NCBI GenBank assembly: GCA_027078545.1 | Contig: JALWXN010000004.1 | Location: 268,737-332,736, forward strand | Source of the DNA: Nitrososphaeria archaeon | GTDB lineage: Archaea; Thermoproteota; Nitrososphaeria; Geothermarchaeales; JDFR-13 | Length of the DNA stretch: 64,000 nt | Direction: 5' to 3' | Shown here: piece by piece, positions 1 through 64,000 of the stretch | How the letters are laid out: every line of letters begins with the position of its first letter | Numbering within the stretch: the stretch's first letter is position 1 | The notes under the pieces: model-generated | What the model was told of the DNA's origin: nothing | Seen by the model: the letters and a program-made list of their open reading frames with translations, nothing else | Databases searched by the model: none | Translations under genes and position numbers: made by a program

Positions 1-615
1 TTTCTGAGAGACTTCCTTCCGGTGCCTATAGTGGTTTATAGGGATGGGATGTACCGATGGGAGTGGGGTTTGAAACATAGTATTGGGAAGGTCCACATGT
101 TCTATGGGAACTTCCTAGTGGCTCTGAGGGCCTATACATATATACTCTCAATGGGTCTAGAGGGGCTTAGGAGGGCCTCCTCGATAGCTGTTATGAACTC
201 TAACTACTTGTTTAGGAAGGTCTCTAGGCTTAGGGGGGTTGAGCCTTATCCAAGGGATTCTAGGATGAGGATGCATGAGTTTGTGGTGTCCCTAGAGTCT
301 TTAAGGAGGGAGACGGGGGTCTCGGCTAGGGATGTTGCTAAGAGGATACTTGACTACGGAGTATATGCCCCCACCACATACTTCCCCATAATAGTTCCTG
401 AGGCCTTGATGGTGGAGCCTACCGAGACTGTTGGTAAGAGGGATCTAGATCATTATGCATCGGTTGTGGAGAGGGTTGTTGAGGAGGCGTATAACGAGCC
501 TGATAAGATTATTAATTCCCCCGTCAATACAACTGTGGGTAGGCTTGACGAGGCGTATGGGTCTAGGCCTAGGACTATGAAGCCTAGTGAGAGGTGGGGT
601 AGGAGAGATGGGTAG
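1..615 (+). CDS. gcvPB: Glycine dehydrogenase (decarboxylating) subunit 2, 3' part
   Basis: C-terminal 204 residues of the second P-protein subunit of the glycine cleavage system, the PLP enzyme that decarboxylates glycine and passes the aminomethyl group to the lipoyl H-protein. The frame is open from base 1, so the start and the PLP-binding lysine lie outside the window. Recognised from the family's C-terminal pattern: SIGKVHMFYGNF, then MRMHEFVVS, LDYGVYAPTTYFPIIVPEAL and MVEPTE. Archaea with a split P-protein keep subunit 1 just upstream, so it is expected there. The next gene starts 8 bases before this stop, which suggests co-transcription. Confidence 0.9.
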   Translation, partial: FLRDFLPVPIVVYRDGMYRWEWGLKHSIGKVHMFYGNFLVALRAYTYILSMGLEGLRRASSIAVMNSNYLFRKVSRLRGVEPYPRDSRMRMHEFVVSLESLRRETGVSARDVAKRILDYGVYAPTTYFPIIVPEALMVEPTETVGKRDLDHYASVVERVVEEAYNEPDKIINSPVNTTVGRLDEAYGSRPRTMKPSERWGRRDG

Positions 616-1939
616 GGTATATCTAGAGACGTTTGGCTGTACCCTGAATAGGTATGACTCTGAGGTTATGGAGTCGTATCTGAGGACAGCTGGTTACGAG
701 GTTGTGGATAGGGTTGAGGAGTCTGATGTGGTTGTCATCAATACCTGTGGGGTTAAGAAGCAGACGGAGGATAAGATGGTCTCACATATCAGGAAGCTAA
801 GGAAGAGGTATGGGGATAAGAAGATCGTTCTTACTGGATGCCTAACCATGATTAATCTCCCCAGGCTTAGGAGGGAGTGTAGCTTCGATGCAGTCCTTGG
901 CCCATCTCCTGGGAAGTACGTGGTAGAGGCTGTGGAGGCCGTCCTCAGGGGGGAGGAGTATGTACGTCTTGACACCGAGTCTCTGGATGTGCCGCTGAGT
1001 ATCGGTGGCTCGGTTACTAAGTCGATAGGTGTCTCCACTGGATGCCTGGATAACTGTGCGTTCTGCGGCACTAAGCTGGCTAGGGGTACTGTTAAGAGCC
1101 TAGAGCCGGAGAAGGTTGTCAGGCTTGTAGAGTCCTATGTGAGGAGTGGTGCCAAGGAGATACTCCTAACCTCTGTGGATATCGGTGCGTATGGGTTTGA
1201 TCTTAGGCCTAGGGTACCGATTACTAAGCTCCTTAGGATGGTCTCTGAGGTTGAGGGTAACTTTATCGTTAGGATTGGGATGATGAATCCTCGCTGGGCG
1301 TATCTCTATCTAGATGAGCTTATAGAGATATTTAGGTCCTCCACCAGGTTCTACCACTTCCTACATATTCCTGTCCAGACTGGGAGTCCCGAGCTGCTCC
1401 GTATAATGGATAGGGGGCATGGTGTGGAGGAGTATCTAGAGGCTGTTAGGCGTCTCAGGAGGGAGGTGGGTAGGCACTTCTCGATAATGACGGATATAAT
1501 AGTGGGTCATCCCGGTGAGAGGGAGGTTGACCATGAGATGACGATAGAGGTTCTTAGGGAGTCTGAGCCCGACTTTGTCAATATATCCCAGTTCTTCCCT
1601 AGGCCCGGCACAAAGGCCGCACGTATGAAGAAGGTTGATACAAGGATTGTGAAGCGGAGGAGTAGGGAGGTTAGTAGGGTGGCTGACGAGGTCCTCTCTA
1701 GGAGGAACCAGATGTGGCGTGACTGGGAGGGGCCGGTCCTGATCAACGAGTATGGTAAGGGACGCTTCCTAGGTAGGAACTATGCCTATAAGATCTTCGC
1801 TGTCGATGGTGGGGTCTCTATTGGCGATGTTGTCCTGGTCAGGGGGGTGAGGGCCTATACAACCTGGCTTTATGCAGAGCTTCTAGGAAGAGCTTCTTCA
1901 CTCTCTGACGGCCTGTTACAGTTCGGAAGAGTATCCTGA
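608..1939 (+). CDS. Archaeal MiaB-like tRNA methylthiotransferase (e-MtaB/CDKAL1 type)
   Basis: Radical SAM enzyme expected to methylthiolate N6-threonylcarbamoyladenosine at position 37 of tRNAs reading ANN codons. The N-terminal methylthiotransferase domain has its three cluster cysteines at C11, C47 and C78. The radical SAM triad CxxxCxxC is C146, C150 and C153 (GCLDNCAFCGTK). A TRAM domain follows from about residue 375. I chose ATG 608 over the in-frame GTG 587 because the family starts right before YLETFGC and a GGTGGGG motif precedes 608. The protein runs about 20 residues past the usual TRAM end, and that tail is antisense to the 3' end of the convergent PHP gene (overlap 1839-1939). 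Confidence 0.9.
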   Translation: MGRVYLETFGCTLNRYDSEVMESYLRTAGYEVVDRVEESDVVVINTCGVKKQTEDKMVSHIRKLRKRYGDKKIVLTGCLTMINLPRLRRECSFDAVLGPSPGKYVVEAVEAVLRGEEYVRLDTESLDVPLSIGGSVTKSIGVSTGCLDNCAFCGTKLARGTVKSLEPEKVVRLVESYVRSGAKEILLTSVDIGAYGFDLRPRVPITKLLRMVSEVEGNFIVRIGMMNPRWAYLYLDELIEIFRSSTRFYHFLHIPVQTGSPELLRIMDRGHGVEEYLEAVRRLRREVGRHFSIMTDIIVGHPGEREVDHEMTIEVLRESEPDFVNISQFFPRPGTKAARMKKVDTRIVKRRSREVSRVADEVLSRRNQMWRDWEGPVLINEYGKGRFLGRNYAYKIFAVDGGVSIGDVVLVRGVRAYTTWLYAELLGRASSLSDGLLQFGRVS

Positions 1940-2510
1940 CCTCTCTCCTCATAATCTTCTCGAGGAGTTGTTCCACGTCCTCGGCGTCGGTGTATATGTG
2001 GGAATAGCCTATCGTCTCTGGGATGTGTGAGTCGCTCCCGGCTGAGACTCCTTTACCCAGGTCCTCGGCTAGTTTTGAGAGGACTACATAGTTTATCTTG
2101 GCCCTGGGGTCGTGGCTATTAGCTACCTCTATTATATCTACCCTCCTTACTATCTCATCTATCTCTCCTGGCTTCCCCCTCCTATGGTCTAGGGGGTGCG
2201 CCAGTATGGATAGTCCTCCCTCGGCCCGTATATATTCCAGTATCTCGAGGCCATCCATCCCCTTCCTGTTGGGTGGATACTTCTCTATGTTAAGGCCTAT
2301 CACGTGTCCATACTCTGTGTAGAACTCTACGCCTGGTATAATCCTGACCCTCTCCAGATTCTTCCTGGCCTTTAGTGCTCCCCTGATCTCTTCGTGGTCT
2401 GTTATGGCTATGCAGTCTATACCTCTTTTGAGGCTCCACTCCTCCAGTTCTTGGAGGGTGATCACCGCGTCGTGGGAGTATAGTGTATGTACGTGGAGGT
2501 CCGCCTTCAT
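1839..2510 (-). CDS. PHP-domain metal-dependent phosphoesterase
   Basis: A 223-residue protein of the polymerase-and-histidinol-phosphatase (PHP) superfamily. Visible metal-ligand motifs are HVHTLYSHD at residues 6-14, ITDHEE near 37, GVEFYTEYGHVIG near 60, LAHPLDH near 102 and AGSDSH near 158. Such proteins hydrolyse phosphoesters with two or three bound metals. The substrate cannot be told; stand-alone archaeal members are often annotated as nucleoside phosphatase or RNase P subunit p30-like, and this one resembles the general PHP group more than p30. It lies 12 bases downstream of metG on the same strand, so it is probably the last gene of the asnB-like/metG operon. Confidence 0.85.
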   Translation of the reverse strand: MKADLHVHTLYSHDAVITLQELEEWSLKRGIDCIAITDHEEIRGALKARKNLERVRIIPGVEFYTEYGHVIGLNIEKYPPNRKGMDGLEILEYIRAEGGLSILAHPLDHRRGKPGEIDEIVRRVDIIEVANSHDPRAKINYVVLSKLAEDLGKGVSAGSDSHIPETIGYSHIYTDAEDVEQLLEKIMRREVRILFRTVTGRQRVKKLFLEALHKARLYRPSPP

Positions 2511-2522
2511 CTCTCCTGTCCG

Positions 2523-4517
2523 CTACCTTACACGGGCGCCGTCCTCTATGTCTCCCTCCACTGTGAGTATCTTTACGTTTCCCTTCCCATCGTCGGCCGC
2601 TAGTATCATTCCTTCGCTATACTCACCCATGATCTTCTTCTTCTCTAGGTTGGTCACTACTATAACCTTCTTCCCCTGTAGATCTTCGGGTCTATAGTAT
2701 TTCCTTAGCCCGGCCAATACGTTGAGTGTCTTGTCTCCAACCCTTATCTTGAGTCTTATCAGGTTCTTCGACCCCTCTTTTGGCTCTGCCTTCTCTACGT
2801 AGCCTACCCTCATATCTATACGCATGAATTCTTCGAAGCTTATCCTCTCCTCACCCATGCTCCTCATCTCTTCGAGGCGTTTCTTTAGAGATTCTTTGTC
2901 TATCTTACTAAATAATGGTGTGAATTCTTGACTGATAACTATTTCTCTTGGCTCGTCGCTCAGGAGGCTCCATGAGGGCTTCTCCATGCCTAGGTATCTC
3001 AGTATCTTCTCGCTCGACTCTGGGATTACAGGGTTGAGCATGACCGCCACGTCACGTATTGTCAGTGCTAGGTGGTACATCACCGCGTTGAGCCTCTCCC
3101 TATCGTCTCTTAGCTTCCATGGCTCCTCGATGTTTAGGGTTGCGTTGGCCTCCCTGACAAGCCTCATTACCTCGTGGAGTACCCTTTGGAACCTCGTCTC
3201 TAGATATAGCCTATCCACCTTCTCCGCGACTTCTCTAGAGAGGTTTCTAAGCCTTGAGACTGCTTCGCTGGGTGTTTCCGACCTCTCTACCCTCCCTCCG
3301 AGGTAGCGCTTGATCAGTGTTAATATCCTGTGGACAAGGTTTCCTAGGTCGTCGTTCAACTCCTTGTTTACACAGTATTCGAGTATGTCCCATGTGAAGT
3401 CTGTGTCCCCTGTCTCGGGCCTTACGTATGTCAGGGTGTATCTCCAGTAGTCTGCTGGTAGTAGTTCGACGGCCTCGTCACACCATATGCCGATGCCCTT
3501 CGTCTTTGAGAACTTCTTCCCTTCGTAGGTAAGCCATTCTGTGGCTCCTATATGGAACCTTAGTGTGTAGGGATCGTAGGTGGCCATTAGTAGCGAGGGG
3601 AAGATGATTGTGTGGAAGGGTATGTTGTCCTTCCCTATGAAGAAGGCTACGTTTGTCTCCCTGTCCATCCAGTAGTCCCTCCACCTATCCGGTTCTCCCT
3701 TCTTCTCGAAGTATTCCTTAACGGCGGATACGTATCCCAGGACGGCGTCGAACCATACATAGATGGTTAAACCCTCTGCCCCCGGGAAGGGTGCTGGTAC
3801 CCCCCACTTGTTATGCCTGGTTACGGCTCTCGGTTTCAGGCCTTGTCTGATCATCTGTATACTGAAGTTCTTGGCGTTCTCGGTCAGGGTCTCTGAGCTC
3901 TCCAGCCAGGATAGTAGCTTCTCGGAGAATCTTGGTAAGTCGAAGTAGTAGTTGAGTACCTCTTTGACAACGGGTGGTGAGCCGCATATGGCGCATCTGG
4001 GTGATATGAGGTCTAGGGGGTCTAGTAGGCGTCCACAGTTCTCACACTGGTCTCCCCTTGCCCCTTCATATCCGCAGTAGGGGCAGGTCCCGATGACGAA
4101 TCTGTCGGGTAGGTATCGCTGGTCCTTCTCGCAGTATAGCTGTTTATCGGTCTGGGTATAGATGTATCCATTCTCGTATATCTTCTGGAATACGGATCTG
4201 ACATAGTCGATATGGACTGGGTTGTGTGTCCTGGTATAGTTGTCAAACCGGATGTTGAACTTCTCCAGTATATCCAGTATCTGTTTATGTACTTTGTCGG
4301 TCAGCTCTTTAGGCTGGATCCCCATCTGGATGGCTTTTACCTCTATTGGTGTCCCGTGTTCATCTGATCCTGTTACGGATATTACGTCGTGGCCTTTTAG
4401 CCGTAGGTAGCGGGCGAAAATGTCTGCTGAGAGTAGGGATGAGACCATATTCCCCAGGTGGGGGACTCCATATGCGTAGGGCCATGCCGAGGTTACTATC
4501 CACTTCTCCCTCTTCAT
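2523..4517 (-). CDS. metG: Methionyl-tRNA synthetase with C-terminal tRNA-binding domain
   Basis: Class I synthetase charging tRNA-Met. The HIGH motif is HLGN (residues 20-23) and KMSKS is KFSKT (335-339). The connective peptide has three CxxC pairs: C145/C148, C158/C161 and C175/C178, so one or two zinc knuckles are intact. The last 110 residues form an EMAP/Arc1p-type OB-fold that binds tRNA (DMRVGYVEKAEP, VLAGLRKYY, GMILAADD); in some archaea this domain is a separate protein, here it is fused. 664 residues is normal for the fused form. Gaps of 11 and 12 bases to its neighbours suggest a three-gene operon. Confidence 0.96.
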   Translation of the reverse strand: MKREKWIVTSAWPYAYGVPHLGNMVSSLLSADIFARYLRLKGHDVISVTGSDEHGTPIEVKAIQMGIQPKELTDKVHKQILDILEKFNIRFDNYTRTHNPVHIDYVRSVFQKIYENGYIYTQTDKQLYCEKDQRYLPDRFVIGTCPYCGYEGARGDQCENCGRLLDPLDLISPRCAICGSPPVVKEVLNYYFDLPRFSEKLLSWLESSETLTENAKNFSIQMIRQGLKPRAVTRHNKWGVPAPFPGAEGLTIYVWFDAVLGYVSAVKEYFEKKGEPDRWRDYWMDRETNVAFFIGKDNIPFHTIIFPSLLMATYDPYTLRFHIGATEWLTYEGKKFSKTKGIGIWCDEAVELLPADYWRYTLTYVRPETGDTDFTWDILEYCVNKELNDDLGNLVHRILTLIKRYLGGRVERSETPSEAVSRLRNLSREVAEKVDRLYLETRFQRVLHEVMRLVREANATLNIEEPWKLRDDRERLNAVMYHLALTIRDVAVMLNPVIPESSEKILRYLGMEKPSWSLLSDEPREIVISQEFTPLFSKIDKESLKKRLEEMRSMGEERISFEEFMRIDMRVGYVEKAEPKEGSKNLIRLKIRVGDKTLNVLAGLRKYYRPEDLQGKKVIVVTNLEKKKIMGEYSEGMILAADDGKGNVKILTVEGDIEDGARVR

Positions 4518-4528
4518 TACAGATATAA

Positions 4529-5659
4529 CTACTTCTCTGCTGTTCTTTTAATCAGCTTTTTGAGGCCTGTCGAGTACTGCATAGCCTTCTTGGGGCGCAT
4601 GTATAGCTCTTTAGGGGCTCCCAGGATCTCTAGCGCCTTCCTGATGACCCATTTCCTGTGTTTATCGCCCCTGTCCATGACTTTGTATCTCGAGGGGGTC
4701 TGTAGCGATGTCTCTATAGCCTTTACATGTGTGTATGGGTAGTCGACATATATCCCTAGGTCTGAGGCTATCCTCCATTCAAGCTGGGTCGTGGTGTATT
4801 GTAGTGTCGATATGTCTATGAGGTTTGCCGTACTGAAGTGTTCATACTCCCTTCTATACTTATCGTACCCTCCGAAGAGTTCGTCGGCTCCCTGGCCCAT
4901 TAACAGTCTTCTGTTCCTCGGGACCTGGCTCATGGTGGCGTACTCGGCTATTGCTATTGGGAGGAGTATTGGGTCGGATGTATCTACATATCTCGATGCT
5001 ATGTTTAGATACCTATCCATATTCTCCTCGTTAATCAGGGCTATATGGATGTTTGTCCCTATCCCCAGCATCTCAAGGGCTTCTATGACCCTCTCCTCCT
5101 CTCCACTGCCTGGGGTTGATGCTGTAACTATCCTTGTCTCGATACCTATCTTCTCCGCAACTAGGAGGATGAGTGTGGAGTCTATCCCTCCTGAGTAGGA
5201 TAGGTATACCTCTTTATCCCCTATCGTGGATAGGTAGTTGCTCAGAGCCTCTATGAGCATTATGGCTAGCTTCTCGAGACTATATATAACTCCTGATACC
5301 CTTGGCTCCCACCTCCTATGTAGGGGTGTGTAGTCCCTACCCATCCTCTTTAGTATCCAGTTGCTGGGTAGGTGTGGCCTCCCGTGGCCTGTCTTGTCAA
5401 CTATTGATCCGTCCTTTGCTATGACAGTTGGGATCCTACCCATTATGTCTGTCTGTATAGTGCCTCTACACAGAGCTATGTTTGGGATTGATAGTGCTTC
5501 TCGATCTAGGTCTGGATCTATTTTTAGGAGTTCTTCGAGCCTCTCATTGTCTATGGAGCGGTGGATAATGGTATAGTCCTGGTGCTCAAGTATGGCTAGA
5601 TAGTTGTCTATGAGCCTGGCCCCCTCAGGAGTTATTATGTAGTTCGCCCCCTGCCCCAT
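4529..5659 (-). CDS. Asparagine synthase-family ATP pyrophosphatase lacking a glutaminase domain
   Basis: A 376-residue protein with the asparagine synthase catalytic core: PP-loop SGGIDST at residues 156-162 (AMP-forming ATP binding) and GQGADELFGGYDKY near 255, the aspartate-site motif. Normal AsnB starts with a catalytic Cys-2 in an Ntn glutaminase domain; this one starts MGQGANYI, and its first 140 residues show no glutaminase signature. It may use free ammonia, take ammonia from a partner, or amidate or ligate something other than aspartate. It is the first gene of a reverse operon with metG. Family membership is firm; the reaction is inferred. Confidence 0.8.
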   Translation of the reverse strand: MGQGANYIITPEGARLIDNYLAILEHQDYTIIHRSIDNERLEELLKIDPDLDREALSIPNIALCRGTIQTDIMGRIPTVIAKDGSIVDKTGHGRPHLPSNWILKRMGRDYTPLHRRWEPRVSGVIYSLEKLAIMLIEALSNYLSTIGDKEVYLSYSGGIDSTLILLVAEKIGIETRIVTASTPGSGEEERVIEALEMLGIGTNIHIALINEENMDRYLNIASRYVDTSDPILLPIAIAEYATMSQVPRNRRLLMGQGADELFGGYDKYRREYEHFSTANLIDISTLQYTTTQLEWRIASDLGIYVDYPYTHVKAIETSLQTPSRYKVMDRGDKHRKWVIRKALEILGAPKELYMRPKKAMQYSTGLKKLIKRTAEK

Positions 5660-5671
5660 GTCCCTACCTAA

Positions 5672-5711
5672 TTTCTATGCATATATTATTTTATGGCCGT
5701 GGTGGGTGGGG
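5672..5711. promoter_or_regulatory. Divergent promoter region asnB-like / purB
   Basis: The 52 bases between the divergent starts hold an AT-rich block at 5681-5694 (ATATATTATTTTAT), right for a purB TATA box about 30 bases before its ATG. The reverse gene probably uses the same AT block. A G-rich GGTGGGTGGGG just before purB serves as its ribosome-binding site. Confidence 0.5.
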
Positions 5712-7034
5712 ATGGCTATACACCCTATCGAGTATAGATATGGCTCCGAGGATATGAGGCGTGTGTTCTCAAGGGATTCATGGGTTAGGTATGCATGTAG
5801 GGTTGAGTATGCCCTTCTAGAGTCCCTTGTAGAGATGGGTCTGATCCCCCTGGGTAGGGCTGAGCTGGATGCTGTTAGGGACCGGTTCTTCAGTGTGTCT
5901 TATGAGGATGTGGCTCGGCTGGAGAAGAGGTTTGGCCATGAGGTCTTCGCCCTTGTATGGGCTATCTATGAGAGGGTTGGTGAGCCTGTGGGGAGGTATC
6001 TACACCTGGGCCTCACGAGTAACGATGTGCTGGATAATGTGGCTGTGATGCAGGCTAGGGATGGCCTCGAGATATTGTTGAGGCGTATTGATGTGGTTGT
6101 TGATAGGCTTAGGACGTTTGTGACGAGGTATGCGTCGACACCTCTTCTGGGACGTACACATGGTAGGGCGGCCACGCCTATCACTGTAGGCTTCAGGTTC
6201 TCGGTATATCTGGATGAGTTGTTGAGGGCTAGGGATGGTTTGGCGCGTATGCTGGACTATCTACCGGGTAAGGTTGGTGGCGCGGTTGGGTCTGGTGTGG
6301 AGATGTATCCACATAGTCTTGAGCTTGAGAGGAGGGTTCTTGAGAAGCTTGGGCTTAGGAGGGCGAGGGCGTATCTACAGGTCCTGCCCAGGGACTACTT
6401 CTCCAGGCTCCTGACCGAGATTATACATCTCTCTACGGTTCTGGAGCATCTGAATAACCAGGTCAGGATAATGATGAGGAGTGGGGTGGAGGAGCTGTAT
6501 GAAGAGGTTGATAGGGTGGGTTCGTCGGTCATGCCGCATAAGCGTAACCCGGTTGATAGTGAGAAGGTATGTGGCTTGGCCAGGTATCTGAGGGGGTTAT
6601 TGGCGCCTGTATATGAGAATATCGTGTTTGAGGATGAGCGTGACCTCCGTAATAGTAGTCTCGAGCGGATAATTATTCCTGAGGCGTTCCTACTTGTTGA
6701 TGAGCAGCTGGTAACTACTGCCCGGGTGTTGGAGAGGTTGAGGGTGGATGAGGAGAGGTGTAGAGAGAATATTCGTAGGGAGGGTATGAACATATATTCC
6801 AACGTCCTTCTCCACATGGGTGTCTCGAGGGGTGGTGACCGTCAGATTCTCCATGAGAGGTTGAGACGTATCTTCAGAACCAGGGTTGAGTCTCCCGAGG
6901 AGCTGTTGAGGCTTGTTATGGAGGATGATTATCTCTCGAAGTATCTTACTGAGGAGGATGTCCGGGAGGCTACTGATCTCTCCAGGTATGTTGATGCTTG
7001 CCTCTCTAGGCTTGACTGGGTCTTTCGGCTCTGA
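5712..7034 (+). CDS. purB: Adenylosuccinate lyase
   Basis: Releases fumarate from SAICAR and from adenylosuccinate in purine synthesis; homotetramer of the fumarase/aspartase superfamily. Seen: early GSEDMRRVFS, HLGLTSNDVLDN (catalytic His region), LLGRTHGRAATP, and the flexible signature loop GSSVMPHKRNPVDSEK with its catalytic serine. 440 residues is normal. ATG 5712 was chosen over in-frame ATG 5658 because the family starts with MxIHPIEYRYGS and a strong G-rich ribosome-binding site precedes it. Its 3' end overlaps the convergent hel308 by 29 bases. Confidence 0.96.
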   Translation: MAIHPIEYRYGSEDMRRVFSRDSWVRYACRVEYALLESLVEMGLIPLGRAELDAVRDRFFSVSYEDVARLEKRFGHEVFALVWAIYERVGEPVGRYLHLGLTSNDVLDNVAVMQARDGLEILLRRIDVVVDRLRTFVTRYASTPLLGRTHGRAATPITVGFRFSVYLDELLRARDGLARMLDYLPGKVGGAVGSGVEMYPHSLELERRVLEKLGLRRARAYLQVLPRDYFSRLLTEIIHLSTVLEHLNNQVRIMMRSGVEELYEEVDRVGSSVMPHKRNPVDSEKVCGLARYLRGLLAPVYENIVFEDERDLRNSSLERIIIPEAFLLVDEQLVTTARVLERLRVDEERCRENIRREGMNIYSNVLLHMGVSRGGDRQILHERLRRIFRTRVESPEELLRLVMEDDYLSKYLTEEDVREATDLSRYVDACLSRLDWVFRL

Positions 7035-9201
7035 GATACTCCAGGATCTTCCTGGCGGTCTTGACGCCTATGTTTGGTATGCTGGCTAGGTCTTGTATGG
7101 TGGCTCTCCTGAGGTCTGATGGGGTTCTGTAGCCATTGTTGTATAGGATCCTAGCCCTCCTGCGTCCGATGCCTGGTATGGATACTAGGGGTATTAACTC
7201 TGGCTTTACTCCATACTTGAGCCTGACCCTTAGTATGTCATACATCTTAGCCACCTCCTCTGCCTGTGCTATCCTGGCTATCTCTGAGGCGGCGTATGCT
7301 AGCCACTCTGCCGTGGTGTATAGATTGTAGAGGTCTCCGGGCTCGACCCCCCACTTCTCCAGTATCTCGTCTTCCGTGGCCTCGTTTATCCAGTCGAGGA
7401 GGACCAGCGCTGTCTTGAGGAGGTCTAGGTCTTGGTCATAGTCGACGGCTGGCCTCATATCGAATATCATGTTTAGAAACTCTTCCTGGCCCATGTCTTC
7501 AAGGGTGTCTATTATCTTGTCGAAGTCCCTCTTCCGGGCGTTAACCCTGACCATGTCTCTGGTCTCACATATTAGGTGGAGTAGGGCCAGCTCACTGGGC
7601 TCTGTTATCTCCCGTGTCTTTGTATAGAACTTGTGACCCGTGGATGGTAGGATGTATAGCTGTGACGTCCTGCTCCCAAGTCTAGTCGCCTTTATATATA
7701 CCCTGCTGGTGGCCTCGCTCCTCGTTACCATGCCGTAGCTCAGGAGGGTTTTTATGGCTCTGTCAACTCTGTATCTCAGTACTTCGGGGTGGTATTGGAT
7801 GGCTGCTAGGGACTTGTCGATATAGCTGTGGATCGTCTCTATGCTTACACCTCTTGTCTCGGTGGTGAGTGATAGTATTGCTATCTCCATGTTCTCACCG
7901 TCTAGGAGTCTGCTTGTTATTGGCTCTGGCTCTGCCCTTATGTATCTATCTAGGAGCGTGTCTATCTCTAGCTCCCTCGTCGTATGGATCAGGGCCTCTC
8001 CCTCCTTATCATACATTGGTCTCCCGGCCCTGCCAGCCATCTGTTTATAGTCGAATACACTGATCTCCTCCACGTATCCAGCAGTCCTCCTCGATGTGTA
8101 TGTGATTATCACTGTTCTGCTGGGTAGGTTAACACCTGCAGCTAAGGTGGGGGTGGCTGTCAATATCTTTATCAGCCCGGCTCTAAATGCCTCCTCGATT
8201 AGGGCCCTATGTTCAAGGCCTAGACCGGCGTGGTGGAAGGCGACACCCATCGCTACTGTGTTGGAGAGCTCTTCTGAGAGCTTGGTTGACTCACCTATAT
8301 TCTTTACTCTCTCCGCCAGTCTCCTCAGCTCCTTCATGGTCTTTGGGCCTAGTAGGGTGGCCTGTAGCTTGGCCAGCTGCTTAGCTATCTTCTTGGCCCT
8401 TCTCTTGGCCTCTGCCCTTGTGGCTGTGAATATGAGTACCTGTCCACCCTCCTCTATCGTCTCGATGGCCCTGTCTATTATGGGGTCTCCAGTCGTTCTG
8501 GGTACTGATTTGAAGGTGTTGTCTGAGTAGTATATCTCGTGGTCGTATAGCACCCCCTCCTTCAAAGGTATCGGTCTCCAGTTGGTCACTACTGCCTCTC
8601 CCTCTATCCAGTTTGCGAAGTCTTGATAGTTGGATATGGTTGCACTGAGGAGTAGTACCTGTGTCTCCCTCGCCTCGGCCAGGATCCTCATCAGGATGTT
8701 CTCGACCACCGGGCCTCTATCGGCTACCCCTACTAGGTGTGCCTCGTCGATAACAACTGTTCTAATCGTATCTATCCAGCTGGGCCTATGCCTCATTATC
8801 GAGTCCATCTTCTCATAGGTGGCGACTATTACGTCTGCGTTCCCCAGCTCCTCGCCCGTGCTGTCATAGTCCGATGTGGATATGACTACTCTCGGCCTCC
8901 ATCCAATTATCTCTGACGCCGCCTCCATAGTACCTATCAACTCGTCCCTCTTCTCCGCGGCTAGGGCCTTGAGGGGGACTAGATATATATGCTTATAGCC
9001 CCGTCCCTGGGCTAGCCTATGGATCATCAGCATGATGGCTATCAGGGTCTTGCCGCTTGCTGTGGGGGAGGCTACTACGAGGTTCCTGCCGTTGAAGAGG
9101 CCCTTCCTAATAGCTTCCTCCTGTGGTGGGTAGAGGCTGTCTATCCCTAGCTTCCTAAGTGTCTGGTGGACTGGCTGGGGGAGGTCATGGTCTATGGTCA
9201 T
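7006..9201 (-). CDS. hel308: Hel308-type superfamily 2 DNA helicase
   Basis: Ski2-like 3'-5' DNA helicase thought to act at stalled replication forks. Motif I is SPTASGKT (about 45-52), motif II VVIDEAH (about 150), motif III LLSATI, motif VI QMAGRAGRP. A winged helix and ratchet domain follow. The C-terminus has two helix-hairpin-helix motifs (SIPGIGRRRARIL and SIPNIGVKTARKIL), the brake/DNA-gripping domain of Hel308. 731 residues is the family length. Mcm lies 25 bases upstream on the same strand, giving gins-mcm-hel308 in one transcript and supporting a replication role. Confidence 0.93.
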   Translation of the reverse strand: MTIDHDLPQPVHQTLRKLGIDSLYPPQEEAIRKGLFNGRNLVVASPTASGKTLIAIMLMIHRLAQGRGYKHIYLVPLKALAAEKRDELIGTMEAASEIIGWRPRVVISTSDYDSTGEELGNADVIVATYEKMDSIMRHRPSWIDTIRTVVIDEAHLVGVADRGPVVENILMRILAEARETQVLLLSATISNYQDFANWIEGEAVVTNWRPIPLKEGVLYDHEIYYSDNTFKSVPRTTGDPIIDRAIETIEEGGQVLIFTATRAEAKRRAKKIAKQLAKLQATLLGPKTMKELRRLAERVKNIGESTKLSEELSNTVAMGVAFHHAGLGLEHRALIEEAFRAGLIKILTATPTLAAGVNLPSRTVIITYTSRRTAGYVEEISVFDYKQMAGRAGRPMYDKEGEALIHTTRELEIDTLLDRYIRAEPEPITSRLLDGENMEIAILSLTTETRGVSIETIHSYIDKSLAAIQYHPEVLRYRVDRAIKTLLSYGMVTRSEATSRVYIKATRLGSRTSQLYILPSTGHKFYTKTREITEPSELALLHLICETRDMVRVNARKRDFDKIIDTLEDMGQEEFLNMIFDMRPAVDYDQDLDLLKTALVLLDWINEATEDEILEKWGVEPGDLYNLYTTAEWLAYAASEIARIAQAEEVAKMYDILRVRLKYGVKPELIPLVSIPGIGRRRARILYNNGYRTPSDLRRATIQDLASIPNIGVKTARKILEYLRAERPSQA

Positions 9202-9226
9202 CTCTACACCTCATACCTGATTTATC

Positions 9227-11326
9227 CTACTTCTTCCTCCTCTTCCCGACTATTGAGACCAGCCCTGGCTGTGGATATGTTACTAGGCCTTGGTCATGCA
9301 TCTTGTCGAGTAGCCTGGCTATCTCGTCAGGGTCCTTCAGCCTCGTCTTCTCCACCACCCTCTTGATCACCTCTTCTATTGGTACTGGGTTTCCATCTAC
9401 CTCGTCCTGCATCTCGCTTATTATGTCCAGTACCGTATGGACCTTGGAGACCTTCTTGCTCTGGCCTACTAGGATGGATGTGACGTCTACCTCCTGACTC
9501 TCCTCGTCGAAGGCCACCTCCCTTAGGAACTTGTTCAGCTGGTTTATAGCTATCTCAGCGTCCTCCACAGTGACTACTTCTCGTAGATGGGCCTTTGCAG
9601 AGGCTTCTGCTATCCTTATGAGGGCCTCGAACTGTCTATTGGTTATGGGCATCGTCCCGGTGTCTGGATCATATTTCTTCCTCCTGCTTAGGAAGAATTC
9701 CTTGAGCTTTGCGTATGCCTCCTCTGTGAAGACTGGTTTTAGTCGTTTGGCGTAGAGGATATATTTTTTCAGGAAGTCTGGGCTGAAGGTGTCCTCGTAT
9801 ACCTTCTCCCCCTCCCTAGCCATGATTATGTGGTCTATCAACTCCTCATCCGCCTTGGGGTCTGGAATGTCCCTCATGAGATGTATTATGTCGAACCTTG
9901 AGATCAGTGTGGGGGGTAGGTTGACGTTGTCGGTGAAGTATAGGTGTGGGTTGTAGCGTCCACCCTTTGGGTTGGCAGCCGCTATTATCGTGGTCCTAGC
10001 GTTTAGCGTGGCTATTATCCCGCCTTTAGAGACGGAGACTGTAAGCTGCTCCATCGCCTCGTGGATCGCCACCCTATCCTCATTCCTCATCTTGTCTATC
10101 TCGTCTATCGCGCATATCCCCATGTCGGCCAATACTACTGCGCCTGCCTCCAGGCTCATACCTCCTCCAGGGTCTTTGATCACCGCTGCGGTGAGCCCGG
10201 CTGCTGTTGATCCCCTTCCACTGGTGTATATCCCCTTGGGGGCTATCTGTACAGCATATTTCAGTAGCTGGCTCTTCGCTACTCCTGGGTCTCCCACTAG
10301 GAGTACGTGTATCCTACCCCTTATCCTGTTTCCATCGGGGAGGACCTTGTCGTCAGCCCCTATTATGGCTAGCAGTAGAGCCTCCTTCACATGTCTATGT
10401 CCATATATGCTGGGTGAGAAGCTCCGTAGTATCTTGTCGTAGAAGTCGGGGGACTTACTCATCTCCTTAAGCATCTCGATATCCTTCTTCGTGAGCTTCG
10501 TCTCCACATTCTCCTTGCCTAGGCTCTCCATACTGAGGGCTACTAGGCGGAACTGGTACCTAGCCTCCCTGCTCTTCACCCTATCGATGTCGAGGATCCC
10601 CACCACCCTCACATACTCACCTGGATAGGCCACGTCTATCAGGGGCTCCTCAAGCACGATGTCTATGAACCTGGGTATCTGGCCTGGTGGGAGTTCCTCA
10701 GGCTTCTCCTGGATCCTGGCGAACTGGACATCTTTATAGATGGTCCTCCTCGGGTCAATTCTAAAAGTATTCTTTCTCTTGCAGCTAGGGCATTCCTTGG
10801 GTGGTGTAGGTTCTTCCCCTATGAATCGGGCCTCCCTTATGATTTCTTCACCACAGTCTTCATTCGTACATACATACATGGCTTTGTGTAGCTTGAGATA
10901 TACCTGGCTGAGCTTGACTAGTAGGCCGCTGATCGTGATGAGCCTCCCTACATATGCTGATGAAATGTCCCTTATCCTGAGTTCTGTCCCCGCGGCCTCG
11001 CCTACTATGGCTATGTGTATCTCGTCCTTGCTCATGGCCTCGGCGTCTAGGGGTCTAATGTTCGCCAAGGCTTCATAGGCCGCTTCCTGCATGTATTCGA
11101 TCACGGTTCTAGGGTCTCTGGATAGCTCCATAGCTATTTCGGGTAGGCTTATGACTAGGTCGTCGAAGTCTACCCTGAGAATCTTGAATCTCCTTGGCTG
11201 GCTGGGGAGCTCATGGAGCCTATCCTTATATTTATATTCCTTTGTGGCCGGGTCTACATAGTTCAGGAAGAAGTGGTATAGCTCGGTTACCCTCTCCTCC
11301 CTAGTGTCTATCCTCTCATCACTCAT
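9227..11326 (-). CDS. mcm: Replicative helicase MCM
   Basis: Minichromosome maintenance helicase, the hexameric engine of the archaeal fork. The N-terminal domain holds an OB fold and a zinc site (CTNEDCGEE with CPSCKRK). The AAA+ core has Walker A GDPGVAKSQ (about 345), Walker B ICAIDEIDKM, sensor-1 AAANPKGG and arginine finger SRFDI. The C-terminus is a winged helix (RVVEKTRLKDPDEIARLLDK). 699 residues is standard and no intein interrupts it. It lies 68 bases downstream of a GINS-like gene, an arrangement known from Sulfolobus; GINS and MCM with Cdc45/RecJ form the CMG-like complex. Confidence 0.97.
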   Translation of the reverse strand: MSDERIDTREERVTELYHFFLNYVDPATKEYKYKDRLHELPSQPRRFKILRVDFDDLVISLPEIAMELSRDPRTVIEYMQEAAYEALANIRPLDAEAMSKDEIHIAIVGEAAGTELRIRDISSAYVGRLITISGLLVKLSQVYLKLHKAMYVCTNEDCGEEIIREARFIGEEPTPPKECPSCKRKNTFRIDPRRTIYKDVQFARIQEKPEELPPGQIPRFIDIVLEEPLIDVAYPGEYVRVVGILDIDRVKSREARYQFRLVALSMESLGKENVETKLTKKDIEMLKEMSKSPDFYDKILRSFSPSIYGHRHVKEALLLAIIGADDKVLPDGNRIRGRIHVLLVGDPGVAKSQLLKYAVQIAPKGIYTSGRGSTAAGLTAAVIKDPGGGMSLEAGAVVLADMGICAIDEIDKMRNEDRVAIHEAMEQLTVSVSKGGIIATLNARTTIIAAANPKGGRYNPHLYFTDNVNLPPTLISRFDIIHLMRDIPDPKADEELIDHIIMAREGEKVYEDTFSPDFLKKYILYAKRLKPVFTEEAYAKLKEFFLSRRKKYDPDTGTMPITNRQFEALIRIAEASAKAHLREVVTVEDAEIAINQLNKFLREVAFDEESQEVDVTSILVGQSKKVSKVHTVLDIISEMQDEVDGNPVPIEEVIKRVVEKTRLKDPDEIARLLDKMHDQGLVTYPQPGLVSIVGKRRKK

Positions 11327-11394
11327 GCTCCACTAATCATCTTGGATTATATGTCTATTTTACTCGTATGGGTCGGGTGAAACTATTGCTCTGG

Positions 11395-11946
11395 CTACAG
11401 AAGCTCGTTGATATAAACGCCTTCACGCCACTCTGTTATCACGCTATTGATTATCCTTGCCAGTAGGTGTTCCTCGGGAGTCATGTTGTTAACTAGGTGG
11501 TCAATCTTTGCGAAGGCCTCAGAGATTATTAGCTGTAGCCTCCTAGAGATGATGTGTCTAACCTGGTTTGTTATGGATAGCTTGGTATTCTCATCCAGCT
11601 CAAGATTTTTGTCGTGCTTAATGGCGTAGATTATGAGGGCGATCTTTGGGTAGAAGCTGTCCTCCTCCTTTGGGAGCGACTTTCTAGACTCCCTAGACTT
11701 CTCCTTCCATATTATCTTCTTTATCCATGTGATGTATTCGTCGGGTATTGTTGCGTATCCCTTCTCGATGAGTTCCATAGCTGTTTTTAGGGTTGTCTTC
11801 ATGGAGGATCCTTTGACCTTGTCCTCTATGACCTCTCCACCTATGTCCAGCCTGTTTATGCTTCTTACGAAGACGATGTCTACGGTCTTGTTACCCACGA
11901 GTGTTGATAGGTTGAGGAGTATCTTTATATCCTCCTCCAGCCCCAT
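11395..11946 (-). CDS. GINS complex subunit, probably Gins23-type
   Basis: A 183-residue protein. The N-terminal half looks like the short beta-rich B domain of GINS (IGGEVIEDKVKGSSM, then ELIEKGYATIPDEY) and the C-terminal half is helical (A domain). The B-then-A order fits Gins23 rather than Gins51. GINS links MCM with the RecJ/Cdc45-like nuclease and with primase. The call relies on domain order plus position directly upstream of mcm, where crenarchaea keep gins23; sequence similarity by eye is modest. It is divergent from rfcS across 98 bases. Confidence 0.65.
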   Translation of the reverse strand: MGLEEDIKILLNLSTLVGNKTVDIVFVRSINRLDIGGEVIEDKVKGSSMKTTLKTAMELIEKGYATIPDEYITWIKKIIWKEKSRESRKSLPKEEDSFYPKIALIIYAIKHDKNLELDENTKLSITNQVRHIISRRLQLIISEAFAKIDHLVNNMTPEEHLLARIINSVITEWREGVYINELL

Positions 11947-12000
11947 CGTTATACCCCAAGACTTATTGGGATTATCCTCACTGATTAACCGTTCAGGGCC

Positions 12001-12044
12001 TTTAATTCCAATATATCCGCAAAAATTGTGTAGAGGTGGTGTAG
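12001..12044 (+). promoter_or_regulatory. rfcS promoter and ribosome-binding site
   Basis: TTTAATT (12001-12007) and AATATAT (12010-12016) are candidate TATA elements about 30-45 bases before GTG 12045. GAGGTGGTG (12033-12041) is the ribosome-binding site that supports the GTG start. The opposite half of this 98-base spacer should carry the gins/mcm promoter. Confidence 0.45.
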
Positions 12045-13022
12045 GTGTCGTCCCCCTCTGGTAGTATGCTGTGGATAGAGAAGTATAGGCCGAAGACTCT
12101 GGATGAGGTTGTTAATCAGGAGGAGGTTGTAGAGGGTCTGAAGAACCTGTTGTCGAGTAATGTGTCTGATATGCCGCACCTATTGTTTGCGGGGCCTCCG
12201 GGTACTGGTAAGACGACTGTGGCCCTAGCCTTTGCCAGGGAGCTCTATGGTGGTCATTGGAGGGAGTATGTCCTGGAGCTTAACGCTAGTGACGAGCGTG
12301 GGATAAACGTGATCAGGGAGAAGGTCAAGGTGTTTGCCCAGTACTTCTCCCCCTCCGAGGAGGCCCCGTTCAAACTGGTTATCCTCGACGAGGCTGATAT
12401 GATGACCGCGGAGGCCCAGACGGCTCTTAGGAGGATTATGGAGGTTAATGCTAGGGTTACCAGGTTCATCCTTATCTGTAACTATCTGAATAGGATAATA
12501 TCCCCTATCCAGAGTAGGACTGCTATTTTCAGGTTTAAGAGGCTTAGCTATGAGGATGCGAAGTCATATCTAATGATGATCTGTTCCAGGGAAGGTGTCG
12601 AGTGTAGCGAGGATCTGATTAGGAAGATCTATGACGTGTCTATGGGGGATCTTAGGAAGGCTATTAATCTTCTCCAGTCCGCTGCAACTGTTAGTGGTGG
12701 TAGGCCTACCCCCGATGTTGTCGAGAGGATTGTTGGTACGGCTTCTCCTGAGGCGGTGTCGAGGATAGTCGATTACATGAGGATGGGGGACTTCAACAAT
12801 GCTAGGGCTACTCTATACGACTTTATGAGCGTCTCTGGCCTGGATGCTGGTGAGGTTCTACGCCTACTCTACTCTGAGATGGTCTCTAGGAACCTCTTGA
12901 CCCCTGAGATAGCTGAGGCTATGGCGGAGACTGAGTATCGTATACAGTTCAGCTCGAATCCCGAGATACAGCTTGTGGCTTTGGTTGCTAGGATAACCTC
13001 ATCGATGCGTGGTGAGGGATGA
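12045..13022 (+). CDS. rfcS: Replication factor C small subunit
   Basis: AAA+ clamp-loader subunit; four copies with one RfcL open the PCNA ring. Walker [10 protein letters not shown] (about 49-57), Walker [10 protein letters not shown] (about 113), and the SRC-type arginine finger in QSRTAIFRF (about 163). The protein begins [15 protein letters not shown], the RFC box. GTG 12045 is preferred over ATG 12066 because GAGGTGGTG sits just upstream. Its TGA overlaps the ATG of rfcL (ATGA), so the subunits are translationally coupled. No intein. Confidence 0.97.
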
Positions 13023-14203
13023 ACTGGACTGAGAAGTATAGGCCTAGGAGCCTAGTCGATGTAGTTGGGAATGAGGAGGCTAAGGAGAGGCTGGTGAATT
13101 ATCTAAGGAGTTGGGACCGGTATCCTAAGGACGGTATCCTGCTCTATGGCCCGGCTGGTGTGGGTAAGACAGCTAGTGTATATGCCGCAGCGAATGACCT
13201 TGGGTATCACGTTATAGAGCTTAACGCGAGTGATGTGAGGAGTGCGGATAGGATCCAGAGGGCCGTGGGTGGCCTATCTCGGGGGCGTACCCTCGATGCC
13301 TATTTCTGGGGTAGGGCTATGAGGCCCCTCGTCTTCTTCGACGAGATCGATGGCCTCGACCCTAGGGAGGATACGGGTGGCCTCTCCGCTGTTCTTGAGA
13401 TAGCTTCTAAGAAGGAGTTTCCAGTGGTGGCGGCAGCAAACTTTATCGACCCTGTTAAGCATAAGCAGCTGCTCCAGTCCTTTGAAGTGGTGGAGTTTAG
13501 GAGTCTGACTCCCAGGCAGATCATTGTCGTGCTTAGTAGGATTGTTAGGGAGGAGGGCCTCTCGGTGGGGAGGGAGGATCTAGTCAAGATAGCCGAGAGG
13601 GCTAGGGGTGATGCTAGGATGGCTATCAATATGCTATACTCCCTCAGCATGGGGGGTGATGTGGAGGCCCTGGCCAATCCTATGGAGAACCTGCCGATAA
13701 ATATGCTGCTCCAGAGGATCTCCTCCTCGATCTCTCTCCCGGAGATCAGGGCGTTGATAGAGGCTAATCCCCAACACTGGAAGGACGTGCTGTATACCTA
13801 CTTCGATATCATAGCCAGGTCTCCCGTCATGAAGGATGATAGGAGGCTCTCTCTACTGGGGGTGGTCTCGCTTGTGGATACTATGATTGGGAGGATGGAG
13901 AGGGAGCGGATGTATTTCTACATGAGGTATATCCCCCATCTCCTATCGTGGATAGTATATCAGGCCAATAAGTGGGGTGCTGTATATGATGGTAGGATCC
14001 CCGAGTACAGGTTCTATCTCTTCGTGTCGAATAGGGCTGTAAGGGAGGAGCTAGACGCCTTGTTGGAGGAGCTTGGGAGGAGGCTTCACGAGTCTAGGAG
14101 GAAGTTCCTCGTAGGCACCCTTGCCCCTGCAGCCCTTCTCCATAGGAACCAGTTTAAGAAGCTTTATGAATGGGTCTCTAGGACCTTTGGGCTGAGGGTG
14201 TAG
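13019..14203 (+). CDS. rfcL: Replication factor C large subunit
   Basis: Large clamp-loader subunit. Starts [17 protein letters not shown]; Walker [10 protein letters not shown] (about 43-51), Walker [11 protein letters not shown] (about 105). At 394 residues it is on the short side for RfcL and ends near SRTFGLRV without the long charged tail and PCNA-binding motif common elsewhere, so PCNA binding may rely on other contacts. Coupled to rfcS by a 4-base overlap. Confidence 0.95.
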
Positions 14204-14207
14204 GGAT

Positions 14208-14564
14208 ATGCAGGTGATGAAGATAAAGTATGGGGAGCCTTTCCGGATCCCTAGGCGGCTTGGGGACTTGTTCAAGGATGTGGTCAGGATTGATGGGGTG
14301 GACTATGTTAGGGGTGAGGGCTTCACGGTTAGGGATTACTATGCACTGTCTAATCTGAATAAGATTTTGATCCGTCTAGGCCTCGTCCTTCTCCCCATGG
14401 TTACATGTACTATATGTGGACGTGACGTTGATTGTGAGGAGTGTGAATATACCGATGTATGTCGTAAAGATGTGAATCTCTGCCTATGTAGGGAGTGTAC
14501 CTACTCGGAGGACGTGGTTGATAAGTATCGGCTATCCGTGAGGAAGCGGGTGTTCAAGGGGTAG
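14208..14564 (+). CDS. Cysteine-rich protein of unknown function, in the clamp-loader operon
   Basis: A 118-residue protein that I do not recognise. The first 65 residues are basic and hydrophobic (FRIPRRLGDLFKDV, LSNLNKILIRLGLVLLP). Then come eight cysteines within 35 residues, with spacing CxxC-x4-CxxC-x6-C-x6-CxC-x2-C between about 65 and 104, typical of a compact zinc or iron-sulfur site; a basic tail ends the protein. It starts 4 bases after rfcL, so it is surely co-expressed with rfcS-rfcL. ATG 14208 or 14217 could be the start. The last 33 bases overlap the convergent wHTH gene. Confidence 0.7.
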   Translation: MQVMKIKYGEPFRIPRRLGDLFKDVVRIDGVDYVRGEGFTVRDYYALSNLNKILIRLGLVLLPMVTCTICGRDVDCEECEYTDVCRKDVNLCLCRECTYSEDVVDKYRLSVRKRVFKG

Positions 14565-14846
14565 CTCTATCCACTCCTCTATAAACCTCTTTATGTGTAT
14601 GGCCCTCCTGCTGAATGGGTTGAGGGTATATATCCGGAGCCTCCCGATCTCCACCTCCACCAATATCCTGTTTGAGACGAGTCTTGAGAGCGCTTCTGCG
14701 ACTGTCTTATACGAGGTGTCTAGCCTATTCTTCAGCTGGGTGGCCGTCATGAAGTCGTTTAGGACTATCTCCTCCAGTATCTCTAGGTCTATCCTGCTCC
14801 TTATCCATCTACTCGGCCTGTCGCTTGGGTTCCTGTAGATCCTCAT
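14532..14846 (-). CDS. Small winged-helix DNA-binding protein
   Basis: A 104-residue protein with a clear winged helix: LEILEEIVLNDFMTATQLKN, a recognition-helix-like stretch TSYKTVAEALSRLVSNRILV, then a short wing (VEIGRLRIYTLN). No ligand or oligomerisation domain is seen. It starts 38 bases inside the 3' end of orc1/cdc6 on the same strand, so it is translated from the same message. It could be a regulator of that operon or an origin-binding accessory; the sequence does not say which. Confidence 0.75.
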   Translation of the reverse strand: MRIYRNPSDRPSRWIRSRIDLEILEEIVLNDFMTATQLKNRLDTSYKTVAEALSRLVSNRILVEVEIGRLRIYTLNPFSRRAIHIKRFIEEWIELPLEHPLPHG

Positions 14847-16011
14847 TCTCGATCATCTCCTTCAGCCTCTCCATCAGTATCTCTGCGGAGAATGAGGGGA
14901 GGCCTACCCTATCGTCGTTCATTGGGAGTGTGGTCAGGGTGGTCCTGCCCTTGAACTTCTTTGATGAGAGTCTCTTGGATATTATTCCGAAGGCGGCTAG
15001 GGTGTTGAGCATCTTCCAGAACCATGTGTGGCCTACGGGCTCTACCCCGAAGCTGCGTGCATTCTCCCTATACTTCCTCTCTAGCTCACCGGTGGTTGCG
15101 AATGACTTGTTTCCCTCGCTGAGTATCTCTGCTAGGGAGTATACCAGTATCTTCTCCTGGAGGGTTAGGGACTCCAGCTCATCATAGGTGAATGATGGGG
15201 GGACCTCCAGCCTGGCCCTCCTTATGTGCTCGGGCCTAACGGTGTCTTCGCCGTTCTTCTCAGCTATCATGCCTGCCTTTAGGAGTAGTTCGATGGCGTA
15301 TCTAGCGTTGAAGTTGTATGTAGATGCTATGTCGGCGGCGGTCTCTATTGCTTCGTAGGTTATTGCCCCGTCGTGGAAGGCCTGTCTAGCTCTGTATTCA
15401 AGTATGTCGACCAGCTCCTCATAGGTATAGTCTTCGAAGTGGACTATGTTCTTCCTTATCCCTCCCAGTGCCCATGGGTTGCTCTTGTTTATGCTGGCCA
15501 CGCTTCTGACTATGAAGAGGATGGATAGTTTTCCACGTATACCAGCCTCGTATACCCTGCCTAGCTGGTAGATGAATACCATGTGCTTCTCGAATAGGTG
15601 GTCGGCGTCGTCCAGTATGAGTAGGACTCTCCACTGGCTGTTTGAGAGGAATGTTAGGAAGTACCTATACATGTCTTCTACGGAATATCCCCTTAGGGGG
15701 GCCATGGGGTTGGCCCATCTCATCATCCTCCTAACTATGTTGCCAGGTATACGTTCGAATCTGGCGTTTACGTAGATCACGTCTATGTAGTGGCTGTTCT
15801 TATACTTCAGGATATTCTTCTCGAGGTGTCTGGCCACCAGTGTCTTACCAGTGCCGGTATTTCCTACTATGAATACGTGTTCAAAGTCCTGTTTATTCTC
15901 TATGACTGGTTTGAAGTATGACATTAGTTCTTCCAGCTTGTCCTGTCTATGGGGTATCTCGGGTGGGATATAGCTGGGGGCTAGGGCATCCCTATTCTTG
16001 AATATGCCCAT
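14809..16011 (-). CDS. cdc6: Orc1/Cdc6 replication initiator
   Basis: AAA+ origin-binding protein that loads MCM. Walker A is GNTGTGKT (about 49-56). Walker B is LLILDDADHL (about 133), with DDAD where most archaeal Orc1 have DEID/DExD. Sensor-1 region is SILFIVRSV. The C-terminal 110 residues form the winged-helix origin-binding domain (LTLQEKILVYSLAEIL, TGELERKYRENA). 400 residues is normal. Only 75 bases separate it from nob1 and I found no clear origin recognition box there, so this paralogue's origin is not demonstrated in the window. Confidence 0.92.
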   Translation of the reverse strand: MGIFKNRDALAPSYIPPEIPHRQDKLEELMSYFKPVIENKQDFEHVFIVGNTGTGKTLVARHLEKNILKYKNSHYIDVIYVNARFERIPGNIVRRMMRWANPMAPLRGYSVEDMYRYFLTFLSNSQWRVLLILDDADHLFEKHMVFIYQLGRVYEAGIRGKLSILFIVRSVASINKSNPWALGGIRKNIVHFEDYTYEELVDILEYRARQAFHDGAITYEAIETAADIASTYNFNARYAIELLLKAGMIAEKNGEDTVRPEHIRRARLEVPPSFTYDELESLTLQEKILVYSLAEILSEGNKSFATTGELERKYRENARSFGVEPVGHTWFWKMLNTLAAFGIISKRLSSKKFKGRTTLTTLPMNDDRVGLPSFSAEILMERLKEMIENEDLQEPKRQAE

Positions 16012-16086
16012 CCTCCCATTCCTCCAATCAATCCTTCCTAGGTATGGAAATTTATGTTAGGTTATGTGTTGAGTGAAAGTATTCGG

Positions 16087-16590
16087 CTAGTCTCCCCGGG
16101 TCCGTGTCCTCTCCATCTCGCCTCCGCACTCGTCGCATGTCTCCATGTATCTCTCGAAGGTCTTTCCGCAGGCCTTGCATCTGTATATCCATGTAGCCTC
16201 GCTTCTTATCTCCCTTCTCACCTTGGCGTAGGGTATCCCTATCTTCCTGAGGATGTTCTGTATTGAGTAGTCGTCCGTCACGACTATCGGGTTGTTCTCT
16301 CTATACCTTATAGCTAATCCTATTATGGATAGGTCTGCCTTGGATAGTCTCTGGTCTTCCCCCAGCTCCCTTGCTATTCTCCTAGCTTCTATTAGGTGTT
16401 TCCTCCTGGGTTTGGCTAGGATGAGTGTGCCTGTCTCTATGTAGAGTCTTATCGCCTCCCTCCTTATCTCGTCCTTCTTTACCTCTTCTACCGTCTCGGG
16501 TGTTGTGATGTATATCCTTCTCCCCGTCTTCTTGATGGGCATTATGAGTAGTGCTGAGGTGTCTAGTATGTAGATCTCCTCATCTCTCAC
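16087..16590 (-). CDS. nob1: Nob1-type endoribonuclease (PIN domain + zinc ribbon)
   Basis: Predicted nuclease cutting the 3' end of pre-16S rRNA late in 30S assembly. PIN domain acidic residues: YILDTSAL (D10), ETVEEV, KADLSII and VVTDDY. The C-terminal zinc ribbon is CKACGKTF with CDECGGEM, the domain order of archaeal/eukaryotic Nob1. 167 residues is normal for archaea. Its start lies 11 bases inside nadK, which is upstream on the same strand. Nog1 (19 kb) and uS2/uS7 in the window act in the same ribosome pathway. Confidence 0.9.
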   Translation of the reverse strand: MRDEEIYILDTSALLIMPIKKTGRRIYITTPETVEEVKKDEIRREAIRLYIETGTLILAKPRRKHLIEARRIARELGEDQRLSKADLSIIGLAIRYRENNPIVVTDDYSIQNILRKIGIPYAKVRREIRSEATWIYRCKACGKTFERYMETCDECGGEMERTRTRGD

Positions 16591-17452
16591 TTGCCACCTT
16601 CACCATCCGGGTGATGTTCATGTCCTTGTTGAATACTATGAACTGTGCGTATAGGTCTGATCTATACACCTTTACTGGGGTGTCCCAGTCGACGTCTGTA
16701 GCTATCTGTCCGTCTAGGATAACTGCTGGGCTGCTCCTCGACTTGTCGGCTGTCAGTACTACTGTGTGTCTGGTGCTTACTACGTAGGATGGTATCTTGC
16801 TGATTGGGGTTAGTGGCGTTATTATCATTACCTCTAGGTCGGTGTCCACGGCTGGGCCTCCAGCGGCGTAGGAATATGCCGTGGAGCCTATGGGTGTAGC
16901 CACCAATACTCCGTCTGACTTTACGCTCCATAGGGTGTGGGCCCTCCCCTTTGTGTATAGTTGTACGATGGGTTTTATCGTCTTCCCGATGTTGGAGCTG
17001 TGGTATGAGATCTCGTTGAGTATTGGTGGTGTCTTTAAGCCTCCTATCTCCACCTCTAGCCTCATCTCCTTCCTTATGTAGAACCGGTTCTTTAGGAGGT
17101 CGTCGATATGCCTCTCCAGGTTTGAGGGGGTGGTTGAGGATATGAAGTTTTTCTCGCCTAGGCCTATTGTTAGGAGGGGTGTCTCCTTATCCTTTATGCC
17201 TAGTAGGGCTCTGAGTACTGTTCCGTCGCCTCCGATTACTATCGCTATGTCTCCCCTGGCTGTGAAGAGGTGGTGGGGAATATCCCTGGGGTGTATCATG
17301 CCCTCGGGGAATATCCCGCTTAGGTCTACCATGTCGAGTATTTCTATACCCGCCTCCTCTAGGCGGCGCTCCAGGTCCTCTATTATCTCGTGTGTCCTCC
17401 CGTCTCTTGAGCCGTATATTATGCTTACGGTGTGTATCACGGGCTTCGTCAT
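16580..17452 (-). CDS. nadK: NAD(+) kinase
   Basis: ATP- or polyphosphate-dependent kinase making NADP. Diagnostic motifs are GGDGTVLRALL (about 74-84), LNEISYHSS (the NE/D motif) and DGVLVATPIGSTAYSYAAGG (about 186-205), which binds the NAD ribose. 290 residues is usual. First gene of the reverse nadK-nob1 pair; its promoter should lie in the 83-base spacer shared with aIF5A. Confidence 0.95.
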   Translation of the reverse strand: MTKPVIHTVSIIYGSRDGRTHEIIEDLERRLEEAGIEILDMVDLSGIFPEGMIHPRDIPHHLFTARGDIAIVIGGDGTVLRALLGIKDKETPLLTIGLGEKNFISSTTPSNLERHIDDLLKNRFYIRKEMRLEVEIGGLKTPPILNEISYHSSNIGKTIKPIVQLYTKGRAHTLWSVKSDGVLVATPIGSTAYSYAAGGPAVDTDLEVMIITPLTPISKIPSYVVSTRHTVVLTADKSRSSPAVILDGQIATDVDWDTPVKVYRSDLYAQFIVFNKDMNITRMVKVASER

Positions 17453-17495
17453 CAGTTAATATGTATTGATATCTCGGAATTAACTGCTCTTCCTC

Positions 17496-17535
17496 GCCGG
17501 GTTTATTAGGCCTCCGACTGGTAATATTGATTAAC
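17496..17535 (+). promoter_or_regulatory. aIF5A promoter, likely leaderless transcript
   Basis: GGGTTTATTAGG (about 17498-17509) is a BRE/TATA-like element whose TTTATTA lies about 34 bases before ATG 17536. No Shine-Dalgarno motif precedes that ATG. Together these suggest transcription starts at or just before the start codon. Confidence 0.45.
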
Positions 17536-17934
17536 ATGAGTATTGACTACAAGGATCTAGGAGAGTTGAAGCGTGGTAGCTACGTGATTATAGATGGTGA
17601 GCCCTGTAAGGTTATCGAGATCACTAAGAGTAAGAAGGGGAAGCATGGTAGTGCACAGGCGCGTGTGGTGGCTATAGGGCTATTCGATGGTGTTAAGCGT
17701 AGCATTGTGGGTCCCGTCGATAGTAGGGTTGAGGTACCCATTATCAAGAAGGGTAGGGCCCAGGTAGTCGCTGTGACTGACTCGATCCAGCTCATGGATC
17801 TGGAGACCTATGAGGTGTTTGAGGCCCAGCTACCGGAGGAGGAAGAGCTTAGGGAGAAAATGGAGCCTGGCGTGATTGTCGAGTATTGGGACTTCATGGG
17901 TAGGAAGAAGATTGTTAGGGTTCGTCCAGAGTAG
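17536..17934 (+). CDS. eif5A: Translation initiation factor 5A (hypusine protein)
   Basis: Relieves ribosomes stalled on proline-rich stretches. The hypusination loop is [11 protein letters not shown], with the modified lysine at K36. An N-terminal SH3-like barrel is followed by an OB fold ([20 protein letters not shown]). ATG 17536 is preferred over the in-frame TTG 17527, matching the family N-terminus ([21 protein letters not shown]). 132 residues is normal. RtcA follows after 19 bases. Confidence 0.96.
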
Positions 17935-17953
17935 TGGGTGTTGTTAGGGGGAG

Positions 17954-18988
17954 ATGCCTCTAAGGGTTATCGACGGCTCCTATGGAGAGGGTGGTGGGCA
18001 GATCCTCAGGTATGCTGCCCTCTACGCACTTGTGACGGGTGATGAGACCCATATACTGCGTATACGGGCTAATAGGCCTAACCCTGGGCTTAGGCCGCAG
18101 CACTATACCCTCCTCAAGATTATGCTTGACATGTTTGGTGGTAGGGCTGAGGGGCTTTCGATCGGCTCTACCCAGGTTAGGCTGATGTTTAGGGGTGTGA
18201 AGGCGGTCCATGGCACCTATAACATCGGTACTGCTGGTAGTATCTCCCTGATTATCCAGGCGTTGGCCCCCGCCCTGGCTCTCGCTGACTCCACCTCTGA
18301 TCTGGTATTGATTGGGGGGACAGATGTTAGGTGGAGCCCACCGATAGACTATATGAGGTATGCATATACCTCTCTCCTCCGGCTTGCTGGTGTGGAGGCT
18401 AGGATAGAGGTTTTGAGGAGGGGTTTCTATCCGAAGGGTGGTGGGAAGGTTAGGATAGTTGTTGAGCCTGGTGAGTATAGGAGGATTGATAGGCCTAGGA
18501 GGGATGAGCTTAGGCGTGTACTGATATCTAGCGTGGTGTGTAGACTTCCTAGGCATGTGTTGGAGAGGCAGTCGAGAGCAGCTATGAACCTTCTGAGGGG
18601 TAGGCTTGGCGATGTGGAGCTTGAGGTTGTTGACCAGATGTGTGGTGATAGTCTTGACCCTGGTACCTCTATAGTGGTTCTCGGTGATGATGGTGTCTTG
18701 ATGAATGGTGGTGACTCCTTGGGTGAGAGGGGTAAGCCTGCGGAGAGGGTGGGTGAGGAGGCGGCTAACCAGTTTCTTGGATGGTGGGCATCGGGGGCCT
18801 CTATGGATAGGCATCTAGGAGACATGGCTATACCCTTGGCCGTCCTGGCGGGGTCTGGCGAGTTCTCCCTGGAGGATTTTACTAGGCATATGGAGTCTGC
18901 ACTGTATGTGTCTAAGACCTTCTTCGAGGATCTTAAGCATGAGCTTGTGAGGCTTGGGAGGGCCTATCTACTTAGGATGTCTCGGTAG
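17954..18988 (+). CDS. rtcA: RNA 3'-terminal phosphate cyclase
   Basis: Converts RNA 3'-phosphate to 2',3'-cyclic phosphate through an enzyme-AMP intermediate. Seen: DGSYGEGGGQILR (residues 7-19), NRPNPGLRPQHYT, GFYPKGGGKV and, near the C-terminus, FTRHMESAL holding the candidate adenylylated histidine. 344 residues is typical. In this genome of intron-bearing tRNAs it joins archease and Nob1 as RNA end-processing functions. SD GGGGGAG precedes the ATG. The 3' end overlaps convergent nog1 by 25 bases. Confidence 0.94.
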   Translation: MPLRVIDGSYGEGGGQILRYAALYALVTGDETHILRIRANRPNPGLRPQHYTLLKIMLDMFGGRAEGLSIGSTQVRLMFRGVKAVHGTYNIGTAGSISLIIQALAPALALADSTSDLVLIGGTDVRWSPPIDYMRYAYTSLLRLAGVEARIEVLRRGFYPKGGGKVRIVVEPGEYRRIDRPRRDELRRVLISSVVCRLPRHVLERQSRAAMNLLRGRLGDVELEVVDQMCGDSLDPGTSIVVLGDDGVLMNGGDSLGERGKPAERVGEEAANQFLGWWASGASMDRHLGDMAIPLAVLAGSGEFSLEDFTRHMESALYVSKTFFEDLKHELVRLGRAYLLRMSR

Positions 18989-19983
18989 TGTCTTAGGATC
19001 CTCTCCTCCACCAGTTTCTTGAGCCTGTCTACTCCCTGGCCCGTGGCTAGTGATATCTTGATGAGGCTGTCTCCATGTAGCTCGTTGGCCCTCTTCAGGT
19101 ATTCCTCATGGGGTATATCCATCTTGTTGGCTATTGGGATGATCTTCTTGTCTGGGAATGCCTCCATTATCTCTCTTAGGATGTTGTACTGCCTCTCTAT
19201 GGGGTAGTAGGCATCCCTGGATATGTCGTAGATGTATAGGATGTCTCCGACGAGGTTTCTAAGTGCGGCTATAGCCTTTAGCTCTATCTCGTTGCGGTCG
19301 CTCATCTCCCTGTCTAGGAGTCCCGGGGTGTCTATTATCTGTCCCCTCACGGGCCCTACCTCGATGTGTCCCACGTGTATATCCTTGGTTGTGAAGGGAT
19401 ATGACGCGGTCTTGGTCTTGGCGGTTGATAGGGTGTTTACCAGTGTGGATTTGCCGGTGTTGGGTGGGCCGGCAACTATGAATGTGGGTTTATCAGGGTC
19501 TATCGATGGTAGTCTCCTTGCATATTTATACAGTCTTATCACGTAGTCCATGTCCTCGGCCGCCCTGTGTAGGAATGTTGATATCTTTCCCTGTCCCACC
19601 CTCCTCCACTTCTTCATCTCGTCTGGGTCTTCCTCCGACAATATCTTGTTGATGTATTCATCCCTGATCTCTTCTATGGCTTTGACTATCCCTAGGAATC
19701 GTTTATGTATCCTCCTGATCTCCTTCTCGTCGAAGTATAGGTTTATGAGGTCACGGTAGAAGGGATCTGCCTCGAAGTATGCGTCTAGAATTTTTATCGC
19801 CCTGTTTATGTGTGTCAGGACGGTTCTAGCCAGTACGGATACCCTTGTCTTCTCCCTCTTACGGGCGGTCTCCACCTTCCCCTTATATGGTATCTTGTTT
19901 GCTTCTCGGGAGGCTCTTTTGAAGGCTATGTCCTCCACCTCCCTCATCGGCTGTGGCGGTTTTAGCTTCTCCCATGGATTCAT
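18964..19983 (-). CDS. nog1: Nog1-type GTPase
   Basis: Obg/Nog1-class GTPase linked to large-subunit ribosome assembly. G motifs: GPPNTGKST (P-loop, about 165), IIDTPGLLD (G3), NKMD (G4); the long helical N-terminal region is that of NOG1. ATG 19983 (MNPWEKLKPPQ) is preferred to an upstream in-frame start at 20064 because the extra residues would cover the psmB start and promoter. 339 residues is expected for archaeal Nog1. Divergent from psmB across 55 bases. Confidence 0.9.
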   Translation of the reverse strand: MNPWEKLKPPQPMREVEDIAFKRASREANKIPYKGKVETARKREKTRVSVLARTVLTHINRAIKILDAYFEADPFYRDLINLYFDEKEIRRIHKRFLGIVKAIEEIRDEYINKILSEEDPDEMKKWRRVGQGKISTFLHRAAEDMDYVIRLYKYARRLPSIDPDKPTFIVAGPPNTGKSTLVNTLSTAKTKTASYPFTTKDIHVGHIEVGPVRGQIIDTPGLLDREMSDRNEIELKAIAALRNLVGDILYIYDISRDAYYPIERQYNILREIMEAFPDKKIIPIANKMDIPHEEYLKRANELHGDSLIKISLATGQGVDRLKKLVEERILRHYRDILSR

Positions 19984-19987
19984 CTCC

Positions 19988-20038
19988 AAGCCCCAATTTA
20001 TTTTATGTCTGGGGACTATTTGTTGGGGTGCCTGTGTA
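19988..20038. promoter_or_regulatory. Divergent promoter nog1 / psmB
   Basis: The AT block AATTTATTTTATG (19995-20007) lies about 35-40 bases before the psmB ATG and close to the nog1 start on the other strand. It can act as TATA box for psmB and supply AT-rich DNA for nog1. Confidence 0.4.
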
Positions 20039-20635
20039 ATGTCGCAGTATGGTGTGGGGGGCACGGCTATTGGTCTTAGGACTAGGGACTCTGTACTCCT
20101 GGCTACGGATAAGCTTTATCTGGCGGGTAATATAGCTTTTAGCCAATCTGCTAAGAAGCTTCTACGTCTTACCGATAGGGTCTACCTCGCTGCTGCAGGG
20201 TTGATTGCGGATGTGCAGGGCCTGGTGAAGGAGGTTGAATATAACATCGGTACGAGGACCCTGCTTCTACAGAGGGAGATGAGTGTACGCTCCATAGCTA
20301 GGCTTGTATCGGTGATACTATATAGTAGTAAGGGTCTTCCATACTATACACAGGTCCTTGTCGGTGGGTATTCCAGGGGGCCCGAGCTATACTCATTAGA
20401 CTCACTCGGATCCGTGATGGAGGATCAATATGTGGCTATAGGTACTGGTGCGGAGACTGCCCTAAGTATTCTGGATACTGGTTATAGGGAGGATCTGGGT
20501 AGGGATGAGGCTATAGACCTTGCCCTAAGGGTGTTTAGAGCTGTTACTAGGAGGGATGTCTTGACGGGCTATACGATAGATCTCGTGTATATTACTAGTG
20601 AGGGTGCGGAGGAGTTCTCGAAGTCATTGATATAG
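20039..20635 (+). CDS. psmB: Proteasome beta subunit, atypical N-terminus
   Basis: 20S core beta-type Ntn fold of 198 residues. The start MSQYGVGGTAIGL leaves a propeptide of at most 8 residues. Aligned by eye with the Thermoplasma beta subunit, Asp17 (residue 24) and Lys33 (residue 40, in SAKK) are kept, but the Thr1 position is Gly8 and the only nearby Thr (T9) matches position 2. A similar ATAIGL N-terminus occurs in crenarchaeal PsmB1, reported as a poorly or non-processed subunit. It may be structural or modulating, with a second active beta gene elsewhere. The translin-like gene follows after 18 bases. Confidence 0.9.
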   Translation: MSQYGVGGTAIGLRTRDSVLLATDKLYLAGNIAFSQSAKKLLRLTDRVYLAAAGLIADVQGLVKEVEYNIGTRTLLLQREMSVRSIARLVSVILYSSKGLPYYTQVLVGGYSRGPELYSLDSLGSVMEDQYVAIGTGAETALSILDTGYREDLGRDEAIDLALRVFRAVTRRDVLTGYTIDLVYITSEGAEEFSKSLI

Positions 20636-20653
20636 GTTTCTGGGTGGCCTGCT

Positions 20654-21262
20654 TTGAAGGGTCTTGCCGAGCTGCTTAGGGATAGTGTGGAGAGGCTTGG
20701 TAAGAGGTATGAGGAGGTGGATCCTCTCAGGGAGGAGGTTATCAAGAAGTGTAGGGACCTCCTCTCCACTGTGAGGAAGGGGTTTGGATACGCCTATAGG
20801 GGGGACTATGGAGGGCTGTCCGAGACTGTCTCGAAGGCGACTGGTATTGTGGGGGATATCCTCGGCTTGATAGAGGCGAATAGGGAGTATCGGGAATATC
20901 TTGTCCGGGTCGCGGGGGATGCTATGAGGGAGTATGTGGAGCTCCTCCTCCTTGACCGATGGCTTAGTGGCGGGGGTCTCGACCTCTCTCTCCTGGGTAG
21001 GATGGAGCCTACATGGATAATCGAGGGTGTGAGGGATTTTGCGGGTGAGGTTCGTAGGTTCTCCCTCTCATGGCTTATTAGGGGTAGGTGTGAGGATGTA
21101 TATGCCTCTATAGAGCTGTTGGAGGAGTTGGTGGCGATCCTCTCCTCGTATATGGTGCCTAGCTATATCTATTCCGGGTATAAGAAGGATCTAGACTTCG
21201 TCAAGAGGATGTTGGATAATCTGAAGTCGGAGTATATTGATGTGTGTGGTGGTGGTAGGTGA
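20654..21262 (+). CDS. Translin-family protein
   Basis: A 202-residue all-helical protein matching archaeal translin/TRAX-like proteins, which form rings binding single-stranded RNA or DNA and may carry RNase activity. Supporting segments: LREEVIKKCRDLLSTVRKG, VAGDAMREYVELLLLD, and the C-terminal IYSGYKKDLDFVKRMLDNLK. The start is TTG 20654 with GGTGG 8 bases upstream; no ATG fits. The stop overlaps the GTG start of ribK (GTGA). Catalytic acidic residues cannot be assigned by eye. Confidence 0.75.
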   Translation: MKGLAELLRDSVERLGKRYEEVDPLREEVIKKCRDLLSTVRKGFGYAYRGDYGGLSETVSKATGIVGDILGLIEANREYREYLVRVAGDAMREYVELLLLDRWLSGGGLDLSLLGRMEPTWIIEGVRDFAGEVRRFSLSWLIRGRCEDVYASIELLEELVAILSSYMVPSYIYSGYKKDLDFVKRMLDNLKSEYIDVCGGGR

Positions 21263-21939
21263 ATCTGAGGCTGGCCAGGACATACCTGGTGGATCTCTAT
21301 AAGCTTGGGGCTGGTGAGAAGTATATCAAGGTTCCTACTAGTGAGCTCGCCGCCTTCTTCGGGGTTAGCCAGCAGAGTGCGTCTAGGATATTGCAGGAGC
21401 TTTTCGAGATGGAATTGATTGATAAGCGTAACGTGGATAGGACTCTCTGGGTTAGGCTTACTGATAAGGGGCTTGCCGAGGTTGATGACTATATAAGGTA
21501 TATTAATGATGCTTATGAGAGGCCTGGGAGGTTCTTCTTCAGGGGTGTCGTGGTTACTGGCCTGGGTGAGGGGGCTTACTACATGAGTAGGAAGGGGTAT
21601 GTGATCCAGTTCGAGAGGCTATTGGGCTTCACCCCGTATCCAGGCACGTTGAATCTTAAGCTTAACGAGCCGTACTATGTCTATCAGAATAGGCTTCTAC
21701 GGAAGCTCCGGGGCCTGCATATAAAGGGCTTTAGGACGAAGGAGAGGGTGTTTGGTGATGTGCGGGCCTTCAGGGCGTTGATACAGTCTAAGATTGAGGG
21801 TGCCGTGATATATGCTGAGAGGTCGATATATGGGTTCGACATGTTGGAGGTTATCGCCCCAGTGTATCTGAGGGATGCCTTGAAGCTTAGGGATGGGGAT
21901 GTTGTGGAGGTTGAGGTCTATATAAACGAGTCTCGGTAG
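21259..21939 (+). CDS. ribK: CTP-dependent riboflavin kinase with N-terminal HTH
   Basis: Makes FMN from riboflavin with CTP, the archaeal route. The N-terminal 80 residues form a winged helix (TSELAAFFGVSQQSASRILQ). The kinase domain follows (FRGVVVTGLGEGAYYMS, FTPYPGTLNLKL, and a C-terminal barrel ending LRDGDVVEVEVY). The HTH suggests that it also regulates transcription, as proposed for RibR-type proteins. GTG start coupled to the translin-like gene. The convergent gene is FAD synthetase, the next enzyme; their 3' ends overlap by 22 bases. Confidence 0.92.
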   Translation: MNLRLARTYLVDLYKLGAGEKYIKVPTSELAAFFGVSQQSASRILQELFEMELIDKRNVDRTLWVRLTDKGLAEVDDYIRYINDAYERPGRFFFRGVVVTGLGEGAYYMSRKGYVIQFERLLGFTPYPGTLNLKLNEPYYVYQNRLLRKLRGLHIKGFRTKERVFGDVRAFRALIQSKIEGAVIYAERSIYGFDMLEVIAPVYLRDALKLRDGDVVEVEVYINESR

Positions 21940-22517
21940 AGCTCGACTATCCTCCTCTTAATCTCAGTTGTCTTTACACCCTCGACCTCTAGGTTGATCC
22001 TAACTATCTTCCTGCCGCGTAGCACGTCTATGTCTATGCCTGGTGGGAGGGTCTGGTCATACCCCAGTATTATTATGTCTGGCTGGACTATCCTGATCGG
22101 CTTTGTAAAGTCTTCCTCGTCGCCCAGTATGGCTAGGTCTACATATCTGACTGCTGAGACCACCTCTCTCCTGTCCTCCTCACTGTTCACCGCCTTCTTC
22201 CCCTTTAGTTTGAGGACTGTGGCGTCTCTGGCAATGATTACTATTAGGGCGTCTACCAGCTTCCTCGCCTCCCTGAGGGTGTAGATATGTCCCTTGTGTA
22301 GTATGTCGAATACCCCTCCTATAACGCCTATCTGGATGCTTCTCCTCCCTTCTGGTGTGAGTCTTCCACGGTATAGGAGCCCCTTCTCCTCTAGGCGTGA
22401 ATATACCTCGTTGTTTATGCTACATTGTGGCTGGTATTCTATCCCTAGCCTGTTGGCGAGGCTTTTGAGGTATATTCTTGCGAGGACGGTCTTCTCCTGC
22501 TGTGAGACGCTCTCCAT
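21918..22517 (-). CDS. ribL: FAD synthetase, archaeal cytidylyltransferase type
   Basis: Adenylylates FMN to FAD. Nucleotidyltransferase motif GGVFDILHKGHIY (about 69-81) with HKGH as the HxGH motif, then LGYDQTLPPGID and an EGVKTTEIKRRI tail. Archaeal RibL is usually near 150 residues; this one is 199 because of about 60 extra N-terminal residues that look like a small winged helix (VLARIYLKSLANRLGI, LEEKGLLYRGRLTPEG). Dephospho-CoA or other cytidylyltransferase activity is less likely given the adjacent ribK. Confidence 0.88.
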   Translation of the reverse strand: MESVSQQEKTVLARIYLKSLANRLGIEYQPQCSINNEVYSRLEEKGLLYRGRLTPEGRRSIQIGVIGGVFDILHKGHIYTLREARKLVDALIVIIARDATVLKLKGKKAVNSEEDRREVVSAVRYVDLAILGDEEDFTKPIRIVQPDIIILGYDQTLPPGIDIDVLRGRKIVRINLEVEGVKTTEIKRRIVELYRDSFI

Positions 22518-22521
22518 TTGG

Positions 22522-23286
22522 TCAGTCCCTCAAGAGATACTCTATATACTCCATCTCCGTAAAATGTGGCTTGGCTGTCACGATTATTATGGAGGGCTCG
22601 CTACCCATGTTGCTGGGTATGTTCCCCGGGTTTCTATATGCATCTATCCTCTGCCTAGCCGTCCCGAGGGAGGTTAGGACGATTATTATGTGTTCAGGCT
22701 TCTCGAGTAGGGAGGCCGCCTCGGGGTCTTGTAGGAGTATGTCTACCGCCTCTCTAGGCTGCATCATGTATCCTGTCTCCGCGTCATACTCGAGGAAGTA
22801 TAGTGTGTGTAGCCCCCTCTCGAGATTGGAGACGAGTATCTCTATGTTCCTCCTGTTCATCTCTAGCCCTCCCCTAACCAGTGTTCCTGAGGCCCCAACC
22901 CTGTATATGTCTAGGCCCGCCTCTCCAACAGCTGCTGTGTAGGATGATGCGTTGTGGTATACCCTGGTCTCGACACCGTTTCTCCTCGCCTCTATTAGGA
23001 TTGCCTTATGGGTCGTGGCTATCAATGGGTCGCCGTAGACGAGTATGAGGATGTCTTCTTCCCTCGCCTCCTCGATTATATCCCTAATCCCATCCTCCAG
23101 GTCTCTCCTCCTTAGTGGTATGGGCCTCCTACCAGCTAGTAGCTTCTCTAGCTCATCATGGCTATAGGGGAGGGGGCTTGTATATGTCTCTAGGTAGATC
23201 TTTGAATAGTTGTGGATCTCCTCAACCACCTCCCTTGGTAGTGTTGGTCTCTCTGATATCCCCATGCCGGCCAGTATTAGTGTCAA
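22522..23286 (-). CDS. dphB: Diphthine synthase
   Basis: SAM-dependent methyltransferase making diphthine on the EF-2 histidine. Tetrapyrrole-methylase fold: LILAGMGISERPTL at the N-terminus, VYGDPLIATTHKAIL (about 83-97), VYHNASSYTAAVGEAGLDIY. 254 residues is normal. The ribL start is 4 bases downstream, so the two share a transcript. Its promoter lies in the spacer before tRNA-Lys. Confidence 0.95.
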   Translation of the reverse strand: MTLILAGMGISERPTLPREVVEEIHNYSKIYLETYTSPLPYSHDELEKLLAGRRPIPLRRRDLEDGIRDIIEEAREEDILILVYGDPLIATTHKAILIEARRNGVETRVYHNASSYTAAVGEAGLDIYRVGASGTLVRGGLEMNRRNIEILVSNLERGLHTLYFLEYDAETGYMMQPREAVDILLQDPEAASLLEKPEHIIIVLTSLGTARQRIDAYRNPGNIPSNMGSEPSIIIVTAKPHFTEMEYIEYLLRD

Positions 23287-23374
23287 GGCCTGATCCCCCG
23301 TATAATCCTAAAATAGGTGGTTTGTGGTTAGTGATATTTGGTCGGGGCCCGTAGCTCAGCCAGGTAGAGCGCCG

Positions 23375-23399
23375 ACCCATTCTAGGTGGTGGGGCGTAG
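23375..23399 (+). other. tRNA-Lys intron 1 (non-canonical, position 29/30)
   Basis: 25-nt intron in the 5' strand of the anticodon stem. The bulge-helix-bulge folds well: central 4-bp helix GCGC (23369-23372) with GCGT (23394-23397), intron helix CCCA (23376-23379) with TGGG (23390-23393), and 3-nt bulges CGA and AGG that place both cuts at the proposed borders. Confidence 0.85.
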
Positions 23400-23407
23400 G
23401 GCTTTTA

Positions 23408-23458
23408 CCGTTGGGTGAAAGCGACGACCCTGGTTAGGGGGATGAGTGGTCGGTGGAT
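23408..23458 (+). other. tRNA-Lys intron 2 (position 37/38)
   Basis: 51-nt intron at the canonical site after A37. An internal helix CGACC (23425-23429) / GGTCG (23448-23452) is perfect, but the central helix CTTT/GTGG has a U-U mismatch and two G-U pairs. Borders follow from the need for a CCGGG/CCCGG stem and a 7-nt loop. Confidence 0.75.
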
Positions 23459-23465
23459 ACCCGGC

Positions 23466-23497
<32 letters not shown>

Positions 23498-23538
23498 ATA
23501 ACCGGTCTCCATAGTGTATCGTTGCTCAGGGTTTGTGG

Positions 23539-23561
23539 GGGTAAGATTTATATATTTACCC
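23539..23561 (+). promoter_or_regulatory. rpoH-rpoB-rpoA operon promoter inside an inverted repeat
   Basis: TTTATATATTT (23547-23557) is a strong TATA box about 90 bases before the rpoH ATG. It is framed by GGGTAA (23539-23544) and TTACCC (23556-23561), an exact 6-base inverted repeat. A protein bound there would block TBP. GAGGTAG before 23640 is the ribosome-binding site. Confidence 0.6.
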
Positions 23562-23639
23562 ACCTTGTAAATTTATGACACCATGCTGGCATATCATATT
23601 AACTGGTTGGTGGGTCGTCCCTGGGGGGTGTAGAGGTAG

Positions 23640-23909
23640 ATGCCGTCCTCTGAGAATGAGCTTGATGAGAAGCTTAAAAAGATTATTCTGAGCCATAGGC
23701 TCGTGCCTGAGCATAGGGTTCTCTCTAAGGAGGAGGCCCAGAAGGTCATTGAGAAGTATTGTGGTGGGGATAAGTATAAGCTTCCATACATCAGGAAGAG
23801 TGACCCGATCGTTAAGGCCCTCGGGGCGAAGAAGGACGACGTGATCATGATTATCCGTAGGAGCCCCACCGCCGGGGTATCTGTATACTACAGGTTGGTG
23901 ATAGGATGA
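23640..23909 (+). CDS. rpoH: RNA polymerase subunit H (Rpo5)
   Basis: Assembly subunit near the downstream DNA jaw, equal to the C-terminal domain of eukaryotic Rpb5. Seen: [39 protein letters not shown] and VYYRLV, the full family pattern. 89 residues is normal. First gene of the operon; its TGA overlaps the rpoB ATG by 4 bases (ATGA). Confidence 0.95.
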
Positions 23910-26900
23910 AGAGGCTGGACATCAATAGGTATCTGGTCTATAAGAAGCATGACTATGATACTTGGCCGGTTATTAAGGCTATGCTCAACGAGTTCGGCCT
24001 TGCTAAGCAGCATATAGATTCGTATAACGAGTTTGTCGATACGATCCTGAAGGAGATTGTGGAGGAGAATAGTACGATACGTGTCCCTGGTGAGCAGGGG
24101 GAGTGGATATTCCAGATTGAGGAGGTGTGGGTTGAGCAGCCCAGCACCAAGGATATCCGTGGGGCCTCGATCACTAAGCAGCATGGATATATCCCATCTG
24201 TCTGTAGGCTCCAGGGGTATTCATACTATGCCCCTATAAAGGCTAGGTTTAAGAAGATCACTGGTACCACGTCTACGGAGGAGGTTGAGCTTGGATATCT
24301 CCCTGTGATGGTAAAGTCTAAGATATGTTATCTACATGGAGAGTCTAGGGAGAACCTTATAAAGCTTGGTGAGGATCCTGATGATCCTGGTGGATACTTC
24401 ATTATAAATGGTAGTGAGCGGGCCATCGTGGCTGTGGAGGATCTCGCCTCTAACACTATCATAACCCGTGTGGATAAGTCGTCTAGTACGGTTACCTATT
24501 CCTCTAGGATGCTCTCGGTGAGGGGTAGTCTGAGGAACCATGTCGTCGTGACTTTGAAGAGGGAGTCTGCGGTCGTGACTATACCCTTCACGACTAGTGC
24601 TATCCCCTTCCCCATAGTGATGAAGGCGCTGGGTGTTGTTAAGGATGGCGATATTGTGGAGGCTGTCGCCCGTGGGGATCCTGATATCGAGGCTGTGATC
24701 CTCCCGATTGTGAGGAAGTTTAGGGAGATTAAGGATCAGGAGAGGGCCCTCCTCTACATAGGTAATAGGACACAGGCTTCTCAGCAGCCTATGGATAGGA
24801 GGATTAATAGGGCTAGGCATATACTGGATAAGTATCTCTTCCCACACATCGGGATGGGACCTGAGTATAGGCTTAGGAAGGCCTATCTACTGGCGGAGAT
24901 GGTTAGGAGGGCTGTTGAGCTTAGGCTTGGCTATAGGGAGCCTGATGATCGTGACCACTATGCGTATAAGAGGCTTAGGCTGGCTGGCCCCCTGCTGGGC
25001 CAGATATTCGCCAAGTCTCTCAAGTCGTTGATGAAGGATCTCCAGTATAATATACAGAAGAACGTCGTGAATAGGGGTAGGATAAACCTGAGGTATCTGG
25101 TGAGGGGTAACAAGATTACTCATAGGCTTACCCATGCACTGGCTACTGGTACGTGGTCTCAGAAGACTACTGGTGTTACCCAGATGCTGGATAGGACGAA
25201 CTTCCTATCCACCCTTAGCCATCTCAGGAGGATTCAGAGCCCGCTTAGTAGGAGCCGTCCACAGTTCGAGGCTAGGGAGGTCCACGCGTCTCATCTCGGG
25301 CGTATATGCCCTGTGGAGAGTCCTGAGGGTCAGAACATCGGCCTGGTTAAGAACCTGGCGTTATCGGCTGTGGTCTCTAATGAGCATCCGTCGGAGCTTA
25401 TGACTGAGCTCCTCTTTAAGGAGGGTGTTATCCCTATCGAGGAGGCTCCTAGGGAGGCCTGGATGAATGGTGCCAAGGTCTTCCTGAATGGCGACTTCAT
25501 AGGGTTCGTTATGGATCCTGAGGAGTTTGTGGAGAGGATCAGGAGTTATAGGCGTAGGGGCGCGATACCCCCTGATGTAAACATATCTCTTAGGAAGTTT
25601 GATAATGAGAAGATCCGGCCTGAGATATATGTTGAGAGTAGTAGTGCCCGTGTCTTGAGGCCTCTGATAAGGGTTGAGAATGGTAAGCCGCTCCTGACTA
25701 AGGAGCATATTGAGATGGTTAGGAATGGTACGTTGAAGTTCTCCGATCTCTTGAGGCAGGGTATTATAGAGCTGATCGATGCTAATGAGGAGTTCAACGT
25801 CTTGACCGCCTTCTTCCCAGAGGAGTTGACGCCTGAGCATACTCATCTAGAGCTTGCTCCATACTTCTTCCTGGGTATAACGGCGTCTATCATACCCTTT
25901 GCAGAGCATAACCAGAGCCCGAGGAACTCTTATGAGGCGGCTATGGCTAAGCAGGCCCTGGGTATACCGGTCACTAATATCGCGCTTAGGATGGATAGTA
26001 GGGCCCATCTACTGGAGTATCCGCAGATCCCTATTGTCCAGACACGTATAACTGATATGATCTATCTGAACGATAGGCCTATTGGTCAGAACCTCGTCGT
26101 CGCGATAATGTCTTATGAGAGCTATAATATGGAGGATGCGGTGATCATCAATAAGGCGGCTGTTGACAGGGGTCTGCTGAGATCGTTCTTCTACAAGACG
26201 TATGAGTCTGTGGCGAAGATGCATGGCGGTGGCGTGACGGATAAGTTTGAGATCCCGAGTAAGGATAACCTCAACTATATGGGTGAGGATCACTATAGGT
26301 CCCTCGAGGATGATGGCCTCCCCTATGTGGAGGCTAGGCTGAAGAAGGAGGATGTGGTTATCGGTAAGACCGGTCCACCCAGGTTCCTTAGCGAGTTGGT
26401 CGGTAGGGAGGAGAAGAGGAGGGATAGTAGTATTACTCTTGACCAGTTCGAGGCCACTGTGGATAAGGTTGTCCTGACCCTGAATAAGGATGGCGAGCTT
26501 ACCGCGATGGTTAGGGTGAGGGAGTATAGGATACCCGAGCTGGGTGATAAGCTGGCGTCTAGGCATGGTCAGAAGGGTGTTATTGGTCTACTTGCTAATC
26601 CCGAGGATATGCCCTACACCGCTGATGGTATCATCCCCGACCTGATCATCAATCCACATGCATTCCCCTCCAGGATGACTGTTGGCCAGTTCCTAGAGTC
26701 TATAGCTGGGAAGTATGGTGCCTTGGCCGGTAGGTTTATAGACGGCTCTCCATTCGTCTCCTTCAACTATGAGGAGCTGGCCGAGATGCTTAGGTCGGTG
26801 GGCTTCGAGTATAAGGGTACGGAGGTCATGTATGACGGTAGGACTGGGCGGAAGTTTAAGGCCCACATCTTCATAGGGATTGTGTATTACCAGAAGCTGC

Positions 26901-27280
26901 ACCACATGGTCGCTGATAAGATGCATGCTAGGGCTGTGGGGCCGATCCAGGTGCTTACCAAGCAGCCTACTGAGGGCCGTGCTAGGGATGGTGGGCTAAG
27001 GATTGGTGATATGGAGAAGGATGTCTTCCTGGCTTATGGTGCCTCCTCGATTGTTAAGGAGCGTCTCCTAGATGCGTCGGACAAGACTACAATCCTGGTC
27101 TGTACCAAGTGTGGGTTGGAGGGCTATCTAGATGCTAGGGAGAACAAGTTTGTCTGCCCTGTATGTGGGCCTGATGCTCCGCTTGTGCCTGTAAACGTAT
27201 CCTATGCCTTCAAGCTCCTTCTGGATGAGTTGAAGAGTATGACTATCTATCCCAAGCTTAATGTGAAGGAGGTGGTGTAG
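23906..27280 (+). CDS. rpoB: RNA polymerase subunit B (Rpo2, unsplit)
   Basis: The 1124-residue second-largest subunit, one continuous gene unlike the split B'/B'' of methanogens and halophiles. Seen: [15 protein letters not shown], the SYEGYNxEDA-type motif as [27 protein letters not shown], and the zinc finger near the C-terminus ([22 protein letters not shown]). Coupled to rpoH by 4 bases and separated from rpoA by one base. No intein or frameshift. Confidence 0.98.
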
Positions 27281-27281
27281 C

Positions 27282-30200
27282 GTGTCCTTCGGTAGGGAGA
27301 TTAGGAGGTATGAGGAGCAGGCGCATAGGTATGCCATCTCATCGATAAAGTTTGGCGTACTCTCTCCACAGATGATTAGGTCTATGTCTGTGGTGGAGAT
27401 CACTAATGAGTCGCCCCGTAACGAGCTTGACGAGCCTATGCCTGGCGGTGTTCTGGACCCGAGGCTGGGTAATCCCGAGCCTAACTCATACTGCCCGACC
27501 TGTGGTAATGATAGGGATCACTGTCCAGGGCATTTCGGGCATATAGACCTGGCCCTACCGGTGATCAACGTCCTCTTCGCAGAGTATATCTACCTGATCC
27601 TGAAGGGTGTCTGTCTAAACTGTTCACATATCAAGATTGATCCTAAGAAGAAGCCGAAGTATATTAAGAGGGCCTGGGAGCTTAGGAAGAACCTCCCCTA
27701 CATGTACGACCTCTTCGTGAAGAAGATTATCAAGGAGGCTTCAGAGGCTGAGAGGTGCCCCAACTGTGGGAAGGAGAATATCAAGATCGTCTTTGAGAAG
27801 CCACATAAGTTCTTCAAGGTTACGAAGGATGGTGAGCATATAGAGCTGATGCCTAGTGAGATCAGGAGCGTATTTGAGAACATCCCTGATGAGGAGCTTA
27901 TCCTGTATGGCCTCTACTGTGAGGCTGGTGCCCAGGCGTATGGTGCTGGGAGGAAGGCGGACTGCATAAGGCCTGAGTGGTTCATACTCCAGGCTCTGCC
28001 GGTACCGCCACTTACTGTTAGGCCCTCTATCCTGCATGAGGGTGGAGAGCGTAGGGAGGATGATCTGACACATAAGCTTGTTGATATCGTGAAGGTTAAC
28101 AGTAAGATTAGGAAGGATAAGACTGCCGGCTCTGTGGCGATGGCTCTGAAGAATGACTATGATGTTCTCCAGCTCCACGTCATTACATATTTCCATAACG
28201 AGTTGCCGGGTATTCCTCCGGCTACTCATAGGGGTGTGAAGAGGCTTAAGACCCTTGTCCAGAGGCTTAGTGGTAAGGAGGGTAGGTTTAGGAATAACTT
28301 GATAGGTAAGCGTGTAAACTTCTCTGCTAGGACCGTTATCTCGCCCGACTCGAACCTGGATATTAATGAGGTTGGTGTCCCAGTAGATATAGCTAAGATA
28401 TTGACTGTGCCTGAGGTTGTGACTCCCTATAACATTGACTTCCTTAGGCAGCTGGTCCTGAATGGTGCGGATACGCATCCAGGGGCGAACTATATCTATA
28501 GGCAGAAGACGAAGAGTAGGCATAACCTGAGGTATGTGACGGATAGGAGCTTCCTCGCCAATATGCTGGAGGTTGGTGATATAGTTGAGAGGCACCTTAT
28601 GGATGGCGATATAGTCCTCTTCAATAGGCAGCCGTCGCTCCACAGGATGTCGATGATGGGCCATATAGCTAGGATACTCCCCTATAGGACGTTCAGGCTC
28701 CACCTAACGGTCTGTCCACCCTACAACGCCGACTTCGATGGGGACGAGATGAATCTGCATGTCCCGCAGAATAGTGAGGCCCAGGCAGAGGCAAGGTCCC
28801 TGATGCTGGTTGAGAACCAGATTATCAGTCCGAGGTATGGAGCCCCGATCATCGGCTTCACCAAGGACTACCTAACCTCCTCCTTCCTCCTGACTAGGGA
28901 TGAGAAGAGGCTGGATAAGGCTAGGCTCTTCAACCTCCTCTCGATCTATGATGAGATACCGAAGATGGATATGGTTAGGAACTGGGATAAGATGCATAGT
29001 GGGAGGCTCCTATTCAGTATCCTCCTGCCCAAGGACTTCACCTACTCATTGAAGAGTAGGCTGGAGGAGGACGTGATTATTAAGGAGGGTGTCCTGGTCA
29101 AGGGTGTCATAGATAAGAGGTCTATTGGTGCCGAGCAGGCCGATAGTGTCCTACATAGACTGGTGAGGGAGTATGGTAATAGGTTTGGTGGGGACTTCAT
29201 CACGAGGTTCGCCTCGGTGCTGGATAGATACCTATTGTCCAGGGGCTTCTCCATAGGTATTGAGGATCTCAAGCTGCCTGAAGAGGTTGTGGAGGAGATT
29301 AAGGAGATTGAGAGGGAGGCCCATAGGAAGGTTGAGGAGGTTATTAGGCAGTATAGGGAGGGTAGGCTGGAGCTTATCAAGGGCCTCTCGCCCGAGGAGT
29401 CTCTTGAGCAGAAGATACATGAGATACTGGCCGATGCTAGGACTAGGGCTGGTCTGAAGGCGTTGGAGAGCCTGGATAAGGATAACCCGCTCTATGTGAT
29501 GGTCATCAGCGGTGCACGTGGTACTGATATTAATGTGGCCCAACTCACGGCTATGCTTGGGCAGCAGACGATCAGGGGTGAGCGTATCTCCAGGGGCTAT
29601 GGCAAGAGGACGTTGACCGTGTTTAAGGAGGGTGATATAGGTACGAAGGCTAGGGGCTTCATAGGCAGCAATTTCTACCGTGGCCTGAACCCTGTGGAGT
29701 TCTTCTTCCACGCGATAAGTGGTCGTGAGGGGTTGATGGACACAGCTGTGAAGACCCAGGAGAGTGGTTATCTCTATAGGCGTATACTATACTCTATGGA
29801 GCATCTCCAGGTTGACCACGACTTCACTGTGAGGACCTCGTATGGTAAGATTGTGCAGTTCGTATATGGTGAGGATAAAGTAGACCCTGCCAGGAGTGAC
29901 CATGGTAAGCCGGTAAATGTGGAGCGCCTGGTAGACTCTATATCGCTGCTCTACCCCAAGGGTAAGTATGCAGGGAGCAAGTATATCGATGAGATCCTCT
30001 CAAAGGTTAAGGATGAGATACCGCCCTCTCTCTATGAGGAGCTTAGAACAGTCCTGATGAGGAAGAGGGCTAATAAGGAGGTTGTTAGGGAGGCTGTTAG
30101 GCAGGCCGTCCTCAACTATAGGAGCTCAACCATCGATCCCAACACTGCCATAGGTGTGATAACCGCCCAGTCGATCGGTGAGCCTGGTACCCAGATGACT

Positions 30201-31184
30201 CTGAGGACCTTCCACTACGCCGGTGTAAAGGAGAAGAACGTGACTATTGGTCTGCCACGTATCATAGAGATCGTGGATGCTAAGCAGAAGCCGTCGACGC
30301 CTAGGATGACGATCTACCTGGATGAGGAGCATAGGTATAGCCAGGAGAAGGCTGAGGAGATAGCTAATAAGATTAAGAGTACGAAGCTGAGGGATGTTGT
30401 CCTTGGCTATAGCATCGACCTGGCCAGTAGGAGGGTGGTGTTCAGGCTGGATATGGATGCCTTGGAGAAGGTTGGGTTGACTCCTAAGGATGTTAAGAGG
30501 GTCTTTAGCAGGAGGTACTCGACAGAGCTTAATGGTGACCTGCTCGCTGTGAAGCCGTCGATGAAGCTGAAGGAGGGTGAGGAGACGAATCTGGACATCA
30601 TTGTTGAGAAGCTGAGGAAGGCTGCTGAGAGGTTCCTCGAGAGGCATATAGCTGGTGTCCAGGGTATTATGAGGGTCACGGTTGACCGTGTAGTTAATGA
30701 GGAGACTGGTGAGGAGGAGTGGGTGCTCTACACAGCTGGTAGTAATCTGAGGGAGGTCCTCACCTTCGAGGGTGTAGACCCGACTAGGACGGTTACGAAC
30801 GATATATTCGAGATATATGAGGTCCTAGGTATAGAGGCTGCTAGGAACGCGATTATCAATGAGATTAAGGCTGTTCTGGATGAGCAGGGTCTCGACATTG
30901 ACTATAGGCATATCATGCTGGTGGCTGACCTGATGACTAGGGAGGGTGTGATTAAGCAGATGGGTAGGTACGGTGTCGTTGCTCTTAAGGAGAGTGTCCT
31001 GGCTAAGGCGGCCTTCGAGACTACTGTGCCTGTCCTAGTCAAGGCTGCCGTGAGGGGTGAGACCGACTATTTAAGGGGTCCGACCGAGAATATAATAGTT
31101 GGCTCTCGTGTACCCATAGGGACGGGTAGCGTCGATGTATACATAAGGGTGGGTAGCGATGGAGGAGACGGTAAGGAGGCTTGA
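27282..31184 (+). CDS. rpoA: RNA polymerase subunit A, A' and A'' fused in one polypeptide
   Basis: A single 1300-residue frame covers what is normally rpoA1 (about 880 residues) plus rpoA2 (about 390). The A' part has the zinc site CPTCGNDRDHCPGHFGH and the catalytic loop NADFDGDEM with D484, D486 and D488. The A'' part contains TAQSIGEPGTQMTLRTFHYAG (trigger-loop region) and ends with GPTENIIVG. The join is around residues 875-905 (GKPVNVERLVDSISLLYP) with no stop, frameshift or internal ribosome-binding site that I can see. Crenarchaeota and Euryarchaeota normally carry two genes. The start is GTG 27282, and eL30 begins 26 bases before the stop. Confidence 0.97.
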   Translation: MSFGREIRRYEEQAHRYAISSIKFGVLSPQMIRSMSVVEITNESPRNELDEPMPGGVLDPRLGNPEPNSYCPTCGNDRDHCPGHFGHIDLALPVINVLFAEYIYLILKGVCLNCSHIKIDPKKKPKYIKRAWELRKNLPYMYDLFVKKIIKEASEAERCPNCGKENIKIVFEKPHKFFKVTKDGEHIELMPSEIRSVFENIPDEELILYGLYCEAGAQAYGAGRKADCIRPEWFILQALPVPPLTVRPSILHEGGERREDDLTHKLVDIVKVNSKIRKDKTAGSVAMALKNDYDVLQLHVITYFHNELPGIPPATHRGVKRLKTLVQRLSGKEGRFRNNLIGKRVNFSARTVISPDSNLDINEVGVPVDIAKILTVPEVVTPYNIDFLRQLVLNGADTHPGANYIYRQKTKSRHNLRYVTDRSFLANMLEVGDIVERHLMDGDIVLFNRQPSLHRMSMMGHIARILPYRTFRLHLTVCPPYNADFDGDEMNLHVPQNSEAQAEARSLMLVENQIISPRYGAPIIGFTKDYLTSSFLLTRDEKRLDKARLFNLLSIYDEIPKMDMVRNWDKMHSGRLLFSILLPKDFTYSLKSRLEEDVIIKEGVLVKGVIDKRSIGAEQADSVLHRLVREYGNRFGGDFITRFASVLDRYLLSRGFSIGIEDLKLPEEVVEEIKEIEREAHRKVEEVIRQYREGRLELIKGLSPEESLEQKIHEILADARTRAGLKALESLDKDNPLYVMVISGARGTDINVAQLTAMLGQQTIRGERISRGYGKRTLTVFKEGDIGTKARGFIGSNFYRGLNPVEFFFHAISGREGLMDTAVKTQESGYLYRRILYSMEHLQVDHDFTVRTSYGKIVQFVYGEDKVDPARSDHGKPVNVERLVDSISLLYPKGKYAGSKYIDEILSKVKDEIPPSLYEELRTVLMRKRANKEVVREAVRQAVLNYRSSTIDPNTAIGVITAQSIGEPGTQMTLRTFHYAGVKEKNVTIGLPRIIEIVDAKQKPSTPRMTIYLDEEHRYSQEKAEEIANKIKSTKLRDVVLGYSIDLASRRVVFRLDMDALEKVGLTPKDVKRVFSRRYSTELNGDLLAVKPSMKLKEGEETNLDIIVEKLRKAAERFLERHIAGVQGIMRVTVDRVVNEETGEEEWVLYTAGSNLREVLTFEGVDPTRTVTNDIFEIYEVLGIEAARNAIINEIKAVLDEQGLDIDYRHIMLVADLMTREGVIKQMGRYGVVALKESVLAKAAFETTVPVLVKAAVRGETDYLRGPTENIIVGSRVPIGTGSVDVYIRVGSDGGDGKEA

Positions 31185-31488
31185 GGCGGCCCTACCAGTG
31201 GTTGCCAAGACTGGGAAGATCCTCTTTGGGAGGAATAATGTGTTATGGGCGCTTAGGAACGAGGCTGATAAGATAAAGGTCATACTGGTGGCTAGGAATC
31301 CTCCGCCAGGCCTCCTAGAGGAGATAGGGCCTATGGCGGAGGAGAAGGGTGTCCCGCTTCTCAGGAGTAGGAGGACTAATCTTGAGCTCGGGGCTCTATG
31401 TGGGAGGCCCCACTCCGTATCGGTTGTGGCTATCTATGACTTTGGGAGTGCCCCGATAGAAGAGGAGACATTGTATGCCAAGCAGTGA
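31159..31488 (+). CDS. rpl30e: Ribosomal protein eL30
   Basis: L7Ae/L30e superfamily protein of the 50S subunit, 109 residues. Seen: TGKILFGRNNVLWALRNE, VILVARNPPP, RSRRTNLELGALCGRP, the RNA-binding face of eL30. Position after rpoA and before nusA is standard in archaea. Overlaps rpoA by 26 bases and nusA by 14. Confidence 0.94.
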   Translation: MEETVRRLEAALPVVAKTGKILFGRNNVLWALRNEADKIKVILVARNPPPGLLEEIGPMAEEKGVPLLRSRRTNLELGALCGRPHSVSVVAIYDFGSAPIEEETLYAKQ

Positions 31489-31969
31489 GGGCCTTAGCTT
31501 TACAAATGATGAGCTCGCCTTGATGAGCCTCTTCCACGGCATTACTGGTGAGAATCCCCTTGCCTGTAAGATCATCGAGGACTATGTATACTTCATCATT
31601 ACTGAGGAGGCTCTCTACCGTATCATGGCCGACCCTGTGATGAGAGGGGAGCTACGTCGCAGGATAGGTGGGAGGTTCACTAGGAGTAGGGTGTTGAGGG
31701 CCCTATCCTCCATTCTGACCGAGAATATAGGTTCCCCCACCTATGTAGCCGTCTATTACGATGATCCTATAGAGTTTCTCAAAACCTTCTTCGGCCTGGA
31801 CAGCTCCGCGAGGGTGGAGCTTAGGAATAGTGGTGGTAGGACCGTGGTGAACATATACGTCTCCCCAGAGAAGAAGGGGATCGTCATAGGTAGGAATGGT
31901 ATCCGTGCCAGGGCTGGTAGGTTCTTCGGGAAGGCGCTCTACAACATCGACCAAATAAATATCAGGTAG
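31475..31969 (+). CDS. nusA: NusA-like KH-domain transcription factor
   Basis: Archaeal NusA relative with two KH domains and no S1 or N-terminal polymerase-binding domain. The second KH has GIVIGRNGIRARAGRFFGKA near the C-terminus (GxxG = GRNG). 164 residues, a little longer than the usual 140-150 because of an N-terminal extension (SSEGLSFTNDELALMSLF). Position between eL30 and uS12 is conserved. It likely binds RNA during elongation or termination; the function is poorly known in archaea. Confidence 0.88.
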   Translation: MPSSEGLSFTNDELALMSLFHGITGENPLACKIIEDYVYFIITEEALYRIMADPVMRGELRRRIGGRFTRSRVLRALSSILTENIGSPTYVAVYYDDPIEFLKTFFGLDSSARVELRNSGGRTVVNIYVSPEKKGIVIGRNGIRARAGRFFGKALYNIDQINIR

Positions 31970-32002
31970 GCCCGTCATAACGATTTTAGGTGGTGTTGGG
32001 GA

Positions 32003-32443
32003 ATGGGTAGGAAGAGCCCGAAGGGCATGTTCGCGGCTAGGAAGCTAGTTATGAAGAGGAAGAAGTTTAGGTGGAGTGACATCAAGTATAGGAGGCGGAT
32101 GATGCGGCTCGATGAGAAGGCGGATCCACTTGAAGGAGCCCCGATGGCCCGTGGAATAGTTATTGAGAAGGTGGGTGTGGAGGCTAAGCAGCCTAACTCG
32201 GCTCTCAGGAAGTGTGTACGTGTCCAGCTCATCAAGAATGGTAAGCAGGTCACAGCCTTCCTACCTGGGGACGGTGCCCTCAACGTTGTTGATGAGCATG
32301 ACGAGGTTATGATAGAGGGTATAGGCGGCTCCCAGGGGAGGGCGATGGGTGATATACCAGGTGTTAGGTATAGGGTCTTCCTCGTCAATGGTGTCCCGCT
32401 AGACCTCCTAGTCAGGGGTAAGATTAAGAAGCCTAAGAGGTGA
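32003..32443 (+). CDS. rps12: Ribosomal protein uS12
   Basis: Decoding-centre protein of the 30S subunit. Seen: [20 protein letters not shown] and [15 protein letters not shown], including the conserved PNSA and PGVRY loops. 146 residues is the archaeal length. A 33-base gap after nusA and 4 bases before uS7. Confidence 0.96.
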
Positions 32444-32447
32444 TCCT

Positions 32448-33029
32448 ATGGCGTCTAAGCAGCAGGTTGGGCTTAAGCTATTCGGCCGATACTCCTTCAA
32501 GGATGTGGAGGTTAGGGATATCAGTCTGAAGGACTATATCTCGTTGAAGCCTGTCCTCCTGCCCTGGAGTGGGGGGAGGCATGAGAAGAGGAAGTTTGAG
32601 AAGGCGAAGGTAAACATTGTTGAGAGGCTGGTTAACAAGCTTATGCGACCTGGGAAGATGGGTGGTAAGAAGCAGAAGGCGATCAAGATTGTAGAGGCGG
32701 CTTTCAGGATTATTGAGCTTGAGACTGGTGACAACCCTATACAGCTCCTGGTATATGCGATTGAGAATGCTGGTCCCTGTGAGGATGTAACGACGATTGC
32801 CTATGGTGGTGCGGCCTACACGGTCAGTGTAGATGTATCACCTCTGAGGAGGATCGATGTTGCCCTGAGGAACATTGTTATCGGGGCTAAGAACGCCGCG
32901 AGGAATAGTAGGATGAGTATTGAGGAGGCCCTCGCGAGGGAGATCATACTGGCGGCTAGGAACGACCTTGGCAGCTACGCCATATCTAAGAGGGTTGAGA
33001 TCGAGAGGATAGCGATGGCCAGCCGCTAG
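32448..33029 (+). CDS. rps7: Ribosomal protein uS7
   Basis: Head protein of the 30S subunit that nucleates 16S 3' domain folding. Seen: VNIVERLVNKLMRPGKMGGKK, NPIQLLVYAIENAGPCEDV and the C-terminal SYAISKRVEIERIAMASR (archaeal end motif). 193 residues. Last gene before the tef1 promoter region. Confidence 0.96.
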   Translation: MASKQQVGLKLFGRYSFKDVEVRDISLKDYISLKPVLLPWSGGRHEKRKFEKAKVNIVERLVNKLMRPGKMGGKKQKAIKIVEAAFRIIELETGDNPIQLLVYAIENAGPCEDVTTIAYGGAAYTVSVDVSPLRRIDVALRNIVIGAKNAARNSRMSIEEALAREIILAARNDLGSYAISKRVEIERIAMASR

Positions 33030-33043
33030 CCTGGCTGGCGTGG

Positions 33044-33112
33044 TTTATAAATCCCATGCCTAAATGCTTTATATATACCATCTCTGGAATTGATTGGAGA
33101 TAGGTGAGAGCT
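33044..33112 (+). promoter_or_regulatory. Elongation factor 1A promoter (two TATA candidates)
   Basis: In the 83-base gap after uS7, TTTATAAA (33044-33051) and TTTATATATA (33068-33077) are both good TATA boxes. The second lies about 40 bases before ATG 33113. GGTGAG (33102-33107) is the ribosome-binding site. This allows tef1-uS10 to be transcribed separately at high level. Confidence 0.6.
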
Positions 33113-34429
33113 ATGGCCAAGAAGAAGGAGCATATGAACCTGATAGCGATCGGCCATGTTGACCATGGGAAGTCTACGCTGATGGGTCGCCTGCTATATG
33201 AGGCTGGTGTGATCGACCAGAGGCTTATCCAGCAGTATGAGGAGGAGGCTAAGAAGCTGGGTAAGGAGACATTCAAGTTCGCCTGGGTTATGGATAAGTT
33301 GAAGGAGGAGAGGGAGAGGGGTCTCACTATTGATCTCTCGTTCTATAAGTTCGAGACCCCCAAGTATGAGTTCACCCTTATCGACGCCCCCGGCCATAGG
33401 GACTTTATCAAGAATATGATTACGGGGGCTAGTGAGGCGGATGCAGCTATTCTCGTCGTCTCCGCACGTCCAGGTGAGTTCGAGGCTGGTATCTCTCCTG
33501 GTGGCCAGACTAGGGAGCATGCAAGCCTGGCTAAGATCCTAGGTATAAACCAGCTAGTAGTGGCTATCAACAAGATGGATGATCCCGGTGTGAACTGGAG
33601 TAAGGAGAGGTATGAGGAGATTAAGAACGAGATTGCTAGGCTCCTAAAGACCCTTGGCTACGATGTGAGTAAGATCAGGTTTGTACCTGTCTCGGCCTGG
33701 ACCGGTGATAATGTCCTTAAGAAGTCTGACAAGATGCCTTGGTACGACGGGCCTACGCTGATCGAGGCTCTAGACGAGTTCGTGCCTCCGCCTAAGCCTA
33801 TCGACAAGCCTCTCCGCCTACCGATACAGGATGTATACTCGATCACTGGTGTGGGTACGGTCCCAGTTGGTAGGATAGAGACTGGTAGGATGAGGGTTGG
33901 TGACCGCGTCGTCTTCATGCCGCCAGGCCTTGTCGGTGATGTGAAGTCTATCGAGATGCATCACCAGCCTCTGGAGGAGGCTGTCGCGGGTGACAATATA
34001 GGCTTCAACGTGAAGGGCGTCTCCAAGAAGGATATTAGGAGGGGTGACGTCGTAGGCCATGTAGATAATCCTCCGACGGTTGCTGAGGAGTTCATAGCAC
34101 AGATCTTCGTGATCTATCACCCGACAGCCATAGGAGTTGGCTATACACCAGTGATGCATGTGCATACTGCCCAGGTGGCCGTAACTTTCATAGAGCTTCT
34201 GAAGAAGCTGGATAGGAGGACTGGCCAGGTTGTGGAGGAGAACCCGAGCTTCCTCAAGACTGGTGACGTCGCCATAGTGAAGCTGAAGCCTCTGAGGCCA
34301 GTGTCACTGGAGGAGTTCCAGCAGTTCCCAGAGCTGGGTAGGTTCGCAATCAGGGATATGGGTCAGACCATAGCTGCTGGTGTGGTCAAGGAGATTACTA
34401 AGAAGGCTGAGGTCAAGATTAAGGGTTAG
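33113..34429 (+). CDS. tef1: Translation elongation factor 1A
   Basis: GTPase bringing aminoacyl-tRNA to the ribosome. P-loop GHVDHGKST, effector region [37 protein letters not shown]. It contains the insertion [16 protein letters not shown] shared by crenarchaeal and eukaryotic EF1A. The family start [10 protein letters not shown] sets ATG 33113 rather than the upstream in-frame GTG 33104. 438 residues is normal. uS10 follows after 45 bases. Confidence 0.97.
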
Positions 34430-34474
34430 TAGTTTTATATCCCTCCCCCATCCAACTATTTTTCCTGACTCGAG

Positions 34475-34789
34475 ATGATCAGGGGAACGAAGACTAGGAT
34501 AATTGTATATGGAACTGACCATAAGGCCCTGGACAGTTTTATGGAGGAGGTTAGGGCCATAGCTGAGAAGACGGGTGCGAAGTATTCTGGCCCTGTATAC
34601 CTTCCTACTAAGAGGGTTGTCGTCCCTACTAGGAAGAGTCCCTGTGGACAGGGGAGTGAGACGTGGGACAAGTTTGAGCTTCGTATTCATAAGAGGCTTA
34701 TCGATATTGAGCAGAACGAGAACACTATGAGGCATCTCATTAGGCTAAGGGTTCCTGACAACGTCTTTATCGAGGTAAGGCTTACATAG
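34475..34789 (+). CDS. rps10: Ribosomal protein uS10
   Basis: 30S head protein. Seen: RIIVYGTDHKALDSFMEEVR, GPVYLPTKRVVVPTRKSPCG and TWDKFELRIHKRLIDI. 104 residues is normal. The spacer from tef1 contains TTTTATAT (34432-34439) and a T-run, possibly a second promoter. It ends 8 bases before the convergent archease gene. Confidence 0.95.
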   Translation: MIRGTKTRIIVYGTDHKALDSFMEEVRAIAEKTGAKYSGPVYLPTKRVVVPTRKSPCGQGSETWDKFELRIHKRLIDIEQNENTMRHLIRLRVPDNVFIEVRLT

Positions 34790-34797
34790 CTACAATT

Positions 34798-35223
34798 CTA
34801 TATGTCCAAGACATACTCGATCACGTATCTATCCCCCTCCATATCAATCCTCATCTCATGGTAGGTCATAGCCTTTACATGTATCTTTGGTTCATGCTTG
34901 TTTAGGTTGAGGTCTTCGCCCCACATCTCGGCGTGGAGGACGTATCTACCATCCTCTCTATGAATCCTAGTCTTGAAGCGTGAGTAGATCTTACCTTCTG
35001 AGTCGAGCCTCACTATCAGCTCCTCAATGAAGTTGTAGAGAAGCTCCTCTAGGTCGTCTCCATAGACGGTCAGCTCATCCTTCTTCTGTGGAGTGACGGT
35101 ATTAATATCTACCGTGGTGTCTGTGAAGGCCTCCGCGGCCTTCTCGAAGGCCTCCTCCAACGTTTTTCCCCAGGCCCTAATCTTTATGTCAGCAGTGTGT
35201 GACAGGAATTCATATCCATTCAT
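34798..35223 (-). CDS. Archease (tRNA splicing ligase activator)
   Basis: Small metal-binding protein that helps RtcB RNA ligase join tRNA halves. Seen: EFLSHTADIKIRAWGKTLEEAF with the metal-binding Asp, YNFIEELIVRLDSEGK, HVKAMTYHEMRI and a C-terminal YVLDI. ATG 35223 gives MNGYEFLSH; an adjacent TTG at 35226 is less likely. RtcB itself is not in the window, but the two intron-bearing tRNAs explain the need for it. Convergent with uS10, divergent from the oxidase operon across 147 bases. Confidence 0.93.
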   Translation of the reverse strand: MNGYEFLSHTADIKIRAWGKTLEEAFEKAAEAFTDTTVDINTVTPQKKDELTVYGDDLEELLYNFIEELIVRLDSEGKIYSRFKTRIHREDGRYVLHAEMWGEDLNLNKHEPKIHVKAMTYHEMRIDMEGDRYVIEYVLDI

Positions 35224-35319
35224 CAACTTTCACCACAATTCATACTTTATCCATGGTTCACATGATATATGAGTAGGCCGTCTGTAGAGGGAATCATATA
35301 AAGACGTGCCAATACAGCG

Positions 35320-35370
35320 TACATATTTTTTAATACCGGTGAAAATATTTTCTAACATAACCAAATTCAA
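35320..35370 (+). promoter_or_regulatory. Cytochrome oxidase operon promoter region
   Basis: A very AT-rich stretch precedes the oxidase subunit II gene. The best TATA candidate is ATATTTTTTAAT (35321-35332), followed by AAAATATTTT (35341-35350). No Shine-Dalgarno motif precedes GTG 35371, which suggests a leaderless or short-leader message. The rest of the 35227-35370 gap shows nothing else. Confidence 0.45.
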
Positions 35371-36009
35371 GTGGATTCACGTGTGGTGGTAATCGTGACC
35401 CACGGGATAGTGCTCCAGATACCCGGGGAACCAGCTGGGACATGGTACTCACTATTCAACTTGTACTTCAGTCTGGGACTGCTAGTAGGCTCAGTAGTAA
35501 TAGGGATGTTGTTGTATTTCGTCTGGAAGTACAGAGAGTCAGTATCAAACGAGAGTGACGACATAAAGCCAGGGGTAGTGCCTGGAGAACGGAGTAACAT
35601 GAAGCTCATAGTAGTATTCTTTGGGCTAACATCGATCATACTCTTCACACTAGCGTCATACTCCATCTTAGTGACTAACTATGTGGAGAAGGTTCCCAAG
35701 GCAGACGACATATTCGAGGTAACGGTGCAGGGTTTCCAGTGGGGTTGGCGCTTCATATACCCCAATGGAACGGAGGTCGTTGGTGAGGTTGTGGTTCCAA
35801 AGGATAAGATCGTCGTCTTCAGAATAACCAGCATGGATGTTTTCCATAAGTTCCAACTTATTGAGTTTAGAACAGGTGCAGACGCTCTTCCAGGAGCCTT
35901 TAACGTGATATGGATAAAGCCTACTGAGGCCGGCACATACACCATACAGTGCTATGAGCTCTGTGGAATTGGGCATTCCTTGATGGTCGCTACTCTGAGG
36001 GTCGTGTGA
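35371..36009 (+). CDS. coxB: Cytochrome c oxidase subunit II (CuA type)
   Basis: Electron-entry subunit of a heme-copper oxidase. Two transmembrane helices (about 27-53 and 78-102) and an extracellular cupredoxin domain. All CuA ligands are visible: H159 (DVFHKF), C194, E196, C198, H202 and M205 (CYELCGIGHSLM); aromatic GFQWGWRF (121-128) is the electron-transfer patch. GTG 35371, 35383 and 35395 are all possible starts; the first is used here. Probably receives electrons from the cupredoxin encoded two genes downstream of subunit I+III rather than cytochrome c. Confidence 0.93.
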   Translation: MDSRVVVIVTHGIVLQIPGEPAGTWYSLFNLYFSLGLLVGSVVIGMLLYFVWKYRESVSNESDDIKPGVVPGERSNMKLIVVFFGLTSIILFTLASYSILVTNYVEKVPKADDIFEVTVQGFQWGWRFIYPNGTEVVGEVVVPKDKIVVFRITSMDVFHKFQLIEFRTGADALPGAFNVIWIKPTEAGTYTIQCYELCGIGHSLMVATLRVV

Positions 36010-36026
36010 AGTGGGGGTGAGTATAA

Positions 36027-38360
36027 GTGGAGAACAAGAGTGGATTGATGAGATGGCTAACAACTACGAATCATAAGGACATAGGGCTTCTATACTTAGT
36101 AACTTCGCTATACTTCCTAATGGTAGGAGGTACATTGGCTCTAACCTTCAGGCTACAACTAGCCTTCCCCCAAGCGGAGATTCTCAGCGCATCTGCCTTT
36201 AACCAAGCAATAACTATGCACGGACTTATAATGGTGCTATGGGCAATCTCTCCCTTCGCCTTCGCCTTCGCCAACTATATAGTGCCGATCCAGATTGGAG
36301 CTAGGGACATGGCGTTCCCTAGGCTTAACGCGCTTAGCTACTGGCTCTACTTATTTAGTGGCCTCCTAGCAGCATTATCGTTCTTCCTACCGGGTGGGGC
36401 CCCTGATGTAGGGTGGACCTACTACGTGCCATTGTCAACTCCCAAGTTTACCCCTCAGCCAGGTGTCACAGTCGCAGCTTTGGCATTAGCAATGCTGGTC
36501 GCTTCTGTGACCGTTGGTACGATAAACTTCATTGTTACGATTGCAACCTTGAGGGCACCGGGAATGGGCTGGTCTAAACTACCCATGTTTACTTGGGGGA
36601 TACTTTACACAGTGTTGCTTATGTTGTTCGCATTTGGGCCAGTGGCTGCAGGTTTCTTCCTACTAGCTATAGATAGAGTGTTTGGCACAGCATTCTTCAC
36701 CTCTCCGGAAGGAGGAGCCATACTATGGACGCACATGTTCTGGTTCTTTGGCCATCCCGAGGTCTACATTGTACTCGCTCCTGCTATCGGTGTTGTTGGT
36801 GATGTGATAGAGACCTTTACCAGGAAGCCTCTCTTTGGAAGGAAGTACATACTGATTGCTTTCGGAATAGCCAGCTTCATCAGCTTCATAGTATACGTTC
36901 ACCACATGTTTGCTACAGGAATCAACCCCATAATTAGAGAAGTGATGAGCATAACTACGGAGTCGATATCAGTCCCATTCGGCGTAATAATGCTGTCATT
37001 CATATTCTCGTTCTACAAGGCTAGGGTGAGGATCAGGACACCTCTGCTCTTCGCGATAGGATCCATAGTACTATTCATTGTTGGAGGCATAACGGGTGTG
37101 TTCAACTCCTCAATAGCTCTAGACAGGTTTATCCGTGGCACCTACTGGGTAGTTGCTCACTTCCACTACGCGATGGTCGGTGCGACACTCTTTGGACTTC
37201 TAGCAGCGATGTACTACTGGTATCCAAAGATAACTGGCAAGATGTACGATGAAAAGCTAGGTAAGATACACTTCGCCATAGCGTTCATCGGCTTTAACCT
37301 ACTATACTTCCCAATGTTCGTTATCTACGAGATGCCTAGGAGAGTAAACACCTACTTCGTAGAGGAATGGATACCGATGAACCAGTTAGCGACACTAGGA
37401 GGTTATGTCTTCGGACTTTCATTCCTAATAATGGTCTACAACCTTCTAAAGAGCCTCAAAACAGGGCCACCAGCTGGTAATAACCCGTGGGGTGCCTGGA
37501 CTCTAGAGTGGATGACAACCTCTCCCCCACCGCCACATAACTTCGACTTCGAGCCCATGATAAGTGGTAATCAGATCACCTTCTACACCAACGGAGGTGT
37601 GCCACATAAGCACATCGAGTATCACACCATGATGCCGATGTTGCTGTCTGTCTCACTGATGTTATCGTTCTTCGGTCTTATGATGTATACACCACTGTTC
37701 ATTATCGGTGCTGCGATGCTAGCAGCGGTATTGACCAAGTGGCTCATCGATGACATCTACGACAGATTCGTCATACCAGAGCCAGAAAACACTATGAAGT
37801 GGCCATTCGACCATATGAATAGGCTGAAGTTCGGTGTATGGATACTGGTAATTAGCGAGGCTATGCTATTCGCAGCTCTATTCGGTGCATATAGCTTGCT
37901 TAGAATCAACCTGATAGGTGAATGGCCGTATGGACCAGCGGTTCACGATGTTAGGCTGGGCGGTGTCAACACAATAATCCTACTGACAAGTAGCCTAACG
38001 GTAGTACTTGCAGTCGCATATGCTAAGATGGGTGACCAGCGTAAGATGCTGTACTCACTTGGAGCGACCTATGTCTTAGGCCTAATATTCCTCGGCCTAA
38101 AGGGCTATGAGTGGATGAAGCTTTATGACGAGGGCTTCACACTGACTAGTGATCTCCCATCATCGCTATACTATGTCATGACGGGCACTCACGCAGCGCA
38201 TATGATCGCGGGCATGATAGCGCTGTCATACATCATTGTGAAGGCATTGAGAGGAGTGTACAATGAAAAGAACTATGACGGTGTAGAGGCGTTCGGAATC
38301 TATTGGCACTTCGTTGACATTGTCTGGATATTCCTATTTGCGATCTTCTACTTGATGTGA
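36027..38360 (+). CDS. coxA: Cytochrome oxidase subunit I+III fusion
   Basis: 777 residues: subunit I (about 1-520) joined to subunit III (about 545-777). Subunit I has NHKDIGLLY, the heme ligand region HGLIMVLW, ARDMAFPRLN with the D-channel Asp and Asn, H243-P-E245-V-Y247 (CuB His, D-channel Glu, cross-linked Tyr), CuB pair YVHHMF and heme ligands HFHY. The Glu marks type A1. However, the K-channel lysine position (VPTGIK in most A-type) is I321 in VPFGVIMLS. The subunit III part has WILVISEAMLFAALFGAY and FGIYWHFVDIVWIFLF. The same fusion is known from Sulfolobus SoxM. Codons favour TAC over TAT, unlike rpoB. Confidence 0.96.
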   Translation: MENKSGLMRWLTTTNHKDIGLLYLVTSLYFLMVGGTLALTFRLQLAFPQAEILSASAFNQAITMHGLIMVLWAISPFAFAFANYIVPIQIGARDMAFPRLNALSYWLYLFSGLLAALSFFLPGGAPDVGWTYYVPLSTPKFTPQPGVTVAALALAMLVASVTVGTINFIVTIATLRAPGMGWSKLPMFTWGILYTVLLMLFAFGPVAAGFFLLAIDRVFGTAFFTSPEGGAILWTHMFWFFGHPEVYIVLAPAIGVVGDVIETFTRKPLFGRKYILIAFGIASFISFIVYVHHMFATGINPIIREVMSITTESISVPFGVIMLSFIFSFYKARVRIRTPLLFAIGSIVLFIVGGITGVFNSSIALDRFIRGTYWVVAHFHYAMVGATLFGLLAAMYYWYPKITGKMYDEKLGKIHFAIAFIGFNLLYFPMFVIYEMPRRVNTYFVEEWIPMNQLATLGGYVFGLSFLIMVYNLLKSLKTGPPAGNNPWGAWTLEWMTTSPPPPHNFDFEPMISGNQITFYTNGGVPHKHIEYHTMMPMLLSVSLMLSFFGLMMYTPLFIIGAAMLAAVLTKWLIDDIYDRFVIPEPENTMKWPFDHMNRLKFGVWILVISEAMLFAALFGAYSLLRINLIGEWPYGPAVHDVRLGGVNTIILLTSSLTVVLAVAYAKMGDQRKMLYSLGATYVLGLIFLGLKGYEWMKLYDEGFTLTSDLPSSLYYVMTGTHAAHMIAGMIALSYIIVKALRGVYNEKNYDGVEAFGIYWHFVDIVWIFLFAIFYLM

Positions 38361-38367
38361 GGTGAGA

Positions 38368-38655
38368 ATGATGGCGAAGGAGCCAATAAACCTATATGTT
38401 GGTGTTTGGGGGCTGCTGGTAGGGCTCACGATACTTGAGATATTCATGGTACTGGTGGAGATGCCGATCATACTGCTAATAACAGGTGTGCTACTCCTAG
38501 CAGGTGTGAAGGCGGGATTCGTAGCACTATTCTACCAGCACCTAAAATGGGACGACGTAGCAATATCATGGTTCTACCTAATGGCCCTATTCTTTGCACT
38601 ATTCATCGTAATGGTCTGGACAGGTGGATCGGCGGTCTGCCAGGTGGAAATATGA
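38368..38655 (+). CDS. Cytochrome oxidase subunit IV-like membrane protein
   Basis: About 95 residues with three transmembrane helices and the prokaryotic subunit IV pattern GVKAGFVALFYQHLKWD. It probably stabilises the oxidase; it has no metal site. A GAGGTG ribosome-binding site at 38357-38362 supports ATG 38368 or 38371. The stop overlaps the next ATG (ATGA). Confidence 0.85.
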   Translation: MMAKEPINLYVGVWGLLVGLTILEIFMVLVEMPIILLITGVLLLAGVKAGFVALFYQHLKWDDVAISWFYLMALFFALFIVMVWTGGSAVCQVEI

Positions 38656-39134
38656 GGGGGGTCATCATCACACTAGTAGCAATAGCTCTAATCATCGATC
38701 TAGCGATAATAGCGGTATTGGTATTCGATCTCCAACCACCACTCCGCGGAGGTGCAACCGTCACAATAACCCCAGACTATGAGATAACGGTCTATGGAGG
38801 GGAGACCAACATAAATGGTCAAGTGGCGTACGCATATGGACTATCCCCCGACAACCTTACAGTACCAGGCCCCTCATTCGAGTTTAAACGTGGCGATGTT
38901 GTAGGCTTCACTTTTGTGAATGTGGGGAACCTCCCACATACATTCTCATTAGTCCCCAGAGTTGACCCTGCCAATCCAGAGATTATCGACGACTATGATA
39001 CGGGACAGATTGAAGGAGGTGGTCAGGGGAGAGTTGTTGTACAGTTCAATCAGGTGGGTACACTGAACTATCAATGTGTGGTGCCAGGTCACGCTGCTCT
39101 GGGGATGTGGGGGAATATAACGGTAACTGAGTAG
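38652..39134 (+). CDS. Membrane-anchored blue copper protein (cupredoxin)
   Basis: 160 residues. An N-terminal hydrophobic helix (about 4-25) anchors it outside the membrane; the rest is a cupredoxin with type 1 copper ligands H96 (GNLPHTF), C142, H147 and M152 (YQCVVPGHAALGMWG). In aerobic archaea such proteins (sulfocyanin, halocyanin, plastocyanin-like) carry electrons to the terminal oxidase, and the 4-base overlap with the subunit IV gene fits that role. The family within cupredoxins is not certain. Confidence 0.9.
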   Translation: MRGVIITLVAIALIIDLAIIAVLVFDLQPPLRGGATVTITPDYEITVYGGETNINGQVAYAYGLSPDNLTVPGPSFEFKRGDVVGFTFVNVGNLPHTFSLVPRVDPANPEIIDDYDTGQIEGGGQGRVVVQFNQVGTLNYQCVVPGHAALGMWGNITVTE

Positions 39135-39169
39135 TATTAACCAGTAAATACAGTAACATATCCCAACAT

Positions 39170-39207
39170 CTTTTTATTCCTATACTGACTCTGGTGAGGG
39201 GAGAGCC
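39170..39207 (+). promoter_or_regulatory. Promoter of the SCO/propeller gene
   Basis: CTTTTTATTCC (39170-39180) is a TATA-like element about 30 bases before ATG 39208. GGTGAGGGGAG (39194-39204) is a strong ribosome-binding site. The 73-base gap after the cupredoxin gene thus probably starts a separate transcript. Confidence 0.45.
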
Positions 39208-40695
39208 ATGAACAAGTTTGTTTTGGTGGTTCTACTTCTGATCACTCTGATAGTTTCGACTGTTGTGGGTATAGTCTTAGTGTTCTTTCCACAGTACTCG
39301 CCCTTGACGGGTGGTTTTACCGGAAACCAGTACATAAACCAGCCTCCAGCCGCCGACTTCACCTTAACCATGATAAATGGCACTAAGTTCAGGTTGAGTG
39401 ACTATGCTGGAAAGGTTATAGTCATCTCCTTCATCTACTCTCATTGCCCTGACATATGCCCAGCTATAACCTCTGGATTTGCAGAGATAGGTGATATTTT
39501 GGAGGCTGAAGGAATTCTGGGAGATGCCATCCTTGTTCTCATACCTGTTGACTACCCGGGTGGCTATGTTGTTGCCGCCACGACTGATAGTCTTTACTAC
39601 TTGAATTATAGTGGTGTCCCCGAGTGGAAGATAGAGTTGGACTATATACCCATGGGGGTAGAGATGTCCCAGGATGCAGGGAGGATTGTGACATGGAGCG
39701 ATGACACGGTATACATATATGATAGAGACGGCTCTCTACTTACAAGGTTCCTATATCCAGATGGTATTAGCGACGTGTTCGTATCGGGTGCGGGTCTATT
39801 CATCGCTGTAGCATCAGGAAACGTTGTCGACATATATATAGAGGTTTCAGAGGGGCTTGAATATTCATACAACAAGTATTCTTCGGTCATCCTAGATAGC
39901 GATGTAGTTGGTCTGGGAGCAACAACAAATGGCACATACATATACACTGTCACTACAGACGGACTTCTATATAGGATATACAATGGTGAGGTGGATGCCA
40001 ACATAAGTGTTATTAACAAGACTGTGGTCTGGGGGGATATTGCGTATAGCGGGTCTGTGGCGCTCCTAGCGACGAATGATTCGCTCTACATGTACAACGT
40101 ACTTTCCAACTCACTGATAGAGCTTCCGTTTTCACCTGATACTGTGATTGACTATGATATATCCCAAACTGGAGACTATGTTGCCTTAGTAACAGTTGAC
40201 GGGGTTTACCTACTAAACGACGACGGTGAGGAGGTTTGGGTTAGACCTACAAGTGCCTCTAGTGTGTCCATATCTGGTGACAATTATTTCGTATCTATAT
40301 CCGAGGGAAATAGGGTGTACAGGCTGGATATTAACGGAACTGTTCAGTGGGAAACATCTATTGAAAGCGATGTCATGTTTGTGGATGTCACTATGGAGAG
40401 GGACTCGCCTAGAAGGCTGAAGGAGTGGAGTGAGATCTACGATGCGGAACAGACAATATTCCTATATGGATCTTACAAGACATTGTCAAGGATTTGGTCG
40501 AACTACGGAATAGCTGTTGCATATGTCGATGTGGATGATCCAGCTACATCATATCTTGTGGCTCATACTGGGATGGTATATATCATAGATAAGGAGTTTA
40601 AGGTTAGAATCTTCTTCATAGGGGCTCCACCGCAGTGGAGCGCGTCTGACGTGGTTAATGATGTAATGATACTTGTCAAGGAGGAGGTGGAATAG
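39208..40695 (+). CDS. SCO-type copper chaperone interrupted by a seven-repeat beta-propeller
   Basis: 495 residues. Residues 1-28 are a membrane anchor. Residues 45-104 are the first half of an SCO/SenC thioredoxin fold: FTLTMINGTKFRLSDYAGKV and YSHCPDICP with copper ligands C80 and C84. About residues 105-388 are an insertion with seven similar beta repeats starting near 118, 158, 196, 242, 282, 322 and 358 (for example GRIVTWSDDTVYIYDRDG, GDYVALVTVDGVYLLNDDG). The SCO fold resumes at FVDVTMERDSPRRLKEW (391-407) and has the third ligand H453 in VAHTGMVYIIDKEF. SCO proteins deliver copper to CuA, and the oxidase subunit II gene is 4 kb upstream. The propeller's partner is unknown. Confidence 0.88.
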   Translation: MNKFVLVVLLLITLIVSTVVGIVLVFFPQYSPLTGGFTGNQYINQPPAADFTLTMINGTKFRLSDYAGKVIVISFIYSHCPDICPAITSGFAEIGDILEAEGILGDAILVLIPVDYPGGYVVAATTDSLYYLNYSGVPEWKIELDYIPMGVEMSQDAGRIVTWSDDTVYIYDRDGSLLTRFLYPDGISDVFVSGAGLFIAVASGNVVDIYIEVSEGLEYSYNKYSSVILDSDVVGLGATTNGTYIYTVTTDGLLYRIYNGEVDANISVINKTVVWGDIAYSGSVALLATNDSLYMYNVLSNSLIELPFSPDTVIDYDISQTGDYVALVTVDGVYLLNDDGEEVWVRPTSASSVSISGDNYFVSISEGNRVYRLDINGTVQWETSIESDVMFVDVTMERDSPRRLKEWSEIYDAEQTIFLYGSYKTLSRIWSNYGIAVAYVDVDDPATSYLVAHTGMVYIIDKEFKVRIFFIGAPPQWSASDVVNDVMILVKEEVE

Positions 40696-40727
40696 ATCCT
40701 TTCTTTCTTTATACTTTTCTATATCCT
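40696..40727 (+). terminator. T-rich terminator between convergent genes
   Basis: CTTTCTTTCTTTATACTTTTC immediately follows the SCO stop. Runs of T on the coding strand are the usual archaeal intrinsic stop signal. It reaches into the last codons of the convergent CPSCG membrane protein. Confidence 0.4.
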
Positions 40728-41411
40728 TACTTTCCCTGCTACATAGATCATTACAGCTATGTTGATTATGATACCTATGACAAGTAGGCTGTTTAACAGG
40801 TTTACATATAATGCTGATACTCCTAAAAGGGTGCCTGTAGAGGATGATACTATCACTCCTGCCACTGTCATTAGGGCTGTGAATCCACATGAAGGGCATG
40901 ACACTGCTGCTGATGCCGCTGTGGAGACTCCCACTACGCTCAGTGTTGTGGCTAGTCCTGAGGTACCAGCCTCGGCTCTACACTTACCCTTCATAGTCTT
41001 GTTATAGAACCATATTATTGTGAATACCATGGCTGATACTATCGAGACTGCTAATATAAGCGCCATTGTAAGTGGGCTGAAGGTGACTAGCCAGTATGTC
41101 TTCCCAGTTAGGAATCCTGGATTGTTGTTCAGGAAGTAATCGTTGAACTCTAGGCCATACCATATCAAGACGCCCCTAGGTATCTCCATGTTAGGCGTTG
41201 GGTATGTTATCTCCTTGGGAGGGTCTCCAAACCCATATATGACGCTAGTATTGCCTGTAAAGATGATCTGCACGGCTAGGGGGGTCAGGAAATTGATTAT
41301 GAAGAGTATGGATAGTGCTAATGCGAAGAAGCGTGGATGCCTAGTGAGGCTATGTACCAAAACGTTGAAGGTATGGATAAGCCTCCTCATCTCTCTAGTT
41401 ATCGTAATCAT
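40719..41411 (-). CDS. Polytopic membrane protein with an intramembrane CPSCG motif
   Basis: I do not recognise the family. About 230 residues: transmembrane helix near 27-50, a 60-residue external loop (ITYPTPNMEIPRGVLIWYG), then four helices. AVSCPSCGFTALMTV lies at the start of the fourth helix, and an upstream cytoplasmic loop has a single Cys (KGKCRAEAG). CxxC at a membrane edge next to oxidase assembly genes suggests metal or thiol handling for cytochrome oxidase, which is inferred from position only. ATG 41411 is chosen; a TTG at 41438 would add nine residues. Confidence 0.75.
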   Translation of the reverse strand: MITITREMRRLIHTFNVLVHSLTRHPRFFALALSILFIINFLTPLAVQIIFTGNTSVIYGFGDPPKEITYPTPNMEIPRGVLIWYGLEFNDYFLNNNPGFLTGKTYWLVTFSPLTMALILAVSIVSAMVFTIIWFYNKTMKGKCRAEAGTSGLATTLSVVGVSTAASAAVSCPSCGFTALMTVAGVIVSSSTGTLLGVSALYVNLLNSLLVIGIIINIAVMIYVAGKVRI

Positions 41412-41491
41412 AGGTGTAGGAATATTAATGTTTAGCAATTCATGTATATGTATCCATGGGTGCCGGGATGCCCGAGTGGACCAAGGGGTCG

Positions 41492-41505
41492 CCGCATCGG
41501 CCTAG
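41492..41505 (+). other. tRNA-Ser intron 1 (14 nt, position 29/30)
   Basis: A very short non-canonical intron. Central helix GGGT (41486-41489) pairs with GCCT (41500-41503) using two G-U pairs; a 2-bp intron stem closes a 3-nt loop. The position is the same as intron 1 of tRNA-Lys in this window. Confidence 0.75.
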
Positions 41506-41513
41506 GCCTTGAG

Positions 41514-41525
41514 GGCTCTCGGGAT
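41514..41525 (+). other. tRNA-Ser intron 2 (12 nt, position 37/38)
   Basis: Minimal canonical-site intron. Central helix CTTG (41508-41511) pairs with CGGG (41520-41523) with two G-U pairs, leaving a bulge-helix-loop rather than a full bulge-helix-bulge. Confidence 0.75.
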
Positions 41526-41608
41526 AGCCGATGGGGCTCCGCCCCGCGTGGGTTCGAATCCCACTCCCGGCGCCAGGTTCCTAACTCCCTCCTTTAATTC
41601 CACCTTTT

Positions 41609-42595
41609 GTGGAAAGATTATTCCTAATGAGCATGGTCTATCTGCTCGTCGTGGCTGCCTCGGCCCTATCTAGCCTGGTCCACTTCCTATACTTCCTGAT
41701 GGCACGGGATAGGTTCGTGGCTAGGGATGTGTTCAAGCCTGAGGAGACCAGTGTGGTTGACTGGGGAGGTATTCCCCTATACTTTTCGGTATTATCATCG
41801 CTAATATTGTTCCATGTCTTCGGATTCTTGGATCTGGTTACTGTACTGGGGGTGTCTCTATCACTTAGCATCGGCTTCATATCCGGCCTGGTGGATGATA
41901 TACTGCCTTCCCTACCAGGGTATTTCAAGCCACTCACAACTGCTCTTGCCGCTGTACCCCTAATCCTCCTAGGCCTATACACGCCCCAGCTCAGGATTTT
42001 CGACGGCTATGTATATAGCCTCCCCATCATATATCCACTCCTCATGCTGGGCGGCTTCGCGATCTCAGCCAATGCCGTGAACATGCTGGATGTCATCAAT
42101 GGATCCGCCTTGATCGGGAGCTTCATAGTTGTCTATACTGCTTCGATGGCCGCCGCCCTGGCAGGTTCTACACCCGTGGTTCCTCTTATATTCCTCTCCT
42201 GTATGGTCCCCCTTGCATATCTAAATATGTATCCTGCTAGGATGTTCCTTGGGAATAGTGGGGCTTTGATGCTCGGCGTTATGATAGGCGTCTCGGCGGT
42301 GTTACTGGGTGTCGAGACTGTGGTGATGTTCTCGATGTATCCCTTCCTTGTCAACGGCCTGTTCTACCTGATAAGGTTTAGGGGGTTCCTAGAGAGGCGT
42401 AGGCATGGATACCGTGTCGCTGCTCTTGGTGGTGATGGGCTGATCCATGACATGTGTGAGGAGGGGGCTCCACTAGTTCTTCTCAAGTATCTAGTCGCCT
42501 CTAGGCCGAAGTCGGAGCTCAGGGTTTTGTACGAGATAATCCTGCTATTCATATTCTCCTCGTTGGTGGGCCTAGCTATATACCTCGGGATGTAG
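41609..42595 (+). CDS. Polyprenyl-phosphate sugar-1-phosphate transferase (MraY/WecA/Alg7 family)
   Basis: Integral membrane enzyme with about ten helices that moves a sugar-1-phosphate, typically GlcNAc-1-P, from UDP-sugar to dolichyl phosphate, a first step of N-glycan assembly (AglH-like). Family motifs: SGLVDDILPSLPG, ANAVNMLDVINGSA, and PARMFLGNSGALMLG, all on cytoplasmic loops. 328 residues with GTG 41609; ATG 41627 or 41633 are alternatives because no Shine-Dalgarno motif is seen. Downstream glmS makes the precursor of UDP-GlcNAc, which fits this donor. Confidence 0.88.
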   Translation: MERLFLMSMVYLLVVAASALSSLVHFLYFLMARDRFVARDVFKPEETSVVDWGGIPLYFSVLSSLILFHVFGFLDLVTVLGVSLSLSIGFISGLVDDILPSLPGYFKPLTTALAAVPLILLGLYTPQLRIFDGYVYSLPIIYPLLMLGGFAISANAVNMLDVINGSALIGSFIVVYTASMAAALAGSTPVVPLIFLSCMVPLAYLNMYPARMFLGNSGALMLGVMIGVSAVLLGVETVVMFSMYPFLVNGLFYLIRFRGFLERRRHGYRVAALGGDGLIHDMCEEGAPLVLLKYLVASRPKSELRVLYEIILLFIFSSLVGLAIYLGM

Positions 42596-42603
42596 GGTGG
42601 TGT

Positions 42604-42831
42604 ATGGTGTCTCGGGAAGTGTTGCATCTATCGGGTCTACTCATACTTATGGCGGCTATATTCGTGGCAAGTGTACCTATTCTCTGGAGCATCGCTAGGA
42701 TGGAGCTACTCCCCCAGAGGGTCTTGGACCAGGCTGTCAAGGCCTTGATACACCTCCTATACCTCTACCTCTATGCCAGGCTCTTCAGCTTTCTCTATAG
42801 GCGTAGCTATGAGTCCCTATCGAGGTGCTAG
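42604..42831 (+). CDS. Small membrane protein, two transmembrane segments
   Basis: 75 residues, family not recognised. Hydrophobic segments at about 8-29 and 45-62, with a basic tail (YRRSYESLSR). It starts 8 bases after the sugar-phosphate transferase with a GGTG motif just before ATG and ends 45 bases before glmS, so it belongs to this operon. It may be a partner of the transferase. Confidence 0.6.
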   Translation: MVSREVLHLSGLLILMAAIFVASVPILWSIARMELLPQRVLDQAVKALIHLLYLYLYARLFSFLYRRSYESLSRC

Positions 42832-42876
42832 CCTAATTTTAGGGCCTCCTCTATGATTATTCTGTAGGTGCCTATA

Positions 42877-44697
42877 GTGTGTGGAATAATTGGGATCATC
42901 GCCTCCCAGGGAAACATCGTGGAGGAGCTGTACCGAGGCCTAAAGCTCCTCGAGTATAGGGGTTACGACTCTGCCGGCATGGCTGTTGTGAAGGATGGGG
43001 AGCTCCTGATAATCAAGGATAAGGGGATGATAGAGGAGATACATAAGAGGTATAACTTCCTCTCACTCGAGGGGAGTGTGGGTATCGCCCATACGAGGTG
43101 GGCTACGCATGGCGCTCCGGACAAGGTGAATGCTCATCCCCATACAGACTGTACGGAAACCATCGCCGTCGTACATAATGGTATCATTGAGAACTACCTG
43201 GAGCTCAAGGAGGAGCTGATGAAGAGGGGCCACGTATTCAAATCTAGGACCGACACTGAGGTCGTGCCCCACCTTATAGAGGAGTATATGAGGAGTGGCC
43301 TCACATTCAGGGATGCCTTTATAAAGGCTGTTAAGAGGCTCAGGGGGGCATATGCTATAGCAGCTATCTCCGCTAATTCGCCGGATAAGATCATGTGTGC
43401 CAGGGCTGAGAGCCCCCTCGTCCTTGGCGTTGGTAATGGTAGGGGGTACTGCTCAAGTGATATACCCAGCCTGGTAGCCTTCACCGACTCGGTCCTGCCA
43501 CTGGGGGAGGGTGAGTATGCGGTTATAACTCCGGACTCGGTCTCGATAAGGAGGATATCTGACGACAGCCCTGTGAGGAGGAAGTTTAAGAAGGTGAGTA
43601 TGAGTGTAGAGGAGGCTAAGAAGGAGGGGTATCCCCACTACATGTTGAAGGAGATTCATGAGCAGCCCTATACGATCAAGTATGCCCTCGAGCTCCAGAG
43701 GAACTATCTCGACCTCATGTCCAGCTTCATTGATAGGGCTTCACGCCTATTCTTCGTCGCGGCTGGGACATCCTACCATGCAGGTATGGTGGGTAGCTAT
43801 GTCTTCTCTAAGCTGGCTAGGGTGGTCGGCTTCCCGGTCATAGCATCTGAATTTGTATCACACTATGGCGAGTCCGTCTCTGTTGATGATGCCGTCCTAG
43901 CGATTAGTCAGAGCGGGGAGACTAGGGATGTGCTCTGGGCGGTTGAGTATGCCAAGGCCAGGGGTGCCACTGTCCTAGCCATCGTTAATGTGCTCGCCTC
44001 CACACTCACGAGGATAGCTAGGGTGTATCTCCACCAGCAGAGCGGGCCTGAGATAGGTGTAGCCGCTACCAAGACCTATACCGGGCAGCTCGCCAGTCTA
44101 TATCTTTTGGCCCTGACCCTAGCCAGGAATAGGGGTAAGCTTGGCCAGGATGAGCTGGATCACTATCTGCAGGAGCTGTACCGTACCCCAGGGGTTGTGA
44201 GGGAGGTTCTTGGCCAGGTGGAGGAGGATGCGAAGAGGGTTGCGAAGCTCCTGAAGGACGCTAGATACGTGATCTTTCTAGGTAGGGGTGTGAACACAGC
44301 CACTGCCCATGAGGGTAGGCTTAAGCTCATGGAGATAAGTTATATACCCAGCCTCTCATACCCGGCGGGTGAGAATAAGCATGGCCCCATCAGCCTTATA
44401 GAGAAGGATGTGCCCGTTGTGGCCCTTGTCCAGGATGATGAGACGAAGAAGTATATGCTTAGCAATATCCACGAGGTCCGTACGCGTGGGGCTAAGACGA
44501 TAGTCATATCCTCCTCAGGGGATGAGGAGGTGTCTGAGGTGGCGGATATACTGATTGAGGTTCCTAGGGTCGAGCCCCTCTTCACGCCTATAACCTATGT
44601 CGTGCCTCTCCAGCTCATCGCCTACTACACTGCGGTGCTCCGTGGTCTAGACCCTGATAAGCCCCGTAACCTGGCTAAAAGCGTCACTGTGATCTAG
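42877..44697 (+). CDS. glmS: Glutamine-fructose-6-phosphate aminotransferase
   Basis: Makes glucosamine-6-phosphate, the entry to UDP-GlcNAc. The start GTG 42877 puts the catalytic cysteine directly after the initiator (CGIIGIIA), as the Ntn glutaminase requires; GTG 42868 would block it. GTAGGTG precedes it. Glutaminase residues: EYRGYDSAG, HTRWATHGAP. Two SIS isomerase domains follow (AAGTSYHAG, ISQSGETRDV, FLGRGVNTATAHEGRLKLME) and the typical end PRNLAKSVTV. 606 residues is normal. Confidence 0.97.
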   Translation: MCGIIGIIASQGNIVEELYRGLKLLEYRGYDSAGMAVVKDGELLIIKDKGMIEEIHKRYNFLSLEGSVGIAHTRWATHGAPDKVNAHPHTDCTETIAVVHNGIIENYLELKEELMKRGHVFKSRTDTEVVPHLIEEYMRSGLTFRDAFIKAVKRLRGAYAIAAISANSPDKIMCARAESPLVLGVGNGRGYCSSDIPSLVAFTDSVLPLGEGEYAVITPDSVSIRRISDDSPVRRKFKKVSMSVEEAKKEGYPHYMLKEIHEQPYTIKYALELQRNYLDLMSSFIDRASRLFFVAAGTSYHAGMVGSYVFSKLARVVGFPVIASEFVSHYGESVSVDDAVLAISQSGETRDVLWAVEYAKARGATVLAIVNVLASTLTRIARVYLHQQSGPEIGVAATKTYTGQLASLYLLALTLARNRGKLGQDELDHYLQELYRTPGVVREVLGQVEEDAKRVAKLLKDARYVIFLGRGVNTATAHEGRLKLMEISYIPSLSYPAGENKHGPISLIEKDVPVVALVQDDETKKYMLSNIHEVRTRGAKTIVISSSGDEEVSEVADILIEVPRVEPLFTPITYVVPLQLIAYYTAVLRGLDPDKPRNLAKSVTVI

Positions 44698-44710
44698 GCT
44701 TCATGGGATT

Positions 44711-44759
44711 AAGATATATATAGTGCAGGGGGCATAATATCAACCCGAGGCTTGGGAAG
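44711..44759 (+). promoter_or_regulatory. uS13 operon promoter
   Basis: AAGATATATATAG (44711-44723) is a strong TATA box about 40 bases before ATG 44760, in the 62-base gap after glmS. GAGGCTTGGG (44747-44756) can serve as ribosome-binding site. Confidence 0.6.
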
Positions 44760-45209
44760 ATGTCCCAGGAAGCCGAGTTTAGGGCTATGATAAGGATGTT
44801 GGATACGGATATCAAGGGTGCCCTCCCAGCTGTGGAGGGTATCACGAGGATAAAGGGTGTGGGCCCTACGCTTGCTAGGGCTATTCTCCACAAGCTGGGC
44901 ATACCCCTGAATAAGAGGATAGGCTTCCTAAGCGATGAGGAGCTTAAACAGATCGAGGAGATGATTAAGAACGCTAATAAGTACTTCCCTCCATACCTCC
45001 TCAACAGGAGGTTTGACAGGTATAGTGGCGAGGATCTCCACCTAATAGGCTCGGACCTAGAGTTCGTCGTGAGTAGGGATATCGAGTTCGAGAAGAGTAT
45101 TGGTTCGTGGCGTGGGCTTAGGCATGCCCTAGGCCTCAAGGTGAGGGGTCAGAGGACCAGGACTACTGGTAGGAAGAGGAAGAAGCTGGTTGTTAAGAAG
45201 AGGAGGTAG
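44760..45209 (+). CDS. rps13: Ribosomal protein uS13
   Basis: 30S head protein contacting tRNA and the 50S bridge. Seen: GITRIKGVGPTLARAILHKLGI (helix-two-turns-helix), YSGEDLHLIGSDLEF, and the basic end RGLRHALGLKVRGQRTRTTG. 149 residues is archaeal length. First gene of a long operon. Confidence 0.96.
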   Translation: MSQEAEFRAMIRMLDTDIKGALPAVEGITRIKGVGPTLARAILHKLGIPLNKRIGFLSDEELKQIEEMIKNANKYFPPYLLNRRFDRYSGEDLHLIGSDLEFVVSRDIEFEKSIGSWRGLRHALGLKVRGQRTRTTGRKRKKLVVKKRR

Positions 45210-45215
45210 TTGGGT

Positions 45216-45758
45216 ATGAGGAGGCTTAGGAAGAAGTATGAGGGCCCGTTTAAGCCGTGGGACTATGAGCTCCTGATGGAGGAGCTCAGACTGGTGGGTG
45301 AGTATGGGCTTAAGAATAAGAGGGAGCTACGAAGGATGGCCACCATGTTGAGGAAGATCAGGGCTGTTGCTAGGGAGGCCTATGGACTGCCTGAGGAGGA
45401 GAAGAGGCGTGTGGAGAGGGAGCTTGTGGGTAGGCTCTACAAGATGGGGGTCCTGCCTGAGGATGCCACGCTAGACGATGTTTTGAGGCTGGAGGTTAGG
45501 GATCTGCTTGAGAGGAGGCTCCAGACCCTTGTCTATAGGAAGGGCCTAGCCAAGAGTATCTACCAGGCTAGGCAGATGGTTGTCCATGGACATATAGTTG
45601 TGGGTGACCGTGTGGAGGACCGGCCTGGTAGGCTAATATATAGGGATGAGGAGGATAAGATTGCTATCCGGCCAACGAGTCCATATGCAAACCCTGATCA
45701 TCCCCATTGGAAGGAGGTGAGTGGAGCTGTCGAAGGAGAAGCCTCAGAAGAAGGTTGA
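45216..45758 (+). CDS. rps4: Ribosomal protein uS4
   Basis: Primary 16S rRNA-binding protein. Seen: [39 protein letters not shown] and the S4 RNA-binding motif [24 protein letters not shown] 45216 is chosen over TTG 45210, with AGGAGG just upstream. Its acidic tail (EGEASEEG) is encoded within the overlap with uS11. Confidence 0.96.
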
Positions 45759-46137
45759 GCTCTGGGGAGTCGCCCATATATATAGTAGTATGAACAACAC
45801 GATCGTCCATATAACCGATCTAACCGGTGCCGAGACCATAGCTATAGCCTCGGGAGGTATGTTTGTGAAGGCTGACAGGTATGAGGGCTCGCCCTACGCT
45901 GCTATGATGGCTGCTAAGAAGGCTGCCGAGGTTGCTAGGTCCAAGGGAATAGTAGGTGTACATATTAAGGTCAGGGGTGTTGGTGGACACTTCTCACCCA
46001 TACCTGGGCCCGGTGCACAGGCCGCTATTAGGGCCCTCGCTAGGAGCGGGCTTAAGATCGGTATAGTCGAGGACGTGACCCCGATACCTCATGACAGGAC
46101 CCGTAGACCTGGTGGCCGTAGGGGAAGGAGGCTATGA
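45721..46137 (+). CDS. rps11: Ribosomal protein uS11
   Basis: 30S platform protein. Seen: [62 protein letters not shown] and [10 protein letters not shown] as [20 protein letters not shown]. The only usable start is GTG 45721, right behind GGAGGTGA, so it overlaps uS4 by 38 bases. Its stop overlaps rpoD by 4 bases (ATGA). Confidence 0.94.
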
Positions 46138-46934
46138 AGAAGCCTAGTATACAGGTTGTGGAGTATAGTGACGAGGTCTTCAAGGCCATATTTAAGAATG
46201 TGCCTGTCGAGATCACCAATTCTCTCCGTAGGGTGATGATGGCCGAGGTACCCACTATAGCGGTTGAGGAGGTTATAATCTTCAAGAACGACGGCTTCCT
46301 TAACGACGACTCCCTAGCTCATAGGCTTGGCCTCATCCCGCTCAAGACCGATATAGAGACGGTCCGGAGGCTTAGGGAGGGTGATGGATACGTAACCCTG
46401 AACCTGAAGGTCGCTGCGCGCACCACTGAGCGGACAGTCTACTCGGGTGATCTGAAGAGTAGGGATAGGGCGGTCGCCCCTCTGAGCGATAAGATCGAGA
46501 TTGCTAAGCTGGCTCCTGGCCAGGCTATTGAGGCTGAGATGTGGGCCGTGCCTGGCACTGGCGAGGAGCATGCTAAGTGGTCACCGGTAACCGTTGCTGT
46601 CGCCCGTGGGGTTCCTAAGATCAGGCTTGCTAAGGATATTCCCCCTGATGTTGCCAAGGGGCTTGTTGAGGTATGCCCGAAGAACGTCTTCGAGGCTAGG
46701 GGTGGTGAGGTCAGGATAGTCGATATAACCAGATGTACTGTCTGTGGCATCTGTGAGGAGGAGTATGGAGACTATGTCAAGATCGGGATTGATGAGGGGT
46801 CTAGCATCCTATATTTCGAGTCTGTAGGCCAGCTGACTACGAGGGAGATTTTAGACGAGGCTTTCAACATTCTTTTATCAAAGCTGGAGGAGTTTAAGAA
46901 TAGGTTTATGGAGGTTGAGTTGGATGTCGCTTAG
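46134..46934 (+). CDS. rpoD: RNA polymerase subunit D (Rpo3) with an iron-sulfur motif
   Basis: Alpha/Rpb3-like subunit that dimerises with L to start polymerase assembly. N-terminal alpha motif [20 protein letters not shown] and [11 protein letters not shown]. The inserted ferredoxin-like domain keeps CTVCGIC plus EVCPKNV, enough ligands for one [4Fe-4S] cluster as in Sulfolobus. 266 residues is normal. Coupled to uS11 and overlapping eL18 by 11 bases. Confidence 0.96.
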
Positions 46935-47283
46935 ATATGTGAATAAGAGGAGGCTATACCTCCTGAACAGGCTTAGGCACTACTCCAACAAGTATGACGC
47001 GCCTGTCTGGAGGCGTGTTAGGGAGCTCTTGGACAGGCCTAAGAGGAGGAGGATAGTCGTCAACATATCTAAGATAAACAGGTATACTGAGGAGGGTGAC
47101 CTAGTGGTGGTGCCGGGTAAGGTGGTGGGCTCTGGGAGTATGGATCATAAGGTTGTGGTAGGCGCGTTTGACTATAGCTTGAATGCCCGTGAGAAGCTTA
47201 GGGAGAGTGGGTGTGAGCCCCTCCTCCTCGAGGAGTTCCTCGAGAGGTATCCCGATGGTAAGGGGGTGAAGATAATAATATGA
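46924..47283 (+). CDS. rpl18e: Ribosomal protein eL18
   Basis: 50S protein related to bacterial L15. Seen: RRVRELLDRPKRRRIVVNISKINR, VVVPGKVVGSGSMDHKVVV, FDYSLNAREKL. ATG 46924 ([10 protein letters not shown]) lies just behind GAGGTTGAG; an in-frame TTG at 46915 is less likely. 119 residues. The stop overlaps uL13 (ATGA). Confidence 0.93.
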   Translation: MSLRYVNKRRLYLLNRLRHYSNKYDAPVWRRVRELLDRPKRRRIVVNISKINRYTEEGDLVVVPGKVVGSGSMDHKVVVGAFDYSLNAREKLRESGCEPLLLEEFLERYPDGKGVKIII

Positions 47284-47744
47284 CTATGGAGGAGATCGTG
47301 GTAGACGCGTCTGGAGCTGTTGCTGGTAGACTCGCCTCTAAGATAGCGAAGCTACTACTCGAGGGTAAGAAGGTATATGTGGTTAACATTGAGAAGGCTG
47401 TCGTTACGGGTAAGAGGAAGAGGGTGATTGAGGACTTTAAGAGGAGGCTTGAGGTACGTTCCAATGTGAATCCTAGGAGGCATGGCCCCTTCTGGCCCCG
47501 ATCCCCAGAGGGTATCTTTAGGAGGATGGTTAGGGGTATGCTCCCTAGGAGGAAGCCTAAGGGTAAGGAGGCCTATAGGAGGCTGAGGGTGTATAGGGGC
47601 GTCCCCACAGAGCTTAGGAATAGGGAGGCTGTCAGGTTTGATGATGTGCTCTATAGGGAGAATCCCTATGGATATGTTACGATTGAGGAGATCGCCCGGG
47701 AGATCGGGTGGATACCTATTGAGGAGAGGCTTAGGGGTGTATAG
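47280..47744 (+). CDS. rpl13: Ribosomal protein uL13
   Basis: 50S assembly protein. Seen: VVDASGAVAGRLASKIAKLLLEGKK, VVTGKRKR, GPFWPRSPEGIFRRMVRGMLPRRKPKG. 154 residues is archaeal length. Coupled by 4 bases to eL18, two bases before uS9. Confidence 0.95.
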   Translation: MTMEEIVVDASGAVAGRLASKIAKLLLEGKKVYVVNIEKAVVTGKRKRVIEDFKRRLEVRSNVNPRRHGPFWPRSPEGIFRRMVRGMLPRRKPKGKEAYRRLRVYRGVPTELRNREAVRFDDVLYRENPYGYVTIEEIAREIGWIPIEERLRGV

Positions 47745-47746
47745 AT

Positions 47747-48154
47747 ATGGCGAGGACGAAGGTGAAGGTATTCACTGGTAAGAGGAAGAAGGCTATTGCG
47801 AGGGCGTTTATCAGGGAGGGTAGTGGCAATGTGAGGATTAATGGCTATCCGGTGGAGCTCTGGGGCCATGAGATTGGGAGGATGAGGGTGATACAGACCC
47901 TGCTTCTAGCTAAGGACTATGCCATGAAGTATGACATCGATGTATATGTCCAGGGAGGGGGCTTTATGGGGCAGGCCGAGGCTGTAAGCATAGCTATTGC
48001 GAGGGCATTGGTGGGTGTAACCAAGTCTAAGAGGCTGGAGTCGATATATGAGGAGTTTGACAGGCGTCTCCTGGCGGGTGATCCGAGGAGGACCGAGCCT
48101 AAGAAGCCTCTCGGTCCAGGTCCTAGGAGGAAGAAGCAGACCTCCTATAGGTGA
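47747..48154 (+). CDS. rps9: Ribosomal protein uS9
   Basis: 30S head protein whose C-terminal tail reaches the P-site tRNA. Seen: FTGKRKKAIARAFIREGSG, VYVQGGGFMGQAEAVSIAIARAL, and the tail DPRRTEPKKPLGPGPRRKKQTSYR ending in the conserved Tyr-Arg. 135 residues. Confidence 0.96.
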   Translation: MARTKVKVFTGKRKKAIARAFIREGSGNVRINGYPVELWGHEIGRMRVIQTLLLAKDYAMKYDIDVYVQGGGFMGQAEAVSIAIARALVGVTKSKRLESIYEEFDRRLLAGDPRRTEPKKPLGPGPRRKKQTSYR

Positions 48155-48160
48155 TGCTGT

Positions 48161-48370
48161 ATGATCATCCCGGTTAGATGCTTCACGTGTGGGAAGCTGA
48201 TTGGGGATAAGTGGGAGGAGTTTACAGCTATGATAGAGGCTGGTATTGATCCTAAGGATGCTCTTGACAGGCTGGGCCTGGAGAGGTATTGCTGTAGGAG
48301 GATGCTTCTAAGCCATATAGAGGCTATCGATGACTTCATCCTCTTCCGGGGTATCGACTATGGAGATTGA
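48161..48370 (+). CDS. rpoN: RNA polymerase subunit N (Rpo10)
   Basis: Small zinc subunit of the D/L/N/P assembly platform. Zinc ligands CFTCG (C7, C10) and [11 protein letters not shown] (C44, C45). 69 residues is typical. In Thermoprotei rpoK often follows; here enolase starts inside the last 11 bases and no rpoK is present. Confidence 0.96.
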
Positions 48371-49619
48371 GGTCGCCCGTGTAGACGCGGTCATCACCTA
48401 CGACTCCAGGGGTAGGCCCACCCTAGACATCATGATCATATCTAGTAAGGGTAATGTGGGTAGGTATGCATCGCCCTCCGGGGCTAGTGTCGGGGCCTAT
48501 GAGGCTCCGCCACTCCCTGAGGGGGGTATCCTAGGGGCTAGGAAGCTGGTGGTGGAGGAGGTTAACAGGATTCTCAGGGGTTTTAGATACTCCTCCCAGG
48601 AAGAGTTCGACTCCATGCTTAGGAGGATCGATGGGACGGGCCGCTACGAGAGGCTCGGCTCTATTGTCAGCCTGGGCCTCTCCTTCGCAGCTGCTGATCT
48701 AGCTAGTAGGGAGCTGGGTATACCTATGTATCGATGGCTCAGGGGGCCTGAGAAGCCGGTCTTCCCAAGGCCGCTCTGCAACGTCCTTGGGGGTGGGAAG
48801 CACGCCCTGAACAGGTCTATAGATATCCAGGAGATACTGGTCTCCCCAGTCAACCCCCCATCCTATAGGGATGCCTATGTCTCCGCTGTGGAGCTACATA
48901 GGGAGGTTGCAAAGGTCCTGGGTGAGAAGGACCACTTCTTCAATGGTGGGCGTAACGATGAGGGTGCCTGGGTGACCACACTGAGTGATGAGGAGGCCTT
49001 CGAGGCTGTCTGGGAGGCTGTGGATAGGGTTAGGAGTGAATTGGGTGTGAAGTTCGCTGTGGGTGTTGATATGGCTGCTTCATCGATGTGGGATCCTAGT
49101 GACAAGCTATACATCTATAGGAGGAACGGGCTATACATGGATAGGGAGGAGCAGATCGAGTATGTTATAGAGCTGGTTAGGAAGTATAGGCTCTCCTATG
49201 TGGAGGACCCGCTCCATGAGGATGACTTCCCCGGCTTCTCACTCCTGGCTAAGAGGCTGGGTAAGAATGTCCTGGTCGTGGGTGACGATCTATACGTCAC
49301 CAACCTATCCCGTATCAAGCTGGGTGTATCGGAGAAGGCTGGTAATGGTGTCATTATAAAGCCTAACCAGGTGGGTGATATCACGCACTCGATGGAGTCT
49401 GCTCGTGAGGCTTCCAAAGCAGGTTTCGCTGTCGTGGTGTCACATAGGAGTGGGGAGACCCCGTATCCCCATCTTGCCCATCTAGCCCTGGCTGTGGGGG
49501 CCGATCTATTCAAGGTCTCCCCTGTATATGGGGAGAGGGTTGTTAAGCATAATGAGCTGGTCAGGATGGAAGATTTATATGGCTCCGCGGGATTAAAGCC
49601 TATGAGGTGGGCTGGTTGA
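48360..49619 (+). CDS. eno: Enolase (phosphopyruvate hydratase)
   Basis: Glycolytic/gluconeogenic enzyme. Start ATG 48360 ([10 protein letters not shown]). Seen: [28 protein letters not shown] with the mobile loop, [21 protein letters not shown] and [13 protein letters not shown] (catalytic Lys and Mg ligands), [12 protein letters not shown]. 419 residues is normal. Its presence inside a ribosomal operon, before uS2, is usual in crenarchaea. TGA overlaps the TTG start of uS2. Confidence 0.96.
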
Positions 49620-50251
49620 GCGAGGAGGGTCAGGGTCAGGATGTTATTGAGTTGAATAAGGATTTCCTGATCCAGTACCGTGTACACTTCGGTAGGAATG
49701 TGAAGACCAAGTTTAGTGAGAAGTATATATATGGTGTACATCCGAAGGGCTTCTACCTTATAGATGTGGATCAGACTATTGAGAGGCTTAAGCTGGCTGC
49801 TAGGCTACTCGCCAAGTATAATCCTGAGGACGTCCTTATCCACTCTGCTAGGGACTTCGCCTTCAAGGGGTTGGAGGAGCTGGGTAAGCTCACAGGCTTC
49901 AAGGTGGTTACAGGGCGTTTCCTCCCTGGTACGCTTACTAACTATATGCTTGAGAACCACGTCGACACCATGATACTCCTGGTGGTCGACCACACCTTTG
50001 ATAGGCAGGCCGTAGACGAGGCAGTGAAGATGAAGATCCCCATAATCTCGTTTGTAGACACGAACTCCGACGGGTCCTTCATTGACCTGGCCATCCCGGG
50101 GAATAACAAGGGTAAGTACTCTATAGCAGCCCTTCTCTGGAGCCTTGGAGTGGTGTATCTTAGGGAGCGTGGCGTGCTTAGGGAGGATGAAGTGCTGGAC
50201 ATGACTGTCCAGGACTTTATGGTGTCCCCCGAAAATGTACCGGCGGGTTAG
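49616..50251 (+). CDS. rps2: Ribosomal protein uS2
   Basis: 30S protein. Seen: VHFGRNVKTKFSEKYIYGVHPKGFYLID, VTGRFLPGTLTNY, IPIISFVDTNSDGSFIDLAIPGNNKG. TTG 49616 (first residues LSEEGQGQ) is preferred because GAGGTGG lies 7-13 bases upstream and it overlaps the enolase stop; GTG 49607 would put the ribosome-binding site inside the gene. 211 residues. Confidence 0.94.
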   Translation: MSEEGQGQDVIELNKDFLIQYRVHFGRNVKTKFSEKYIYGVHPKGFYLIDVDQTIERLKLAARLLAKYNPEDVLIHSARDFAFKGLEELGKLTGFKVVTGRFLPGTLTNYMLENHVDTMILLVVDHTFDRQAVDEAVKMKIPIISFVDTNSDGSFIDLAIPGNNKGKYSIAALLWSLGVVYLRERGVLREDEVLDMTVQDFMVSPENVPAG

Positions 50252-51107
50252 GAGCCCTGCCGTAGCGGGTCTATTCTATCCCTCGGAGAGGGAGGAGCTG
50301 GAGAGTCTCATCAGGAAGCTATTCCTAGGTGGGAGGGGGCCAGGAGGCTTCTACATAGAGAGGTTTAGGGGTAGGCGTCTCCTAGGGCTTATACAGCCCC
50401 ATGCAGGCTATATCTATAGCGGTGAGATAGCGGCCCATGGATATGCAGCCCTCCTCTCGAGTGGTTTGAGGCGGAGAGTAGTTATTGTGGGGCCGGATCA
50501 CTATGGCCTAGGTGGTGTGGCCTCGGTATATCCGGGGGACGCCTGGCTTACACCGCTTGGGGAGGCTCCTATTGACCATGAGGTTGTGGATATACTCCTT
50601 GGCCATGGGGGTTATCTATCTCCTGGGGAGGAGGGGCATCTCAAAGAGCATTCCATAGAGGTTCAGCTACCCATCCTCCAGTACATATATGGGATGGAGG
50701 GGGCTGAGCTATTATTCACCCCTGTCTCTATGGGGCTTCAGACGATAAATGTGGCTGAGGATGTTGCACAGGCGTTGTATAGGGTTTGGGAGAGGCTCGA
50801 TGGGGAAGTTGTCTTCATAGCCTCTACAGACTTCACCCACTATACCTCTGCGGAGGAGGCTCGTAGGAGGGATAGCTACTCATTAGAGGCTATATCCTCA
50901 CTGGACCCGGATGGCTTGATGGACGCCGTCTATAACAAGGGCTCAACCATGTGTGGATATGGCCCAACAGCGGCCCTTCTATTCCTGGCTAGGATGGTAG
51001 GGGATGTTAGGGTGGAGATCCTGAGGTATGGCCATAGTGGCGAGGTGACTGGTGACGACTCTAGCGTCGTGGCGTATGCATCGATAGCCCTCTGGCTAGG
51101 TGGTTAG
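50235..51107 (+). CDS. MEMO-family protein
   Basis: 290 residues of the MEMO/AMMECR1-associated class, structurally related to extradiol dioxygenases. Seen: RSPAVAGLFYPSEREELE, IQPHAGYIYSGEIAAHGYAAL, GPDHYGLGG, HSIEVQLPILQY and ASTDFTHY, with the histidines expected for a metal site. The biochemical role in archaea is unknown. Overlaps uS2 by 17 bases; the usual crenarchaeal place between uS2 and mevalonate kinase. Confidence 0.9.
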   Translation: MYRRVRSPAVAGLFYPSEREELESLIRKLFLGGRGPGGFYIERFRGRRLLGLIQPHAGYIYSGEIAAHGYAALLSSGLRRRVVIVGPDHYGLGGVASVYPGDAWLTPLGEAPIDHEVVDILLGHGGYLSPGEEGHLKEHSIEVQLPILQYIYGMEGAELLFTPVSMGLQTINVAEDVAQALYRVWERLDGEVVFIASTDFTHYTSAEEARRRDSYSLEAISSLDPDGLMDAVYNKGSTMCGYGPTAALLFLARMVGDVRVEILRYGHSGEVTGDDSSVVAYASIALWLGG

Positions 51108-51108
51108 T

Positions 51109-52053
51109 ATGGTAAGTATCTTCGCGAGGACACCCGCGAAGCTGATACTCCTTGGTGAGCACTACGTGGTCCATGGCGCCCCAGCGATATCCACGGCTCT
51201 AGACATGTTTATATATGGTAGGCTTGACGATGATGGGCAGGGCCTGGTCAGCCTAGCAACTGACAGGGGTGTGAAGACTGTTCATTATGGTGTGGCTGCT
51301 GACCCGGTGGCTGGTTACTATAGATACCTGCTCGAGTCTCTTGGCGTTGATAGGCCTCCGTCGCTACACATCGAGTTTGAGTTCCCGGTATCAGCTGGTC
51401 TAGGCTCATCTGCATCCCTAGCCGCCCTGATCTACATACTCCTGTATCGATGGCTATACATGAGGGATCCACCTAGGGAGGAGATCTATAGATATGCCTC
51501 GGAGTTCGAGAGGATGATGCATGGTAACCCGTCTGGTATAGACCTGGCGACTGTGGTGGAGGGCGGGGTCATTCTTTATAGGAGGGATGCTGGGGTGTTG
51601 GATAGGATTGTTCCCGGTGAGATGGAGGGCTATGGAATCCTCATAGCCGATACTGGTGTGAGGCGTTCTACGGGCGAGCTTGTCAGTAGGGTTACCCAGA
51701 ACCTCGGTGGTCTCCCAAGTGATATTAGGAAAGGCCTGGTCGATACTGTTGACAGTCTCGTGATGGAGGCTTGGGGAGCACTTGGTGAGGGGAGGTGGAG
51801 GGATCTAGTCGGGTATATCCGTGCAAACCACTATCTCCTCAGGTATGTAGGGGTCTATATCGACGCTGCTGATGAGGCGGTTAACAGGCTGGGTATGGAG
51901 GGTGTATATGGGGGAAAGGTGACCGGGGCTGGTGGTGGAGGCTGTATCTATGTCTTTGGGGATGGTAGGGAGCTGGATATAGCTAGGAGGGTTCTGGAGG
52001 GGTTCGGATTTAAGACCTATAGGCCGAATATATATCCATACAGCCTCTACTAG
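51109..52053 (+). CDS. mvk: Mevalonate kinase
   Basis: GHMP kinase of the mevalonate route to archaeal lipids. Seen: ARTPAKLILLGEHYVVHG, PVSAGLGSSASLAALI (ATP-binding glycine-rich loop), NPSGIDLATVVEGG (catalytic Asp) and VTGAGGGGCIYVF (motif 3). ATG 51109 is chosen, with TAGGTGG upstream, rather than GTG 51100. 314 residues. First of three lipid genes in a row. Confidence 0.95.
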   Translation: MVSIFARTPAKLILLGEHYVVHGAPAISTALDMFIYGRLDDDGQGLVSLATDRGVKTVHYGVAADPVAGYYRYLLESLGVDRPPSLHIEFEFPVSAGLGSSASLAALIYILLYRWLYMRDPPREEIYRYASEFERMMHGNPSGIDLATVVEGGVILYRRDAGVLDRIVPGEMEGYGILIADTGVRRSTGELVSRVTQNLGGLPSDIRKGLVDTVDSLVMEAWGALGEGRWRDLVGYIRANHYLLRYVGVYIDAADEAVNRLGMEGVYGGKVTGAGGGGCIYVFGDGRELDIARRVLEGFGFKTYRPNIYPYSLY

Positions 52054-52076
52054 CCGTATAGGTGGGTTGTTGGGAG

Positions 52077-53171
52077 ATGCCCTTTGAGGATGATATAGAC
52101 CTGGATAGTAGGAAGATGGAGCATATCGATATAGTCCTCCATGAGGATCCGAGCTATAGGAAGACCACCTGGTTCGAATATGTACATCTCATCCATATAA
52201 GTCTGCCCGAGGCCTCTCTAGACGATGTGGATACGTCTGTCGAGCTGTTTGGGAGGCGGTTTAGCTATCCGATACTTATCGATAGCATGACTGGGGGCTC
52301 CTCTGGGACTGAGAAGATTAATAGGCTTCTCGCCGAGCTTGCACATGAGTATAATGTCCCGGTCTCATGTGGTAGTCAGAAGGCTATTCTGAAGGATCCT
52401 GAGACCCTTAAGACGTATAGGGTTATGAGGGATGTTGGGAGTGATGTGTTCATAATCGGGAATATTGGTGGCCAGGACCTACGTGCTGATCCCAGGGGTG
52501 TTGCTGAGCAGCTTATATCGTCTATTGAGGCGGATGCACTTGCTATCCATCTAAACCCCCTCCAGGAGCTTATACAGCCAGGTGGTGAGAGGGACTTCAA
52601 CAATGTTATGGAGGCTATCCAGGAGGCTGCGTCGTCGCTGGATGTCCCTGTGATTGTTAAGGAGACTGGGGCGGGTATTGCTCGGGAGGTGGCCATGGTT
52701 CTTGAGAGCCTTGGTGTGGATGCTATCAATGTATCTGGTAGTGGGGGGACGAGCTGGTCAGCTGTGGAGACTATTAGGAATGAGAGGAGGGGGGATGTGG
52801 AGATGGCTAGGATAGGCCGGCTCTTCTGGGACTGGGGAATACCCACAGCGGCCTCCCTCCTAGAGGTGGTTACCGCTGTGAATATCCCGGTTATTGCCTC
52901 TGGTGGGATTAGGAATGGTATAGACATTGTGAAGTCTCTTGTGCTTGGGGCGTCGATGGCTGGCCTGGCGAGCCCCTTCCTGAAACATATGGATAATGGC
53001 TATGAGGGTCTGAAGAGCTTCATGGAGAGCCTGATACTCGAGGTAAAGATGGCTATGCTACTTACCGGGTGTGACGATGTAGATACTCTTAAGCGTATCC
53101 CCCGTGTGATAACCGGGCCCCTACGTGAGTGGTATCTACAGAGGTGTGTAGCCCGTGGAGACCTCGAGTAG
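52077..53171 (+). CDS. fni: Isopentenyl-diphosphate isomerase, type 2 (FMN-dependent)
   Basis: Interconverts IPP and DMAPP. Seen: RKMEHIDIVLHEDP, SMTGGSSGTEKIN, SCGSQKAIL, IHLNPLQELIQPGGERDF (substrate-binding), VKETGAGIAREVA, GSGGTSWSAVE, ASGGIRNGIDIVKSLVLGA (FMN phosphate site). ATG 52077 with GGGAG upstream is preferred to GTG 52062. 364 residues. Overlaps the prenyltransferase by 17 bases. Confidence 0.95.
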   Translation: MPFEDDIDLDSRKMEHIDIVLHEDPSYRKTTWFEYVHLIHISLPEASLDDVDTSVELFGRRFSYPILIDSMTGGSSGTEKINRLLAELAHEYNVPVSCGSQKAILKDPETLKTYRVMRDVGSDVFIIGNIGGQDLRADPRGVAEQLISSIEADALAIHLNPLQELIQPGGERDFNNVMEAIQEAASSLDVPVIVKETGAGIAREVAMVLESLGVDAINVSGSGGTSWSAVETIRNERRGDVEMARIGRLFWDWGIPTAASLLEVVTAVNIPVIASGGIRNGIDIVKSLVLGASMAGLASPFLKHMDNGYEGLKSFMESLILEVKMAMLLTGCDDVDTLKRIPRVITGPLREWYLQRCVARGDLE

Positions 53172-54144
53172 GGAGTGGTTCCAACAGAAGTATTCCGAGT
53201 ATAAGGCGGCTGTGGACAGGTATATAGAGGAGGTGTCTGCCAGGGACGGCCTCCCAGAGGATCTGAGGTCCTCCTCCTTCCACCTAATCCTATCTGGTGG
53301 TAAGCGTATCAGGCCTGTCCTCCTCCTCTCCACCCTTGAGCTGCTTAGTGGTGGGTATGAGGAGGGCTTACCCGCAGCTGCCTCCGTCGAGCTCCTCCAC
53401 AACTTCACCCTCATCCATGACGATATCATGGATAGGGATGACTATAGGAGGGGTGTCAAGACGACCCATGTACTCTTTGGTGAGTCCCTGGCAATATTGG
53501 CTGGTGACTATCTCTTCAGCCTCGTCTTCAGCGAGGTCTCTAGGAACTATGAGGGTGAGACGGCTAGGATGCTTGTCAAGGTGCTCTCAGAGGCCTCGGA
53601 GAAGGTATGTATCGGGCAGACCATGGATATAATGCCGGAGAAGTATGTGAAGAGTGTGGAGGACTACTTCGAGATGGTGTATTACAAGACGGGGGCATTG
53701 ATAGAGGCTTCGATGGTCTCTGGAGCCATAGTGGCTGGTGGCCGTGAGGAGTGGCTCCGGGACTTTAGGGAGGTGGGGAGGAGGATCGGTATAGCCTTCC
53801 AGATCGCTGATGACCTCCTCGGCCTTATAGGCGATCCTAGCAAGACTGGTAAGCCTGTTGGGAATGATATTAGGAATGGGAAGAGGACCCTCCCAATACT
53901 ATATGCCCTTGAGAGGATGGGGAGGGATGAGCTCGACCTATTCAATAGATACTTTGGTAGGGAGGCTGAGGACTATATTGAGGCTGTGGAGCTGATCAGG
54001 AGTAAGGGTGGGATAGAGTATGCCCGCCGGACCATGTATGAATATGCGGGTGAGGCCCTCTCTATCCTTGATAAGTATCCCGACTCCTCAGCCAAGAGGT
54101 TCCTCTCAGAGCTGATTAGATACATTGTTGATAGGGATAGGTAG
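53155..54144 (+). CDS. Polyprenyl diphosphate synthase (FPP/GGPP type)
   Basis: Builds C15-C25 chains for archaeal ether lipids. First Asp-rich motif HDDIMDRDDYRRG (DDxxD), second IADDLLGLIGDPSKTGKP; SGGKRIRPVLLL and KTGALIEASM also match. The residues just before the first DDxxD (HNFTLI) set chain length; by eye there is no bulky pair, but the product is not certain. GTG 53155 is the start. 329 residues is normal. Confidence 0.93.
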   Translation: METSSREWFQQKYSEYKAAVDRYIEEVSARDGLPEDLRSSSFHLILSGGKRIRPVLLLSTLELLSGGYEEGLPAAASVELLHNFTLIHDDIMDRDDYRRGVKTTHVLFGESLAILAGDYLFSLVFSEVSRNYEGETARMLVKVLSEASEKVCIGQTMDIMPEKYVKSVEDYFEMVYYKTGALIEASMVSGAIVAGGREEWLRDFREVGRRIGIAFQIADDLLGLIGDPSKTGKPVGNDIRNGKRTLPILYALERMGRDELDLFNRYFGREAEDYIEAVELIRSKGGIEYARRTMYEYAGEALSILDKYPDSSAKRFLSELIRYIVDRDR

Positions 54145-54153
54145 GGGGGAGGG

Positions 54154-55854
54154 ATGGCGGAGATAGATCGTGACCTCATCCTGAGGTATGCCGCTAGGAA
54201 TAGGGTGAAGTTTGGGAAGGCCTCTCCTAAACCGGTACTGGGTAAGGTGATGGCGGAGCATCCAGAGTATAGAGCCATTGTGAAGGAGGTTATCAAGGAG
54301 GTTGAGAAGGCTGTTGAGCAGGTCAATAATATGCCTATGGAGGAGGTCCTGAAGCTAGCCCCTCCGGAGGAGGTGGAGGGGAGGAAGGAGGCCGCAATAC
54401 CTAGGCTACCCCCATTGGAGGGTGCTAGAGAGGGGGGTGTGGTCACGAGGTTCGCCCCGAACCCAGACTTCGTCCTCCACCTGGGCTCGCTGAGACCCCT
54501 CATACTCTCCTATGAATATGCTAGGATGTATCGTGGCAGGTTCTACGTCAGGTTTGAGGACACGGATCCCAAGACGAAGCCTCCAAGGGAGGAGTTCTAC
54601 AGGGGGATTATGGAGGATATTGAGTGGCTCGGTATTAAGCCTGATGCCTATGTCTATCAGAGTGACCGTCTAGAGCTATACTACTCCGTTGCTAAGGCCC
54701 TCCTAGCTAGGGGGGAGGCCTATGTATGCCTATGTGGGAGGGATGAGTTTAAGAGGTATGTATCTGAGTCTAGGCCCTGCCCCCATAGGGACACGTCTCC
54801 CGAGGATAATCTCGAGCTATTCGAGAAGATGTTGGCCGGCTTCTTTGGGGAGGGTGAGGCGGTGCTTAGGATAAAGACTGACCTGGAGCATCCTAACCAG
54901 TCTGTCAGGGACTGGGCGGCTATGCGTATAATAGATACGTCTAGATATCCACATCCACGTAAGGGTAGTAGGTATCTCGTCTGGCCCCTATACAACTTCT
55001 CCTGCGCCATCGATGACCACTACATGGGGATTACCCATGTCCTGAGGGGTGCGGAGCATAGGGTGAATGAGGAGAAGCAGAGGTATGTCTTCGAGGCGAT
55101 GGGCTGGGAGCCCCCGATATATGTCCATCACGGTAGGGTGGCTATACCGGAGGGGATACTTAGCAAGTCTAAGATCCTCAGGGGTATTGAGGAGGGGGTC
55201 TACACGGGTATCGATGATCCTAGGCTGGCTACTATAGCCGCCTTTAGGAGGAGGGGGTTTAGGCCGGAGGCCCTCTACAACACCATATTGAAGACGGGGC
55301 TCTCATCCTCGATAACCACTATCGACATGTCTATGCTGTATAGTGAGAATAGGCGGTTGATAGACCCGGTGTCCAACAGGTACTATGCTGTTAGGATGCC
55401 CCTCGAGGTGGAGGCTGAGATTACTGTGGATGAGGCGGTTGTCTCTCTTAGGAGGCATCCAGACCATCCTGAGAGGGGGTCTCGAGACTATGTCTTTAGA
55501 CGGGGGGTCCACAGGCTATATCTAGACTCTGGGGATAGGGATCGGCTGGTATCAGGTATGGTCAGGCTTATAGGGCTGGGGAACTTCAGGGTTGTGGATG
55601 GGAGTAGGCTGGTCATGGTATCCACATCTGTGGAGGAGGCTAAGCGTCTGGGGATACCCTTTATACACTGGGTACCTGTGGATCAGTCGGTAGAGGCTAG
55701 GCTCATCTATCCCGAGGGGGTTGTGGAGGGCTATGCCGAGCGATACGTGCTTGACGAGGAGGTTGGCTCCACGATACAGTTTGAGAGGCTTGGATACTTC
55801 AAGATAGAGTCTATGGATGGAGAGGCTGTAACAGTTATATTCACCCATCCATAG
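54154..55854 (+). CDS. gltX: Glutamyl-tRNA synthetase, archaeal type
   Basis: Charges tRNA-Glu (and in most archaea only Glu, with Gln made by amidation). Catalytic motif TRFAPNPDFVLHLGSLRP (HIGH = HLGS), VRFEDTDPKTKPP, ILSKSK (KMSKS), and a GlnRS-like all-beta anticodon domain at the C-terminus. The N-terminal 95 residues are the archaeal helical extension. 566 residues. Ends the lipid/ribosomal operon; 9 bases after the prenyltransferase. Confidence 0.95.
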   Translation: MAEIDRDLILRYAARNRVKFGKASPKPVLGKVMAEHPEYRAIVKEVIKEVEKAVEQVNNMPMEEVLKLAPPEEVEGRKEAAIPRLPPLEGAREGGVVTRFAPNPDFVLHLGSLRPLILSYEYARMYRGRFYVRFEDTDPKTKPPREEFYRGIMEDIEWLGIKPDAYVYQSDRLELYYSVAKALLARGEAYVCLCGRDEFKRYVSESRPCPHRDTSPEDNLELFEKMLAGFFGEGEAVLRIKTDLEHPNQSVRDWAAMRIIDTSRYPHPRKGSRYLVWPLYNFSCAIDDHYMGITHVLRGAEHRVNEEKQRYVFEAMGWEPPIYVHHGRVAIPEGILSKSKILRGIEEGVYTGIDDPRLATIAAFRRRGFRPEALYNTILKTGLSSSITTIDMSMLYSENRRLIDPVSNRYYAVRMPLEVEAEITVDEAVVSLRRHPDHPERGSRDYVFRRGVHRLYLDSGDRDRLVSGMVRLIGLGNFRVVDGSRLVMVSTSVEEAKRLGIPFIHWVPVDQSVEARLIYPEGVVEGYAERYVLDEEVGSTIQFERLGYFKIESMDGEAVTVIFTHP

Positions 55855-55860
55855 TAAACT

Positions 55861-55912
55861 GGTTTTTAAGGCGGGCTATGGATAAGGTTAATAAGGTGTG
55901 GGGGTGAGGCAG
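55861..55912 (+). promoter_or_regulatory. eL8 operon promoter
   Basis: GGTTTTTAAGGC (55861-55872) resembles a BRE/TATA element about 45 bases before ATG 55913, in the 58-base gap after gltX. GGGGGTGAGG (55900-55909) is a strong ribosome-binding site. Confidence 0.45.
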
Positions 55913-56293
55913 ATGGCCACGCTACCATTCGAGACGTTCGAGCTTCCAAAGGAGTATCTAGACGCTGCCTATGAAGCCCTTGAGAAGGCTTTGGAGGTCA
56001 AGGGTCTGAAGAGGGGTACGAACGAGACTACCAAGGCTGTTGAGAGGGGCCTCGCCAAGCTGGTCTACATAGCCCTTGATGTCGACCCGCCCGAGATAGT
56101 TGCTCATCTACCGCTGCTATGTAAGGAGAGGAAGGTGCCATACATCTTCGTACCTAGCAAGGCCGAGCTTGGTAAGAGGGCCGGCCTAGACGTTGCTGCG
56201 GCCTCTGTAGCCATTATCGACCCTGGTGAGGGGGCCGACCTGGTCAACGAGATTATAGACTATCTGAAGAAGAAGGGTTATTTCCAGGGCTGA
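55913..56293 (+). CDS. rpl7ae: Ribosomal protein eL8 (L7Ae)
   Basis: Kink-turn binding protein of the ribosome, also part of box C/D and H/ACA RNPs and RNase P. Seen: [41 protein letters not shown] and [20 protein letters not shown] 55913 fits the family start. 126 residues. eS28 follows within 10 bases. Confidence 0.96.
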
Positions 56294-56299
56294 TGAGTG

Positions 56300-56524
56300 A
56301 TGTCTGAGGAGAAGTATAAGATGCGGGAGGACATCACCCCGGCAGAGGTTATACAGATCGTGGGCCGGACAGGTATGGCTGGTGAGGTGACACAGGTAAG
56401 GGTGAAGATCCTGGCTGGGAAGGATAAGGGTAGGGTGATTACTAGGAATGTCCTCGGCCCAGTGAGGGAAGGCATGATCATAATGCTTAGGGAGACTGAG
56501 AGGGAGGCTAGGAAGCTTAAGTAG
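56300..56524 (+). CDS. rps28e: Ribosomal protein eS28
   Basis: OB-fold protein of the 30S subunit. Seen: [54 protein letters not shown], including the conserved C-terminal ETEREAR. ATG 56300; GTG 56297 is also in frame. 74 residues. Confidence 0.94.
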
Positions 56525-56541
56525 TGTAGGGGGTGTCTCCC

Positions 56542-56739
56542 ATGCCCAGCACACATACCTGCAGCTTCTGTGGAGCCGAGATCCCGCCTGGTAGGGGAGT
56601 GATGTATGTACGTAATAATGGCGTGATCCTCTGGTTCTGTAGCAGGAGATGCAGGGTGAGTATGCTGGAGTTTGGGCGTGACCCTAGGAAGTTTAAGTGG
56701 ACAGCCAAGTATGTGAAGGGAGGTATTAGGAGGAGATGA
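56542..56739 (+). CDS. rpl24e: Ribosomal protein eL24
   Basis: Zinc-ribbon 50S protein. Ligands CSFCG and WFCSRRC; also [11 protein letters not shown] and [12 protein letters not shown] 56542 is chosen because GGGGGTG lies 9-15 bases upstream and family members start close to the first Cys. 65 residues. The stop overlaps ndk (ATGA). Confidence 0.94.
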
Positions 56740-57149
56740 GTGAGAGGACACTGGTCTTCCTGAAGCCGATAGCCGTTGAGAGGGGCCTGGTGGGGGAGAT
56801 AATATCTAGGTTTGAGAGGAAGGGCCTGAAGATACTGGCCCTCAAGAGCATCGTTGTGACTAGGGAGTTGGCGGAGGAGTTCTACTCTGTTCATAGGGGT
56901 AAACACTTCTTCGAGGAGCTCGTCTCCAGCCTGGATGGTAGGATGATCGTGGCGATGATTCTTGAGGGGAGGTCTGCTGTGAAGGTGGTTAGGAAGCTTA
57001 TAGGGGCTACCGACCCTGTGGAGGCGGAGCCCGGGACTATCAGGGGGGACTATGCCCTCGACATTACGGAGAATATGGTGCATGCCTCCGACTCCCCCGA
57101 GAGCTTCATCCGTGAGGCTAGGATACTATTCCCGGAGCTCAACCTCTAG
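56736..57149 (+). CDS. ndk: Nucleoside diphosphate kinase
   Basis: Balances NTP/dNTP pools by a phosphohistidine. Seen: [41 protein letters not shown] and the active-site [10 protein letters not shown]. 137 residues is normal. The eL8-eS28-eL24-ndk-aIF5B order is conserved in Thermoprotei. Confidence 0.96.
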
Positions 57150-57245
57150 CCCTGGGTAGGGACTAATATATCCTATCCATATACCCCTTTTATCGGGTCC
57201 TCTCCTGGAGGGGCCGGCTACACATACTGGGCTAGGGTGCTAGAG

Positions 57246-59477
57246 ATGCCTGGTGAGAAGGTTATTAGGCAGCCTATAATAACTGTCCTAGGCCATGTCG
57301 ATAGCGGTAAGTGTGTGGGTGGGGATCACTATGTCGATCTAGAGAGGTATGTGACTGTTGAGGATCTCTACTATGGGGGTGGGTATGTAGAGTCTCTCGA
57401 CGTCTCTATCCCGGGCTTTGTGAGGAATAGGGTGGGTAGGGTTGTTAGGGAGGAGGTTGATAAATGGGTATACGTCTCCCTCGATTCTGACAGCTATGTA
57501 GAGTCCTCCTTTGAGCATAGGTTTCTAGTCCGTCTAGGGCCTGGACTGTATAGGTATACCCCTGCCCATAGGCTGAGGCCTGGCGACGAGGTTGTGGGTC
57601 GTCTGGGTGATCCCGGCCCCGACGGCCTCTCTACCGTTAGGGTTCGACGGGTTGTTAGGCACTATACCCCCCGTATCCTCTATGATCTGGAGAGCCCTGG
57701 GTATAGAAACTTCGTCGTGAATGGTGTCGTCGCCCATAACACGAGCCTCCTCGATAAGATTAGGGGGACAGCTGTACAGCTTAGGGAGGCCGGTGGGATA
57801 ACCCAGCATATTGGGGCCAGTATGTTCCCGCCTGAGACGCTGCGGGAGATATGTGGCCCCCTACTCGAGAAGTTCGGCTTCGAGATTATTGTCCCAGGTA
57901 TACTGGTTATCGACACGCCTGGCCACGAGGTCTTCTCAAACCTTAGGCGGAGGGGGGGCTCCGCCTCGGACATAGCGATCCTCGTAGTGGATATCACGAA
58001 GGGTTTCCAGCCCCAGACCCATGAGAGCCTACAGATACTTATGCAGAGGAGGGTCCCCTTCCTAGTCGCTGCTAATAAGGTTGACCTTATACATGGCTGG
58101 AGGCCCTCCGGAACCCTATCGATCATCGAGGCATTGAAGAGGCAGAGTAGTGAGACGCTTATCCATCTGGAGGAGAGGATAGGCTATATAATCTCCGCCC
58201 TCAACACCTACCGCTTCGATGCGGATCGCTTCGACCGTGTGAGGGACTTCAGGAGGACCGTTGCTATAGTACCTGTATCGGCCAAGACTGGGGAGGGTAT
58301 ACAGGAGCTGTTAACGATCCTCATCGGCCTAGTACAGAAGTTCCTGATCAATAGGCTTGAGGTCGATATTAATAAGCCGGGCTCCGGCACGATCCTGGAG
58401 GTCAGCTCTGAGCATGGACTGGGCAAGGTCGTGAAGGCCATACATATTGACGGTACCGTCAGGGTGGGTGATACATTCATAGCCGTCGGTAGGAACGGGG
58501 TTGTGGAGAGGCGTATAAGATCCATATTGATGCCCGCCCCCCTCGATGAGCTCAGGGATCCGAGGAAGCGGTTTAGGCAGGTTGAGACGAGCTATCCGGC
58601 TGCGGGTATAATCATCGTTGCCCCCGACCTGGACGAGGTGTATGCTGGTTCGCCCTTCTATAGTGTCCGGCCTGGTATGGACGCCTCGATCCCAGACCTT
58701 GCGAGGGAGTTGGAGGAGGAGGTAGCCAGTATAAAGATTGATACGGATAAGGTTGGCGTCGTGGCAAAGGCAGATACCCTGGGTACTTTGGAGGCCATGA
58801 TAGCCCAGATGAATAGGAAGGGGATCCCGATCAGGAAGGCCGATGTGGGGGATGTCTCGAAGAAGGATGTTATCGAGGCGGGTATAGTGAAGGAGAAGGA
58901 TGTTATCAGGGGTGCCGTACTAGCCTTCAACGTCGATGTCCTCCCCGATGCGGAGGAGCTTGCCAGGAGTAAGAAGATACCGATCTTCCGGGGAGAGATA
59001 CTCTACAGGCTCATCGACGACTACCTGGCATGGGTGGAGGACTATATCAGGAGGAAGAGGGAGCGCCTATTCCAGAGCCTCGTCAAGCCTGGTAAGATAC
59101 AGGTGCTCGAGGGGTATGTGTTCAGGAGGAGTAAGCCGGCCATAGTTGGTGTGCGTGTAGAGGCGGGTGAGATCAGGCCTAGGTATAGGCTTGTAAGGGG
59201 TGATGGAGAGGTTGTCGGGACTATACATCAGATCCAGGATCGTGGGAAGCCGATTGATAGGGCTACCCGTGGGATGGAGGTGGCGATAAGTATTAGGGAG
59301 GCCGAGGTGGGTGACGACTTTGAGGAGGGTGACTACCTCTATGTCTATGTACCCGAGGAGGATGCCAAGACGCTTATGAAGGAGTTCCTGGCTGATCTTC
59401 CAAGTGATTATAGGGAGACTCTGGAGGAGTTCCTAGAGATTATTAGGAGTAGAAACCCCCTCTTTGCACGTGGCTAG
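57246..59477 (+). CDS. infB: Translation initiation factor aIF5B (IF-2 homologue), intein-containing precursor
   Basis: GTPase promoting subunit joining. The P-loop GHVDSGK is broken after K22 by a 143-residue intein (57312-57740) and resumes TSLLDKIRGTAV. Then GGITQHIGA, DTPGHEVFSNLRRRG, NKVDLI, and domains II-IV ending in NPLFARG. The mature protein would be about 600 residues, the family length. ATG 57246 is preferred to GTG 57237. The 96-base gap from ndk has CTAATATATCC (57161-57171) as a promoter candidate. GTPase activity needs the intein removed because it splits the nucleotide-binding loop. Confidence 0.96.
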   Translation: MPGEKVIRQPIITVLGHVDSGKCVGGDHYVDLERYVTVEDLYYGGGYVESLDVSIPGFVRNRVGRVVREEVDKWVYVSLDSDSYVESSFEHRFLVRLGPGLYRYTPAHRLRPGDEVVGRLGDPGPDGLSTVRVRRVVRHYTPRILYDLESPGYRNFVVNGVVAHNTSLLDKIRGTAVQLREAGGITQHIGASMFPPETLREICGPLLEKFGFEIIVPGILVIDTPGHEVFSNLRRRGGSASDIAILVVDITKGFQPQTHESLQILMQRRVPFLVAANKVDLIHGWRPSGTLSIIEALKRQSSETLIHLEERIGYIISALNTYRFDADRFDRVRDFRRTVAIVPVSAKTGEGIQELLTILIGLVQKFLINRLEVDINKPGSGTILEVSSEHGLGKVVKAIHIDGTVRVGDTFIAVGRNGVVERRIRSILMPAPLDELRDPRKRFRQVETSYPAAGIIIVAPDLDEVYAGSPFYSVRPGMDASIPDLARELEEEVASIKIDTDKVGVVAKADTLGTLEAMIAQMNRKGIPIRKADVGDVSKKDVIEAGIVKEKDVIRGAVLAFNVDVLPDAEELARSKKIPIFRGEILYRLIDDYLAWVEDYIRRKRERLFQSLVKPGKIQVLEGYVFRRSKPAIVGVRVEAGEIRPRYRLVRGDGEVVGTIHQIQDRGKPIDRATRGMEVAISIREAEVGDDFEEGDYLYVYVPEEDAKTLMKEFLADLPSDYRETLEEFLEIIRSRNPLFARG
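57312..57740 (+). mobile_element. Mini-intein in the aIF5B P-loop
   Basis: 143-residue in-frame insertion between Lys and Thr of GHVDSGK/TSLLD. Block A begins at Cys1 (CVGGDHYVDLERYVTVEDLY). Block B has H69 in SSFEHRFLV. Block F is RILYDLESPGYRNFVVNG. Block G is VVAHN, with penultimate His142 and Asn143, and extein +1 Thr. All residues for class 1 self-splicing are present. There is no LAGLIDADG or other endonuclease motif, so it cannot home by itself. Confidence 0.95.
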
Positions 59478-59487
59478 GGACTAGGCC

Positions 59488-59541
59488 TTATAATACATAC
59501 TGCTCCATATAGATAGTTGATTCCCGGGGGTGTAGGTATAG
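59488..59541 (+). promoter_or_regulatory. eS6-aIF2gamma promoter
   Basis: TTATAATA (59488-59495) lies about 50 bases before ATG 59542. GGGGGTGTAGG (59526-59536) is the ribosome-binding site. The 64-base gap follows the aIF5B stop. Confidence 0.45.
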
Positions 59542-59901
59542 ATGGTCAAGTTCAAGCTGGTCATATCCAACCCTAAGGATGGGACCGCAAAGTCGGTGGA
59601 GGTGGATGACCCGGTTAGTAGTAACTTGATTGGGAAGAAGATTGGTGACGTGATTGATGGTAGCCTCATAGGGATGGAGGGTGTTAAGCTCAAGATCACT
59701 GGGGGTTCTGACAGGTCCGGCTTCCCCATGAGGCCTGATATCCAGGGCGGTGTCAAGAAGTATATCTTGACGGGGCCCGGTATTGGGCTGAGGACGATTA
59801 AGGGGAAGACTAAGAAGGGTTATAGGCGTAGGATCCTCGTGAGGGGGAACACAATCACGCCTGACATCTATGAGATTAATATGGTGATTGTGGAGGAGTA
59901 G
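59542..59901 (+). CDS. rps6e: Ribosomal protein eS6
   Basis: 30S protein; archaeal form without the phosphorylated eukaryotic tail. Seen: VKFKLVISNPKDGTAKSVEVDD, LIGKKIGDVIDGSL, LKITGGSDRSGFPMRPDIQGG, KGYRRRILVRGNTITPDIYEIN. 119 residues. Two bases before aIF2gamma, its usual neighbour. Confidence 0.95.
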   Translation: MVKFKLVISNPKDGTAKSVEVDDPVSSNLIGKKIGDVIDGSLIGMEGVKLKITGGSDRSGFPMRPDIQGGVKKYILTGPGIGLRTIKGKTKKGYRRRILVRGNTITPDIYEINMVIVEE

Positions 59902-59903
59902 AG

Positions 59904-61154
59904 ATGGCGACCGAGGAGGTGTATAGGGAGGTAGAGATTCCTAGGCAGCCGGAGCTTAACATAGGCTCCGCGGGGCATGTTGACCATGGTAAGACGACGA
60001 TTATCCAGGCCTTGACGGGCCGGTGGACGGCTACGCATAGTGAGGAGCTTAGGAGGGGTATCACGATCAAGATCGGCTATGCCGATATGCCTATCTATAG
60101 GTTTAGGAGGGGTGGGGAGGAGCTCTACTGGTCTAGGCCTAGGTATGACGGTTTGGAGGGTGAGCTGGTAAGGGTTGTGAGCTTCGTAGACTGCCCCGGG
60201 CATGAGAGTCTCATGGCAAATATGCTCTCCGGGGCTGCTGTGATGGATGGGGCTATGCTCGTCATAGCTGCTAACGAGCCTGTGCCTAGGCCCCAGACTA
60301 AGGAGCATGCAGTTGCCCTCGATATACTCGGGGTTAGGAATGTGGTCGTTGTCCAGAACAAGATTGATCTGGTCTCGAAGGAGGAGGCCCTGAAGAACTA
60401 TGAGGCTATACGTGAGTTCCTATCGACGACATCCTTCAGCGACGCCCCCATAATACCTGTCTCGGCTATCCATAGGGTCAACCTCACCTATCTTGTTGAG
60501 GCCCTCTACAAGTATATCCCCCCTAAGGAGCGCGACCCCTCCAAGCCCCTCATGATGTTCATAATAAGGTCTTTCGACGTGAATAAGCCTGGAACCCCAT
60601 ATAAGGATGTGGTGGGCGGCGTCCTGGGCGGGTCTATCCTCGAGGGTAGGATCAGGGTGGGTGATGAGATAGAGATCCTCCCGGGCTATCTATACAAGGC
60701 TGATGGTGGGATTAGGCATGAGCCGCTCTATGCCGAGGTGACATCCCTGAGTAGTGGGAGGCTATCCCTTGAGGAGGCTCATCCCGGTGGTCTCGTGGGT
60801 GTACAGACCGACCTGGATCCCAGCCTGACCAAGTCGGACGGTATGGTGGGTAATGTGGCTGGTAAGCCTGGGACGCTCCCGGAGGTCCTCTATGAGCTCT
60901 CCCTAGAGGTGGAGCTCTTCCAGTACGTGATTGGTACTGAGGAGAGTGTGGAGGTTAGGCCTATATCTAGGGGTGAGCCTCTACGCCTGAACGTTGGGCC
61001 GGCTACTACCCTGGGTGTCGTGACGAGTATATCGGGTGATACTATCCATCTGAGGCTCTCTAGGCCGGTCGTGGCTAGGGAGGGTTGGAGGGCGGCTATT
61101 GCGGCTAGGTATGATAATAAGTGGCGCCTGGTGGGTGTAGGCACCGTTGTATAG
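59904..61154 (+). CDS. eif2g: Translation initiation factor 2 subunit gamma
   Basis: GTPase core of aIF2, which brings Met-tRNAi to the 30S subunit. P-loop GSAGHVDHGKTTIIQALTG, switch 1 SEELRRGITIKIGYAD, DCPGHESLM, NKIDLVSKE, then two beta barrels. The segment between IGYAD and FVDCPGHE, which in most archaea holds a CxxC...CxxC zinc knuckle, has no cysteines here (PIYRFRRGGEELYWSRP), so zinc is not bound. 416 residues is normal. Confidence 0.96.
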   Translation: MATEEVYREVEIPRQPELNIGSAGHVDHGKTTIIQALTGRWTATHSEELRRGITIKIGYADMPIYRFRRGGEELYWSRPRYDGLEGELVRVVSFVDCPGHESLMANMLSGAAVMDGAMLVIAANEPVPRPQTKEHAVALDILGVRNVVVVQNKIDLVSKEEALKNYEAIREFLSTTSFSDAPIIPVSAIHRVNLTYLVEALYKYIPPKERDPSKPLMMFIIRSFDVNKPGTPYKDVVGGVLGGSILEGRIRVGDEIEILPGYLYKADGGIRHEPLYAEVTSLSSGRLSLEEAHPGGLVGVQTDLDPSLTKSDGMVGNVAGKPGTLPEVLYELSLEVELFQYVIGTEESVEVRPISRGEPLRLNVGPATTLGVVTSISGDTIHLRLSRPVVAREGWRAAIAARYDNKWRLVGVGTVV

Positions 61155-61521
61155 GTCTACCCTCGAGGTGGTGTGTGACACTAGCTTCCTCCTCGAGTCT
61201 ATTAGGAGGAGGCTCCTCACAGACCTCCTGGAGCGGTATAGGCCTGTGAAGATATATTTACCTAGGCAGGTCTATGACGAGCTTCTCAGGCTGTCGAGTA
61301 GGAACCCCCTGGCAAGGGCTGCCCTCGAGGTGGTTAGGGGGATGCCAGACGTTTTTGAGGTGGTGGAGGTCGATGAACCCAATGCTGATGAGGCTGTTCT
61401 TAGGCTTGCCTGTGATGGGGGGTATGTCGTGGCCACGACGGATTCCCGGGTTAGGAGGGAGGCCCGTAGACTGGGCTGTAGGACACTGTTTATAAGGGGT
61501 TCCTGGCTCCACCTTGAATAG
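61147..61521 (+). CDS. PIN-domain protein (Fcf1/Utp24-like)
   Basis: 124 residues. PIN acidic residues: CDTSFLLES (first Asp), PRQVYDELLRL, NADEAVLRLA and ATTDSRVRREARRLG. Resembles archaeal stand-alone PIN proteins annotated as rRNA-processing Fcf1-like or VapC9-like; no antitoxin gene is adjacent, so rRNA or mRNA processing is more likely than a toxin. TTG 61147 overlaps aIF2gamma by 8 bases and is the family's expected length; GTG 61168 would be shorter. Confidence 0.8.
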   Translation: MYRSTLEVVCDTSFLLESIRRRLLTDLLERYRPVKIYLPRQVYDELLRLSSRNPLARAALEVVRGMPDVFEVVEVDEPNADEAVLRLACDGGYVVATTDSRVRREARRLGCRTLFIRGSWLHLE

Positions 61522-61571
61522 ATATATATTTGGTGCCCAACAGTCTATAATTTGATTTTGGTGGTCGGGGG
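61521..61571 (+). promoter_or_regulatory. rpoE' operon promoter
   Basis: GATATATATTT (61521-61531) and TCTATAATT (61544-61552) are TATA candidates about 45 and 25 bases before ATG 61572. GGTGGTCGGGGG just before the ATG is G-rich and can pair with 16S rRNA. Confidence 0.5.
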
Positions 61572-62171
61572 ATGTTCTATAAGACCAAGGTCCAGGACAT
61601 TGTAAACATTAAGCCGAGTATGTTCAAGATGGATCTCCAGGAGGCTGCTTGGAGGCAGCTCCTGGAGAAGTATGTGGGGGTGCCTGTGGATAAGCTTGGA
61701 TACGTGATTATGGTTAGTAAGCCTAAGGTCGACCCCCTGGGCAAGGTTGTCTCTGAGGATGGTTCGTCAAACCATAAGGCTGAGTTCTATGTATACTCCT
61801 TCCTCCCTAGGAGGGGGGAGATTGTCGAGGGTGTGGTGGTGGAGATACAGGACTTCGGGATATTTGTAAGGATAGGTAATGTCGACGCCTTCGTCCACAA
61901 GTCGTGGATAATGGGTGATGATAGGGTTGTTATAAACAAGTTTGAGAAGGTTGTGATTGGGGAGAAGACCAGGAAGACCCTTAGGGTCGGTGATGTTGTT
62001 AGGGGTAGGGTGGCCGACGTGGCTATCCCGAGGAAGAATATGTTGATGAAGATTGCTCTTAACCTGAAGGATAGGTATCTGGGTAAGCTTGAATGGATAT
62101 ATGAGGAGTTGGGTGAGAAGCCTAAGGGTGGTGTGGATGAGGCGGGAGAGAAAGAGGTTCAAGGCGTGTAG
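61572..62171 (+). CDS. rpoE1: RNA polymerase subunit E' (Rpo7)
   Basis: Stalk subunit homologous to eukaryotic Rpb7; binds emerging RNA through its S1 domain. Seen: KTKVQDIVNIKPSMF (tip domain) and RRGEIVEGVVVEIQDFGIFVRIGNVDAFVHKS (S1). 199 residues with a Lys/Glu tail. Overlaps Spt4 by 35 bases. Confidence 0.95.
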   Translation: MFYKTKVQDIVNIKPSMFKMDLQEAAWRQLLEKYVGVPVDKLGYVIMVSKPKVDPLGKVVSEDGSSNHKAEFYVYSFLPRRGEIVEGVVVEIQDFGIFVRIGNVDAFVHKSWIMGDDRVVINKFEKVVIGEKTRKTLRVGDVVRGRVADVAIPRKNMLMKIALNLKDRYLGKLEWIYEELGEKPKGGVDEAGEKEVQGV

Positions 62172-62340
62172 GAAGTGTAAGGCCCTTAACAGCCATGACG
62201 CTCAGCAGTGCTGGAACTGTGGAGGAAATATATTCACCATCCATTGGGACGGCTTCGTCATGATCCTCTCTGAGGAGTCGGCGGTTATGGAGGTACTGGG
62301 AGTGGATAAAGTGGGCTACTATGCGATTAAGATTATTTAG
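62137..62340 (+). CDS. spt4: Transcription elongation factor Spt4 (RpoE'')
   Basis: 67-residue zinc protein that joins Spt5 to form the processivity clamp. Ligands CRKCKALN and CWNCGGN; also NIFTIHWDGFVMILSEESAV and the end YYAIKII. ATG 62137 has AGGGTGGTG upstream; longer in-frame extensions are implausible for the family. Overlaps the next gene by 20 bases. Confidence 0.93.
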   Translation: MRRERKRFKACRKCKALNSHDAQQCWNCGGNIFTIHWDGFVMILSEESAVMEVLGVDKVGYYAIKII

Positions 62341-62860
62341 GGGGGCTAGATATGTATCCCCCACGCCTAGGGCGAGGGAGTATCTCTCCAGGCCCCTAGG
62401 GAGGCTATACAGACCGGAGGAGCTGGAGGATCTGAAAGAGCTGGTAACAGGACTGGCTAGGGATGGCACCCCAGTGGCTAGTGTGGGTGACCGTGTAACC
62501 CATACCCTCCTGGAGTGGGGCGTCGTACCAGATATAGCAGTGGTGGACTGTCTCGAGAGGAGGAGCCCGGTCAACCTCGTGGATCATAGGCTGTTCAGGC
62601 TCGTAGTCCTGGCTGAGAATCTACGTGGACGGGTGAACACGGCTATCCTCGACCTACTGGGCGATGTCTGGCCTGAGAGGCCTGTCTTGATAAGGATTAG
62701 TGGGGAGGAGGACTTGGTGGGGGTTCCAGTCATCCTATTTATGCCTGAGTCGGGACATGTTTTATACGGTCAGCCCCTGGAGGGGGTTGTCGACGTGGTT
62801 GTCTCGGCCCCCCTCAAGGAGGAGCTCCGTAGAATAGTCTTGGGTGAGGAGGGTGTTTGA
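62321..62860 (+). CDS. GTP-dependent dephospho-CoA kinase (DUF359)
   Basis: Last step of archaeal CoA synthesis, distinct from bacterial CoaE. Seen: VASVGDRVTHTLLEWGVVPDIAVVDCLERR and VSGEED-like RISGEEDLVGVPVILFMPESGHVLYGQP with the conserved acidic residues. 179 residues is normal. Location directly after spt4 is common in archaea and supports the call. Confidence 0.9.
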   Translation: MRLRLFRGARYVSPTPRAREYLSRPLGRLYRPEELEDLKELVTGLARDGTPVASVGDRVTHTLLEWGVVPDIAVVDCLERRSPVNLVDHRLFRLVVLAENLRGRVNTAILDLLGDVWPERPVLIRISGEEDLVGVPVILFMPESGHVLYGQPLEGVVDVVVSAPLKEELRRIVLGEEGV

Positions 62861-63566
62861 GGCTCTGGGTAGTAGGGTAGTGATCAGCTATGACTCGGTT
62901 CTACAGGCTGGTATAAAACGTATATTGACCAAGGCGATGGTCTCTAAGGGTTTTGAGAAGGTCTTCGAGCTGGCTAAGATACTGGAGGAGATCGCTAATG
63001 ACTCTGGCCTCAAGTATTACCCCCCGGTTATCGTACTGCCTGAGGCCCGTATCGTTGAGCATAGGGAGGAGGCCATCGCCATCCTATATGCGAATGTGAC
63101 CTATAAGGTGTGGGGGGATAGGCTACAGCCGGTCATCGAGACCTATCTACCCCTACTCCTCTATGGTAAGGCCCAGGTTCTTAGGGCCATATTTGTCCAT
63201 GAGTTTCTCCACTATGTCTACCTCGCGATTAAGTATCTGAGGGAGGAGCATCTGGTTACCCTGGATATATATACCTCGAGCCTCTCTGGCAAGGTCTTTA
63301 TAGACGAGGTGTATCAGGTGAGGCCTGAGATGGTCTTCTCCTCTCCTAAGTATGTCAGGCTGATGAATGACTATGACAAGATAGTTAATAGGTCGAGGAT
63401 CGCCTACTCGATTAGGAGGAACTGGATAGAGAAGGGTAAGCCTACCAAGACGCTTGGGCCTAGGGATATGAGGGTGAATCTAAGTATGGAGGACTGGGCC
63501 TCGATATATTTCCCTGAGACCGTCTTGGCAAGGGTTAGGGAGTATATAGATGAGTATGTCGGGTGA
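62844..63566 (+). CDS. Putative zinc metallopeptidase-like protein (HExxH)
   Basis: 240 residues, family not recognised. It carries H119-E120-F-L-H123 in IFVHEFLHYVYLAIKYL, the zincin signature, on a predicted helix. No signal peptide or membrane segment is seen. A third ligand cannot be fixed; a candidate Glu lies about 15 residues on (REEHLV). The N-terminal 60 residues are helical. Starts 17 bases inside the kinase gene and overlaps the next gene by 17, so it is co-translated with both. Protease activity is inferred only from the motif. Confidence 0.7.
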   Translation: MRRVFEALGSRVVISYDSVLQAGIKRILTKAMVSKGFEKVFELAKILEEIANDSGLKYYPPVIVLPEARIVEHREEAIAILYANVTYKVWGDRLQPVIETYLPLLLYGKAQVLRAIFVHEFLHYVYLAIKYLREEHLVTLDIYTSSLSGKVFIDEVYQVRPEMVFSSPKYVRLMNDYDKIVNRSRIAYSIRRNWIEKGKPTKTLGPRDMRVNLSMEDWASIYFPETVLARVREYIDEYVG

Positions 63567-64000
63567 CCCCACCCTAGAGGAGCTTTGGTCAATAGTTGGT
63601 CGTAAGCCCTATGCGGTTGTCCAGTATGGGAGTAGGGTGGCTGGCTACGCCACGGAGACTAGTGATTACGACTATATCTATGTTGTAGATGGATATAGGG
63701 ATGGGATTAGGTATATCTATAGGGATGTTAGGGGGCTCAACACCTCTATCCTCGTTGTTGATAAGCAGTTCTTCGAGGAGGATGTCCTCCTGGCTAAGCA
63801 TGGGGAGTTCGTGGCTGGCAGGCTCTATGGGGTCTATAGGCCTATACATAACCCAGGCTATATACGTAGGATGGAGGTCCTGCTTAAGAGGAGGGCGGTC
63901 CTGGAGGAGCTTAGCCTCCTTAAGATGCGTTATGGAGGCTTCCTGGCCTATATGGAGATACCGCTTAAATACTTCCTCCTGGCCAGGCTCTGGAAGAGGA
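63550..64000 (+). CDS. Nucleotidyltransferase-fold protein, 5' part
   Basis: Open to the window end; 150 codons visible. The pol-beta-type motif YGSRVAGYATETSDYDYIYV (about 28-47) gives GSxxxG with the two metal-binding Asp of DYD. After it come a helical segment and RRMEVLLKRRAVLEELSLLK. Could be a tRNA- or protein-modifying NTase or a MNT-type domain; no HEPN partner is visible. ATG 63550 has TTAGGGAG upstream; ATG 63556 is also possible. Overlaps the HExxH gene by 17 bases. Confidence 0.75.
   Translation, partial: MSMSGDPTLEELWSIVGRKPYAVVQYGSRVAGYATETSDYDYIYVVDGYRDGIRYIYRDVRGLNTSILVVDKQFFEEDVLLAKHGEFVAGRLYGVYRPIHNPGYIRRMEVLLKRRAVLEELSLLKMRYGGFLAYMEIPLKYFLLARLWKR

Follow-up and report, generated by a model that had tools for sequence, protein, structure and literature searches.

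A SCO-type copper chaperone with a predicted seven-bladed beta-propeller nested in its thioredoxin-like domain, encoded beside a CuA oxidase in a Nitrososphaeria archaeon

The window, the whole 64,000-nucleotide stretch of Nitrososphaeria archaeon DNA analysed here, contains a set of cytochrome oxidase genes on the forward strand, followed on the same strand by a SCO gene. Subunit II (35371–36009) scores above the TIGR02866 cut-off and carries a complete CuA motif, CYELCGIGHSLM. The next gene encodes a 777-residue fusion of subunits I and III (36027–38360), which was assigned from its sequence and from gene order rather than by a family scan, and which is conserved in the cox locus of three other genomes (G002, G003 and G001). 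It is followed by an oxidase subunit IV-like protein (38362–38655), with a match to TIGR02229 below the cut-off, and by a membrane-anchored cupredoxin (38652–39134, start codon set by homology), which exceeds the PF00127 cut-off and contains a C-x4-H-x4-M motif. These four genes, all upstream of the SCO gene, are the neighbours named in a first-pass annotation of this DNA, and the profile matches and motifs bear that list out, with subunit I+III resting on sequence and gene order and the subunit IV-like protein on a sub-threshold match.

The SCO gene (39208–40695) is preceded by GGTGAGGGG, a purine-rich stretch resembling a ribosome-binding site, and is translated as a single frame of 495 codons without a stop. 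On the opposite strand, a convergent gene (40719–41438, reverse) encodes a membrane protein of 239 residues with no Pfam or NCBIfam match. Its SCPSCGF motif is identical across six aligned homologues. A homologue of this gene lies near SCO in all family members checked, including the short stretches from G004, G008 and G005 that have no cox match. The convergent membrane protein is a possible partner of SCO.

The 495-residue protein matches the Pfam SCO1-SenC family (PF02630) with 68.7 bits against a cut-off of 22.8, but in two collinear stretches; with the insert removed, a single stretch aligns with 81.7 bits. In phmmer searches, solved SCO structures such as Blr1131/ScoI likewise match residues 49–106 and 388–482 as two collinear pieces. 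The earlier view that a SCO domain is interrupted within one frame is therefore upheld. The N-terminal part of the domain comprises residues 46–115 (39343–39552) and runs through strand 107–113 and D115, as delimited by Pfam, the alignment and the structure model. The C-terminal part, residues 397–495 (40396–40692), begins with ERDSP. The copper ligands predicted at the outset, C80 and C84 in the CPDIC motif (residues 80–84, 39445–39459) and the distant His453 (40564–40566), are invariant across 28 aligned SCO sequences from the phylum. A single N-terminal membrane helix is predicted at residues 3–26 (39214–39285) by AlphaFold2 and DSSP, and its orientation would place the soluble domain on the outer side of the membrane, as is usual for SCO and as had been proposed. 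What departs from a usual SCO protein is the continuity of the thioredoxin-like domain, normally about 130–170 residues, which is here broken by about 280 residues. We class the protein as a SCO variant, since its homology, its orthology and its ligands are all kept and an unbroken domain is typical of the family without being a functional trait. No further SCO match above the Pfam cut-off was found in this genome (G000).

The insert occupies residues 116–396 (39553–40395), with a boundary that is uncertain by a few residues. It is delimited by comparison with orthologues, a match to DUF5711, structure models, Foldseek and the pattern of substitution. Self-similarity within the insert peaks at offsets of 40, 80, 124, 163, 204 and 241 residues, and both the best score and the top-30 measure were reached in none of 300 shuffles. 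Searched alone against Pfam, the insert matches DUF5711 with 29.3 bits (gathering score 26.3), with PQQ_2, ACSF4 and COPA/B matching below their cut-offs; sequence searches returned no solved relative. The whole protein was modelled by AlphaFold2 from the 28-sequence alignment (mean pLDDT 87.1, pTM 0.73), giving the SCO elements in their usual order, residues 52–113 and then 401–491, with seven blades between them. Modelled alone, the insert reached a pLDDT of 86.9 and a pTM of 0.85, the remaining four models scoring 71–79. Both models display seven four-stranded blades with velcro closure. A Foldseek search of the PDB returned seven-bladed propellers first, and also WD40 proteins; the top match was the designer propeller 7bid, with a TM-score of 0.70 when normalised to the insert and of 0.72 when normalised to the target. 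The modelling indicates that the insert is a complete seven-bladed beta-propeller of the WD40/PQQ type, in agreement with the closed propeller foreseen from the sequence. The repeat spacing of about 36–46 residues given in that first reading also holds, at about 37–46 here, but the GxxxxxxTxDxxYxY pattern assigned to each repeat is loose and is absent from blade 3. Loop details and the orientation of the two domains are insecure, because the alignment of the insert consists of two sequences only.

The point of insertion was located by comparison with uninterrupted orthologues, which read VVLVMVSVD followed directly by PERDTP. The interrupted protein reads AILVLIPVD up to residue 115, then the insert, which ends in DVMFVDVTM at residue 396, then ERDSP. 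A SCO-like strand is thus present twice, at residues 107–113 and 389–395, and the two copies fit the SCO profile equally well (81.7 and 81.1 bits). Because sequence scores could not separate them, the strand was assigned from the model of the isolated insert. When residues 104–399 are modelled alone, residues 104–117 are disordered (pLDDT below 50), while residues 389–395 (FVDVT, 40372–40392) remain a strand and close blade 1 as its velcro strand. This suggests that the first copy is the SCO strand and that the propeller was most likely inserted past D115, inside the conserved DPERD loop and directly behind the strand that comes next after the CPDIC helix. The first-pass annotation had instead taken FVDVTMERDSP as the SCO strand and set the insertion before it, a placement that the alignment and the isolated-insert model move to the position after D115. 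The likeness between SCO strand 107–113 and propeller strand 389–395 may have eased the insertion, or it may be convergence. In thioredoxin-like folds, the loop that matches DPERD sits at the end of the sheet where the CxxxC helix lies.

Another species of the genus, G002, encodes the same 495-residue protein with 93% identity, on a contig that is public (WAKB01000010.1, from a Candidatus Geothermarchaeota archaeon metagenome-assembled genome). SCO is encoded without the insert in two further species of this genus and in other members of the family. In a search of 12 genomes across the order, two had the insert, six had an uninterrupted SCO of 213–216 residues (G001, G003, G009, G004, G008 and G005), and the rest had no clear SCO orthologue. 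Gene order around SCO is kept in G001, G003 and G009. The occurrence of the insert in two species, with uninterrupted SCO in their sisters and in the wider family, points to a lineage-specific domain insertion, and the simplest history is a single gain on the branch leading to G000 and G002, in their common ancestor.

Strong purifying selection acts on the insert: between the two species dS is 1.06 and dN/dS 0.054, with pN 0.055 against pS 0.567. Their C-terminal SCO parts are 100% identical, without a single replacement. Across the propeller, replacements number seven in each of blades 1 and 4, two in each of blades 2 and 3, three in blade 5 and four in each of blades 6 and 7. This unevenness may mark an interface; the pattern was noticed post hoc and serves as a lead only. 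The same comparisons bear on whether two genes have been joined, or a chimera has been created in metagenome assembly, an explanation to which the metagenomic origin of the public genome and the absence of the insert from sister species lend some weight. Against it stand frames of identical length (495 residues) in separate assemblies, on contigs of 1.14 Mb and 0.12 Mb, at a dS of about 0.9, together with shared gene order, a dN/dS far below 1 and a base composition of the insert equal to that of its flanks, so that an artefact is highly improbable. A frame error or a fusion of two genes, which the first-pass annotation had named as a finding that would overturn its proposal, is ruled out, as far as sequence can tell, by the single frame, the independent orthologue in G002 and the purifying selection.

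Within the phylum, the architecture appears to be rare. Across 398 genomes of the phylum, all other strong SCO matches lie in frames of at most 306 residues, and no other SCO with a comparable insert was found in this set of about 400 genomes. Long frames with weak SCO matches (792–2064 residues) were examined in the same genomes and set aside as other, tandem thioredoxin-like contexts; in most of them a propeller-like N-terminal region precedes the thioredoxin-like domain. Among plasmid records, none spans 80% of the query at a single location, and a literature search of partial coverage yielded no description of a SCO protein with a propeller. As to a donor within the lineage's own genomes, neither G000 nor G002 has a PQQ_2 match, and the insert is the only match to ACSF4 in both. 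The nearest relatives found for the insert are secreted, membrane-anchored propellers from another archaeal family (G139, L073 and L074); in a small local search their whole-sequence E values were 3.7e-21 and 8.8e-14, and the relation is distant. L073 (514–1803, reverse) and L074 (609–2228, forward) encode two secreted, C-terminally anchored propellers of the WD40/PQQ-like kind.

With the copper ligands kept, no other recognised SCO in the genome and a CoxII that carries a CuA site, CuA loading most likely remains the task of this protein. The SCO part would pass copper to the CuA site of the adjacent CoxII. The propeller would offer an added binding surface beside the active-site face, where it could hold CoxII, the cupredoxin or another assembly factor during copper or disulphide exchange. 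A membrane-anchored SCO that continues to load CuA and uses its nested propeller to hold a partner is, on balance, the reading we consider probable, and we judge the propeller to be an acidic binding or docking module on a working CuA chaperone. Docking of the cupredoxin or the oxidase in particular is putative, and is the most reasonable guess as to the partner. No matching indel that follows the presence of the insert was seen in CoxII or the cupredoxin. Residues 116–395 contain no Cys and no His in either insert-bearing species and the insert has a net charge of −30, which argues against copper binding of the usual kind by the propeller. A copper enzyme built on a propeller, as in NosZ, was considered and rejected for lack of such metal ligands in residues 116–395. 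The insert is no general requirement for CuA loading, given that sister species accomplish this with an uninterrupted SCO.

The charge of the insert is weak evidence for docking, because extracellular proteins are often acidic and glycosylated. The main rival interpretation is that the propeller is a tolerated passenger with a role at the cell surface (stability, glycan shielding, or attachment to the S-layer or other surface proteins) apart from copper transfer. The insert has six N-glycosylation sequons where 2.4 are expected from shuffles (p ∼0.02), and G002 retains five of the six, which gives this interpretation some support. It also fits the secreted and membrane-anchored nature of the nearest propeller relatives and the lack of the insert in sister species, and placing an insert in a loop whose chain ends are neighbours is likely to cost little structurally. 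The strong purifying selection across the insert, and its position in a loop after the strand beside the active-site helix of the genome's only recognised SCO, are harder to reconcile with a mere passenger, and we regard a surface role detached from copper transfer as less likely than not, while still the main competitor to docking.

Another possibility is that the protein no longer delivers copper and acts as a thiol-disulphide reductase or redox sensor, its propeller recognising a different client in the manner of NHLRC2 or SOQ1. SCO proteins are able to act as thiol-disulphide oxidoreductases (PMC6696091), thioredoxin–propeller tandems that form an active-site cleft are known (PMC6107167), and where the DPERD loop has a conserved DP this protein has D...M. 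All three copper ligands are nevertheless kept, the C-terminal part that includes His453 is the one with no change between the two species, and the gene adjoins a CuA oxidase in a genome with no other recognised SCO; such a change of function is therefore quite improbable.

A bolder form of the docking reading is that the nested propeller was gained in one step, forming a client-binding cleft over the copper site, so that a domain absent from sister species would set the selectivity of CuA loading. We put this forward tentatively, as somewhat less than an even prospect. If true, it would amount to a natural before-and-after experiment in the evolution of a metallochaperone. More broadly, it is unusual for a whole propeller to lie inside a thioredoxin-like fold next to the active-site face, and in SCO no described case was found in the part of the literature covered. 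As the gene exists with and without the insert within one genus and in the same oxidase cluster, purified proteins can be used to ask what determines the client of SCO and what allows a fold to take up a large nested domain. A possible route for such insertions is also suggested by how alike the SCO strand and the propeller-closing strand are.

Among known systems, the protein is closest to the SCO1/SenC chaperones (PF02630), such as Blr1131/ScoI (PDB 4wbj) and human SCO1, sharing with them the membrane anchor, the thioredoxin-like fold, the CxxxC motif with a distant His and the neighbouring CuA oxidase. The known members consist of one continuous domain, whereas here a propeller of about 280 residues lies within the DPERD loop. 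The uninterrupted orthologues of the genus and family represent the same gene, in the same cox cluster in G001, G003 and G009, and differ in their length of 213–216 residues against 495 and in having no insert.

For the combination of a thioredoxin-like domain with a propeller, NHLRC2 is the most useful analogy for function. Its thioredoxin-like domain and propeller together create a conserved cleft that surrounds the thioredoxin active-site motif, and the elements closest to the propeller are the CCINC motif and 26 residues inserted behind the second strand of the thioredoxin fold (PMC6107167). NHLRC2 and SOQ1 differ in carrying a TlpA-like thioredoxin domain with CCINC, followed in tandem by an NHL propeller; the nested order, SCO affiliation and CPDIC motif of the present protein place it outside that group. 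Archaeal tandem proteins (G284, G395 and G156; L052, L054, L055 and L057), as read from their sequences, also combine a propeller-like N-terminal part, repeat domains and a thioredoxin-like domain in one extracellular protein, but they are 874–1124 residues long, with an uninterrupted thioredoxin-like part that follows the propeller and is not clearly SCO. In L054, a membrane-spanning part follows the thioredoxin-like domain. The secreted archaeal WD40/PQQ-like propellers, although nearest to the insert in sequence, are free-standing, membrane-anchored proteins without a SCO part.

Follow-up and report, generated by a model that had tools for sequence, protein, structure and literature searches.

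Inteins are self-removing protein inserts, and examples located in GTP-binding loops are already known. One protein that carries them is aIF5B, an essential archaeal translation factor and the archaeal homologue of IF-2, and the IF-2 P-loop inteins of the type represented by the NCBIfam model PRK14845 are, we presume, those of Thermococcales and Methanocaldococcus.

Inteins of up to 200 aa are counted as mini-inteins in PMC8229266, which gives 166-172 aa for three mini-inteins of P. horikoshii, with the one in RadA being 172 aa long. This RadA mini-intein also sits in a P-loop (PMC5790916). The homing-cycle model, as presented in PMC8966425, predicts that the alleles of an insertion site form a series of sizes and stages of decay.

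Results

The window analyzed here, a stretch of 64,000 nucleotides from the genome of a Nitrososphaeria archaeon, contains an aIF5B gene whose open reading frame matches the NCBIfam models PRK04004 (E 1.2e-226) and aIF-2 (E 4e-210) and is the single full aIF5B match in the source genome. The frame starts with GTG at 57237, with an ATG at 57246 as alternative start. Its parts and a neighboring gene are as follows:

57237-59477, plus strand: aIF5B open reading frame, insert included, 746 aa (open reading frame and family profiles)
57237-57311, plus strand: aIF5B N-extein, whose last residues GHVDSGK form the first half of the P-loop
57312-57740, plus strand: predicted mini-intein, 143 aa, CVGGDHY...VVNGVVAHN (sequence, intein profiles, same-site relatives)
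57741-59477, plus strand: aIF5B C-extein, Thr+1 (57741-57743) and then SLLDKIRG, up to the stop codon
59904-61154, plus strand: aIF2-gamma, a paralogous GTPase with an empty P-loop (GHVDHGK/TTII)

The insert comprises residues 26-168 of the aIF5B frame and lies between the Lys and the Thr of the P-loop (GHVDSGK/T). Since 143 residues separate these two positions, the P-loop of the precursor cannot be normal. The C-terminal part of the insert scored 32.6 bits (E 8.5e-8) against the Pfam family Intein_splicing (PF14890), where the curated cut-off is 35.8, and the score against TIGR01443 (intein_Cterm) was 18.1 bits, above the cut-off of 15.6. Residues 25-143 match a solved structure, the RadA mini-intein of P. 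horikoshii (4e2u, E 1.5e-6), which suggests a Hint fold; a single-sequence AlphaFold2 model of the intein had a mean pLDDT of 33, too low to inform on the fold. With 143 aa and no LAGLIDADG or other endonuclease domain matched within them, the insert falls among the mini-inteins. Searches of the source genome (assembly 92% complete) with the intein itself and PF14890 found no further inteins.

The residues with a presumed role in splicing were located in an alignment of 40 inteins:

57312-57314, plus strand: Cys1, block A nucleophile (Cys in 40 of 40 aligned inteins)
57507-57518, plus strand: S66-F67-E68-H69, block B, TxxH with Ser for Thr (His in 40 of 40 rows)
57684-57686, plus strand: Asp125, the block-F Asp (Asp in 40 of 40 aligned inteins)
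57705-57707, plus strand: Arg132, in place of the block-F His (40-intein alignment)
57735-57740, plus strand: His142-Asn143, penultimate His and putative cyclizing Asn (invariant in 40 of 40 rows)

Like class 1 inteins, the insert begins with Cys1 and ends with His142-Asn143 followed by Thr+1, and its block B has the TxxH pattern with one conservative change, Ser66, while His69 is present. Ser occupies this position in four of the ten family aIF5B inteins (source genome, G002, G003, and G001) and in three of 14 aIF2-gamma inteins, with Thr in every remaining row. The block-F His, a common but not universal feature, is replaced by Arg132; this column reads R, K, N, N, and K in the source genome, G002, G003, G001, and G007, respectively, and His in the other five family inteins. 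Elsewhere, residues other than His are found there in the aIF5B intein of G030 (N), the aIF2-gamma intein of G032 (A), and three of five RadA/Rad50-like rows. According to PMC8229266, the block-F His of the PhoPol-II intein is thought to aid C-terminal cyclization. Its loss need not stop splicing, given that non-His residues also occur in other aligned inteins. The inteins of the source genome and its nearest relative G002 differ at 22 positions, none of them catalytic.

A first-pass annotation of this DNA had proposed an endonuclease-free intein of 143 residues at 57312-57740 in the P-loop of aIF5B. These boundaries are exact (Cys first, His-Asn last, directly before Thr), the P-loop location agrees with the GHVDSGK/T junction and the PRK04004 and aIF-2 matches, and the domain searches bear out the lack of an endonuclease. 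Its description of the intein as compact fits the lengths of the P. horikoshii mini-inteins, and the proposed identity with a known archaeal IF-2 P-loop site is backed by PRK14845, to whose positions 454-1048 residues 147-744 of the source aIF5B align unbroken across the C-terminal splice point. The annotation had also called all splicing residues intact, which holds for C1, H69, H142, N143, and Thr+1 but not for block B, with Ser66 for Thr, or block F, with Arg132 for His. Its further claim that splicing must be complete goes too far: enough factor must be spliced, and this does not imply completeness.

The intein is constrained, though more loosely than its host protein. In the comparison of the source genome with G002, the intein had a dN/dS of 0.13 by NG86 and 0.11 by YN00; the corresponding values of the aIF5B C-extein were 0.02 and 0.01, i.e., ca. 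6 to 10 times lower than those of the intein; the intein values of 0.11-0.13 indicate purifying selection. An origin of the insert by chance is excluded because it is in frame in a 746-aa open reading frame, 85% identical in G002, and under a dN/dS of 0.11-0.13. Its codon usage lies within the native range, with four of 31 gene stretches scoring equally low or lower.

To place the intein among its relatives, we surveyed 140 genomes of the class, which corresponds to Nitrososphaeria in the NCBI lineage because the aIF5B of family f4 is 84-88% identical to that of named Nitrosopumilus (two nearest rows). The gene was matched in 137 of these genomes and carried an intein in 13, each confirmed by sequence. 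All ten genomes of the source family (f1) with a readable aIF5B have a mini-intein of 143-170 aa; they span five genera, and the identities of their inteins, 85% for G002, fall to 28%. The eleventh family genome, G009, gave no aIF5B match, and in the sister family of the same order (G011) the gene has no intein. Three of four genomes of family f5, in the same class, have aIF5B inteins of 337-513 aa: the 513-aa intein of G026 scored 20.0 bits against LAGLIDADG_3, below the cut-off of 22.5, and those of G032 (365 aa) and G030 (337 aa) gave no LAGLIDADG match. In the remaining 124 genomes the aIF5B frames are 545-645 aa long and were counted as empty by length; a subset was read in sequence, and all of these were empty. 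The first-pass annotation had suggested looking for relatives that lack the intein or carry an endonuclease form; the class indeed holds these 124 genes counted as empty, and the larger forms in f5 show only sub-threshold LAGLIDADG similarity (G026), but within family f1 no readable gene is empty. In G032, a second reading of the N-terminal aIF5B stretch with an in-frame TGA (G032:C94:33677-33775) adjoins an intact 960-aa frame and is probably a frame artifact.

In a sample of 200 genomes from the whole phylum, aIF5B was matched in 198, and the intein-bearing genomes among the matches listed were the source genome and three of family f25 in another class (G154, G182, and G254, with inteins of 159, 159, and 160 aa). 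A 734-aa aIF5B frame in G201 proved empty on reading. The aIF5B matches of G293, G228, G248 (f44), G193, G253 (f36), G153, G160 (f24), G224, G208, G238, and G218 contain in-frame TAG, TAA, or TGA codons, which may point to faulty assembly, pseudogenes, or recoding. Among the matches listed beyond the class, mostly from bacteria and distant archaea, 13 were archaeal loci; the aIF5B P-loop was empty in 12 of these, and in the thirteenth (L089) only an aIF2-gamma P-loop was found, also empty. No match in the small archaeal phylum around G309 (five genomes) began before residue 168. Unusually long aIF5B frames were seen in G309 (784 aa) and G319 (862 aa), the P-loop of G309 being uninterrupted (L082). 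When the alignment of the family inteins was run against viral contigs, 11 matches appeared, all of them weak (26-55% identity over parts).

Inteins in paralogous translation factors surfaced when the full aIF5B precursor, used as query, also matched other open reading frames. aIF2-gamma was matched in 134 of the 140 class genomes and has an intein in its P-loop, at the position equivalent to that in aIF5B, in 14 of them (loci L008-L011, L018, L025, L032-L037, L039, and L045); 12 of these inteins are 146-166 aa long, with 206 aa in G046 and 257 aa in G005. EF-2 was matched in 60 of 61 relatives, and five of the 60 have a P-loop intein of 526-613 aa (G005, G008, G014, G026, and G030; loci L038, L041, L042, L043, and L046). 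LAGLIDADG_3 scored above cut-off in all four EF-2 inteins scanned, with 56.1, 46.0, 43.5, and 23.5 bits in G005, G008, G026, and G030, respectively. The EF-2 intein of G005 (L043:3987-5750, minus strand) keeps both LAGLIDADG motifs with their acidic residues, and in that of G008 the second motif reads FDISG. Three genomes (G005, G008, and G030) have inteins in aIF5B, aIF2-gamma, and EF-2 alike; in the source genome, the P-loops of aIF2-gamma and EF-2 are both empty. At six further loci (L173, L174, L176, L177, L189, and L195) the P-loop sequence GRNGSGK or GPNGQGK is followed by an intein; judged by this motif, the host protein resembles a Rad50/SMC-type ATPase. A literature search, with most subscription papers outside its reach, found no paper on inteins of EF-2, aIF2-gamma, or aIF5B.

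We built a tree of 40 rows comprising the aIF5B, aIF2-gamma, and EF-2 inteins together with P-loop inteins that we provisionally labeled RadA and Rad50-like from their flanking motifs. The ten f1 aIF5B inteins form one group in this tree (98/98), the f25 and f1 inteins are distinct starred groups, EF-2 inteins form one group (100/99), and aIF5B and EF-2 inteins come together at 88/95; the aIF2-gamma inteins form two starred groups, with no support for joining them (25/0). In a tree of 32 rows, without outgroup and f25 rows, the aIF2-gamma inteins were one group (100/99), as were those of EF-2 (100/96), which joined only the family aIF5B inteins (59/64). Inteins therefore follow their host gene rather than the genome in which they reside. 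This grouping by host gene led us to discard recent exchange between paralogs within one genome. If inteins did pass between aIF5B and EF-2, they did so long ago, and the 88/95 grouping may reflect an ancient jump between the two. Around the insertion site, paralogs from the same genome share 12-19 of 24 nucleotides upstream and 7-14 of 24 downstream, a partial likeness that neither proves nor excludes cross-recognition.

The intein data did not reject the host-gene (extein) topology (difference 3.1 log units, p-AU 0.164), which at 143-170 sites is weak support for, and not proof of, compatibility with the host tree. A single clade of aIF5B inteins within Thermoproteota was likewise not rejected (p-AU 0.437). 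The inteins at this site form a size series of 513 aa, 365 and 337 aa, 159-170 aa, and 143 aa, and their distribution fits an old invasion followed by endonuclease loss and vertical descent. Our comparison set consisted of the inteins of the surveyed Thermoproteota genomes; within it, transfer from Thermococcales is neither shown nor needed, while an ancient origin from Thermococcales or Methanocaldococcus inteins may be considered.

Discussion

With high confidence, we interpret the insert as a class-1-type mini-intein, the P-loop allele of archaeal IF-2 (aIF5B), that would excise itself and has been inherited vertically. Cys1 would attack the Lys-Cys junction in an N-S shift assisted by His69, Thr+1 would then take over the N-extein, and Asn143 would cyclize with the help of His142; excision would restore a GHVDSGKT loop able to bind GTP. 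An endonuclease-bearing intein probably invaded aIF5B ahead of the common ancestor of the family and then lost its endonuclease, and it would since have been inherited with aIF5B, being difficult to remove and having to splice. From the sequence comparisons we infer that the intein splices, by which steps it does so, and in what order invasion and decay took place; the unusual Ser66 and Arg132, the PF14890 score below cut-off, and the fast dN/dS of the intein speak against this interpretation.

The two substitutions would be the starting point for arguing that the insert no longer splices and that the gene makes either a protein that tolerates the insertion or a copy without function. We give this almost no credence, as the insert lies within the P-loop of the one aIF5B identified in the genome, its catalytic residues do not vary among the 40 aligned inteins, and its dN/dS is far below 1. 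A recent acquisition by transfer into the lineage, e.g., from Thermococcales or another phylum, could invoke the IF-2 P-loop inteins that exist elsewhere (PRK14845) and the aIF5B mini-inteins of f25 in another class. It is nevertheless very improbable: all ten readable family genomes in five genera carry the intein at identities down to 28%, the host topology is not rejected, codon usage is native, and the inteins of f25 are set off from those of the family, each in a starred group of its own. The bearing on transfer across phyla that the first-pass annotation had seen in this intein is not supported, given its family-wide presence, the p-AU of 0.164, and the larger alleles in f5.

More room, though still little, is left for conditional splicing, by which the intein would act as a post-translational switch on initiation. 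This idea is modeled on a proposal for RadA P-loop mini-inteins, which lack an endonuclease and, according to PMC5790916, splice only at growth temperature in their native exteins. Family-wide retention and constraint of the aIF5B intein and the altered block-F residue in its own clade would suit such a switch, but the need to splice explains retention and constraint equally well, and the intein diverges fast where its host does not. It is similarly doubtful, though conceivable, that the core translational GTPases of the class are collectively splicing-dependent, that the aIF5B intein could be a temperature- or stress-gated switch holding new initiation and elongation factors inactive, and that the inteins of EF-2 and aIF5B may go back to a common ancestor, which passed from one paralog to the other via similar P-loop DNA.

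The vertically inherited mini-intein would be a clean case of a completed homing cycle with invasion, endonuclease decay, and family-wide fixation, and as a compact natural mini-intein it could serve engineering. What matters more is the wider pattern of one class in which the same P-loop position is interrupted in three paralogous essential translation GTPases. Where all three are interrupted in the same cells, new translation factors would wait on protein splicing. The pattern makes it possible to test if inteins can move from the P-loop of one paralog to that of another, and if several P-loop inteins stacked in the translation machinery are neutral passengers or act as a switch.

Comparison with known inteins

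The aIF5B intein is of a kind already known, but here every readable genome of the family has it, and some relatives have inteins at the equivalent site of two further translation factors. It shares its host protein with PRK14845 (NF011418; archaeal IF-2 with intein), and, judged at the C-terminal junction, its site appears to be that of the known IF-2 inteins; however, the model has 1049 positions, implying a large insert, whereas the source intein has 143 aa and no endonuclease. The best match among solved structures, the RadA mini-intein of P. horikoshii (4e2u and 2lqm), is likewise a mini-intein, but its host is a recombinase and the alignment shows its block-F His to be kept, in contrast to Arg132 here. 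Within the class, the aIF2-gamma mini-inteins share the position of the aIF5B intein, are mostly 146-166 aa long, and lack an endonuclease, yet form a separate lineage in trees. The EF-2 inteins occupy the same position in another paralogous translational GTPase and have Hint domains that group with those of aIF5B, but they are 526-613 aa long and the four that were scanned contain LAGLIDADG_3, unlike the endonuclease-free 143-aa intein of aIF5B.
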